Assembly: GCA_025435555.1 (NCBI GenBank)
Contig: JAIWWG010000157.1
Span: 1 to 49,412 of the forward strand
Direction: 5' to 3'
Length of the DNA stretch: 49,412 bases
From: Chytriomyces cf. hyalinus JEL632
Taxonomy: Eukaryota > Chytridiomycota > Chytridiomycetes > Chytridiales > Chytriomycetaceae
The notes below the pieces were generated by a model. It was not told the DNA's origin. It saw nothing but the letters and a program-made list of their open reading frames with translations, and did not search any database. Shown here one piece after another: positions 1-49,412 of the stretch (its first letter is position 1; each line of letters opens with the position of its first letter). The position numbers and the translations under genes are program-made.

Positions 1-360
1 CTTGAGTGTTCTGATGTTTCTCCCATCCAAATCAGCACCATCTACAATTCTATGTTGTAGGATCGAAGATGAATTTCTGACAGGCGCAGTGCGCTGGGGA
101 CCCAACCCTAAAAATCTTAGTCATATGGTACTAGGATGCTATTGAAACATGTAATTGAAATGCCAGTTATTTGATCAGATGTTATTTGATTTTACTCTAT
201 TGACTGACTTTTGTTGCTCTTAACCGGTTTTCACTGCTCTTTTACTGGCTTTGGGCTGTTACCTGAATTCCCCTAAGACCCCATCTCACATCAAAGGTTC
301 TGTAAAAAGGAGTTTACTTCATTTATCCTTCTCCCAGATACTCTCTATCAAAGAATTAAA
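1..360. other. Left edge without a recognisable gene
   Basis: No reading frame here looks like a conserved protein on either strand. The short frames in it carry no recognisable motif. The region ends where the dispersed repeat at about 365-530 begins. Confidence 0.5.
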
Positions 361-364
361 AACT

Positions 365-530
365 ATTGTGCGTTTGCTCCAAAAATGGATTTTTGCAAAT
401 ATTCTTAAATTGCCAGCAAAAGTGCACGCACACGTGGAAAACAAAGTGACCAACACCCAAACAACTGACCGGCAAGCAGTTTGACAGTCTGACAGATAGG
501 AATACTCACTTGGTAAGTCCAGTGCTGGAT
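365..530 (+). repeat. Dispersed repeat, copy 1 (also at 48805-48975)
   Basis: A stretch of about 165 bp resembles 48805-48975 in the same orientation. Both contain the block CTCCAAAAATGGATTTTTGC, a run of CGCAC/GCACG motifs and the block CAGACAGATA(A/G)GAATAC followed by CTTGGTAAG. The second copy sits directly upstream of the kinesin gene and runs into a copia-type fragment. A shorter, more diverged inverted match occurs at about 2890-2960, so this may be the end of the DNA transposon that lies between them. Confidence 0.6.
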
Positions 531-613
531 CTGACATACCATATCCATTAAATACGCCACATCCTCTCATATGTGGATTCTGCAGTCATTAGGTCCAAAG
601 CACAGCTGCCATA

Positions 614-1675
614 ATGGACATTCTGGCAGTTGTAACCAGAAGCCACGCCTCACCCCAAGTCAAGGCCTATTGCATGTACATGTATTTCTACCTTGGTCGC
701 AGTAAAGCAAGACTCGCCGAGCTCTTCCACAAGTCGCCATCATGCATAGGCGAATGGGTTTGCAGCGTACAAACGGGGCGAGGATCTGAGTTGGAAACAG
801 AAAGCCGTTGTGCACAGAAAGTTTGGCGTTGGACGGCGCAAGTGGCTGGTGGATTTGTACAAAACAAGGCCAGTGCTGCTGCTGGAGGAAGCCAAAACGC
901 TGTTCCAGGCTCATTTCAGTGCTTCAATCAGTGCGTCGCATATCAGTTTTATCCTTCGCGAGGCTGGGCTGTCATGGAAAGTAATCGAACGACATGCAAT
1001 TCAGATCAATCAGGAAGACGTGATCCGATTTGCAAAGGAGTTGGCGACAACCCCATTTCTGCTGGAAAATCTTGTATTCTTGGACGAAGTGTCATTTGAC
1101 AACCGTGCTATGCTCCGAACAAAAGGGTGGGGGGTTCGAGGTGAAAAGCTTTTTTTCGTGGAGAGTTCACTTGAAAGCCAAGGGTTTCACTGCTTTGCTG
1201 GATAGGCGTCAATGGATTGCTGGAGGCGTCAATGACTGAAGGGACTTTTGACCGTGCTAAATTCAGTTATCACTACAAGGAGTTCTGCACCAGGTCAGGC
1301 CATGTCTACCAGTATCCAGGACCATGCAGTGTTCATATACTTGATGGAGCAAAGATCCATTGCAGCGCTGAGCTCATCTGTTTCCTGCGTTCTCTTGGAA
1401 TCATCCCGATCTTTCTTCCTGCGTATAGCCCATTCTTCAACCCCATTGAAGTCGTTTTTGGACTTATAAAGAAGTCGCTGCAGCGCCACTATGTCGAAAA
1501 TAGCAAACGGGACCTTGCTGTGGTTATCTTGGAAGTCTTGCAACAGTACTTGAACCGCTCCTTCCACAAGATCTTTGCAAGCTGTGGTTTCGCAGCTTCT
1601 GGTTTTGATCCTGGCATGGCATTTAATGTACCCCTTGCTGAGCTTGGTTTTGATGAAGCAGAAAACTCTGAATAA
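614..1675 (+). pseudogene. IS630/Tc1-mariner-type DDE transposase, frameshifted
   Basis: This codes for a DDE-superfamily transposase, the enzyme that cuts and rejoins the ends of a DNA transposon. The reading frame is broken in two places: near position 757, within the N-terminal helix-turn-helix region, and near 1200, after the first catalytic block. Across the three pieces the order is HTH-like N terminus, first catalytic Asp in FLDEVSFDNR (about 1078-1107), second Asp in HILDGAKIH (about 1333-1360), and the final Glu in YSPFFNPIEVVF (about 1426-1461). The NPIE motif is typical of the IS630/Tc1 branch. The last piece ends with a stop at 1673-1675. A convergent accessory ORF follows 92 bp downstream. 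The shifts make the copy inactive as written. Confidence 0.8.
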
Positions 1676-1767
1676 AGTTGAATAAGGTTTTTATTTGAAC
1701 CCAGCTTGTCAGTGATCAACATCATCCTGATTCTCAATTCTGCCGAACAAACTTGCACTGTATCCAT

Positions 1768-2730
1768 TCATTTGTGGCGGCAGGGAATCACGCAATGCAG
1801 TGAGCAGCTGCTCACGTGAACTGATATCCTCCTTGACAGATTCAATCCTGGTTTCAAGTACTTCAAACGCGTGATCCACTGAACGTTTGACTGCACGGAC
1901 CGCTTCTTGATTTGATTTATCTGGTCAGCAAATCTGCCATTTCCTTCCATTGCAACGCGGTTTCCACGAACAAAGCTTCTGTTTAGAACTTCCTGATTAG
2001 TGTTTGCAGCCGAAAACAGATGGAAAAGGTGTGCAGGCGGGGCAGCAAGGAAGAGCTCTTCTTGAGAACTTGCATCTCCAGTTAAAACATAGTTTGCCCA
2101 GAGCTTCCAGTTGATATCTGTTGATTGATAGTCTGCCCGATGATGTTCTTTCAACCGTACAACCATTGCCAGGTGTTCTGATTGGGCTGCTGCCCCAGAT
2201 CGATCGGAAACCGCTGGGTCTAGAAGCTTTTCTTTGACAAGCCTGAACATTGCCTGATTGATGACAGCCGCGGAGTACTGATATATCCAAAGTCCGAAAG
2301 CTCGACTGGCCATATTCTGAATCTTGGAGGAGTCCAAACTTGAAATTGGAACACTTCGGTTTCCTGACAAACTGCAAATCACGTCAAAATTGTCGACATC
2401 AGCCAACGTCAACTCGTGCTTTTGGACAGGCGCTCATTCAATAGAGTCTCCTTCAATTACAACTGCACATTTGATGTGTGTAAACACTTGTGTCCAAAGC
2501 TGCTGCTTGAAGGAGTCAACATCATCGGCAGCAATGACAATTTTGTGGCTCTGTTGAGATTGCTGGGTCTTGAAATCCTTTACAATGGCGTGGAACATCA
2601 CTCTGAACAGGGTCAGTTGGCCAGAAATAGTTTCGACACGTTCATTCACTCCAGAATCATGTGTTTCTGGTGATCTGTTGCTCTGCAAAGGTGGTGGATG
2701 ATGAGAAGCAATTACAGACAAGCTGATCAA
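1768..2730 (-). pseudogene. Accessory ORF convergent with the transposase, one in-frame stop
   Basis: One reading frame of about 320 codons runs on the minus strand and is interrupted by a single in-frame TGA near 2431-2433. Both halves (2434-2730 and 1768-2412) are in the same frame, so one substitution explains the break. I recognise no family. The protein would be soluble and mixed in composition, with an acidic, helix-rich first half and a basic C terminus. It is convergent with the transposase (92 bp between the stops), and the pair lies between the repeat at 365-530 and its inverted match at 2890-2960, so it could be a second gene of the same transposon. A decayed host gene is the alternative. 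Confidence 0.4.
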
Positions 2731-2889
2731 GTTACCATTGGTGTGGTGGCAGTTCGCGTGGAGGGGAGGGGAGTTGCAGTCACTGAAGAGCTGGAATTCA
2801 TGGATTATTATGTTAATTCTGCCTGTATGCCTTCATATATGTATTTTATTGTCCTTTATTTGGTGGCAGTGCACGCGGATTAGGGTTGC

Positions 2890-2960
2890 AAGAAGTGTGC
2901 GAGGACTTGTGCGAGATTTTTTCTGCGAGGAGTTGTGTTTCGCAAAAATTCAGTTTAGTG
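2890..2960 (-). repeat. Degenerate inverted match to the 365-440 repeat (possible terminal inverted repeat)
   Basis: Read on the minus strand, this contains a GAATTTTTGCG core followed by CTCGCAC and CCTCGCAC motifs, in the same order as in the repeat at 48830-48895 and, more loosely, at 380-440. It flanks the transposase plus accessory ORF on the right, as expected for a worn terminal inverted repeat. Identity is low, so the call is tentative. Confidence 0.3.
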
Positions 2961-3199
2961 GCATTCACACAATATCAACCCAAAACTGATCCCACCATGG
3001 GAATGCACCACCTGCCTCATCCTTCTGATTTTGAATTTTAACGACCCATCAGAACCCCAGGGTTTTACTATGGCGGCTTTGTGTTTTTCATGCTCTTCTT
3101 TGTGCTTTAACAAAAAACTTTTGATGCTAGGTCCACATGGGTCAGGATGTGGATTTTTCGAATTCTAGAAATAGAATAGAATAAGAATGTGGCAACAAA
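2961..3199. other. Intergenic, nothing recognised
   Basis: AT-rich sequence without a convincing ORF, RNA gene or repeat that I could identify. Confidence 0.4.
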
Positions 3200-3948
3200 T
3201 CAATGTTTGGAGAAAACCTGATTGGACACATCCACAGTTTGCCAAAAGAATAGATGAACAAGGGCATTCATGTAAACTTTGATGGAGTGATGGCTCAAAA
3301 TACTTTTGCTAACAGCCGTCGCCAGAGTGCTATAGTCTGGGTGGCAATAGATAATGTCCCCGGCTTTATTGCGGCATTCAAGGACAGCAATTTCACCATT
3401 AATTTTTTGAGTGGTATGCATCTGGTAGTTCTGCATTGACTTCCAACCTCTCTTCTTCAATGGCCTGGTTTACAGAAACTTGAGGAACCGCAACAAGTGA
3501 TTCTCAGTCACAAAGGTTTCTGGGTACCCTTCCGTTCCACATCAAGTTCTCAAGAAAGAGAATGCTTTTGAATTTGCAGGCATACGTGAAATGAGAACAT
3601 TCTTACTTGGCACTCCTTTTGGGGTTTGGCATAAATCTTGGTTCTGTCTTGACTGTTATGAGCCCAATCTGCTTGTGCGTGTAAGGCCTGGTGCTCCAAG
3701 TATTGATTTCGCACATGTATTTCATCCTCTGCAAGCTCAACACCCAGCTCCTGGTCATTTGATTTGAAGAAATTGTCCTCATCATTGTCAGATGCATCGT
3801 CCTCCTCATTTCTGTTGTTTTGACAGTCTACACTTTCATTCCTGACAGCAACCTGGTTTGCCTGTTGCAATGAGACAACAGGGGGAGAGTTGCTGGATGG
3901 GATTTGACAGTGCTGCACATTGATTCCCTCTGCAGCTGATAGCCACAC
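3200..3948 (-). CDS. Hypothetical, possibly spliced ORF
   Basis: Two minus-strand frames, 3550-3948 and 3200-3460, could be joined exons. A plausible donor (CAA|GTAAGA) lies at about 3606 and a plausible acceptor near 3485. The first part is acidic, with a D/E/N-rich run around codons 45-65. The second has no motif I know. No start codon is secure, and I recognise no family. It may be a fragment of the neighbouring mobile element or chance open frame. Confidence 0.2.
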
Positions 3949-4279
3949 TGCTCCTTGAGGGTTCAGTACTTGGACTTGAGATGTGTGCCACCTTTTTCAC
4001 GGCTCAATTTGTGCAAATGTTGCTGGTGTGAGACCCAAGTCTGCAGTTGACTGGGTGACTTCGTTTGGAGGCATTGCAGTCAAACTGGTGGCTTTTCTTT
4101 GGGGCATTGCAGTGTTCGATGGGGGTGATTGAAACTGTTTTCGATTTTTTGTTTCAGACGCAAAGAATGTCCAGACAGACTGGGAGATATGGACTGGGAG
4201 ATGTGACGAGTCACTTTTTATTTAAATAAAAATGCGCTGGAGCCTTTTCTATCCATGATATTTGTGAGTCTGCACCGTG
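3949..4279. other. Intergenic, nothing recognised
   Basis: No conserved frame or RNA gene seen. It leads into the Crinkler-like relic. Confidence 0.35.
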
Positions 4280-5480
4280 ATGAGGTCAAAAAGGCAGCTG
4301 GAAAATTTTTTTCAGTGAGGTGAACTCATCCGAGCAAATCGGTGTCTTTTTCGAATCCACTCCTCAAGAGGAATTGGTCTACGTGCTTGTGATTCCTTTG
4401 GTCTCTTGTAAGCCATGCTCCTTCATTCAGTTGGGACCTTGTTTTAAATATTATTTTTGCTTGCAGCCACCAACAACCTGAGCCACCCTCAAACAAATCT
4501 GAAGTGCAAACTCAGCGACGTCGATCTGAGGTCATACCACGTGGAAAAGACGACCCTGCTTGAATCCATCAACCAGGCACTTGAAACCTAACGATTTGTT
4601 TTCCTGATTTCCCCCGCGTGCTCCGGGAAAACATCCACGCTTGATCAGTCTTCTGAAACGGCCGACCCCGAAACAAGATACGTTTGTGCATGGGAAGGCG
4701 CGACTTTGGCGCAAGTTTTGAATGCTGTTGGAGTCGATATTGTCTCGCGCCATCGTCAAGTGAAATCGCCGCCTCTCGTTGTGATGATTGACGATGCCCA
4801 AAACACGCATCACGATCGAAATGGCTGGGATACTTTCATGAACGAAGCTTTAATGCGGATCCCAGCGTCCATCACATTCATCATTTCGGCGACTTATTGT
4901 CTGCGCGGAGGAATTGGTGGTGCCGCTGAATTCAGGCCTACCTTCTGTTTGACTGGAAGCACTTTGCGTTGTCTGACGAGGATGCGCTCGCGTATCTAGA
5001 TTCATCAGCAGAGTTGCGCGGTGATGTGAAATTGGATTAGTTGAAGCAGGTCATAGTTGCACACTGCGGCGGTTTCTTTGGCGCCTTGCGTTTGTCTGTG
5101 GATCTTTTGAACGCAAAGTCGGATATGAATCTCGGCAGACCAACTGAAGGGGAATTGCTCCGCTATTACTTTTCCACCGAGTTTTTAGCAAACATGGAAC
5201 TCGTGTTTGGCAGGGACCATTCCATGCCTCAAGATGAAAGTTTCAAAAACCTGTTGGCAGATGATCGCTTGCCTCAGTATGTGGTGAACATGACAAGTGA
5301 TGCCTGAAGCGTCTTCAGGAGTTTGGGATCTTGGTGGAGGAGAACAAGCAGATGAGATATTCCTGCACAATGGCGCAACGGTACTTTCTTGAGTGTGTGT
5401 TTCCAGTTCCGTCTGAGCCTGCACCACCATCGCTGCGTACGCTGATTGAGGATGATATTCAATGTGCTTGTTGATATCAG
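4280..5480 (+). pseudogene. Crinkler (CRN)-like protein with P-loop NTPase, broken
   Basis: Several frames together resemble the CRN family known from oomycetes, chytrids and Glomeromycotina: a ubiquitin-like header followed by a P-loop NTPase. The end of the header is visible at about 4330-4405, ending in the hydrophobic strand LVYVLVIPL. A 59-bp intron with GTAAGC and TTGCAG ends fits at 4408-4466. A Walker A-like PACSGKTST lies near 4615-4645, a Walker B-like LVVMIDDAQ near 4780, and a sensor-like FIISATYCLRGG follows. The later block around GGFFGALRLSVDLLN (about 5062-5110) also fits the family. The frame shifts near 4940 and 5300, and an in-frame TAG sits at 5038-5040, so it cannot make a full protein as written. 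No catalytic C-terminal domain was recognised downstream. Confidence 0.65.
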
Positions 5481-5776
5481 GGTTTCCGGGGATGGCGAGG
5501 CGACATTTGTTGAAGGGCAAGCCAACCGAGTCTGCGTTGTTTGCAAGGAAGGAGATTATTCTGCGTGTGATTGTGTGCTTGGGGTGGGAGGAAAGGGTTG
5601 TTGAGTTCGAGTTGAAGGTTTGAAAGGAGCCCTGATTAGCAATCATGTGATGGATGTGCTGGTAATTTTGTCACTTCACTCACACCATGAGTAAATTTTA
5701 TTTGTGCTTTTCGAGAGTGGGTGCTGGGTGCATGCATGTAGGTGCATGTAGGTAACTGGTTGGTTGGTAGATGCAA
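5481..5776. other. Intergenic between CRN relic and promoter palindrome
   Basis: No gene recognised. Near the right end, minus-strand sequence at about 5740-5765 (CCAACCAACC followed by an ATG context) loosely resembles the 5' leader of the GH7-like gene, suggesting the inverted promoter copy once reached the start codon. Confidence 0.35.
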
Positions 5777-5903
5777 TTGGGGGCTAACGGGCTGCCGAGG
5801 ATCCGCGCTCTTATATATTGGATCAGGGATTTGTCAGGTCGGAGACTGTCAAAATTCAATTCCGCCTTTCAACAAGCCCCCAATGAAATTGTGCTAAATC
5901 ACA
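5777..5903 (-). repeat. Left arm of 127-bp inverted promoter duplication
   Basis: Base by base, this arm is the reverse complement of 5990-6116 with two mismatches, both near the outer end (around 5789 and 5796). It contains a TATA box reading leftward (CCAATATATAAGAG on the minus strand). The spacer between the arms is 86 bp (5904-5989). Confidence 0.95.
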
Positions 5904-5989
5904 CTGCCCAATGGCCACAGCGCTGGTAATTCCATCAAAGAACACGCGTAAGTGGCTTTTTGATTGTCGGGAAATCCGATTGCTTAAAT

Positions 5990-6116
5990 TGTGATTTAGC
6001 ACAATTTCATTGGGGGCTTGTTGAAAGGCGGAATTGAATTTTGACAGTCTCCGACCTGACAAATCCCTGATCCAATATATAAGAGCGCGGATCCTCAGCA
6101 GCCTGTTAGCCCCCAA
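5990..6116 (+). promoter_or_regulatory. Core promoter of the GH7-like gene and right arm of the inverted repeat
   Basis: The arm holds CCAATATATAAGAG at 6072-6085, a TATA box about 75 bp upstream of the ATG at 6151. The two GPI-protein genes elsewhere in the window show almost the same TATA-to-ATG distance (76-77 bp). The mirrored copy at 5777-5903 gives a head-to-head promoter. Confidence 0.75.
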
Positions 6117-6150
6117 CCTCAACACCAACCAACCAACCAACTGAGGCATC

Positions 6151-7837
6151 ATGGCACCTCCATCCCTCAACCTCAACCTCGTAGCAAGAGACATTGCATG
6201 GACTCAAGTCTCTGGTGGCGGAGCCTGGGCCTTCAACTGCGACTGGGCCGGCGGCTCCGCTGACATTGGCAACGCCCGCATCCCCGGCGAACAATGTGGC
6301 GACAAATGCGCCTCAACAAATGACTGCACCATTTCACATGGACAAACACCAACGGCGGAACTTGTTGGTTAAAAAGCGGGGCTGTGACGGCATCGCAGGC
6401 GTTTGGAAAGACGATTGATCAGGCTGTTTGTGGATACATTAAGGCTGCTGGTGGTGCTCCTGCTCCGGTTGGGATCAAGTGGAATTATGCTGCTGATGGA
6501 TCATACTGGTCTCCCAGCTGCGATTGGAATGGACAAGACTTGACAAAGTCGTCGGTGCGTGGAAGCCAGTGCAGTCAGGAGTGTATCAAGACGGCCGGAT
6601 GCACGCATTACACTTGGACAAACTTGAATGGAGGAACGTGTTGGATGAAGAATGGCAACGTGAACCCAAGTGCCGCTTTTGCCACGACTAAAGATGGAGC
6701 TGTGTGTGGTGCTGTTTCTGGAACCCCTGCCAAGCCCACGACTGGACCACCCAAGACGACTACTGCCAAGTCCACGACTGGACAACAAAAGACTTCCACT
6801 GCCAAGCCACCTCAAACTACCAACCAACCACCAAAAACTACAAACCAACCGCCTCAAACTACCAACAAGCCAACGACCACAAAGGCTGCCCCAGTTACCA
6901 CCCAGCCCTCATCGGTAAGTCTTGTTTTGTTGCTCGAACTCACTTCCCAAGAATCCAACTTTCCTTGCTTACTCTCGTTAATTTTCGACAGCCCGGCAAA
7001 ACCATCACATCCGCATGGGCCGCCGCGCCCGCATCCGCAACCCGTTTCCCCTACATTGAATGCGACAAAACCAACACCTGCTACCAACGAAACACCTTCC
7101 TCATCCCCGCCTGGCAAAACATTGCCTCCACAATCCAAGAATCCGGCGACATGTCGTTCGGCCTAGGCCGCTTCTACCTCGTTGACCCGGCTGGAGCCAC
7201 GTATAAACAATTTTACCTCAACAACCGGCAAATCACGTTTACTGTGGATGTGGCTGGAGTCAAGTGTGGTCAGAATTCTGCATTGTATTTCAGCGCCATG
7301 CCGGTGGGACTTGGATCGCAGTATTGTGATGGACAAGGATCGTGTATGGAGATGGACATTTTTGAAGGCAACGTTGCTGCGACACAGTTTACGACTCATG
7401 AATGTAAAAGCCGTGGACAAGTGAATGGAAACCAGTGTAACCATAACGGATGCTCAGACACGAGTAATACCAAATACTCGTCGCAAGTTGGACCCAAATC
7501 TTTCATTGACACGACGAGACCTTTTAAAATCACGACCAAATTCATTACGAGTGATAACACGGATTCTGGCGTGTTGTCGAGCATTGTGCAAGTGTTTGAG
7601 CAGGATGGAAAAATGTTCAAGACTGGGAATGTGAATACGGGGACTTGTACGGCTGAGTGGGGTGGTGTTCCACAGATGGGCAAAGGTATGGCGGATGGAA
7701 TGACGCTCATCTTGTCCTTCTGGGAGGGCGGTATGGACTGGTTGGATGGTGGCTTTGGAAACCCCAAATGCGCGTCTGGAGTACTTTGCCGGCTGACTCT
7801 GACCAACGGCAAGATTCGTGTGGAGCCTATTGCTTAG
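6151..7837 (+). CDS. GH7-like (clan GH-B) secreted glycosidase with two PAN-like modules, one frameshift
   Basis: Predicted polysaccharide hydrolase. Segments are 6151-6914 and 6992-7837, joined across a 77-bp GT-AG intron in phase 0. Order: two cysteine-rich modules of about 75 residues, each with a CNG/GCTH-type core and an FTW or YTW...GTCW pattern (PAN/Apple-like, or a carbohydrate-binding module), a Thr/Pro-rich linker, then a catalytic domain of about 280 residues. That domain has EMDIFEGN, matching the GH7 ExDxxE nucleophile/acid-base pattern, plus IDTTRPFKI and a WLDGG block. It is much shorter than typical fungal GH7 (about 430). A single base appears to be missing near 6330 in module 1; comparison with module 2 (CTHYTW) shows what frame was expected. 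The N terminus lacks a clear signal peptide. Pseudogene or sequencing error; GH16-like is the alternative fold relative. Confidence 0.75.
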
Positions 7838-7955
7838 AGCATTGTTATTTTCTATACTACAACGGTAAAATACAAGCACTTCATTGTGGCCTCTTCTTTT
7901 GCCAACGAGTTTTATGATACTGTATGTTTATTATCTTTTTCGTGCATCTCTTTTT

Positions 7956-9100
7956 TCACATGATGCAGCAGTCGGGATTCCCGTCAGCCCCGGCCCCAGG
8001 CATCCCTGGAAACGGAAACGCGGGCATGCCATCCGCACCCACTCCCATTCCTGGGGCCAAGTCTGTCAAAACGCCTTCCGGTGGATTTCCGTATTCTTGC
8101 ATCTGTTTTATTGATGCGATGAGTATAAATAGTAGTTGGTGAGATTTTTTGAATGACATATACACCTGCTGCATTAGATCCGCGACCCGTTTTCCCTCAT
8201 CCTCGCCTGAAATTGCCGGGTCATCATACACTTGCAGAATCTCGACAATGAGCCGCTGTTGCCCACGAAACCGTGTCATGTCTTCTTCAGAAATTGTTGA
8301 CGCGTTCGCATCCAAATATTCCGGGTACTTTTTATAAAGGTGGTAATAAGAACAAGTGGGGAAAAAGGGATCACCAATCACAAACTTTTTACCTTTCCAA
8401 CAAGATCCTTCATGGGCTCATACAACATATCGCGCGTCATCAACTGACTCATGACATTTCCAAACATGTCTTCAAAATCAGCGCTTCCCATCATTTCTTC
8501 CAGCTCCTTCATCATGGCTTCCATGTCTTCGGGAGAGCTTTCGTCTAGAGCTGCGTCTTTGATTTGGCCCTTGTAATGGTATGTCAGCACGATGCATTGA
8601 TCGAAATGAGAAAGTGGGAATTGTTACCTCCACTTTCTGATTCGAATCCTTGAGCGTGTTGACCGTATCACTAAGAATATTCTTGAACGAGTCTTCTTTC
8701 GCACCATCCAATGCATTCGAAACACTCGCATCTTTCGTTGCAGCCTTTTTCAACGAGCCCAACAGTTTCTCCACCGTTTCATCCACATTGCCAGCGTTCG
8801 AGGGGCCGCTGCCGAATCCGGCGAGAAGTTGTTCCATGCCCAGTTGCAGTTGTCGTTCGAATTCGGATGGATCGATTTCTTCTTCTTCTTCATGCGGTGC
8901 GTCGGCGTGGTTGTTGGTGGTTGTGGGTTTGGTGGATGCGGTTACAGTTGCTTGTTGTGTGGCTGTAAAGTCGTCGAGGATATCTGGAGGGAATGCAAAG
9001 CATGTTTTAAGCTGTACTGTTGTTGTAGAGAAGGCAGATGGAGAGAGTGTGCGTTGTTACCATCGAGAAAGTCGTCGTCATCGTATGAGTTGTTGGCCAT
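7956..9100 (-). CDS. PEX19: Peroxin Pex19, peroxisomal membrane protein receptor
   Basis: Farnesylated cytosolic chaperone that binds newly made peroxisomal membrane proteins and docks on Pex3. Five exons give 293 residues: 9061-9100, 8628-8983, 8393-8569, 8166-8327 and 7956-8102, with introns of 77, 58, 65 and 63 bp, all GT-AG. The start MANNSYDDDDFLD is an acidic N terminus as expected for the Pex3-binding end. The middle has the typical FEDMFGNVMSQLMTRDMLYEPM block, followed by YPEYLDAN and MQEYGNPPEGVLTDLAPG. The protein ends in CCIM, a CaaX farnesylation box. Length matches the family (about 300). The gene is divergent from the SIW14-like gene; the two start codons may be only about 40 bp apart. 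Confidence 0.93.
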
Positions 9101-9140
9101 CTTTCACGATTGTTTAAAATATTTATGTAAAATCAGACTC

Positions 9141-10258
<1,118 letters not shown>

Positions 10259-10789
10259 CTATTGATCGAAATAAATGGTCTGTTATTGTACAAAATAAAA
10301 GTTGAGTTTAAAAGCAGTGCATATTTCAATTACAGCTTGATTCGGGCTCCATTATGGCATGTTTTCCCGAAGCGCAATACCAAAGGAGAAATTATATGAC
10401 AGGGTCAGAAGAGATATACACCTCCTAATTGTTTTTTTTTGTAAATCCCAACATCCTGAGCAGTCGTCACTCCCTCAATCCCATCTACCGCCTACCGCTC
10501 GATTTCGCGTCTCCGAAAATGCAAGACACATTGGTTAAGGCGTGAACACTTCCTGAATCAGACTCTCTGCCGATATCCACAAAGCCAAATCGATATACAA
10601 GGAAATGGAGCTGGTGATACCGACGAATCAGAGTCCCAGCTCATCTCCACGCAACCAAATTTGACACGTAACAATGGACGCTGCGTTATTAGCGTGTAAT
10701 TGCACAACGATTTAGACGCGTCATATTCTGCGACATGAAAAAAAAAAACTCCTCACATTTGGCTTCGATCTTGACGAGTTTTGTCCCCG
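10259..10789. other. Intergenic, nothing recognised
   Basis: Downstream of the phosphatase gene an AATAAA-like signal lies near 10267 and 10292. Beyond this no conserved frame or RNA gene was seen. Confidence 0.4.
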
Positions 10790-13570
10790 TCATTTCAAAA
10801 TCTCGGCGCGAAAAATTGGTTCTTCTGACACGGCGTTTTCCTGGTGCATCCAAGCTTGATTCGAGCCAGTGCCAATGCTTGGATATCTGATCAGGATTTT
10901 TTTTTTGGTCTCTGTGCTCAGTGAAATTATTTGAAGAGAAATTGGCGACTGACCGACTTGGACTTGTCGAAGTGCGAATTCTTCAAATAAACCGTATTCA
11001 GGCATCGATCCTCGAAATTATCATCACAAATACCTCGAATCGGCTTCATGGCGCAGGAATGCCAGAAGAACTGCTCTTCGGGAATCAAATTATCCAAATG
11101 GTTGGAATGCTGCTTCAATTCCTGAGGAGTCGGGAGGGTTGATGACTCTGTTGACAACCTTGATACAACTGCGCCACTGTCACCTACGAAACTTCAACAA
11201 CGAAACTTCAAACAAGCGTATATCACTGAACGCAGGAATAGAAAGCTTTTGTTCGAAACTGCTGGAAACGGACGGTGCGCCTGTCTCGAAATTATTTCGC
11301 TGATGCTGTGGACTGTCGCTGTAAATATCAAAGCTCATGTTTCAGTCCTTCTCACGAATACGAAGACTAAAATACGTGCCTCACTTCAGATATTCACATC
11401 ACAACACAGTAGACGGTCCATTTGCCTGCACATTCGGTTTCCCCAAATTCATTCTCATCGTTCGAAGAAGGGCTCAGACACCGAAAAAATGCCGCATCAT
11501 CATCAGTCCAACTTGACGCATCCACAGCAGACGCTTCCCGCGCAAGATGCTGTACGGACAATTCCTATTTGGGATTGCGCGAGTTAGTTCATGGCCACCG
11601 ATGTTCCTTTGCGCAATGTTTCCGCCATCCAACACGCATACCGCATCCATCCTTTGTACTCCTCTGAGGCCTCCCGCACGTAGAATCACATCTATGAGAA
11701 GTACGGGTACTGCGCGAGATATATACGCAGGAGTCAGAGTGTATCCGCCAACGTTGCTTGCGACTTGTTCCCGCCCTTCAAGACGCACCCGGCCTCCCCT
11801 TCCTCTGAAACACTTCGGACCAAGAATGGCATCTATAAGAAAGTGTGGATAATGCGCAGGAAACAATCTCACCAGCGAACCTGACACAGACGAAGCCCTC
11901 GATGTTGGTGGAGCAGAATTCGGACCAGACGAAAACGCTCCGATTTAAAGACTTCATTCGATAAACCCATTCTGGACGTAATATGTCCACCGGAACGCGC
12001 AAATAGAAGCAAACAAACAAAAAACATTCGAAAACCAGAGTCAGCGCCAACCAACAAGTTGAGTCCCCTTTCCCCTGAGCCCACCACCCTCTCATCCCAT
12101 ATTGGGTACGTCCTCATACTCCATGCTGTCTGCCATCTTATCCCGTGCTTTGTTTTGTTGGATGAACGCGCTCACTGTACTCACTTCTCAAACAACACAA
12201 CTCACCTCCCGCACAGGCTTGCTTGCTTTGGCCCATCGACTCTTTCAAAGCCGCATTGATGGCAACGAACGTTTCTTCCCCGCCTTTGTCTGCTTTCCCT
12301 GGTGCCGCGCTGTGCTGGCTAGGTCGTCTTGCACTATGCCAAGATCCGCTTGCACCATGACAAGCAACCTTCTAGTCAGTCCAGTCGCGCACCTGGACAC
12401 CAAGACACGAGCTCAGGTATGCATTTACGTGGTTCTTTCAACTGAAAACATAAATTCTTAACCTGTCAAATCCAAACATCCCCCCAAACACTCCTCCCAA
12501 CACACAGATTTTCACGGATCGATGGACTGTCTTCTACAAGCGGCACTGTCGGGGGCAACACTTCCTCCACGCCTTTGTCTGATTGCGCAAGTGTCGCGCT
12601 GGTCTGGTGAGAGGTGCCGAGCCAGACAGTCGCGCACAGGCATTCTGTTGACATGATATCAGGTATGTCTCTTGTTTGCGTATTTTACTTCATCTGCCAA
12701 CCTGTAAACTCCAAACAACACCACCAAATACTCCTCCCAACACACAGGTTCTCCCTGATTAATCGACCGCTTTGTGTAAGTAGCCCTGTTCGGGGCAACG
12801 TGGCTCCCATGCCTTGGTCTTCTCTCGGTAATGTTGCGCTGGTCTGGCAAGATGTGGAGAGCTTCCCTTGCAGATAGTTGCGCAGAGGCATCCCATTACC
12901 ATGACGTCAGGTAAGCATCTCATTTCGTGTTTTTCTTAATTCTCGAACCTGTTAACTCCAAAGAGCACCACCAAACACTCCTCCTGAGGCGCAGAAGCTC
13001 CCTGATTGATTGACTGTCTTCTGCGAGCGCGCACTTTTAACCGGCCATTTTTGGCCAATTTGCTGACCTTCTTTTACAGGTGGTGGGATATGATTCAGGG
13101 CCTCCTCGCGGCTCCCACTGGAAACGAGAGCAATCTCGGCTGACACTGAACCGTTTATATTTCATTTTTTCTTGTGTGGTATTGTGAAATAAAGGTTCTG
13201 ATCGTCGCTGTACTACTTGCTGTTGTCTGCCTTGAATGGGCTGTATGGGTTGTGAATGAAGACAGTATCGATCGTTTAAGCGAGGTTTAAATCGAATGTT
13301 TTGAACGAGCTTAAAAGCACAACCGCGGCAGGATTGGTACACGCGTTGCATTGTTTTCGGATCTGCGGGACTTTCTTTGACACGTTCAAATGTCTCAACA
13401 TGAATCGAAATAGTGTCGCGCAACTGTTTTCGAATGCTAATTCCTTTTGAGAAATTCAGGTTCGTTGGGCAAAGTTCCGTTTTATTTTCCTTGAATGACG
13501 TCAAATCTCAGACGTCCTTGTTTTCGCCGTAATTCTCGAGCACCAAATCGTTGAGTCCGAACGCTTCGTT
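10790..13570 (-). repeat. Inverted segmental repeat, arm A
   Basis: Read on the minus strand, this arm aligns in order with 22173-24690 on the plus strand. Matched landmarks: the 3' end of ZPR1 (13508-13570 versus 22173-22240), a block around 13440-13500 containing CTTTGCCCA, exon-like units at 12217-13080, the CTCAGGGGAAAGGGGACTCAA block near 12060-12080 (23435-23455 in arm B), and AAATAAACCGTATTCAG near 10985-11002 (24530-24547 in arm B). Divergence is substantial and uneven. The arm contains no intact protein gene; a minus-strand start like MPEYGLFEEFA (11005) has a counterpart MAEYGLFEEYA in arm B, suggesting a decayed gene. Confidence 0.8.
12217..13080 (+). other. Tandem exon-intron-like units in arm A
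   Basis: Four related blocks, each preceded by an (C)AG acceptor-like end and followed by a GT donor-like start: 12217-12416 (200 bp), 12508-12662 (155 bp), 12748-12910 (163 bp), and one beginning at 12995 whose end diverges. Intervening gaps are 91, 85 and 84 bp, start GTATG or GTAAG and end CACACAG or GCGCAG. Block 2 and block 3 are diverged copies of each other. Their lengths are not multiples of three in the same phase, so a simple repeated protein module is unlikely. Stop codons also interrupt most frames. Could be a spliced non-coding RNA or a decayed gene. Confidence 0.55.
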
Positions 13571-15282
13571 TTGTTCATAGTCGCGTTCATATGTTTCGAT
13601 TGTCATGTCCGGGTCTGGGTCAGGAGCGTAAATGTTTTGCAGGTACTGGGGGAATGAGACGTGTTGTTAGTATTTTCAATTGCGGTTCCAGCTAGCTTCC
13701 TACAGAGTTTCCGAGCGGGTCATCAAGAATCAGAGTATAAGGCATTTCGACTTTAATAGCCTGCACAATTTCAAAAGGTTAGCAGGGAACAGAATCAACA
13801 AAAACGAGAGTCGGAAAAGTACCTTTTGTAATTTTGCCAAAAAAGTTTCGAAAGCCTGTTTTCGCTGTTCTTGACCAGAATCTCCAGATGCGAACGGAGA
13901 TGCGGTCTTTTTAATTTCGTCGTACACTTGCGCGAGCAGACCTTCGACAGTTGTGAATCGACCACCTAACGTTCCGGTTGTCAGGTGGAGTTCGATTTCA
14001 GGGATTTCGAGGCCGCAAGTTTCACTCTGTTTTTTGTACATTGGATCAGAAGGATATCGGTTTGAGATATCCTCAAGAAGGAAGTAAAAAACCTTCAAAA
14101 TGTCGCGGTTCAAGTCGTCGATCTCCTTGATATTGAGCGTGATTCTTTTTCCGTGCGAAGAAATGGCTCCACCCGCTTTGACTTCATTACTCTTGTATCC
14201 ACACAGCTCGCAATCTGTCGCCATAATCACCACCTCCTTAAAATGCGGAATATCCATCAAATGCATTCGAGTATCACTGGGAGCATTGCATCGACTACAG
14301 TTTCCATGGAAAATGTGCACCTCCTTCAACAAATCATCATCCAATTCTTCATTCTCTGGCGCAGGCTGTAACCCGAGCTCCTCATTCTGCACAGCAGTCC
14401 TTTCAAACTCTTTAATAGAAATCTGCGGATCCTTTTGCGGTGCACACATGTTTTCAATGTACGAGTTTCCAGCAGGGTCATTGATTTCGATCGTAAATGG
14501 GTTTTCGGAGGGGGATTCGAGATAGATTTGGAGCGCGTCAATGACGGTTTGGACACCCTTGTGGAGGGCTTCGTCTTGGATTAGGCGGGCGGGTTGCATT
14601 GCGCTGAGGCCTTCGATGGATTTCGAGACGAGTCCTTCGACAGTGGTGAGGACACCTCGTTGCGTTGCTGCGCTGTTGTTGTGAGTTTTCGAAAATCAGC
14701 TATTTGGGATCCATTTTCGAAGGTTTTCGAACGTGAAAGAATTTCGAAACATGAAAAGAATACTTACGGAATTTCGAAGTTGAGTTCAGTGAATTTGACG
14801 CTGGCAGATTCGGATTTTACGACTTGTCGGTTCAAGTCCTTTTTTTTTTTTTTTTTTTCCATGAGCAGGTGACCAATAAAGATGCAAAAACAGATGGTTT
14901 GCTCACCGCTTTGGACTTGATGGAGCATGTATGGATGGATCCCTTTTCACGCACGGCGCTTCCCGTCTGAATCTCGTTGTTTTTGAAGCCGCAGTGAGGA
15001 CACTCGAAACACATTAGAATGATCTCGCGGAAATGCGGGATCAGTGTGAGCATGATTCTACTTTCTCCCTTTGATGTAACGGAGGAGTGTCAGCTGTGCG
15101 ACAACGCAGACACAACAAGGGTAAGAAATAGCGCTCCTCACGTTCTCGAAGCAGTTCATGCACAGCGACTCGATCACAGTGACGGGCTGGTCGTCTTCAA
15201 CGCTGTCTCCAATGTCGTTGAACATCTTCTCCTTTTCAGGTGCATTTGCAGTTGCGGTGACGCTGGGCGGAACTTGGCTCAT
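13508..15282 (-). CDS. ZPR1: ZPR1 zinc-finger protein
   Basis: Essential eukaryotic protein with two C4 zinc ribbons; in yeast it acts as a dedicated folding chaperone for eEF1A. Six exons give 472 residues: 15142-15282, 14907-15068, 14768-14838, 13823-14672, 13704-13760 and 13508-13645. Introns are 73, 68, 95, 62 and 58 bp. The first ribbon is CMNC...CPHCGFKNNE, followed by the DLNRQVVKSESASV block; the second is NCSRCNAPS...CELCGYKSNEVKAGG. Each is followed by a beta/helix repeat ending in the ILDDPLGNS / INDPAGNS motif and a NEALGL- or NEAFGL-type end. Length is normal for the family (about 460-490). A relic of its last exon is found at 22173-22240. Confidence 0.95.
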
Positions 15283-15367
15283 GTGTTTGCTTTTTAAAAA
15301 GTTTTTACAGATTTCAAATGGGCTCATTTTATTGCAATTGGCAGGCACTTCCTTCTTTTGTTGTCGC

Positions 15368-16458
15368 TCAGCAGCTTCTCGTACTCGGCTCAGCTGGTCC
15401 AGAATCTGTCGCAACGCGTTCGTACTGAACTCCGTCACCAACAACGCGCGTAGATCCCGCAGCACTCATATCCAAACTATCGAGAAAGGTTGCTGACTGC
15501 GTCTTGGTCTTTGCACCCTCCCTTAGCAAGCTCGTGGTCTTTTGGTTGCTGGCTGGAATCTCTTCAACAAATCCATCTCTTCTTCCTGGCCCTTCTTGCT
15601 GAGCATTCATGCCACGCGCGTTGTTGTCATGGACCACCACGCGTTCAAAAATCAACGGCGTATTCTCATCATCCTCGTTTCTTTGCCCACCAGTAGCACC
15701 AGCATCACCACTCTCCTGCGTCTGAGAATACACGCCATACCGCCACCCATCCAAAAACGCAAACCCACGCACAAGCAACACTACCCAACTCACATACACA
15801 ACCCACACTACCGTCTCTGTAGCATGCGGTTGCGGAAAGTACCAGAAAAACATGTACATGCCCAGCGTCACGTTTAACAGTGCCAGCGGGGCGAGGAGGT
15901 TGCCACCCATGAATCCGTGGATTTTGTTTAGGGTCGGCTGGGCAAGTGGTGTGCGTGGGTTGATGGGTTCGTGGGAATGCGTTGTTGTGGGTGGTGAGAC
16001 GGATTGGATCGTGATTCCGAGGGATGCTTGTACGAGTAGGATTGTTGTGAGGATGAATCCGAGAACCTTCGTTTGTTTGTGTTCAGTCTGGAACACCTCG
16101 TGCCATCAATTTTTGCAGGTCGACTTACAGGATGAACTCGATTCCACAGCACTTCGTTCCTGGCAAGAAATGCCAATGCCACCGCCACAAAATGAAGCAC
16201 GAGTGTGAGGGAAAATATGCTGCTGTGGATCTGGAACCATAAAGGGCCGTTCACGTTGTACTGCATGTACCGTGCTGCGAGCACTCCCACTGGGGCGAGT
16301 ATGACCCACAGAAAGACCATAATGATGCCGTGCGAGAGGAGCTGTGTGTGTTGGAAGTTGTCGCGAGGGTCAATGCGATGATGGAAACGTGCAAAAGAGT
16401 ACCAGTGTCTGTGCATTGTCTGGTTCCGGAGCCATTTTTGAGGAGGTTGTTTCTTCAT
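15368..16458 (-). CDS. Cytochrome b561-domain membrane protein
   Basis: Predicted haem-binding transmembrane protein moving electrons across a membrane, typically ascorbate-linked or ferric-reductase type. Two exons, 16129-16458 and 15368-16087, with a short 41-bp intron, give 349 residues. Start chosen at ATG 16458. Five or so membrane segments follow. Candidate haem ligands are the His residues in LLSHGIIMVF, WFQIHSSIF, LHFVAVALAF and NKIHGFMGGN, spaced as in Cyt_b561 domains. No DOMON domain is seen upstream. The C-terminal 130 residues are hydrophilic and low in conservation. It ends 85 bp before the ZPR1 start codon, on the same strand. Confidence 0.8.
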
Positions 16459-16528
16459 TCCCACCGCACAAGTGGCTGATTCTCATGAAAAAAAAACAAC
16501 CGTTCGAACAAGTTCTTCAAAAGAGAAA

Positions 16529-16600
16529 TGCCCATTGGCGGGATTGATCCACCGACCTTTGCATTACAAGTGCAACGCTCTACCACTGAGCTAAACGGGC
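16529..16600 (-). tRNA. tRNA-Thr (anticodon TGT)
   Basis: A 72-nt cloverleaf on the minus strand, including the discriminator base. Acceptor stem GCCCGTT pairs with AATGGGC; the D arm is GCTC AGTGGTA GAGC; the anticodon arm TTGCA-CTTGTAA-TGCAA shows anticodon TGT; the T arm is GGTGG-ATCAATC-CCGCC. The T loop begins with A instead of T, in both copies of this tRNA. A T-run follows after a few bases. The gene is identical to the copy at 38663-38734. It lies between the start of the cytochrome b561 gene and the broken start of DPH5. Confidence 0.95.
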
Positions 16601-16636
16601 GTTGGCAACGGAGGTTACGCGTGGAATAGATTCTGA

Positions 16637-17486
16637 CGTAACTTGTATCGCATATATGTGGAACGCTGCACATCGATCCTGACAGTACCGACAGACCGAC
16701 CCGAAGCGCTGTACGGCAAAAAGATTCCGCTCGCGGACCGTGAAATGGTGGAAAGCGATCTGAATGCCATCCTCAAAGACGCTGATTCGATCAATGCAGC
16801 GTGAGTCATTCTGCGTCATTTAAATGAAATTAAATAAATAAAATATTTAGAGCAACGACACACACGGACTTGGTTTTACGCGCCAAAGAACTCGACATTC
16901 GTGTGACTTCGATCCACAACGCGTCCATCATGAACGCGATTGGCTGTTGCGGCTTGCAACTGTACAACTACAGCCAGACCATCTCGATTGTCTTCTGTTC
17001 GGACAGCTGGCGTCCGGACAGCTTCTACGACAAGATCAAGCAGAACCGCGCCATCAAACTGCATGCGCTGTGTTTGCTCGATATCAAAGTGAAGGAGCAG
17101 TCTATTGAGAATATGGCGCGTGGGCGAAAGATTTATGAACCACCCAGATACATGACTGTGAACCAGGCTGTTGAGCAGCTTCTTGAGGTGGAAGAGAAGC
17201 GTCAGGAGAAAGGTAGTGATATTCTGTTCGATGATTGTACATCAACTGATTCTCTCAATTAGTCTACTCCGCAACGACCATCGGCGTGGGCATGTCCCGC
17301 ATCGGTGCACCGGACCAACGAATCATTTGCGGCACACTCCAAGAATTACTCGAAGCAGACTTTGGAGAACCGTTGCATTCGCTCGTTCTCGCGGGAGAAA
17401 TGCACTTTTTGGAAGCAGACATTCTTAAAACATTTGCAATCATATTCGACACGTTCAATCAGTACGCGCAAGTCTCGGATCATTGA
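16637..17486 (+). pseudogene. DPH5: Diphthine synthase Dph5, 5'-truncated and lacking the GDP motif
   Basis: Dph5 is the SAM-dependent methyltransferase of diphthamide synthesis on eEF2. Recognisable exons: about 16637-16800, 16851-17212 and 17263-17486, with two 50-bp introns. Conserved blocks include [81 protein letters not shown] and the C-terminal HSLVLAGEMH. Two things are missing. The first 25 or so residues (the GLGLGDE-type start) are absent: an in-frame TGA sits at 16634-16636 and no acceptor follows it. Also absent are about 12 residues normally preceding ATTHTDL, which hold the VVGDPFG SAM-binding motif. The tRNA-Thr lies only about 35 bp upstream of the break. Probably a pseudogene or a misassembly. 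Confidence 0.85.
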
Positions 17487-17577
17487 GAGGCAAGGTTAAC
17501 TTTTAAAAATAAATTTCGTTCCCTGTGCTTTATTAAACGTCGATGACTCAATCACACCAAATGATTCGGAAACTGTT

Positions 17578-19675
17578 TCAAAAGAATGGGTTGGATTGTT
17601 TGTTTTGTTGCTGGTGATGTTGCTGTTGCTGGAGCTGATGTTGCTGAAGTTGCTGTTGCTGCATGTTCATTCCCTGCATTCCTGGAGTATTCATTCCCTG
17701 CGAGTTTAATGGAGAATTCATAATCGTACGCGGCACTTGAGACTGCGCGAACCCACCAAATGGAGCCTGTTCATCATCAAGCGTTCAGCGTCAGAACATT
17801 GCATTCAATTTCAATTTCAAAACCAACATCAAAAACTCACTGGCTGCGATGCCGCTGAATATATGGAGTATCCCGGCTGTTGTTGCTGCTGTTGCTGTTG
17901 TTGCAATGGCTGCTGAAATTGTCCCATCCCTTGATTCATTAGCGCACCATTCGACCCAAACGCGTTCGAATTCGAATTCGCGAACGGCGTTGAATTCTGG
18001 AGTCGCATGGAATCTTTCACGAGTGATGAGAATGGATCCGGGGCACCATTGCTGCTGTTATTATTGACAGGTGGGTTAGCCTTTTGCAAGAATATGGAAC
18101 CAGAGTTGGGTGTTATGTGTGGATTGTAGTTAGGTCCCGTTGATGTGTTGGATGAGAAGGGTGAATAGGGTTGCGTCGTGGCGAGTTGCGGTTGTGGAGA
18201 TTGCGATGGTTGTTGTTGAGGTTGGGAGAGGGTAGCCCACATTTGCGATTGAATGTTTTGTTGCTGCTGTAATTGCTGGTTTGGTTGTTGTTGCTGATTT
18301 TGGGATTGCGCTTGTTGGAGTTGTTGGAGTTGCAATTGTTGGAGTTGGTTTTGCTGAAGTTGCGCTTGCTGGAATTGTAGTTGGGATTGTTGAAGTTGTG
18401 ATTGCGATGGCTGGCTTTGTTGGAATGGAAGCATTTGTTGCTGTTGAAATTGCGCTTGAGGATTAAATGGCTGCATGTTATTGGTAGACATGGAGTTGAA
18501 TGCATTTTGCTGCTGCTGTTGTTGGACCGGCGGTTGCCCAAAAAATCCTCCAAATGGCGAGTCCGACGTTTGGGCCACGGGAGTCGGTCTCTGCGCAGGC
18601 GTCTCTTCCAGCGACAACAGATCCATTCCAACGCTACCTGTACTTGTGCTTGTTTTCTGTGCAGTAGTGACAGCTGGCGCTTGAGTTGAAGTCGACTTCG
18701 GTGGAGCAGTCATCAAAATCGTGACTGCCTGATCCACATTCCCACCCGCCTTTTTCAACGCAGCCAAGTTGTCTGCCTGGTCCGAGAAACCCATCCCTTC
18801 CATAAATTGAAGCGCGGATTCAAGTGTTTTGCCCAACTCTTCTTTCGAACTGACATTGTTTTTTGTCACTGACGGCTGTCGCTGATTCTTTTCGACAGGC
18901 GCTCTCGGCTCACTAGAAGAAGAAGGATTCGATAAAAGAATCTCGACGCTTGCATCGATACCGCCTTTTGCGCGTTTCAATGCTTTTAAATTTTTTGCAG
19001 TGTCCGTGAAGCCCATGGATACCAACACTTTGAGTTGCCCCGCAAAGGTTACATGGTCGTCTGCTTCAATATTCACATCCGCGTTAGCCGTAGCACTCGA
19101 AGAAGACGCGCTTCGATTGTTGGCTGCAGTATGTTTAGAAGCTGACGACCCCCCTCTCGCCTCCAGCGCTTTCTTGTCCTTTTCTCGCATGTACAACTTA
19201 TCTCGATACTTGTCTTTGATAACCCGATACACTTCAGTATCATTGCTCGGCGCGCGTGCGTTTGGTTTGTACGTGGCCAAGTATATTGCGTTTGCTTTTC
19301 TGTTTCCCATTTCGCGCATGGCTTCGACTTCGCGCTGCGTCCAAATGTCGGAGGAAACGCTTTTGATTGTGCTGATTTCGCGGCCCATGTTGCGGTGGAG
19401 ACCGGCGCAGCGGATGCAGAGGAATACGCCTAAACTTGTGCTGGCCCATTTTGGTTCTTTTTGGTGTGAGTTGGAAGTGTTTGTTGGTTGATATGATTGG
19501 ATGTTGACGTGAGTGGTTACGCTGTGAGATGCCTGTGTGTCCTTTAGAGGAAAGTGTGAACACACTCACTGGAATCGCCGCAGTCTGCGCAAAGCGTGTT
19601 TTCGGGGATTTGGAGTAGCGCCGAGAGTTCTTGCTGGTTGCGCTCAGCTTCTCGCTTCGAAGGTTTCGACGCCAT
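17578..19675 (-). CDS. ArfGAP with two UBA domains and a glutamine-rich tail (Gts1/Ucp3-like)
   Basis: GTPase-activating protein for Arf-family GTPases. Three exons, 19570-19675, 17841-19456 and 17578-17766, give 636 residues, with introns of 113 and 74 bp. The ArfGAP zinc finger is CADCGDS...CIRCAGLHRNMG (split by intron 1) with the arginine of IHRN-type LHRNMG present. Two UBA domains follow, around LKVLVSMGFTDTAKNLKALK and LQFMEGMGFSDQADNLAALK. The second half is low-complexity, very rich in Gln and Asn, with SLEETP and NPF-like endings; the protein stops at SNPFF. ArfGAP + UBA + polyQ is the architecture of yeast Gts1 and fission yeast Ucp3; two UBA copies are less usual. Confidence 0.88.
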
Positions 19676-20150
19676 CGTTGGATTTTGAAGTGTGTGTGAT
19701 TTGGGGAAGATATATATTTAGAAATTTTGAAAGGGGTTTTCTCTTGACACAAGTCGGTTGCACTGAGAAGAGCTACCATCATGAGAGTTGATGGAGACTG
19801 CTTAAAATACGATATTCTGTTGGGACGAAGCAGCGCATTCAGCCCACATAACCAGTTGGATGCTGCACACATTAACGCGCCAGCTTCACACCACCAGAAA
19901 CTTCTCACATGTACCGCTGCTAGCTGCAGCAAAAGTGAAGTGAGGATTGATGCGACAACAACAGAATCAGAAACCTCAATTCCAGAATCTTTTTTTTCTT
20001 CACCCATCCTCTCTCAACAACCGCTGCATACATGACCTATCAAACTGTGTCCACGAATGATAAACAGAATCATTGTCGTAATCACACAGGTTCCCCCAGC
20101 AGCCCCTAACCGAGTCTGTGAACAAAAATGCATTCCCCATTCCATTTCAC
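19676..20150. other. Intergenic, with a partial copy of the GPI-gene 3' flank
   Basis: At 19755-19812 the sequence GAGCTACCATCATGAGA and following bases match the 3' flank of the downstream gene pair (22081-22139 and 27176-27234). A minus-strand frame (about 19690-20007) could encode a small membrane protein, but I have no conservation to support it. Confidence 0.45.
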
Positions 20151-20310
20151 TACCTGAAACAAAATTTGTGAGTTATGCCGTAAATTTACGTGAATGTGAC
20201 GAAAAACCTTCCAAGTGAAACCATCAATCAATTTGCATTCAAAACACGGTGCCTCTGTTTCATCTTGATGGACAATTTTCCTCGTAACAAGCGCGTAATG
20301 GACTCCATAA
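20151..20310 (+). promoter_or_regulatory. Promoter of GPI-protein gene copy 1
   Basis: TGAAACA occurs at 20155-20161 and, inverted, at 20256-20262. The palindrome CGTAAATTTACG lies at 20179-20190. A TATA-like CATAAAA begins at 20306, about 76 bp before the ATG. The same motif set is found in the copy 2 promoter, although the surrounding sequence differs. Confidence 0.45.
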
Positions 20311-20381
20311 AAGCGTTGGAGTACCAACAATGGAATCCACCAGAAACAAACACTCACACCAAAACAAAACTCACAACAAAC

Positions 20382-21958
20382 ATGTTCATCCAAGTCCTCT
20401 CCCTCGTCGCAGCTACCAAGCTCGCATCGGCCACTGCAGTAGCTCCCAACCCAATCTTCCAGTTCGGCACACTCCCTTACGACCCAACAAACTCTCAAGT
20501 CCTCTTTTACATGGACATTTCAAAATGCGGCCCTCAGCTCCCAGCAACCAATAGTTCCTCCTCTTTGCTCCCCATCAACATGATCCAAAGCCCCGGTAGT
20601 ACTGGTGGTGACCCGGCCGGGATCGAGTTCCAGTTCAACAACTACGGACAACACATTTGTTTCCCGCAGTGTCCACCCATTGCCAGTGCTGACGAGTTCA
20701 CGGCGTTCATGGCAACGTTTAATCCTACCGTGAAGCAAGTGAATGGCGTGTGTACTGTAGTTTTGCCGTGGGATTTGGATAACAGTTTGGTGGCCAACTG
20801 TTTTGCAAAGAGTCAAAACAAATTGAGCGGGTGAGTGATATTTTGGTGCTTGTTCTTTATATTTGTTGCTAACAACACGTTCATTTCAGACCCACACGGT
20901 TCCTGGCTCAGAAAGACAAACTGCGCGCCAGTGGTTCATACAACCTCGAGTTCGAGTTCACTGGAGACGCTTTGACTACCTCTGCCAAAGCCACCAATGT
21001 TGTCGGTGCCATCACTGCCGGTTTCACAGTCAACAACCTCGACTACAACAGCGACGGTGCCGGAACCCTCAAGTTCCAAATCGATGCTACCATGGACACC
21101 AACTCTCCCGCTGATGCAGAGGTCCGTTATGTCACGGGACTTGATAACGCACCCACGAGTGCAAACATTCCCAAGTTGGCGAAAGTGGATGCGAGCGGTT
21201 TCAGCTACTCTACCAAAGTGACCTGTATCCCCAGCGAGAACCCAAACCAAGTTTCCAGCTACTCGTATCTTGGTACCGCTCGCTCATGCATCAAGGCCAG
21301 CGCCAAAAACGGTGACACCGCCGCCGACTGTGATAAACGTGTCCCACAGCAGTTCCAAATCACATTCAGCCTCGACTCCACCTGCAAAGTGTCTTACAAA
21401 ATCAAAAACAACATTGTCACTGCCGCCGTCACGGACCCGTCCAGCGCCAACCCATCGACCAAGCTCTTTGCACAGAGCACGTGGAACTTGTCGCTTAAAT
21501 CCGACTTCTTGAAGGCTGCTGGTTTTAGAATTGAAACTCTTGGATTGACCATTTCCACGGGGGGCAAGACTGCTACAGTTGACCCAACTTGTTTGCCAGT
21601 CATGGTCAAATCTGCACAAACTGAGGCTGGGAACACGCTCCTCGCATTCGCCGCAAACCCATTGGACAAGGCTGCCACTTTCCCAACCACCATCAATTGC
21701 GCCAACGGTAAAATGGACGCGTTCATTTTGGCTACCGTCACGGATTATACTTTTGGAGTCAACATGCGTTTCATGGATGCCAAGAGTTTGAGAGGATATA
21801 AGCGTGATGGAAACTCGTCCAATGTTCCAGAGACTGGCGCTGTTACGTTTACGGCGACTGTTGACGGTGTTTCGAACTTGGCTTCCGCGGGTAGTTCGAT
21901 GAGTGTTGGAGGTGCTGCTGCTGCGCTTTTTGCGGGTTTGATGGCGTTGGCTGCTTGA
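20382..21958 (+). CDS. Predicted GPI-anchored secreted protein, copy 1
   Basis: No family recognised. Two exons, 20382-20830 and 20890-21958, with a 59-bp GT-AG intron, give 505 residues. The N terminus (MFIQVLSLVAATKLASATA) is a signal peptide. The mature part is rich in Thr, Ser, Asn, Ala and has at least ten Cys in spaced pairs, with putative N-glycosylation sites. The C terminus is Ser/Gly/Ala-rich followed by a hydrophobic run (AAAALFAGLMALAA), as in GPI-attachment signals. Together this suggests a cell-surface or cell-wall protein. Coding exon 2 and the 3' flank are identical to copy 2 as far as I can see. Confidence 0.75.
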
Positions 21959-22172
21959 AACTGAGCGATTTTGTTGGTTGGGGACTTTACAGTTGAAGGA
22001 GCAGTTGTATCTATTCATTTGAGCTCCTCTGTTTCAATAAACGTTTCATGGATTGTTGTACCTGACCCTTCAATGTATAACGTCGGTGCACTGATAGGAG
22101 CTACCATCATGAGAATTGACGCAGACTGGATAAAATACGACGCGTCTCATATCCCCAGAACCTGCAAAGCTA

Positions 22173-22240
22173 AACAATCGCGTTCGGAGTCAACGATTTG
22201 GGTGCTCGAGAATTTACAGCGAAAAGTAAAAGACGTCTGA
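22173..22240 (+). pseudogene. Relic of the ZPR1 3' end
   Basis: This matches the final exon of ZPR1 (reverse complement of 13508-13570): GCGTTCGGA(G/C)TCAACGATTTG, GTGCTCGAGAATT and the terminal GACGTCTGAGATT. Small insertions break the frame. Similarity continues into the downstream flank, so it marks one end of arm B of the large inverted repeat. Confidence 0.8.
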
Positions 22241-22622
22241 GATTCAACGTTATTCAGAAAAATAAAGAAGGGAGCTTTGCCCAGCGAAGCTATGAGCACG
22301 GACATTTCTCTCGGAAGCCGCTGTTTTGAACAGACACAACTAATTCAAAGGCAGAGAAATGATAACGACTCAGCAGTTAAATTCGCAAAATTCCACAAGA
22401 AAGAAATCAAAAAAGAAGCGATTCAGTGTCAGCCGAGAGCAAACGCAATTGCTCTCGTTTCCAGTGGGAGCCGCGAGGAGGCCCTGAATCATATCCCACC
22501 AAAAAATTGAGATGACAGTCGATCGATCCGTGAGAATCTGTGTGTTGGTGGGAGTGTTTGAGGGTGTTGGTTTGAGTTTACAGGTTAGAGAAGAAAGAAA
22601 AATGCGCAAACAACACACGTAC

Positions 22623-23300
22623 CTGAGATGGCGTCAATGGGGTACCTGTGCACGACTGTCTGGCTTGGCACCTCTCACCAGACCAGCGCGACATTAGCGC
22701 AAGCAGGCAAAGGCATGGAGGCAGTGTTGCCCACGACAGTGCCGCTTGTAGAAGACAGTCAATCGATACGTGAGAATCTGCGTGTTGGGAGGAGTGTTTG
22801 GTGGAGTTGTTTGGTGGGAGAATAAAGAAAAGCGCGCAATGCACATGCTTACCTGAGATCGTGTCAACAGGATGCCTGTGCGCGACTGTCTGGCTTGGCA
22901 CCTCTCACCACACCAGCGCGACACAAGCGCAAGCAGGCAAAGGCATGGAGGCAGTGTTGCCCCCGACAGTGCCGCTTGTAGAAGACAGTCGATCGATCCG
23001 TGAGAATCTGTGTGTTGGGAGGAGTGTTGGGGGGGATGTTTGGATTGGACAGGTTAAGAATTTATGTTTTCAGTTGAAAGAACCACGTAAATGCATACCT
23101 GAGCTCGTGTCTTGGTGTCCAGGTGCGCGACTGGACTGACTAGAAGGTTGCTTGTCATGGTGCAAGCGGATCTTGGCATAGTGCAAGAAGACCTAGCCAG
23201 CACTGCGCGGCACCAGGGAAAGCAGACAAAGGCGGGGAGGTAACGTGCCTTTCCATCGATGCGGCTGATAAAGAGAGTCGATGGGCCAAAGCAAGCAAGC
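22623..23300 (-). other. Tandem exon-intron-like units in arm B
   Basis: On the minus strand: 23099-23300 (202 bp), then a 91-bp gap, 22853-23007 (155 bp), a 75-bp gap, and 22623-22777 (155 bp); a partial unit follows below 22541. Every gap begins GTA and ends CAG. The two 155-bp units are close copies of each other. The 202/91/155 arrangement mirrors 200/91/155 in arm A, so the layout predates the duplication. One frame of the 155-bp units stays open in both copies, but its phase does not carry across the splice-like junctions. Confidence 0.55.
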
Positions 23301-24690
23301 CTGTGTGGAAGGTGAGTTGTGTTGTTTGTGTATTGAATACAGTTAGCGCGTTCATCCAACAAAGAATGCATGGGATAAGAGGGCAGACAGCATGAAGTAT
23401 GATGTGGTATGCAATGTTGGATGAGAGGGTGGTGGGCTCAGGGGAAAGGGGACTCAACTTGTTGGTTGGCGCTGACTCTGGTTTTCGAATGTTTTTTGTT
23501 TGTTTGCTTCTGTTTGCGCATTCCCGCGGACATTTTTCGTCCAGAATTGGGTTTACGGAATGCAAGACTTTAAATCGGTGCTTTCGCCTTGTCCCAATTT
23601 TGCTCCACCAACATCGAGGGCTTCGTCCGTGTCAGTACCCCCCGGTGAGAAGGCATATTGTGCATCATCCGTTCTCCTGATTGATTCGATTCTTCTGGCT
23701 GTGTGGTTCTGGGGAAGATGGAAGATGGATGCGTTGCGCGTGTGGGATGGCGGGAACTAGTCGCAAGCATCGTTGGTGGCTGTGAAATGACTAGTGCATA
23801 GATCTCGATGGTGGATGGAAAATGCGTCGGTGCAGCAGTTCTGATGGGAAGCGTCTGGGGAAGTGCCAAGTTGTAGTGACGAGAATGCGGCAGTTCTTTG
23901 TGTGTCGGCCTCTCTTCGAACGATGTTGAGCTATTCGAACGACTTTGAGGAAACCGATTTGGAGCCAAATCGAACCTTTTCTATGCTGCGATAGCCAGAG
24001 CTGATATGGATTGGTGGATTGAAGCGAGAACGGAATATTCGTATTCGCCGGAAGGACGGTAACCGGGAAACGTCAGCATCAAGCTCTGAAGCACTCATTC
24101 ACCCCATTCAGGAAAACAAACTCGATTGGTGGCTCAGTCAGATGCAATCATCTGTCGCGGCATTCTCGAACAGAATCGCTTTCATTGACTGGCGCTTGTT
24201 TGAAGTCGCTCAAGTATGTGTCATGCTCTGCGCCAGATTGTTAAGAGTGTACTTATCCCGTTTTCCCCTCCAGGAATTGAAGCAATGGCGCATTTGTATT
24301 TTGGATGAACCGATGCACGCTTGTTTGGCGATCCCCAGGCAACAGCGGTGCAGAGATTTATGCTTAAGCCACATGAATCTACTTCAGAAATGGAGCGATA
24401 TATTCGAATAGCCGCATCGTGAGAAACAGTCGTCCTCCCTTCGTCAAAAAGCATTCCTGAGGTACGAAACCAATGTGGGGTGTTTCCGGTGCAATGATGG
24501 AGAAATTTCGATGGTGTTTCGATGGCTGAATACGGTTTATTTGAAGAATACGCGACAGGTCCAATGGCCGCGATTCCCAGTTTTTAAAATTATTTACAGA
24601 GGGTGGTTTCACATTGATTTGATCTGATTCTCAGATTTTCGGGCGCGAAGAAAATCGGCTGCTTGCTCGGTCGAGTATTGCACTGGGTTT

Positions 24691-25100
24691 GATCAAGTTT
24701 GGATGGGACAAAAATGCCGTTACAGAAAATCCCTTGGAGCAACATTCGAAATGATAGAATACTGTGGGCAGAGATGGTGAGTGGGTTGCCTCGGATAGGA
24801 CGCGTTTGAATACTTCGTTGAGGGAGTCAGACGCGTCAAGTACAGTACGTTGTTGACTTCAGCGGTGCGGCTTCCGTGTTGGAGGACGCTATTTGACAGA
24901 TTTGGTATGATCTTTGCTGTTCGACTGGAGTTGAGATTTTCAAAAATTATATACATGTAAATCTCTTCAAATCTCTTGTGCCATAAAATAACTCACCCAG
25001 CTTTTGCACTTATTCATTTACGAGTCTGCATTCCCGCTTGCGAAGTAAGCTCAACAAGAGTTATAATGTTACCACATCAAACTCACCGAGTTTGCGTTTT
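24691..25100. other. Intergenic, nothing recognised
   Basis: No conserved frame, RNA gene or further match to arm A found. It leads to the promoter of GPI-protein copy 2. Confidence 0.35.
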
Positions 25101-25410
25101 CTGTTTCATTACCTGAAACGTTATTTGCGGCTTAATGCCGTAACCTTACGCAAAGGATTCACGCAAACCAATTCCCTTATTCTCAACAGATCATTCTCAG
25201 CAGAACAGCTTTAACCCGCGGCGCCATCCTACATGCGTCACCTGCGAAACCCGCTTCGCTTGCTCGGGAGTGAGTCGAGTACCATGTCTGTTAGACCCCA
25301 AAAAACCTTCAAAGTGAAACAATGAATTTGCTCAAAATTTCTCCACCTTAGCTAATCGTAAACACGATACCGCTGTTTCATCTTAGCTCAGAAAATACCG
25401 TATAAAAGCA
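25101..25410 (+). promoter_or_regulatory. Promoter of GPI-protein gene copy 2
   Basis: TGAAACA occurs at 25315-25321 and, inverted, at 25102-25108 and 25374-25380. GTTTCA and TGAAAC form an inverted pair with a 5-bp spacer at 25103-25119. CGTAACCTTACG, the same half-sites as the palindrome in copy 1, lies at 25139-25150. TATAAAA is at 25401, 76 bp before the ATG. Confidence 0.5.
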
Positions 25411-25476
25411 ATTGACTACCAACCCGAATCTATCAGAAACAAACACTCACACCACACACAAAAACTCACAACAAAC

Positions 25477-27053
25477 ATGTTGATCCAAGTCCTCTCCCTC
25501 GTCGCAGCTACCAAGCTCGCATCGGCCACTGCAGTAGCTCCCAACCCAATCTTCCAGTTCGGCACACTCCCTTACGACCCAACAAACTCTCAAGTCCTCT
25601 TTTACATGGACATTTCAAAATGCGGCCCTCAGCTCCCAGCAACCAATAGTTCCTCCTCTTTGCTCCCCATCAACATGATCCAAAGCCCCGGTAGTACTGG
25701 TGGTGACCCGGCCGGGATCGAGTTCCAGTTCAACAACTACGGACAACACATTTGTTTCCCGCAGTGTCCACCCATCGCCAGCGCTGACGAGTTCACGGCG
25801 TTCATGGCAACGTTTAATCCTACCGTGAAGCAAGTGAATGGCGTGTGTACTGTAGTTTTGCCGTGGGATTTGGATAACAGTTTGGTGGCCAACTGTTTTG
25901 CAAAGAGTCAAAACAAATTGAGCGGGTGAGTGATATTTTGGTGCTTGTTCTTTATATTTGTTGCTAACAACACGTTCATTTCAGACCCACACGGTTCCTG
26001 GCTCAGAAAGACAAACTGCGCGCCAGTGGTTCATACAACCTCGAGTTCGAGTTCACTGGAGACGCTTTGACTACCTCTGCCAAAGCCACCAATGTTGTCG
26101 GTGCCATCACTGCCGGTTTCACAGTCAACAACCTCGACTACAACAGCGACGGTGCCGGAACCCTCAAGTTCCAAATCGATGCTACCATGGACACCAACTC
26201 TCCCGCTGATGCAGAGGTCCGTTATGTCACGGGACTTGATAACGCACCCACGAGTGCAAACATTCCCAAGTTGGCGAAAGTGGATGCGAGCGGTTTCAGC
26301 TACTCTACCAAAGTGACCTGTATCCCCAGCGAGAACCCAAACCAAGTTTCCAGCTACTCGTATCTTGGTACCGCTCGCTCATGCATCAAGGCCAGCGCCA
26401 AAAACGGTGACACCGCCGCCGACTGTGATAAACGTGTCCCACAGCAGTTCCAAATCACATTCAGCCTCGACTCCACCTGCAAAGTGTCTTACAAAATCAA
26501 AAACAACATTGTCACTGCCGCCGTCACGGACCCGTCCAGCGCCAACCCATCGACCAAGCTCTTTGCACAGAGCACGTGGAACTTGTCGCTTAAATCCGAC
26601 TTCTTGAAGGCTGCTGGTTTTAGAATTGAAACTCTTGGATTGACCATTTCCACGGGGGGCAAGACTGCTACAGTTGACCCAACTTGTTTGCCAGTCATGG
26701 TCAAATCTGCACAAACTGAGGCTGGGAACACGCTCCTCGCATTCGCCGCAAACCCATTGGACAAGGCTGCCACTTTCCCAACCACCATCAATTGCGCCAA
26801 CGGTAAAATGGACGCGTTCATTTTGGCTACCGTCACGGATTATACTTTTGGAGTCAACATGCGTTTCATGGATGCCAAGAGTTTGAGAGGATATAAGCGT
26901 GATGGAAACTCGTCCAATGTTCCAGAGACTGGCGCTGTTACGTTTACGGCGACTGTTGACGGTGTTTCGAACTTGGCTTCCGCGGGTAGTTCGATGAGTG
27001 TTGGAGGTGCTGCTGCTGCGCTTTTTGCGGGTTTGATGGCGTTGGCTGCTTGA
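25477..27053 (+). CDS. Predicted GPI-anchored secreted protein, copy 2
   Basis: Exons 25477-25925 and 25985-27053, 505 residues, differing from copy 1 in the third residue (Leu for Phe) and in two silent bases in exon 1 near 25776 and 25782. Signal peptide, Cys-rich Thr/Ser/Ala-rich body and hydrophobic C terminus are as in copy 1. The near-identical block runs from the ATG to 27242, about 190 bp past the stop (copy 1: 20382-22147), while the promoters are clearly diverged. This points to recent duplication with promoter replacement, or to ongoing gene conversion. Confidence 0.75.
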
Positions 27054-27242
27054 AACTGAGCGATTTTGTTGGTTGGGGACTTTACAGTTGAAGGAGCAGT
27101 TGTATCTATTCATTTGAGCTCCTCTGTTTCAATAAACGTTTCATGGATTGTTGTACCTGACCCTTCAATGTATAACGTCGGTGCACTGATAGGAGCTACC
27201 ATCATGAGAATTGACGCAGACTGGATAAAATACGACGCGTCT

Positions 27243-27926
27243 CCGCTGGGCTATTCAACAAAATCCGTGTTTTTGAAGCACCGCAGATGTTCAGCATATT
27301 GAATCTTAATGGCACATTCCGATTTCTGTCGTGTAACGTAAATAACCCTGTCTTCCAGACCTGACTTCCAAATTCTTACGTGTCATTTCTTTTAATTACC
27401 TTCGATGCTTTTTCGCAGCGAAAGTTTCTCATCAACTAAATTTCCCCCGCTTGTTTTTTTGAACCAATTCCAACACACCAAAATCTCTCCCTTTGTCACG
27501 ATTCATGGATCAAGTTCGTTGTAGATACACCTTCGGTGACTTTATCTGAGCTACAGCCTATGAAAGCTCAGGGAAGGAGGGCGTTGCACCATCATTGTTT
27601 CAAACTGAAACCGGTGCCATTTGATCGAAATTTAATCGACCAAGAATAAAGTCTGTGAACACCTGACTTTATACTTCCTTTATTGAACATAAACACGAGA
27701 GACTGCGTCAAACTCTGACACCCTTCTAATCTCTGAACTATTTTCCAACTGTTTCACCTTGTGATTAGTTACCAGAAACTCCTATTTAAGCCTGCCTTTT
27801 TTCGTCAAGATCAGTCTCTCCATAACTCACCTACTACCCTCTGTCTCTCTTCTGCTCGAAAGCAGTCCAAGTCCAGCCTCTGAATAGTCGAACAGCCTGT
27901 TTAAGGAACAGACTAATGCTCTCTCT
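27243..27926. other. Intergenic, with a possible old LTR remnant
   Basis: No gene seen. At 27780-27830, CTATTTAAGC followed by AAGATCAGTCTC resembles the TATA and start region of the neighbouring Ty3-type LTR (28128-28175), so the right half may be an older related solo LTR. Its ends could not be fixed. Confidence 0.3.
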
Positions 27927-28347
27927 CTTCGTGTTACGTAATCAACTCGATTCCGTCACGCGTCTCTAATTGAGAACAATGGACACTCTTTTTCTTGACC
28001 GTACACAATGACATCACCTCCACAATGCCTCATCACCAATCGTTTCTTGACTGTACACAATGACATCACCTCCACAACGCCTCATCACCAATTGTTTCTT
28101 TCCTCTTTATTCAGTAACGCTATTTAAAGCGCACGTTATCACTTCAATAAAGATCAGTCTCCTCTCAATCTTCTCTCTGTTCTTAGCACTCTCCAACTCA
28201 ATCCAAACTCCTTAATTGATCACGTAGCCACGCCGCAGCTCTTGGTCAATTCCCTATCAATTGGTAGCATCGGAAATCCCTCCATCCAAGAAACCTCCAA
28301 CCAACCGTCTAAGTCCCAAAGAAATACTTGCCTTCCAGCCGTCCATA

Positions 28348-29502
28348 ATGAACCCAGAAACCCCAAATGACCGTAATCAAGACCACATCATCCAGCAGTA
28401 CGAAACTCAGTTGGCCCAACTGACTGAAGCTGTCCAAAGACTGTTTGCTGAAGTAACTACCCTACGTGAACGCGAACCTCTCAACCCTCCAGTACCAGTA
28501 CCAGCCCCAACTATCAACCAGGTCATCCTGGACGAATCTAATGCCCCAGTCCCAGCTCAACGTCGACTACCTATCTTCAGAATGCCATCAATCAAACCTC
28601 TCGAATTCTCTGGGAACCATCGAAATAGGCCAGCCCACGAAATACAGAACTACCTCGACGATTACCTCAATCGCTCATCCTCAACCTGCAGACTCCATGG
28701 TTTCGCTCTATCTACTGACCACATTACTAAACAAGACCAACCAACATACGTACATTTTGTCTCCGAAGGCCTATGCAGTAACGCACGCATATACTGGCGC
28801 CGCCTGTCCGAAACAGAACGATTCTATATGTCCTGGAACGAATACGCCGCCTGGATCAAGAGAACTTTCGGTTCTCATCTGAGCTTGAAACAAGCTATCG
28901 AAGCCATGGAGGACCTCCAACAAACCAGCTCAGCAGTAACCTACTCCTGCAAATTCAATGAACTTGTCTCTGCCATTGCCGCCTCAGGAATCGATTACCC
29001 AGCCAGGCATCTCTGCGTCAAATACCTCCAAGGTCTCAAGTTCCACATCCGTAGTAATTCTGCCATTTTTGCTATTGAAGACAATCTTGACCACCTTCAG
29101 TATGAAGCTGAGAAACTTGATGATCTCACCTACCGCCACAATAAACGTACCGCCGCCGACACTCGTAAAAATACCGCAACTTCCTCCACCACACGCACAC
29201 AGTCCTTTCGACCAGCCCAAGGCCATACACTCAAGAACTCCATCCCCGACTCATCCGACCCTATGGACCTTGGAAACACTCAGCAAACATCTCCCTACCC
29301 ACGTCTCACCCCAGAACAGAAAGCCCACTTCCGCTCCAGAGGTTGGTGCGTCTACTGCCAAGCCAAGGACCACGACACCGACCACTGCCCCAAGCTCCGT
29401 GCCCGTCAAGCCCAGCTCTCTGCCAAGCCATCCACTTCCAGAATTAACAATGCCGCAACTCAAGCCCAAGATGAAGAAGAAGATAGCGATCACGAACTCT
29501 AA
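28348..29502 (+). CDS. Gag of element 1
   Basis: Structural polyprotein that packages the retrotransposon RNA. The frame begins upstream, but the first ATG is at 28348, giving 384 residues. A retrotransposon gag helical domain spans roughly residues 95-260, with the motif RLSETERFYMSW. A single CCHC zinc knuckle, CVYCQAKDHDTDHC, lies near residue 340. The end is acidic. Pol lies in the +1 frame and overlaps the 3' part of gag, as in Ty3. Confidence 0.88.
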   Translation: MNPETPNDRNQDHIIQQYETQLAQLTEAVQRLFAEVTTLREREPLNPPVPVPAPTINQVILDESNAPVPAQRRLPIFRMPSIKPLEFSGNHRNRPAHEIQNYLDDYLNRSSSTCRLHGFALSTDHITKQDQPTYVHFVSEGLCSNARIYWRRLSETERFYMSWNEYAAWIKRTFGSHLSLKQAIEAMEDLQQTSSAVTYSCKFNELVSAIAASGIDYPARHLCVKYLQGLKFHIRSNSAIFAIEDNLDHLQYEAEKLDDLTYRHNKRTAADTRKNTATSSTTRTQSFRPAQGHTLKNSIPDSSDPMDLGNTQQTSPYPRLTPEQKAHFRSRGWCVYCQAKDHDTDHCPKLRARQAQLSAKPSTSRINNAATQAQDEEEDSDHEL

Positions 29503-32500
29503 TTGTTTCTCCGCCTTGCCCTTTGATAATCCACCTGACAATCTAACTGCCGTTACCGTCCCTGCTTTTCCTGTCCAAGTCCCACGTCCCAAGCGCCCCC
29601 TGTACCACGTCAAGTCTGAACACCATGCCCCATATTCTGACACTCCTGGCCTCCTCATCTGCCAAGGAACCATCAACAATCATCATGTTTCCATCCTCAT
29701 TGACTCTGGTGCCAACCCCAGTTTCATCCGTTCCAACCTACCGTTCCTCCAAGATAAATCTCTCATTCCTCAGGCCTGCAAGATCAAGCTAGCTGATGGA
29801 TCCATAGTTAAGGGCCAGCGTACCGAAACCCTTAAACTGAAAATAAATGACACTACCTTTAGCAACTCTCGCTCTTTCACTACCGTTCCTGAACTCGCGT
29901 ATGACCTGATCCTCGGAAAGGACTGGCTTGACGCCCACAATCCCTCTATCGACTGGCCGACAAACCAAGTCCGCATTGGTCCACACAGCTGGAAATGCCG
30001 CTCCCCACGCTCCACGCCGGAGATCCTTACTGCCAACCAATTTCTGAACCTCCTTGAAACCCTACAGCCTGATGACTTCCTTGGTGCCATAATACCTGAA
30101 GAACAAGAAGTATCAACCACCACTACCTCAGCCGAGATCGACGAAAAAGATGAAGCTGTCCGCAAGTCCCTCCCTCCTAACGTCCAAGAACTGGTCTCCA
30201 AGTACCCAGATGTCTTCGCGCCTTTTGAAGGCCTTCCTCCGTCCCGACCTACTGACATGAAAATTGACCTCGATCCAACAGCAAGTGCTGAACCTCCCTA
30301 CCGACCCATCTATCCCATGAGCGCTCCAGAACTGAAGGCTCTTCAAGAAGAACTTACCTACCTCCTCAAGCATCACCGCATCAGACCTTCCACCTCGCCC
30401 TTTGGCGCTCCTGTCTTCTTTGTCAAACAGAAAGACAAACTCCGCCTTGTATTTGACTACCGCGCCATCAACAGACTGACCGTCAAGAACCGCGCCGCCC
30501 TTCCCAACATCCTAGAATCCCTCGACCGCCTCTCCAAGGCCAAATTCTTTACCAAAGCCGACTGCAAGTCCGGTTTCCATCAAATCAGGATTGTAGAATC
30601 TGACATCCCCAAAACTGCCTTCCGCACTAAATACAGCCACTACGAATGGGTTGTTATGCCCTTTGGCCTCGCCAACGCTCCAGGTGTTTTCCAGACCACA
30701 CTCAGCACAATCTTCCAAGACTTCATTGACGTCTTTGTCATAGTCTACATCGACGACATCCTCATCTTCTCTGACAATGAACAAGACCATCTCCGCCATG
30801 TCGACATGGTACTCCAGCGACTCCAAAACCACAAACTCCACCTACGCCTCTCCAAGTGTTCCTTCTTCCAGACACAACTCGAATATCTCGGTTATCAAAT
30901 CAATAGAGGATCAGTCTCTGTCCTTCCTTCCAGAACTCAGTCCATCAGAGATTTTGAGGAACCTACCTCTTTCTCAGAACTCCGCTCCTTCCTCGGCCTT
31001 GCCAATACTGTCCATCGCTTCATCAAAGGTCACGCCTCACTTGTCGCGCCTCTCTCTGACCTCCTACGAGACCACAAGACTACCTCCTTTACCGACAAAT
31101 GGAATGACACAGCGCGTCATCACTTCCGCGAAATCAAGACCCTCCTCTCATCCCCAGCCATGCTCGCCATCTTCAATCCAGAACTTCCTGTCCACCTGTA
31201 CACTGACTGGTCCGCCCGCGCTGTTGGGGGATACATTGCTCAGCCTGACTCCAATGGCATCGATCAGCCCATCGCCTACTACTCCCGCAAACTCAAGCCA
31301 GAAGAAACTCGTTATCATCCCTACATGGGTGAAATCCTCGCCCTCGTCGAATGTCTCAGATACTACCGTCAGTACCTCCTCGGAAACAACGTCCTCGCCT
31401 TCACAGACCACCAGTCCCTCCGCCACATCCTCACGCAACCCAAGCTCCGCCCTACGATTTCCAGATTCAGTGGACACCGGGGGAGTGGAATACCATTGCT
31501 GACGCACTGTCAAGGCGCCGCTTCGCTACAGATGCATCCGTTCAAGTCAACACCTACAAGAACTCTGTCCACACCATCCTCCAAGTACCAGAATCATACC
31601 TTCTCCTCAATACAACCTCCTTGACAATCACTGATGACCTCACGGCCGACATCAAGGACATGAACACTACCGACCCTCAGTTCCTAGAAATTGCACAATA
31701 CCTTGTTGATCCACTGAATCCAGACACATTCGATAACGACCCATCCAAAGCTCCCAAGCACCTAGTCTCTCAGATAGCACGTTACCGCCTACGAGATGGA
31801 CTCCTCCACTACGTTGACAAGACTCACGCCCGTCTCTACGTCCCAGCCCCTCTCCGTCACTCACTTCTTGAAAAAGCTCACTCTTACGGTCCAGCCATCC
31901 ACAACAACTGGGAACGTACCTCAGAACGACTCACTCGCTACTTCCACTGGCCCAAGCTTCACAGCGACGTCCAGCGCCTTTGCCAAAACTGTGACAACTG
32001 CCAACGCCTCAAGGTAGCTCGTCACGCTCCATACGGACTCCTCCAGCCTCACAATGTCCCACCTTATCCATGGCACACCTGCTCAATGGACTTCATGACC
32101 AAGCTCCCACTCACCAAGTCTGGATACGATTCTCTTATGGTAGTTGTCGACTCTGGAACTAAACGCACAAGACTCATCCCATGCCACACCACCTCTACTG
32201 CACGCGACATTGCCAACCTGTTTGAGTTACACATCTTCCCTCACCACGGCATTCCAGTCCACTTCATCTCTGACCGCGACGTCAAGTTCACCTCCAACTT
32301 CTGGCAAGAACTCTGCAACTCCCTCAAGATAAAGCTCACCATCTCTACCTCCTCGCATCCACAAACTGACGGCCAAACTGAACAAAAGAATGACTGGGTC
32401 CTCCAAGCCCTCCGACATTTTGTCGCCCCTTACCAAGACGACTGGGACGAACATCTGCCAAAGATTGAATTTGGTATCAATGACACCATCAACTCTAGCA

Positions 32501-33144
32501 CTGGCTACACACCTTTCTACCTCGAGTATGGTCGCCATCCTCGCTCCATGATCAACATTAACATGCCCTTCTCTGCTCCTCTGTCCATCAAAGATGTTCG
32601 CGCCGAATATCAAGTTGTCAAAGATCGCATTCGTGACTCACAAGACAAGTACGCAGCCATTGCCAATCGTAAACGTCTTCGCTCGCCATTCCAAGTTGGA
32701 GACCTCGTCCTCATTTCTGCCAAAGAATTCAAGCCTCCCAATCTCCGTTACCGCCAGACAAATAAGCTCTCTGAACAATATTCCGGACCTTACAAGATCA
32801 TTGAACTAGTTGGAGCTGCTCCTTCCTGCAGACTAGCCTTACCTTCAGACTGGGGAGTCCACCCAGTTTTCCATCCTGAGAAACTCAAGCCATATTACTT
32901 CGACACCACCAAACACCCTCTTGAAAGCCAGCCAATTGCCATCTGTACTATTGACAAAGTACTATCACAACGCGTCTTAGACGGCCACCAACAAGTCCTC
33001 GTACAATGGAAAGACCATCACCCTGTGTACAACTGTTGGTTAAATTCCACACCAGAGCTCCTTCGTCGCATCCAGCAAGACAAGCCACAGCCGAGCTCGC
33101 TCCCTTTTTCATCACGTACGCTCTTGGAGGCGGGTGTTACGTAA
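29503..33144 (+). pseudogene. Pol of element 1 (protease, RT, RNase H, integrase), frameshifted in RNase H
   Basis: Domain order is the Ty3/gypsy one. Protease: LIDSGANPSFI (about 29696-29728). Reverse transcriptase: KLRLVFDYRAIN, MPFGLANAPG and YIDDILIFS (about 30747-30774). RNase H: VHLYTDWSARAVGGYIAQ and FTDHQSLRHIL. Near 31456 the sequence skips from KLRP directly to YDFQIQW; compared with element 2, 34 bases are missing, which breaks the frame. The second frame then carries integrase: the HHCC finger with CQNCDNCQ, catalytic D in SMDFMTKLP, second D in FISDRDVKFTS, and E in QTDGQTEQKND. A chromodomain-like block (VLVQWKDHHPVYNCWL) closes the protein; the stop at 33142 lies inside the 3' LTR. 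Confidence 0.9.
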
Positions 33145-33597
33145 TCTGTCGGATTACGTCACGCGTCTCTAATTGAGAACAATGGACACCCTTTTTCTTG
33201 ACCGAACACAATGACACACCCTCCACAATGCCCCATCACCAATCGTTTACTTCCTCTTTATTCTGTAACGCTATTTAAAGCGTGCAATATCACCTCAATA
33301 AAGATCAGTCTCCTCTCAATCTTCTCTCTGTTCTTAGCACTCTCCAACTCAATCCAAACTCCTAAATTGATCACGTAGCCACGCCGCAGCTCTTGGTCAA
33401 TTCCCTATCACTTCGTGTTACGGAAATAAAGCAATGTTGGTTGATAGATGATCTTTATTGGTAGAAGGACACTGGCTTTTATACTGCTGTGGTGAGGGTG
33501 ATTTGAACTTTGTTGTTTTCGAGAAGTTTCTATCTCCGGAATTTTGAAGGAAAAATTAAAGTCAAGTAAAATGGACACAATGGAGGAACTGGCGTTA

Positions 33598-36500
33598 TTA
33601 CGCAACACCCGCCTCCAAGAGCGTACGCGATGAGAAAGGTCGTTGCTTGGGTTCATGTACGTCTTTCTTGAGTCTTTGGCGTAGCTCTGGAGTGGCATCT
33701 AACCAACAGTTGAAAATGGGGCTATGATCCTTCCATTTTATTAGGACCTGAGTTTTTCCTTGAAGTTTCCGCGCCGCGAGCACCGATTCGATGGTTCGTA
33801 AATCTGGCGGGAGCGACTGCAGCGGGTGAGGTTTCGCTGAGTCCCAGTAATACATTTTTAATTTCTCAGGGTGGAAGACCTTGTGGATATTCCATTCATC
33901 AGGAATCTTGAGTCGACACAGCGGAACATCGCCGATCAGCTCTGTGATCTCGTAAGGTCCAGAGTAGCAGTCCGACAATTTCGCGATCGGTCGGTCTTCA
34001 AGAATCTTGGGCCGAAAATCGCGCAACGATAGCAGGACAAGATCTCCGACCTGGAAAGGCGATTCTAGGCGTCGTCGATTGGCAGCGGATGCGTAACGGT
34101 CTTGGGAGTCGCGAATTCTGTCGCATGTGGCTTGGTGAGTGGCTTGTAAATCTCTCAGCGTGAGCGGATCATATGGTGTTAATCCAACATCAATGAATGA
34201 TGCAGGGTGTTGCCCGTATTCCAGATAGTATGGAGTGTAGCCAGTGGTGGAGCTCACAGTGTCATTTATACCGAATTCAACCTTGGGTAAGTGCTCATCC
34301 CAGTCGTCTTGCCAGTAATTAACTTCGGAACGTAGGGCAGAGAGTACCCAGTCGTTCTTTTGCTCGGTTTGCCCGTCGGCTTGGGGATGGTAAGCTGTTG
34401 TCATGGCCAATTCTATCTTGAGAGACTGACACAAAGAATTCCAGAAGTTTGACGTGAACTTTGAGTCTCGGTCACTGATGAATCGTCGAGGGAGTCCGTG
34501 GTGTTTGAATACATCGTTGAAAAAGATGTTTGCAATGTCCTTGGCGGTGGAGGTGTCATGGCAGGGAAAAAGTCGGGTGCGTTTGGTGAAGGAGTCAACA
34601 ATGACCATGAGTGCAGTGTGTCCAGACTTGGTTTGTGGGAGTTTGGTAATAAAATCCATTGAGATGGTGTGCCAAGGGTGTGGTGGGATTGCGTGAGGCT
34701 GGAGCAATCCATACGGGAGTCGTCGTGCAATCTTGTGCCGTTGGCACGCGTCGCAGGATTGGACAAATTGCTGAATGTCTTTGTGGATCTTGGGCCAGTG
34801 GAAATATCTTGTAAGTCTTTCGGCTGTTCGTTCCCAATTGTTGTGAATAACTGGTCCATACGAATGAGCAGATCGAACCAGCTGATTTCGAAGGGGCATT
34901 GGGACGAAAACTCTTGCGTGAGTCTTGTCGGTGTAATACAATAGGCCGCTGTGAAGTTTGTATCTGGAAATCGTATTCTTGAGGGAAGCTGGAACCAATG
35001 CAGGGTCATTCTCGAATGTATCAGGATCTTCTGGGTCGATAAGGTACTTTGAGATTTCTTGGTATTGCGGATCATCTGGGTTCATGGATTTGATGTCATC
35101 CATCAGGTCCTCTGTTATCGAAAGCTCAGTCGCAAATAACTGGTCAGCTTGAGGCTCTTGGATGTTGGAAATTGTCTGATTTACGCCAGGTGAGACTTGA
35201 ATTCCAATTTCTTGAGAGTGCTTTAATCGTGACAGTGCGTCTGCAATCTTGTTCCATTGTCCAGGTTTCCACTGAATCTGGAAGTCGTAAGCAAGAATGT
35301 CGGCAATCCAGCGGTGATGGACTGGGCGAAGTTTTGGCTGGTCAAGGATTCTCCGAAGGGACTGATGGTCCGTGAACACAAAAACTCGGGCATCATGAAC
35401 GTAAGCTCGATGATGTCGTAGTGCTTCGACGAGTGCCAATATTTCTCCTTCATAGGGATGGTATTTCGATTCGGCGTCATTACATTTGCTTGAGTGAAAG
35501 GCTACCGGCTGATCTATCGAATTCTCGTCTGGCTGGGCTACGTAACTGGAGATGGCTCGCTTAGACCAGTCGGTGTACAAGTGGACTGGTTTGTTTGGGT
35601 CAAACATGGCAAGTGAGGATGGGTCAGCTAGGGCTTTCTTGGCTTTCTGAAACAGGTCTTGTGCTTCTTTGGTCCAAACTTGATGGAAAGGTACGGTTTT
35701 GTGTCCTTTAAGGAGGTCTGATAGAGGTGCTAACAGGCTGGCATGATTTCTTACAAAACGGTGGATAGTGTTGGCTAGTCCAAGGAAACCACGTAGATCA
35801 GTAAAGGACTGGGGCTCGTCGTAATTCTGGATGGCCATGTATCGACTTGGTAAGACGCTGATCTTCCCTTGAGAAATCTTGTAACCAAGGTACTCCAATG
35901 ATTCAGTGAAGAATTGACACTTGTGAAGTCGAACATGGAAATTGTTTTCTTGAAGGCGTTGGAGGACTATACTGAGGTGATTCATGTGTTCTGTGTAGGT
36001 CTCGGAGTAGATTAACAGGTCATCAATGTAGCAGGAAAGGAAACGGTTGACCAGGTCGCGAAAAATCGAGTTGATTGTGGCTTGGAAGGTTCCGGGCGCG
36101 TTTGCAAGTCCAAATGGCATCACGATCCATTCGAAATGTCCGTACTTTGTTCGAAATGCAGTCTTGTGTGTGTCGGCAGGTAGAATTCTTATTTGATGGT
36201 AACCAGAGGCAAGGTCAATTTTGCTGAAGAATTTGGCTTTTCCCAGGCGGTCTAGGGACTCCAGAATGTTGGGCAAGGGTGCTCGATTCTTGACAGTGAG
36301 TTTGTTCAATGCTCGGTAGTCAAAAACTAATCTGAGTTTGTCCTTTTGTTTGACAAAGAATACTGGGGCTCCATACGGTGAAATGGATTCTTTGATTCGG
36401 CCATGCTTGAGTAGGAAATCGAGCTCGTCTCGGAGGGTTGACAACTCTTTCTCGTTCATTGGATAAATTGGTCGCCATGGTGGCGTGGATTCTGGGCTTG

Positions 36501-37533
36501 TTTCAATCTTCAGGTCGGTGGTTCTGGATGGAGGGAGTCCCTCGAATGTACTAAACACTTTTGGATAACGATCCAAAAGCTGCTGCAGGTCTGGATTCAA
36601 TTTCGATTTTGCTTCTCTGTCAAGCTGATTGCTATCTTCAGTAGTCAATTGCGAAGGGCCATTCGAAGGCTCGGAAGGAATTAGGACTCCACACAGCATG
36701 TCGTGCATGGGTTTACGGATGATTTTCTTGAACTGTATTGCTGACAGGATCTCTGGAATTTTTCTTGGAGTGGCGCAGGTCCAGGTATGGTTTTTGATCT
36801 TTACGGTATTTGACGGCCAGTCGATAACAGGATTATGTTTGTTTAACCAGTCCTTTCCAAGGATCAGGTCGTAGGCTAGAGACGGGACTGCCGTGAAGGA
36901 ATGGGAATCTTGGAATTCATTGTCTTTGACAATAAAGGGAATTGGGAGGGTACAATGCCCTCGAATCATTGTTTTGTCTGCCAATTTGATCAATACGGTA
37001 CTGGAATTCTTGTCCACGTAGCTGCTGGCATATTTGGATTGAATGAAACTGGGATTGGCTCCAGAGTCAATGAGAATGGATACTGGCTGGTGATTGATTA
37101 CACCTTGGCAAATGAGTAGTCCTGGCTGGTTGGTGCGTTCTTGCAGGTGGTGGAGGGATAGTGTGGCTGCGTTTGTTTGACGGGGGCAATCAGAGGTAAA
37201 ATTTTCCGTTGTTTTGTTTTCTGGTAAGGCTGAGACTGAGGGTAAAGGTTGGCAGGGCTTGCTGAGAACAAGGCTTTCAACAGGCACTTTCATCAATTGT
37301 TGGCTCTGAGTCTGAATCTGCTTGTGTGGCATGATTGACTGAAGGGTGTCTTTCTTGATGGAAGGATCGACTGGGTCGTGGTCTTTCTTCATAGGTAACT
37401 TTGTTCTTGAGCTTGCTACACTTGTCGATTGAATGATCTTTGGACTGACAATAAACACACCATCCTTTTGAACGGTATTCAGCTTTCTGGACTGGAGTGA
37501 GAAGTCTGGAAGGCCTCCCTTGCTGCAGAGCAT
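33598..37533 (-). CDS. Pol of element 2 (protease, RT, RNase H, integrase, chromodomain-like end)
   Basis: One uninterrupted frame of 1311 codons; the true N terminus depends on a +1 frameshift out of gag. Protease LIDSGANPSFI; reverse transcriptase KLRLVFDYRALN, MPFGLANAPG and CYIDDLLIYS; RNase H LYTDWSKRA, E in YEGEILALVEAL, and FTDHQSLRRIL; integrase HHCC finger with CDAC, D in SMDFITKLP, D in FISDRDSKFTS, E in QADGQTEQKND; GPY-type YSGPYEITEL; and chromodomain-like VLIKWKDHSPIFNCWL. All catalytic residues I can check are present. Compared with element 1, it keeps the HHRWIADILA stretch of RNase H. Confidence 0.93.
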   Translation of the reverse strand: MLCSKGGLPDFSLQSRKLNTVQKDGVFIVSPKIIQSTSVASSRTKLPMKKDHDPVDPSIKKDTLQSIMPHKQIQTQSQQLMKVPVESLVLSKPCQPLPSVSALPENKTTENFTSDCPRQTNAATLSLHHLQERTNQPGLLICQGVINHQPVSILIDSGANPSFIQSKYASSYVDKNSSTVLIKLADKTMIRGHCTLPIPFIVKDNEFQDSHSFTAVPSLAYDLILGKDWLNKHNPVIDWPSNTVKIKNHTWTCATPRKIPEILSAIQFKKIIRKPMHDMLCGVLIPSEPSNGPSQLTTEDSNQLDREAKSKLNPDLQQLLDRYPKVFSTFEGLPPSRTTDLKIETSPESTPPWRPIYPMNEKELSTLRDELDFLLKHGRIKESISPYGAPVFFVKQKDKLRLVFDYRALNKLTVKNRAPLPNILESLDRLGKAKFFSKIDLASGYHQIRILPADTHKTAFRTKYGHFEWIVMPFGLANAPGTFQATINSIFRDLVNRFLSCYIDDLLIYSETYTEHMNHLSIVLQRLQENNFHVRLHKCQFFTESLEYLGYKISQGKISVLPSRYMAIQNYDEPQSFTDLRGFLGLANTIHRFVRNHASLLAPLSDLLKGHKTVPFHQVWTKEAQDLFQKAKKALADPSSLAMFDPNKPVHLYTDWSKRAISSYVAQPDENSIDQPVAFHSSKCNDAESKYHPYEGEILALVEALRHHRAYVHDARVFVFTDHQSLRRILDQPKLRPVHHRWIADILAYDFQIQWKPGQWNKIADALSRLKHSQEIGIQVSPGVNQTISNIQEPQADQLFATELSITEDLMDDIKSMNPDDPQYQEISKYLIDPEDPDTFENDPALVPASLKNTISRYKLHSGLLYYTDKTHARVFVPMPLRNQLVRSAHSYGPVIHNNWERTAERLTRYFHWPKIHKDIQQFVQSCDACQRHKIARRLPYGLLQPHAIPPHPWHTISMDFITKLPQTKSGHTALMVIVDSFTKRTRLFPCHDTSTAKDIANIFFNDVFKHHGLPRRFISDRDSKFTSNFWNSLCQSLKIELAMTTAYHPQADGQTEQKNDWVLSALRSEVNYWQDDWDEHLPKVEFGINDTVSSTTGYTPYYLEYGQHPASFIDVGLTPYDPLTLRDLQATHQATCDRIRDSQDRYASAANRRRLESPFQVGDLVLLSLRDFRPKILEDRPIAKLSDCYSGPYEITELIGDVPLCRLKIPDEWNIHKVFHPEKLKMYYWDSAKPHPLQSLPPDLRTIESVLAARKLQGKTQVLIKWKDHSPIFNCWLDATPELRQRLKKDVHEPKQRPFSSRTLLEAGVA

Positions 37534-38443
37534 CTAGGTCCATGGGCTCATTCTGGAAAGGTCCAGGAGAGTGACTGGCTGGAGGAACTTGTTGGGCTTG
37601 GAGCTTGAAACGGTTACGAAGATAGGCTGAGGTCTTGGAACGCATGTTTCGTCGGTAGTACACATCATCAAGGCGTTCTGCTTCTGCTTGGAGCTTACTG
37701 AGGTCACCAGAGATGTTACCGAGTTCTGGAATCACTTGAAGATGTGGCTTGAGTCCATTGAGGTACTTTACACAAAGGAAGGCTTCGGGAAGGTGAACAT
37801 TGGCAGAAGAAGTTGCAGATACTAATTCATTGAAGGCACTTGAGTAGATGACTGCTGATCCTGTTTGCTGAATGGTGTCCAATGCGTCAATGGCTTGGGA
37901 GAGTGCTAGCTGAGATCCGAAACGTTTGTTGATCCATTGGGCGTATTCTGGCCAAGTCATTTCATCTCTTGTTGATTCTGGTAATTGTCTCCAGCGTTGG
38001 CGTGCAGTGTCGGTAAGTCCAGAGGAAACAAATTGAACATATGTCGGTTGGCCATTGTGAGTAATTGAGTTGATATCAGGTGCAAGGTTGTAGAGACGGC
38101 AGTTCTCCAAGTTACGTTCAAGGTAGTCGTCAAGAATGTTCTGGATTTCATGGGCAGGTCTGTTTCCAAGTTTTCCACTGAATGGTAGTGGCTTGATACT
38201 TGGCATACGGAAGTCCTTTCGAGACAGGAGCTTGGTTTCTTCAATTGGTTTTGGTGAGGTTGCAAAGCTGGCAGTGTCACGGGTCTTGAGTGTGTTCATG
38301 AACTGAACAAGTTCATCCAAGGTTGATACAATGTCATTGGTGGTCACAATACGGCCATTTACGTCGGCAAAGAATGTTGAGGCTTGGGAAGCAGCAAATG
38401 GCTCGTTGGTCATGGATTCTGGGCTGGTAGAGGAGGAGGACAT
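37277..38443 (-). CDS. Gag of element 2
   Basis: 388 residues from ATG 38443, five bases beyond the primer-binding site. It has the same layout as Gag of element 1: conserved FRMPSIKPLPFSGKLGNRPA entry to the gag domain, LPESTRDEMTWPEYAQWI, and one CCHC knuckle CVYCQSKDHSIDKC near residue 340. The tail is acidic. It overlaps Pol by at least 250 bp in the +1 frame, so Pol needs frameshifting. Confidence 0.9.
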   Translation of the reverse strand: MSSSSTSPESMTNEPFAASQASTFFADVNGRIVTTNDIVSTLDELVQFMNTLKTRDTASFATSPKPIEETKLLSRKDFRMPSIKPLPFSGKLGNRPAHEIQNILDDYLERNLENCRLYNLAPDINSITHNGQPTYVQFVSSGLTDTARQRWRQLPESTRDEMTWPEYAQWINKRFGSQLALSQAIDALDTIQQTGSAVIYSSAFNELVSATSSANVHLPEAFLCVKYLNGLKPHLQVIPELGNISGDLSKLQAEAERLDDVYYRRNMRSKTSAYLRNRFKLQAQQVPPASHSPGPFQNEPMDLDALQQGRPSRLLTPVQKAEYRSKGWCVYCQSKDHSIDKCSKLKNKVTYEERPRPSRSFHQERHPSVNHATQADSDSEPTIDESAC

Positions 38444-38662
38444 CTAGCCGATGCTACCAAATGTTACGGAAATAAAGCAATGTTGGTTGATAGATGATCT
38501 TTATTGGTAGAAGGACACTGGCTTTTATACTGCTGTGGTGAGGGTGATTTGAACTTTGTTGTTTTCGAGAAGTTTTTATCTCCGGAATTTTGAAGGAAAA
38601 ATTAAAGTCAAGTAAAATGGACACAATGGAGGAACTGGCGTTATTACGCAACACTTCGCAAT

Positions 38663-38734
38663 GCCCGTTTAGCTCAGTGGTAGAGCGTTGCACTTGTAAT
38701 GCAAAGGTCGGTGGATCAATCCCGCCAATGGGCA
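38663..38734 (+). tRNA. tRNA-Thr (anticodon TGT), copy next to the Ty3-type insertions
   Basis: Identical over all 72 nt to the tRNA at 16529-16600: acceptor GCCCGTT/AATGGGC and anticodon loop CTTGTAA. A T-run at 38741-38747 serves as Pol III terminator. The target-site copy CTTCG of element 2 ends only four bases upstream of the first tRNA base. Confidence 0.96.
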
Positions 38735-39038
38735 AACGCATTTTTTTACACTTTTCCACAGCTCATTATGCCTGTCAACAGATCAAACCTGGTGGAAAAG
38801 AAAATGGATCAAGTTTTCAGTTCATTCTTTGTTTGCCCACATGTTCTCAGAATATTCAGTCGTGCTGTCGCCCGTTGAAGAAGGTCAGTACGGTTTGGTT
38901 GATTCCTCAAACAAGAGATCAAGTTCAAAACAAATTGAGAAAAAGGCCATTAAGAGTGCAGACCCGATGCAAGAACAAAACAAGAGAAGAAGGGGAAAAT
39001 GAGTGGGGAAGAGTGAAAAACAAAAAGATAAAAAAAAT
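38735..39038. other. Intergenic, nothing recognised
   Basis: Holds the tRNA terminator T-run and the 3' flank of the OPA3-like gene. No other gene seen. Confidence 0.45.
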
Positions 39039-39929
39039 TCAAGAAAAAACCGCCCCTTCAATCGATTTTACAAGTTCAATCTCATTCAATCCGCATTCAG
39101 CAGCGACCTTCCGTTTCCTCCTATCTGCATATTCCGTGGCCGATTCTAATCGCGACCCAACGCGTTCCAACTCCTTCACCATTGTCTCGTCAACATTCAA
39201 CCCGGGCAACAACCACCAACTCCTCTGCTTATTCACACCCTTCAACGAAACCATATCCAGCATCAATTTCGCAGCATCCCGTAACGCGTCATTCTCCAAT
39301 TCAAGGCCTTGCACTCGTTCTGTGACAAGTTGCAGTTCTAGTGTATCTTGAATTTGCTGCGATTTGAGCGTTGCGATCGAGTTGTCAATGTCAGCGTTGC
39401 GGGCTGAAGTTTTTAGGGAGGAGCGGATGGTTTCTTCGACGACCACGGTGCCTGGGATTATGTGTGTGTCATTTCGCCGCCAAGCAAAGTTGGAGATATC
39501 GAAAACTGCGAAGTTTCACCTGCAACTGCGAATATAAAGAATTCTGCTAGAAACGAAGTACCCAATTCCACGGCGCGTGCTTCATTCAGCGGTCGAATTG
39601 TTTCGAGTTTGTATCCGAGAAAGCGCATTTTGAGAGTCCTTCGGAAATTACAAACAGCACAGATTGTGAGTTGGAGTTTGACAACAATGAAGAAAAAAGG
39701 CATTCACTCTTCGATGGTGTGGTACCCCTGAGCTACAGATATGCAGAAGCGTTTCCAGGTGGGATTGTTTGCTGCCTGTGTTGGGGGCGAAAGAGAGTTC
39801 ACCGGGGACAGTCGATGGATAACGGGGGGGTCGAAGCAAGACAGAGCGCCTTACCGACGTCTTGAGCGAATTCGCAAGCGGCTTTGCGAGGGTGCGGATC
39901 ATGAGCGCGGCAATCTTTGTGGTGGCCAT
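39039..39929 (-). CDS. OPA3: OPA3-like mitochondrial protein
   Basis: OPA3-family protein of the mitochondrial inner membrane, linked to mitochondrial morphology. Four exons: 39855-39929, 39708-39775, 39520-39638 and 39039-39451, giving 224 residues, with introns of 79, 69 and 68 bp. The N terminus MATTKIAALMIRTLAKPLANSLK matches the OPA3 start; ANNPTWKRFCISVAQGYH, then MRFLGYKLETIRPLNEARAVELG and the hydrophobic AEFFIFAVAGTVVV follow. The C-terminal half is helical with a probable coiled coil. Transcribed divergently from ATP3 with 100 bp between the start codons. Confidence 0.9.
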
Positions 39930-40029
39930 GACTGTCTATATTTTTTTTTATGGTAAAAGGTGTAAAGTTAAACAAGTGCCATTTTGCGCTTTTTTCTTTT
40001 ATATCCGCCCAAAAAGACAGTTAGCTTCA

Positions 40030-41330
40030 ATGTTTGCGTCCGTGCGTCAAGTTGGAGGATCGATCGGGTATGTTTCTCATTTGGTTCTGTTCAGGCCGTA
40101 TGTGCCGGTTTGAATGGGAGGCGAGAAGGGACGCAAGGCTGACGCCCGTTCTCCCAATGTCATTATTGACAGATCCAGCGGAGCCCTCGGCCAAGCCAGA
40201 GGATACGCCACCTTGAAAGAGAGTGCGTTCTATTTTGCCAAATCCTTTGTTTTGCTGCCCCTGACCTTGCTATGCGCCTGACACCTTGCTTCAAAAAAGT
40301 CCAAATGCGATTGAAATCCATCTCCAACATTGCGAAAATCACGAAATCCATGAAGATGATTGCCTCGACCAAAGTGACAAAGGCTCAGAGAAACATGGAG
40401 ACTGCGCGTGCGTACGGCCAGTCTGCAAACAGTTGAGTATTTATTTTTTTATTTTTTATATTTTACCAACAAACCAGAAACTACGCTCGCACAGGCCTCT
40501 TGACCCACATCGAAGTTGTCCAAAAGGAGACTGTTAACCCACTCGTTGTTGCCGTGTCCTCGGACCGTGGTCTTTGCGGTGGTATCCACTCTTCCGTCAG
40601 CAGAGCCGTCAAACGTTACATGGCGGCGAACCACCAGGAAGCCTCCATTGCCGTGATTGGCCAAAAAGCTCGTAACCAAATCCAGCGTGACTACCGCGAA
40701 AACATTATCATCCATTTCGACCAAGTGACCAAAGTTGGACCACTTTGGCTTGAGGCGAGCATGATTGCGGATCAGATTCTGGGAAGCAAGGCTGAAGGGG
40801 GTGCGGACAAGTTGGAGAATGGAGGAACGATTGTGTTCAACAAGTTCAAGAGTGTTATTTCTTATGAGGCGACTCCTTTGGCTGTGCACTCTGCTGAAAC
40901 CATTGCCGCTGCACGTGCGTATTATTTATTTTTTCCATTGAAACCGGAGCAGCTGGAATGTAACCATTCAAAATTCTGTTGTTGAACGCGGGGGGGTTAT
41001 AGCCAAATTGGCTGCTTACGAAGTGGACGATGCCATCTTGAAATCATACGAAGAATTCACGCTTGCAAACTCGTTGTACTGGGCACTTGCCGAGGGATAC
41101 GCCAGTGAGATGGCAGCCAAGCGTACTGCGATGGAGAACGCGACCAAGAACGCGGGTGAAATGATCACCAAGCTCACTTTGACTTACAACCGATCGCGTC
41201 AAGCAGCCATCACGAACGAACTGATTGACATTATCACTGTGAGTGTCAATTTGTATTTTGCTGGATGGGTGGGATCAAGTGCGTGTGGAACTAACTCTCT
41301 TCTTTACAGGGTGCTTCTTCGTTGAACTAG
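40030..41330 (+). CDS. ATP3: Mitochondrial ATP synthase subunit gamma
   Basis: Central rotor stalk of F1-ATPase in the mitochondrial matrix. Six exons: 40030-40067, 40173-40222, 40300-40432, 40478-40914, 41003-41238 and 41310-41330, giving 304 residues. The N terminus ([13 protein letters not shown]...RGYATLKE) is a basic presequence. Family blocks: [38 protein letters not shown]...[37 protein letters not shown], and the end [16 protein letters not shown]. One splice site is odd: the intron 40433-40477 would start with TT rather than GT for the frame to hold (AACAG|TTGAGT), as if one G were missing. Confidence 0.93.
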
Positions 41331-41474
41331 AAGATGTCTCTGTCCATTTTCTCTTTATTCCTCCTTTTTTTCTGTTCTCTCTTTCTGAAAAGAATGAAAT
41401 GCGGCGGCACTTGTGTCCTTGTTGGATCTGAAGAAGCGAAGCGAATTGCGCAATTTGAAAAAAGAAATCCAAAA

Positions 41475-41909
41475 ATGGGATCCTCATCTCTCGATGCAAC
41501 AGAGCCCCCCAGTGAGTTGACTGCTCGACCTCCTACTCGGACCTCCATCAGAGCACTCACGATCCTCCCCCCCTCCCTCTCTCGTATCCAGAAATGCACA
41601 TCTCCCAGTTGGAACTGCAAAAGGAACGCATCCCTCTCGCTTTCCGCGACTACTGCTCACATCTGCTCCCCGAACTCAACAAGTGTCGGCGGGACAACTG
41701 GTACTTGCCATGGCACTGCGAGATGGAGAGAGTTACTTGGACAAAGTGCCAATATGACGAGTTGAGTCGTCTTTTTTGATTTTACACGTTTTTTCGTTTG
41801 TTTTTTTTTATTGATCTGTCTTGTTTGTATTAGTTATCAGCGACGAATGAGGGTGTTGGAGAAGAGGAAGCGGTTGCAGGAACAGGCGCTTGCCGAGCAA
41901 GGGATCTAA
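41475..41909 (+). CDS. NDUFB7: Complex I subunit NDUFB7 (B18)
   Basis: Accessory subunit of NADH:ubiquinone oxidoreductase on the intermembrane-space side. Exons 41475-41511, 41592-41760 and 41834-41909, 81 residues, introns 80 and 73 bp. The twin CX9C motif is clear: CSHLLPELNKC and CEMERVTWTKC, the signature of Mia40-imported proteins. LQKERIPLAFRDYC and the basic C-terminal helix RRMRVLEKRKRLQEQAL fit the family. Start chosen at the ATG closest to the conserved part; an ATG 84 bp further upstream is in frame. The protein is shorter than animal NDUFB7 but similar to fungal forms. Confidence 0.88.
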
Positions 41910-42140
41910 AAACCAATTCTTGTGTACTCTCTTTGGGATCATTTGTTGGCTTCCATCTCGAATATACTCTTGTTTTTCTCGAAACTGCGTGTGCTGTCGG
42001 AAGTGGGGCCTATTCAAAGGGAGGGATATCGGGGAGGGGGGGAATGCGGATCGAAACCAACCACCGTCAAAACTTATAAAATAAAATAAAAAAGCGAAAA
42101 TACGATAAAAATATCGAGAAGGGGATGTTTATATTTTTCT

Positions 42141-42743
42141 TTATTCAAAGTTTGGTAGATTGCGCACGTATTTGTCGAGTGTTGTTCGAAACAGTTGGTT
42201 GCGAATTGGTGTGTTCGGTTTAACGAGTGCGTTCTTGATTTAAAATGTTAAATATTTAAAAGTAAAATAAAATAAATGGAGATGGATAAATACACACACC
42301 TTGACAACATGTTCCACATACACGCTCGCATAGATGGACTGAAGCGTGTCGGCCATGTTGGGTGCATTCGGATCAGTGATCAACACCAGTTTAGGACCTG
42401 CAGGCGATTCAAAGTAGTGCAGTTTATATGTGCCAGTTTTGTATGTGCTGAAGCCTTGGTTGCTATTTTGGAGCGAGATTCTTTAGTTGGATGCATTTTG
42501 TCCTGGGGATAATTGTCACCTCAGTTTACTCGCCATGTTTCGCAACGAGAACACGACGCCGTATACGAGTTTCGCAGTCTCAGGGTCCCCGTCAGCATCC
42601 TTTTCCTCTGCCGTCGTTGTCGACTGCTGCTGCTCCAACAACAACTTGTCCTTTTTTGAAGCGTCTGCTTTCGCGTTGTTCCATTCGGTAAAATAGATGC
42701 ATTCGCACTTTTTGTTGAAGATGTGGATCGAGTGCACAGTCAT
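42141..42743 (-). CDS. BET5: TRAPP complex subunit Bet5/TRAPPC1
   Basis: Core subunit of the TRAPP tethering complexes, which act in ER-Golgi traffic as Rab guanine-nucleotide exchange factors. Three exons, 42520-42743, 42300-42462 and 42141-42233, 159 residues, introns 57 and 66 bp. The longin-like fold begins MTVHSIHIFNKKCECIYF and carries LVYGVVFSLRNMASKL; exon 2 has the typical FSTYKTGTYKLHYFESPAGPKLVLITD and the family helix LQSIYASVYVEHVVK; it ends FRTTLDKYVRNLPNFE. An unusual Lys/Glu/Gln-rich insert of about 25 residues separates the first strands from the first helix. Confidence 0.92.
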
Positions 42744-42949
42744 TTTGTTTTTATTTAAATATTTATGGATGGGAATGTTAAATTGGGGTGACTTGTCATG
42801 GTTGGGTGACTTGTCAAGTCTGTGCACAACACGCGGAAATTGGGAATATTATTATTGGGTGAATGGCTTGCCGTCTTTCGTTAGTCTCGTAAAAATATTC
42901 CACAGCATTCAGACTCCGAGTGCTGTTTTTAATAACTACAGTGGTTGTT

Positions 42950-45900
42950 TCAACTGTCCCCCGCCAAATTACTTTTAACCTCCACTCCAGTCAACGACAG
43001 TTTTCGAATCTTGTCCACATGCGGCACAGGTGCAACTCCTGCTGCTATAGTGTCATGTAACCCAACAATTCCACCATCCTTGTCCCTGTGAATGACTTTT
43101 GCTTGACTTGCAAGTGTATGGCTCGTGGCAAGCCGTGCAAACACGTCTGATCCGTCATTGTGGTATGCGCCGTCGAGTGCAGCTTTTGAGGCTCTTTTGC
43201 GGACGTTGTGGGTATTGGTTTCTTCCGGAGAGTCTTCAGGCTGTAGAGTTGATGAATCGGAAGGCGGGACCATTGACGAGGCCTGGTAGGTTGCGTCGGC
43301 AGGATTCAAATCCTTGGCCTGCCCCGCAATTCCAGCTTCTGAACTTTCACCAGTGCTTGCTGCGTCTGAATTGCCAAAATCAAGTACTTTAACTGTCGCT
43401 CGATTCCTCCGTGCGTTAATAAAGTTTTTGATGATAAACTTGTCCGAATTCGGATCTACAGGTGATGACGGCACAGACATGGCGCGAACCGACTGTGTCA
43501 CGCTGGGTGGAAACCGTGTTTCTTTTCGTCCACGATCTTGTTCCAATGGTTCTTCCAAAAATGATTCAGCAGCCGAAGCTGCAGCATTGGAATTGAGCAC
43601 TTCAGTGGATGCTTTTCTTCCGCGCCTTCTTAAAAGGTATCTTGGGGGTTCCGGTACGGTGGTAGTTTCCAACTTGTTTGCTGGAACATTTGGGTCTGAG
43701 GTACCATCATCCCCCACAGATGGCAACGCGTCGGATTCTTTCGTTTCCGCCTCTTGAACGAGGTTTCGAGTGGCAGGACTTTTCCGAGCGACAGGAGAAC
43801 TCGGTGTGAATTCGTCATCCGAACTCTCTGTATCAGCATCTTTCGTCACGCTGACTTCGTCGCCATCACTTTCCGCCATACTGGACAAGCTCACATGTCG
43901 AGCTGGTGTCTTTTCTAACGCGTTCGCAACAGATCTTCGCAATTCCGCAGAAGTATCATCCAACACCGAAGCAGTCACCGGATGCCGAACCGTCGGTTGC
44001 AGCACAACAAACCCACTTCCATACGCCGCGTCAAACATTTTTTGAAGCTTTGGTGTCGCACTGCCATATTCATCAAAACTAAACAACGTGCTTTTGCTGC
44101 GAGACGCGGTCATTCCTCTTTGCGGTGTCGGTTTAACAGCTGCAGCTTCCGCAACCGCTGCTGAAATTTTTTCTGTTGCCAAAAGTCGAATCGTTTCAAT
44201 CTCTTTTCGATAGGCGATCGCGGTTTGAAGAGCGGCTGAGCGCATGGTTGACATTGAGGCGCGCAGTTCACTGACGCTTTTTTCAGAGTCTGCAAGTTTT
44301 CGTTCAAGGCTTTGGACATGGATTTTGCAGTCGACCATGTCTTCCAAAAATAAGATTGCTACAAATTCAAGTTCCACGATATCCAGAGATTTTGTAAGGT
44401 TGACGGCTATATGTTTCGAGAAAGAAATTAGTTTTTCGGAAACTTTGGAGAAAACTGCCTTACCATTCTCCCAACCCAAATCTGCATGCGTTAATCCAGT
44501 TACAAAGCCAACCGATGTTGAACTCATTGAAGCAGCTGCCCGACCCAATCGAATTTCATCCTCCATATTTCGGATTCGTGCATTTGCCATTGCAACTTCC
44601 ATATCAATCACTCCAAGTCGGTCGTCCATGTATTGCGGCTTTTGAGTGTCCCAGATTCCCGTTACTTGTGCTTCAGATTCGACGCAGCGGTCCCTTTCCG
44701 CCTTAGGAAATGAATGTGAGTTAGGAACGCAAGAATGCGTCAGAAGCAACATTTTCTCACCAAAAGTTCCTTTTGCTCGCCAATCAACCGATCTCGCGCA
44801 CCCTTCATAACTTCCAATTCTAGCGCTGCGATACGGAACGTGACTGGTTTTATTCATGAAAAGAAATTAGTTCATGCATTTGTGTATTTCACCAAAAAGG
44901 AAGAAACTCACCTGCTGTGGCCAGCTCCTTCTCAATCATCTGCTTCTTAAACTTGGCCTTTATTGCCATGGGAGGCTCATCGTCGTGATTTAGACCAGCC
45001 GCGGCTGCGACAGCTCCAGCACCGAAAGCCTTCAGAAGCGCCATTTCTTCGCCTCTCGCTCTCTTTTTGGCCATGGTACTTGACCGCGTGGTTGCTGAGT
45101 GGGAGCGCAACAATTGCTGAGTCGGACTCAATGCGCCAGACTTGCTTCGATTGGATTTTGAGCCAGACAAGGATGAAGCACTGCCTGACCGCTTTAATAA
45201 AGACATTGCTGTTTTCTGTCGAGAATATTTGCTGATAAATTCCTCGGAGCGGCGTTTCTGAACGACTTTCTGGGATGTGTTTTTGGAACATTTTTTTAGC
45301 GAAACCACGAAAGATGTAAGTTATTGAAAAACAAACCTGACGTTGGAACTCTTGTTCCAGGCGTTTCGCAAGATCCGTCGCCTTCTTTTCACTTCTCCTT
45401 AGTTTTGCAATTTCTTGTTCTTTTGCTGTTTTCAATTCCCGAGTTCGATTCGCCTCTTTCTTGAGCTCTTTCAGTGCTTTCACTTTTTCAGCTGAATTTG
45501 AATTCAAGAAATTAGTCGCTGACATCCCGAAACACCACAATGTACCAAACCTTTCAATGCATCAATCGTCTGCATCAGCTGCTTGGTCAACCCTTCGTTC
45601 CTTCTTTCAACGCTCGCTTTGGCTCCGTCAGCCATTTTACGTTTATAGTCGGCAATTTGCGCTTCCAGTTTCCTCTTTTGCTCATCAAACCGTTGCTTCA
45701 CAGCCGCAGTTCCAGGTCTCTCCGTCCCGCCGCGGCCACCGCTTTTTATCCGCTTCATGGCTTCATCTCGCTCTTTCCCAACATTGCTTAATTGAGCTTG
45801 CAAAATTTCCAGTTTGCTTTCATATGCGGCTCGAAGCGCTTCGTATTCTTGCTGCGCGAGGTTTTGTTTATCAATTAAAGCTTGATGTTGGCCAATGTCA

Positions 45901-48777
45901 CTTTGGAGGCGATGGATGAGCATGTACATGTCCGTGCTTTTATCCTGGGTTCCCTCGTGAGTCAGATCCCGCGCAATGCTTGATGTTGGTAACGGTCGAT
46001 TGTCTGGGTCCATATGATCATGGCTCAGTTCGTCCAAGAAAGCAGAGTCATCCATGTACTCGTCAGCGCTGGCGTCGTGGCTCTCGTCTCCCTCCTCTTC
46101 TTCGTGAATCGTCGTGATGGTGTTTGTGGTGGTGGACTGAGCCAAACGAGAAGGGGTCAGGGATTCGCTTGCATTTTTCGGGATTCCGAAAAGGCGGGTG
46201 CCGTCGGAGGTTGTGAAGGCTGCGGCATCAGCCAGATATTCCTCATTTTCAGACGACGATAAAACCTTTCAACACGAGATGAGAATTAGATTCGCGAAAT
46301 CTCAAAAAGGTGTGGTAAGAACAAATGATAGAAACCTGGCCGAGTTCCGAATCTTGCTTCAACGCCTTCCATAATTGACTTTCATGAGAGATTTCGTGGA
46401 AAGCACTTTCCTCCCACTGAATGTCCTGGAATATTTTCGGAGCGGGTGTGTCGAGTGCAATGCTGCCAGAAGAATGAGCTGACTCAAAACGCGAAAGGAT
46501 ATTTTGTCGTCGAGATTCCTCGTTTCCAAACGATGAGACCACTTCATTATACCACGCAAGGCGGTCACTCGTTTCGGTAAGCCGTGATTTCAAATCCGAA
46601 ATTGCATTGTTGTAGTCTTGGATCATTTCAAGGCTGAGTGATGATGATGATGAAGAATCAGCGCGAGCTTCAGCAGCGTCCAGAGACATTTCTCCAGAAC
46701 TTTTGATTTCCGATTGCTCGATTTTTGCAGCAGTATCGTCAATCATATCGACAATCATTAACTCCTGCGTTGCTTGTGTTTGATGTGCTCCGGAAGAAGT
46801 AGCCGCCAAAATTTTTGTTTCCACACATCCACACGATGGCTTCAATCTCAATTTCCCGCTCCTCCACTGCTCAAGTTCAACCATTGCCGCATCTCTTTCC
46901 ACCGTGAGATTCGTAACTTGTTCACTCAAGCCGGAACATCGCTCCATCAGCCTGACTGAGTGAAATCCAAACCGATCTCCATCAAACCGCGCAATTCGAA
47001 TTTCTTGCTGAGCCGCATCGAGCGCCTGGGTCAAGTCTCGCTCTTCTTGCAAATGCAGTTGGAAATCTCTTTCGTGTGCTCTGATTGCTTGCGCGACACC
47101 CTCACTGTTCATCATTGTTGTCGAACCCGGCCGCATTCCATCATTCATACCCCTCGATCCAGAACTCAAATCTTTGCTCCATGCAGAATCGGCTGAAAAG
47201 TTGGAACTTCCTGGCCCAAAAGAAGACACACCGCTGCCTGGCCCACCTCCTCTCAGGCTCATAATTTCATCCCTCAAATCAGCAACCAGCGCCCGCAAAG
47301 CTCGAATCTCTTTTTCTCCAGCCGGTCCAAGACCACTGTTACCTCCAATATCCCGATTTACAACCGCCTTGTTCTTAATGTTTCTCGCACGATTCGCATA
47401 CGTCAAAGTGCTCACAGTCTCGCCGTAACTCAAATCGCTTGGACTCACGCACGCAATCATCAAAGTTTGACTGTTTCCGCCAAGACTGTCTTGCAGCATA
47501 CGCGTCAACTTGCTGTCTCTGTATGGAACATGCGTTGAAGTTTCGGATGAGTCCTCCGTGTTTCCAAGCGCACTAATCACGTTCCCAAGGGCCAAAAGAC
47601 CTTGATTGATGCTGATGCCCTCCTTTTTGCGGTCTCCAAGCGCGTTTGTGCGTTTCAGGCGTTCGCTTCCAGCGAGATCGACAAAATGGAATTTGGATGT
47701 AAGCGTGGATGTTGATGAAATGGAGGATTCGGGTTCAGCTGATGCGAGAGGTTGTGATGATTGCTGGTCTGAAGAATCTGCGATGGCTGGGGCCGAGGCA
47801 ATTGTAGTTGTAACGTGTTGCTTGAGAATGATTGAAAAAATTGCATGTGAACGAGAAGATGCGGCGTTCATGTCGGTTGAACCTGTTGCACGACAGAGCG
47901 AGCCCTTTTGCAGGAGCGAGAGCATGTCAGCTGGGGACGAGACCGGCTCCTCCCGAACACCTCCAAATACAATATTTCCGCGCGCATCCTCTCTGATTGA
48001 AATTGAAGCGTTTATCGATGAAGCTGAAGAAGCTGCTGAAGAAGGTCTTCGGGCATTGACGACCGTGGATGGATTCAGCAAGTCCACTATATCTTCGTTG
48101 TATAATTCGAGAAACGATACAAATAGCGAGAAACGAGTATTTTCCTTTTCGGCAAGCAGAGAAAACATGTCGCTAATTGCGCGAGGAACGATGCCGACAG
48201 AGTCATTCATAACAGCTGAAGAGGCTTCGAGACCAGTGCCCATCGTCCACGTCTTTCCAGACCCTGTCTAGGGAAAAGAAGTCAAGAATAAGCTTTTGAA
48301 AGTCTCTTAGAATATGTTTTGCGAGTCTACCTGCCCATATGCGAGGACAGTTGCGTTGAAACCCGCCACAAATCGTTGCACGAGGATTTTGACGCAGCCT
48401 TCATAGACGCCTGACTGCGTTGAGTCGCATCCAAATATGTGATCGAAGGCGAAAACGCGGGGCGCTGACGGATGCCCTGAGAATGAAACAGAATCAAAGT
48501 GTCAATACTTAGAATGGAATTCAGAAAATCGACGGCGAATGAGTTCGAAAGAAAACGAAGCGGCATTACCCGGAAGAGATGCGCAAGAATGCGACGGATC
48601 TGTGCTTTGAACCACCAGAGTATTTGGTACATGAGCATGGACGGAGACGCACTCGGAGCTTTCGTTGTCACCGCCTCCGTTGCCGAGCCTCTCTTTCGCA
48701 GAGAGCGGCCGGATGCGCACGGCAACCCTCACTGTTGTGTTGTTGCTGTTGTTTGTGTTGCTGCCGGTATTGGACAT
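42950..48777 (-). CDS. Kinesin-4 family motor (KIF4/KIF21-like)
   Basis: Plus-end-directed microtubule motor of the chromokinesin/KIF21 group. Nine exons: 48570-48777, 48331-48476, 46336-48267, 45551-46265, 45337-45491, 44912-45257, 44761-44843, 44464-44701 and 42950-44406, giving 1759 residues; all phases fit with GT-AG introns of 57-93 bp. Motor domain first: VRVAVRIRPL, VFAFDHIFG, the P-loop GQTGSGKTWTMG (split by an intron after GQ), SSRSHAIFSI (switch I), VDLAGSERLKRT (switch II) and HVPYRDSKLTRMLQDSLGGN. The neck NRARNIKNK is kinesin-4-like. Long coiled coil follows, then a Ser/Thr-rich basic tail. No WD40 repeats are seen, so it is closer to KIF4 in layout. Its upstream region abuts a dispersed repeat. 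Confidence 0.93.
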
Positions 48778-48804
48778 TCTTTTTGTCCGATTTCTGTTGG
48801 TGTA

Positions 48805-48975
48805 AATATTGTGCGTCTTCTCCAAAAATGGATTTTTGCGAGAATTCTTCCAACACAAATAAACGCTCGCACGAGTCCTCGCAAGTGAAGTGACCAGGAC
48901 CTAAACAAGTGATACGCAGGCAGTTTGGCCATCAGACAGATAAGAATACGTGCTTGGTAAGCCCAGTGTCTGATT
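48805..48975 (+). repeat. Dispersed repeat, copy 2, upstream of the kinesin gene
   Basis: Same orientation and motif order as 365-530, with the CTCCAAAAATGGATTTTTGC block starting about 50 bp upstream of the kinesin ATG. The distal end overlaps the copia-type fragment. Confidence 0.6.
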
Positions 48976-49412
48976 TAGTGTCCTATTCATTTTTATGCTG
49001 TCAACTTGGTTGGCCAGCTTCTTCAGATCTCCCTCGTTTAAGTGCCCCATGAACCGGTGGGCTTCCCTCATGCTGGTTTCCCTAGGTGTAAACACTTTTG
49101 AGGTTAATACTGATTTGCTTTCTTTTAGGGTGTAGAGTCCTTCGCAGATGTCACTGGCGCAGAGGATGGTTTTCTCCTTGATTGAGACTAACGCGCCCTT
49201 TTTGTTGAAGTTGATTGAAGCGCCTTTTGTGCTAAGCACCGAGATTGAGAGGAGGTTGACTGACAACTCCGGTACGTATAACACTCCAGTAATTGTCACC
49301 ATTCCATCTTAGCCTTTTAGTTCCACTGATCCGACTCCCGTTATTTCCAGTTGGTCTCCACTTGCTACCGTTACCTTCCCAAGGTTGTCCATGTTTTGCA
49401 GATCCTTGATAT
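48901..49412 (-). pseudogene. Ty1/copia-type Gag-Pol fragment
   Basis: Minus-strand frame with the block between protease and integrase of copia elements: NLGKVTVASGDQLEITGVG, then TITGVLYVPELSVNLLSISV and the pre-integrase-like EAHRFMGHLNEGDLKKLAN. An in-frame TAA lies near 49311, and the fragment stops before integrase, at the repeat. The rest lies beyond the window edge. Confidence 0.8.

Follow-up and report, generated by a model that had tools for sequence, protein, structure and literature searches.

Two Ty3/gypsy elements share one five-base target upstream of a tRNA-Thr gene in the chytrid Chytriomyces cf. hyalinus, consistent with targeting of Pol III start sites

The window, a stretch of 49,412 nucleotides from Chytriomyces cf. 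hyalinus JEL632, contains a tRNA-Thr(UGU) gene on the + strand (38663..38734 according to Rfam, 38662-38735 according to ARAGORN), preceded by three copies of the pentamer CTTCG. The outer copy (27927..27931) and the middle one (33411..33415) enclose element E1 (27932-33410, + strand). The middle copy, common to both elements, and the tRNA-proximal one (38654..38658) enclose element E2 (33416-38653, - strand), and only CAAT then separates the last CTTCG from the gene. Given the base composition of the window, three equal pentamers would occupy these fixed positions by chance with a probability of ~1e-6. Rechecking the sequence bore out the original prediction of two oppositely oriented Ty3/gypsy elements filling the gaps between CTTCG copies at these coordinates, the last copy lying 4 bp before the tRNA gene. 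On the + strand both elements start with TGTTACG; E1 ends with TATCA and E2 with GCAACA. The A-box motif of the target gene (38670..38680, +) lies 16 bp, and the B-box motif (38713..38722, +) ~60 bp, past the end of the E2 LTR.

Between their LTRs both elements encode gag followed by protease, reverse transcriptase (RT), RNase H and integrase, the layout of Metaviridae (Ty3/gypsy). E2 is bounded by 192-bp LTRs with a single mismatch between them: the 3' LTR (33416..33607, -), which has 20 other full-length genomic matches at 100%, and the tRNA-proximal 5' LTR (38462..38653, -), identified by LTR match. It carries a gag ORF (37277..38443, -; Retrotrans_gag 3e-9) and a single open pol frame of 1311 aa (33598..37533, -), in which a domain search recognized all four enzymatic domains followed by SH3 and a chromodomain-like region. 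E1 has a gag ORF (28348..29502, +; Retrotrans_gag 1.2e-6) and a pol in two pieces, one with protease, RT and RNase H (28958..31624, +; RVT_1 4.2e-38), the other with integrase, SH3 and a degenerate chromodomain, found by domain search (31351..33144, +). The latter shares 61% identity with E2 across 564 aligned positions. The putative primer-binding site of E1, TGGTAGCATCGG, starts two bases past the LTR (28262..28273, +), and the same 12 bases occur in E2 (38448..38459, -). No 3' end among the collected tRNAs matched the whole site, and a custom pattern search for an initiator tRNA with a matching 3' end gave no match.

In sequence comparisons the closest solved relative of the E2 pol is Ty3 (7q5b, 1e-123), and a profile of the E2 integrase with its full-length relatives matched the same entry at 3.7e-217. 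Ty3 was also the top Foldseek match for the integrase. Within the integrase tail, SH3_Tf2-1 scored above the Pfam cut-off and Chromo below it; fold matches were modest (Z 6-7), and Foldseek with the tail alone returned no match at E below 0.001. We conclude that, like that of yeast Ty3, the tail combines SH3 with a degenerate chromodomain-like fold.

Genomic matches assign the two LTRs of E1 to different subfamilies. The 5' LTR (27932..28259, +) belongs to a 328-bp subfamily, E1L, with at least 27 other full-length matches at 99-100% among those listed, and the 3' LTR (33135..33410, +) to a 276-bp subfamily, E1s, with at least 19 other matches at 99-100% among those listed. Their alignment contains 21 mismatches in 276 aligned bases and 52 gap columns. 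This makes E1 the outlier of 34 LTR pairs, the rest having 0-8 mismatches; the excess arises because its LTRs come from two subfamilies. (The pair with 8 mismatches, on C64, is in fact two solo LTRs.) Informative sites define a switch zone at 32248..32382, with E1L type to the left and E1s type to the right, where 219 E1s-informative sites form one run from 32383 to 33382. In this assembly, E1 is thus a chimera of two young subfamilies, the 328-bp type up to ~32.25 kb and the 276-bp type from ~32.38 kb. Its unequal LTRs are therefore ruled out as a sign of age. A deletion of 34 bp near 31.49 kb, absent from all 39 other copies scored, splits the pol of E1.

Most simply, the chimera would have formed when two E1-type elements stacked in one target were fused by homologous recombination. 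Gene conversion from a distant copy, with no fusion of stacked elements, would also have kept both CTTCG flanks, but the converted tract must span the integrase end and the LTR almost to its terminus. This requirement is not decisive, and we regard conversion as quite possible while leaning against it. The chimera, and possibly the stack too, might instead have been created during assembly, as E1L and E1s bodies are nearly identical (~99% from ~28.6 to 32.25 kb in two comparison copies) and some contigs end at such copies. However, CTTCG is present at all three joints, the deletion in pol is private to E1 among the scored copies, and both outer flanks of the stack align in order to two paralogues of the segment containing the window, C52 and C192. 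An assembly artefact is therefore unlikely, and fusion of stacked elements remains our preferred reading. The paralogues themselves are without E1 and E2. Upstream of E1, genomic matches revealed an LTR-like repeat from a different Ty3-like family (27721..27901, +; approximate ends), whose best 24 other matches are 83-89% identical and of which no copy was detected in paralogous stretches L083 and L085. This relic probably represents an earlier layer of the stack.

An LTR search of the genome yielded 75 E1/E2 insertions, each query contributing its 40 best-scored candidates, a sampling that favours young copies. As many as 42 of them end 6-11 bp upstream of a mature tRNA, representing 14 isotypes, and 13 are stacked on a tRNA-adjacent copy. 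Twelve lie inside other LTR repeats (X and Y), all at one point; one is probably stacked in a rearranged X; one (C173:259735) precedes a lone B-box 59 bp away; and six were placed in no target class. Random insertion 6-11 bp upstream of a tRNA has p = 3e-4 when all 1887 loose tRNA candidates are counted as genes. The expected clustering near tRNA genes was thus found, and with it the prediction that both families share Pol III start-site targeting gained support. Targeting of tRNA genes only, on the other hand, proved too narrow, as X and Y LTRs also serve as targets. Among the 33 sources scanned, Rfam detected only tRNA, with no 5S, U6 or other gene exceeding the gathering score where a site lacked a tRNA. 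Of 15 further tRNA genes, none had E1 or E2 at 6-11 bp, so many tRNA genes may be free; one of the 15 has a partial E2-like LTR further upstream. At a tRNA-Lys gene on C90, E1-like internal sequence begins 16 bp upstream, and no LTR end was visible. Relative to the tRNA (41 sites), E1 has the same orientation in 14 cases and the opposite in 11, and E2 in 3 and 13, respectively; the opposite bias of E2 (13/16) has an uncorrected p of 0.02.

A 5-bp target duplication flanks 30 of 34 paired copies, and two of the four exceptions form a reciprocal pair. Could these copies be a few LTR-tRNA cassettes multiplied by segmental duplication? The segment containing the window does have two paralogues, but these lack both elements, and the sites span 14 isotypes with differing 5-bp duplications and outer flanks. 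The distinct target duplications refute cassette multiplication for most sites, and as a general explanation it is scarcely credible. The flanks of tRNA genes are safe havens, and our survey sees surviving copies only. Insertion could accordingly be random, with only tRNA-adjacent copies escaping selection or silencing. Survival of this kind, however, cannot yield a one-sided 6-bp window or a single point within X and Y LTRs, which renders it extremely improbable.

X and Y are struck where A- and B-box motifs sit at the spacing of a tRNA gene, and the point is the same for the 12 E1/E2 copies and for two copies of E3, the latter found among 40 further X/Y copies. One full Y copy (C172) is a Ty1/copia element of ~7.8 kb with ~5.8 kb between its LTRs (RVT_2 1.1e-56). 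Both repeats have TG...CA ends and 5-bp duplications (GGGAG for X on C73, ATCCT and ATCCC for Y on C226 and C70); these features, together with the internal copia coding in Y, rule out a SINE reading. On C236 and C59, X is kept on one side only. Rfam found no tRNA match at E up to 5 in three Y and three X copies, and in 19 Y and 16 X copies the A- and B-boxes varied to about the same degree as the remainder of the stretch, with no extra conservation found (five of the 40 fetched copies were excluded: two interrupted by E3, three truncated at contig ends). The LTRs of Y, an autonomous-type Ty1/copia element, and of X may carry working type-2 Pol III promoters that recruit TFIIIB and act as genome-wide decoys, catching at least three Ty3 families (E1, E2 and E3) at one point and drawing insertions off tRNA genes. 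We see the case for this as almost evenly balanced, with a slight tilt towards doubt. If true, natural Ty3 insertions would map Pol III initiation inside retrotransposon LTRs; one transposon's promoter would steer the landing of others, and Pol III sites could be detected cheaply from insertion maps.

The positions, duplications, stacks, E1 chimera and shared integrase architecture observed in this assembly fit one explanation, which as a whole we hold to be highly probable. A family preference for the sites where small-RNA genes begin transcription would account for both elements sitting at one five-base target. Integrase would join the cDNA a few bp upstream of Pol III start sites, its SH3/chromodomain tail most likely docking on TFIIIB positioned by A-box/B-box promoters. 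The 5-bp target would be duplicated at insertion, with the tRNA-proximal copy keeping its distance to the gene. The site is thereby regenerated unchanged, so that later elements could insert at the very same bases and build up stacks. The same machinery would strike promoter-like points within X and Y LTRs, where we infer Pol III activity. Targeting might instead rely on direct reading of DNA or on TFIIIC bound to the B-box. The motifs in X and Y, unscored as tRNA by Rfam, and the insertion with only a B-box at 59 bp would suit such a mechanism. Yet insertions keep a fixed offset from the A-box/start side while their distance to the B-box varies, target pentamers differ, and yeast Ty3 is described as sparing TFIIIC-only sites (PMC5911963). 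We consider this route very unlikely and retain TFIIIB as the probable dock.

Pol III targeting is already known from Ty3, Tj1 and Tyl elements; what is new here is the chytrid host and the copia-LTR landing pads. Ty3 of Saccharomyces cerevisiae is reported to share with E1 and E2 the domain order, the tail of SH3 and vestigial chromodomain and the use of Pol III start sites (PMC8632968, PMC5911963). Its LTR, however, is placed ~15-17 bp from the mature tRNA (PMC5014426), compared with 6-11 bp for E1/E2, whose docking on TFIIIB is putative. Tj1 of Schizosaccharomyces japonicus, a Ty3/gypsy element of ~5 kb with a 5-bp duplication, is reported to insert 5-11 bp upstream of mature tRNAs, matching the distance of E1/E2, but in experiments its insertions at Pol III genes had a single orientation, in contrast to both orientations among our genomic copies (PMC4600332). 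Ty3-class elements are also listed beside tRNA genes in Yarrowia (Tyl3, Tyl6, Ylt1) and Candida (Tca8; PMC5911963 Table 1), and co-localize with tRNA genes in the early-diverging fungus Rhizopus oryzae (PMC2699053); the accessible parts of these two sources make no mention of one-target stacks or strikes in other LTRs. Fungal Helenus/TRIMp3 elements resemble X and Y in having LTRs with conserved boxes A and B and 5-bp duplications, but Helenus elements are described as non-autonomous and 311-1263 bp long, unlike the ~7.8-kb Y copy with its copia RT, and use as landing pads goes unmentioned in the accessible text (PMC10886601). The literature searched, with few subscription papers, contained no report of Ty3 elements inserted at Pol III-like motifs within copia LTRs, and none of tRNA targeting in chytrids, which leaves their absence unproven. 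Our findings extend base-pair-precise Pol III targeting to a chytrid, a deep fungal branch. As the integrase has the same SH3-chromodomain tail as Ty3, the targeting may be old and not a yeast invention.

The proposal that the first element regenerated a target copy into which the second then inserted agrees with four other stacks that reuse one 5-bp target exactly (four copies on C64, three each on C188, C213 and C224); in three further stacks the target is shifted by 1-2 bp. In the window, the LTR relic would probably be the oldest layer, followed by the E1 locus and finally E2. The predicted order of the last two stands as likely because E2 lies closest to the tRNA, with the far target copy >5 kb away from the gene. 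The argument from LTR identity, in contrast, fails because E1 is chimeric and each of its halves has an LTR with near-identical copies elsewhere in the genome. LTR age was likewise indecisive in other stacks: on C224 both elements have one LTR difference each. On C184, the full element is the far one. Regenerated targets would explain how tRNA flanks fill with stacked elements, and such stacks would invite recombination, as in the E1 chimera and in an inversion signature seen on C207.

The original prediction placed two Ty3/gypsy elements of opposite orientation in a single 5-bp target, CTTCG, just upstream of tRNA-Thr(UGU). Recomputation on the sequence reproduced its positions for the three CTTCG copies (27927–27931, 33411–33415 and 38654–38658), both elements and the tRNA gene. 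E1 occupies 27932–33410 on the plus strand, and its LTRs measure 328 and 276 bp; E2 occupies 33416–38653 on the minus strand, with one mismatch between its 192-bp LTRs. CAAT and then the tRNA gene directly follow the last CTTCG. Both elements encode gag plus protease–RT–RNase H–integrase. The pol of E2 (1311 aa) is a single open frame, and that of E1 is split by a 34-bp deletion absent from all 39 other copies scored. Two bases inside from the LTR, both elements carry TGGTAGCATCGG, likely the primer site. Among the best 120 of 277 matches listed for E2 integrase, the best, and the closest named relative, comes from the chytrid Chytriomyces confervae (66%), which makes it likely that the host of these elements is a chytrid.

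We searched the assembly (37.8 Mb, 242 contigs) with the LTRs of E2 and of two E1 subfamilies, E1s (276 bp) and E1L (328 bp), scoring the best 40 of 56, 75 and 75 candidates, respectively. The first set comprised 100 fetched stretches, seven of them tRNA stretches picked without an LTR criterion; further stretches were added later. In the first set plus the window, ARAGORN identified 50 tRNA genes. In 41 of these an LTR end lies 6–11 bp upstream (median 8), and none of the 50 has one within 30 bp downstream. A 42nd tRNA-adjacent insertion was found on contig C1, and 14 tRNA isotypes carry insertions. In a tally of 75 E1/E2 units, with classes assigned by hand and the pair on C64 counted as two solo LTRs (otherwise 74), 42 have a tRNA gene as target, 6–11 bp downstream; the predicted clustering near Pol III genes is thus borne out. 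Another 12 are stacked on a tRNA-adjacent E1/E2 copy (one, on C112, truncated), and one (C57) on a copy of a third Ty3 family, E3, itself 8 bp from tRNA-Glu. Two other LTR repeats, X and Y, hold eight and four units, the X cases on C7, C134, C164 and C173:315216 being visible from one side only and that on C236 retaining X on one side only. In one probable case (C59), X is broken by an E3-like element with E2 at that element's other end; one unit precedes a lone B-box (C173:259735), and the remaining six were not assigned to any target class. Among 15 further tRNA genes from the Rfam list, none has E1/E2 at 6–11 bp, and one has a partial E2-like LTR farther upstream. On C90, E1-like internal sequence without an LTR end lies 16 bp upstream of tRNA-Lys. 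At tRNA genes, E2 is oriented against the gene in 13 of 16 cases (uncorrected p = 0.02), and E1 shows no orientation bias (14 same, 11 opposite).

The LTR end lies on average 15.8 bp from the A-box (s.d. 1.06; 38 of the 42 sites gave a match) and 61.7 bp from the B-box (s.d. 3.7). In six Leu/Ser genes, whose variable arms are long, the A-box is still at 15.7 bp, with the B-box at 70. Since the A-box offset stays constant while the B-box moves, insertion position is set from the start-site side, as would be expected if TFIIIB anchors the integrase.

X (873 bp) and Y (989 bp) were discovered through E1/E2 copies without a tRNA gene. Their TG...CA ends and 5-bp duplications identify both as LTRs. 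Genome matches number at least 40 for X and at least 42 for Y (best 40 of 149 and of 155 candidates scored). E1/E2 break X at 318–324 and Y at about 173–178, two Y alignments starting at 161–164 being read as overruns into the inserted element. At these insertions, the E1/E2 LTR ends lie 14–16 bp from an A-box and 59–61 bp from a B-box, a spacing like that at tRNA genes. In a further sample of 20 X and 20 Y copies, picked nearly in rank order and with four X stretches shortened by contig ends, one X and one Y copy are interrupted at the E1/E2 insertion point by sequences 97–98% identical to E3; the other 38 are continuous across it. Rfam gave no tRNA match in the three X and three Y copies scanned, and their A/B boxes are no more conserved than surrounding sequence. 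The insertions are the sole functional hint that these boxes may have Pol III activity. A Y copy on C172 has a copia RT (RVT_2, 1.1e-56) within an internal region of about 5.8 kb, which ends in a purine tract adjoining the next LTR; its LTR pair differs at 4 of 258 compared bases. X LTRs also occur inside E1/E2 copies (C123:75282–75765, C8:94854–95687 and C187:204238–204720); insertion traffic between X and E1/E2 runs both ways.

Upstream-of-tRNA targeting is of a kind already known; the LTR landing pads X and Y are the new part. Such insertion is described for Ty3, Ty3p, Tj1, Tca8, Tyl3, Tyl6, Ylt1 and DGLT-A (PMC5911963), the distance reported for Tj1 being the same as for E1/E2 (PMC4600332), and tRNA genes co-localise with Ty3 elements in Rhizopus oryzae (PMC2699053). 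Ty3 is described as docking on TFIIIB via an SH3 and a vestigial chromodomain (PMC8632968). Short Helenus elements have tRNA-like LTRs, and their author expects Pol II promoters in the autonomous partners (PMC10886601); Y would be an exception to that expectation, if its boxes work.

Stacks in five contigs reuse one target exactly: the window (C65), C188 (ATGTG), C213 (GCTCA), C224 (TCAAC) and C64, where four CGAAA copies separate an E2 LTR, a full E1L and another E2 LTR. On C166, C184 and C223 the target is shifted by 1–2 bp or has one mismatch, and C63 and C112 hold possible stacks, truncated or ambiguous. On C190, an E1s flanked on both sides by TCACT adjoins an E3 LTR. Each insertion duplicates its target, the proximal five bases keep their distance to the gene, and an intact target is thereby restored. 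A common CTTCG is therefore expected, and on the same grounds we infer that E2 was the last insertion in the window.

Against one full E1L copy (C64) and one full E1s copy (C188), the window E1 starts as E1L at 27932 and stays so until about 32247; between 32383 and 33382 it matches E1s, with an unbroken run of 219 E1s-informative sites; from about 28.6 kb the two bodies are nearly alike, and the sparse informative sites there alternate. Among 34 paired copies, only E1 has more than eight LTR mismatches, and only E1 combines a 328-bp with a 276-bp LTR. Normal reverse transcription yields two like LTRs, so the fusion came later than that step, through recombination of stacked copies with each other or through conversion, or else it arose in assembly. 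Strong divergence between the two reference copies is confined to the LTR and integrase end, the bodies being nearly identical, as if E1L and E1s had swapped ends at an earlier time. On C207, opposite-orientation E1L copies (72910–78476 and 116644–122209) have reciprocal flanks (AAGCA/TAACT and mirror), the signature either of recombination between the two copies that inverted about 38 kb or of misassembly. Contigs C164, C173, C189, C50 and C100 end within or beside E1/E2 or X copies, so such repeats may be where the assembly breaks.

Two paralogous segments, on C52 and C192, contain the same inverted tRNA-Thr(UGU) gene pair as the window (16529–16600 and 38663–38734). Left of E1, 27494–27720 aligns to C192 and 27618–27737 to C52; right of E2, alignment begins at 38662 and 38659, and both run in order without E1 or E2. 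Bases right at the insertion junction differ between the window and these paralogues, which are therefore empty-site counterparts at segment level only. At 27721–27901 lies a relic of another LTR-like repeat, for which the paralogous stretches gave no match. The window also contains a 1.84-kb repeat (20307–22148 and 25402–27243), its copies 99.1% identical and about 5.1 kb apart.
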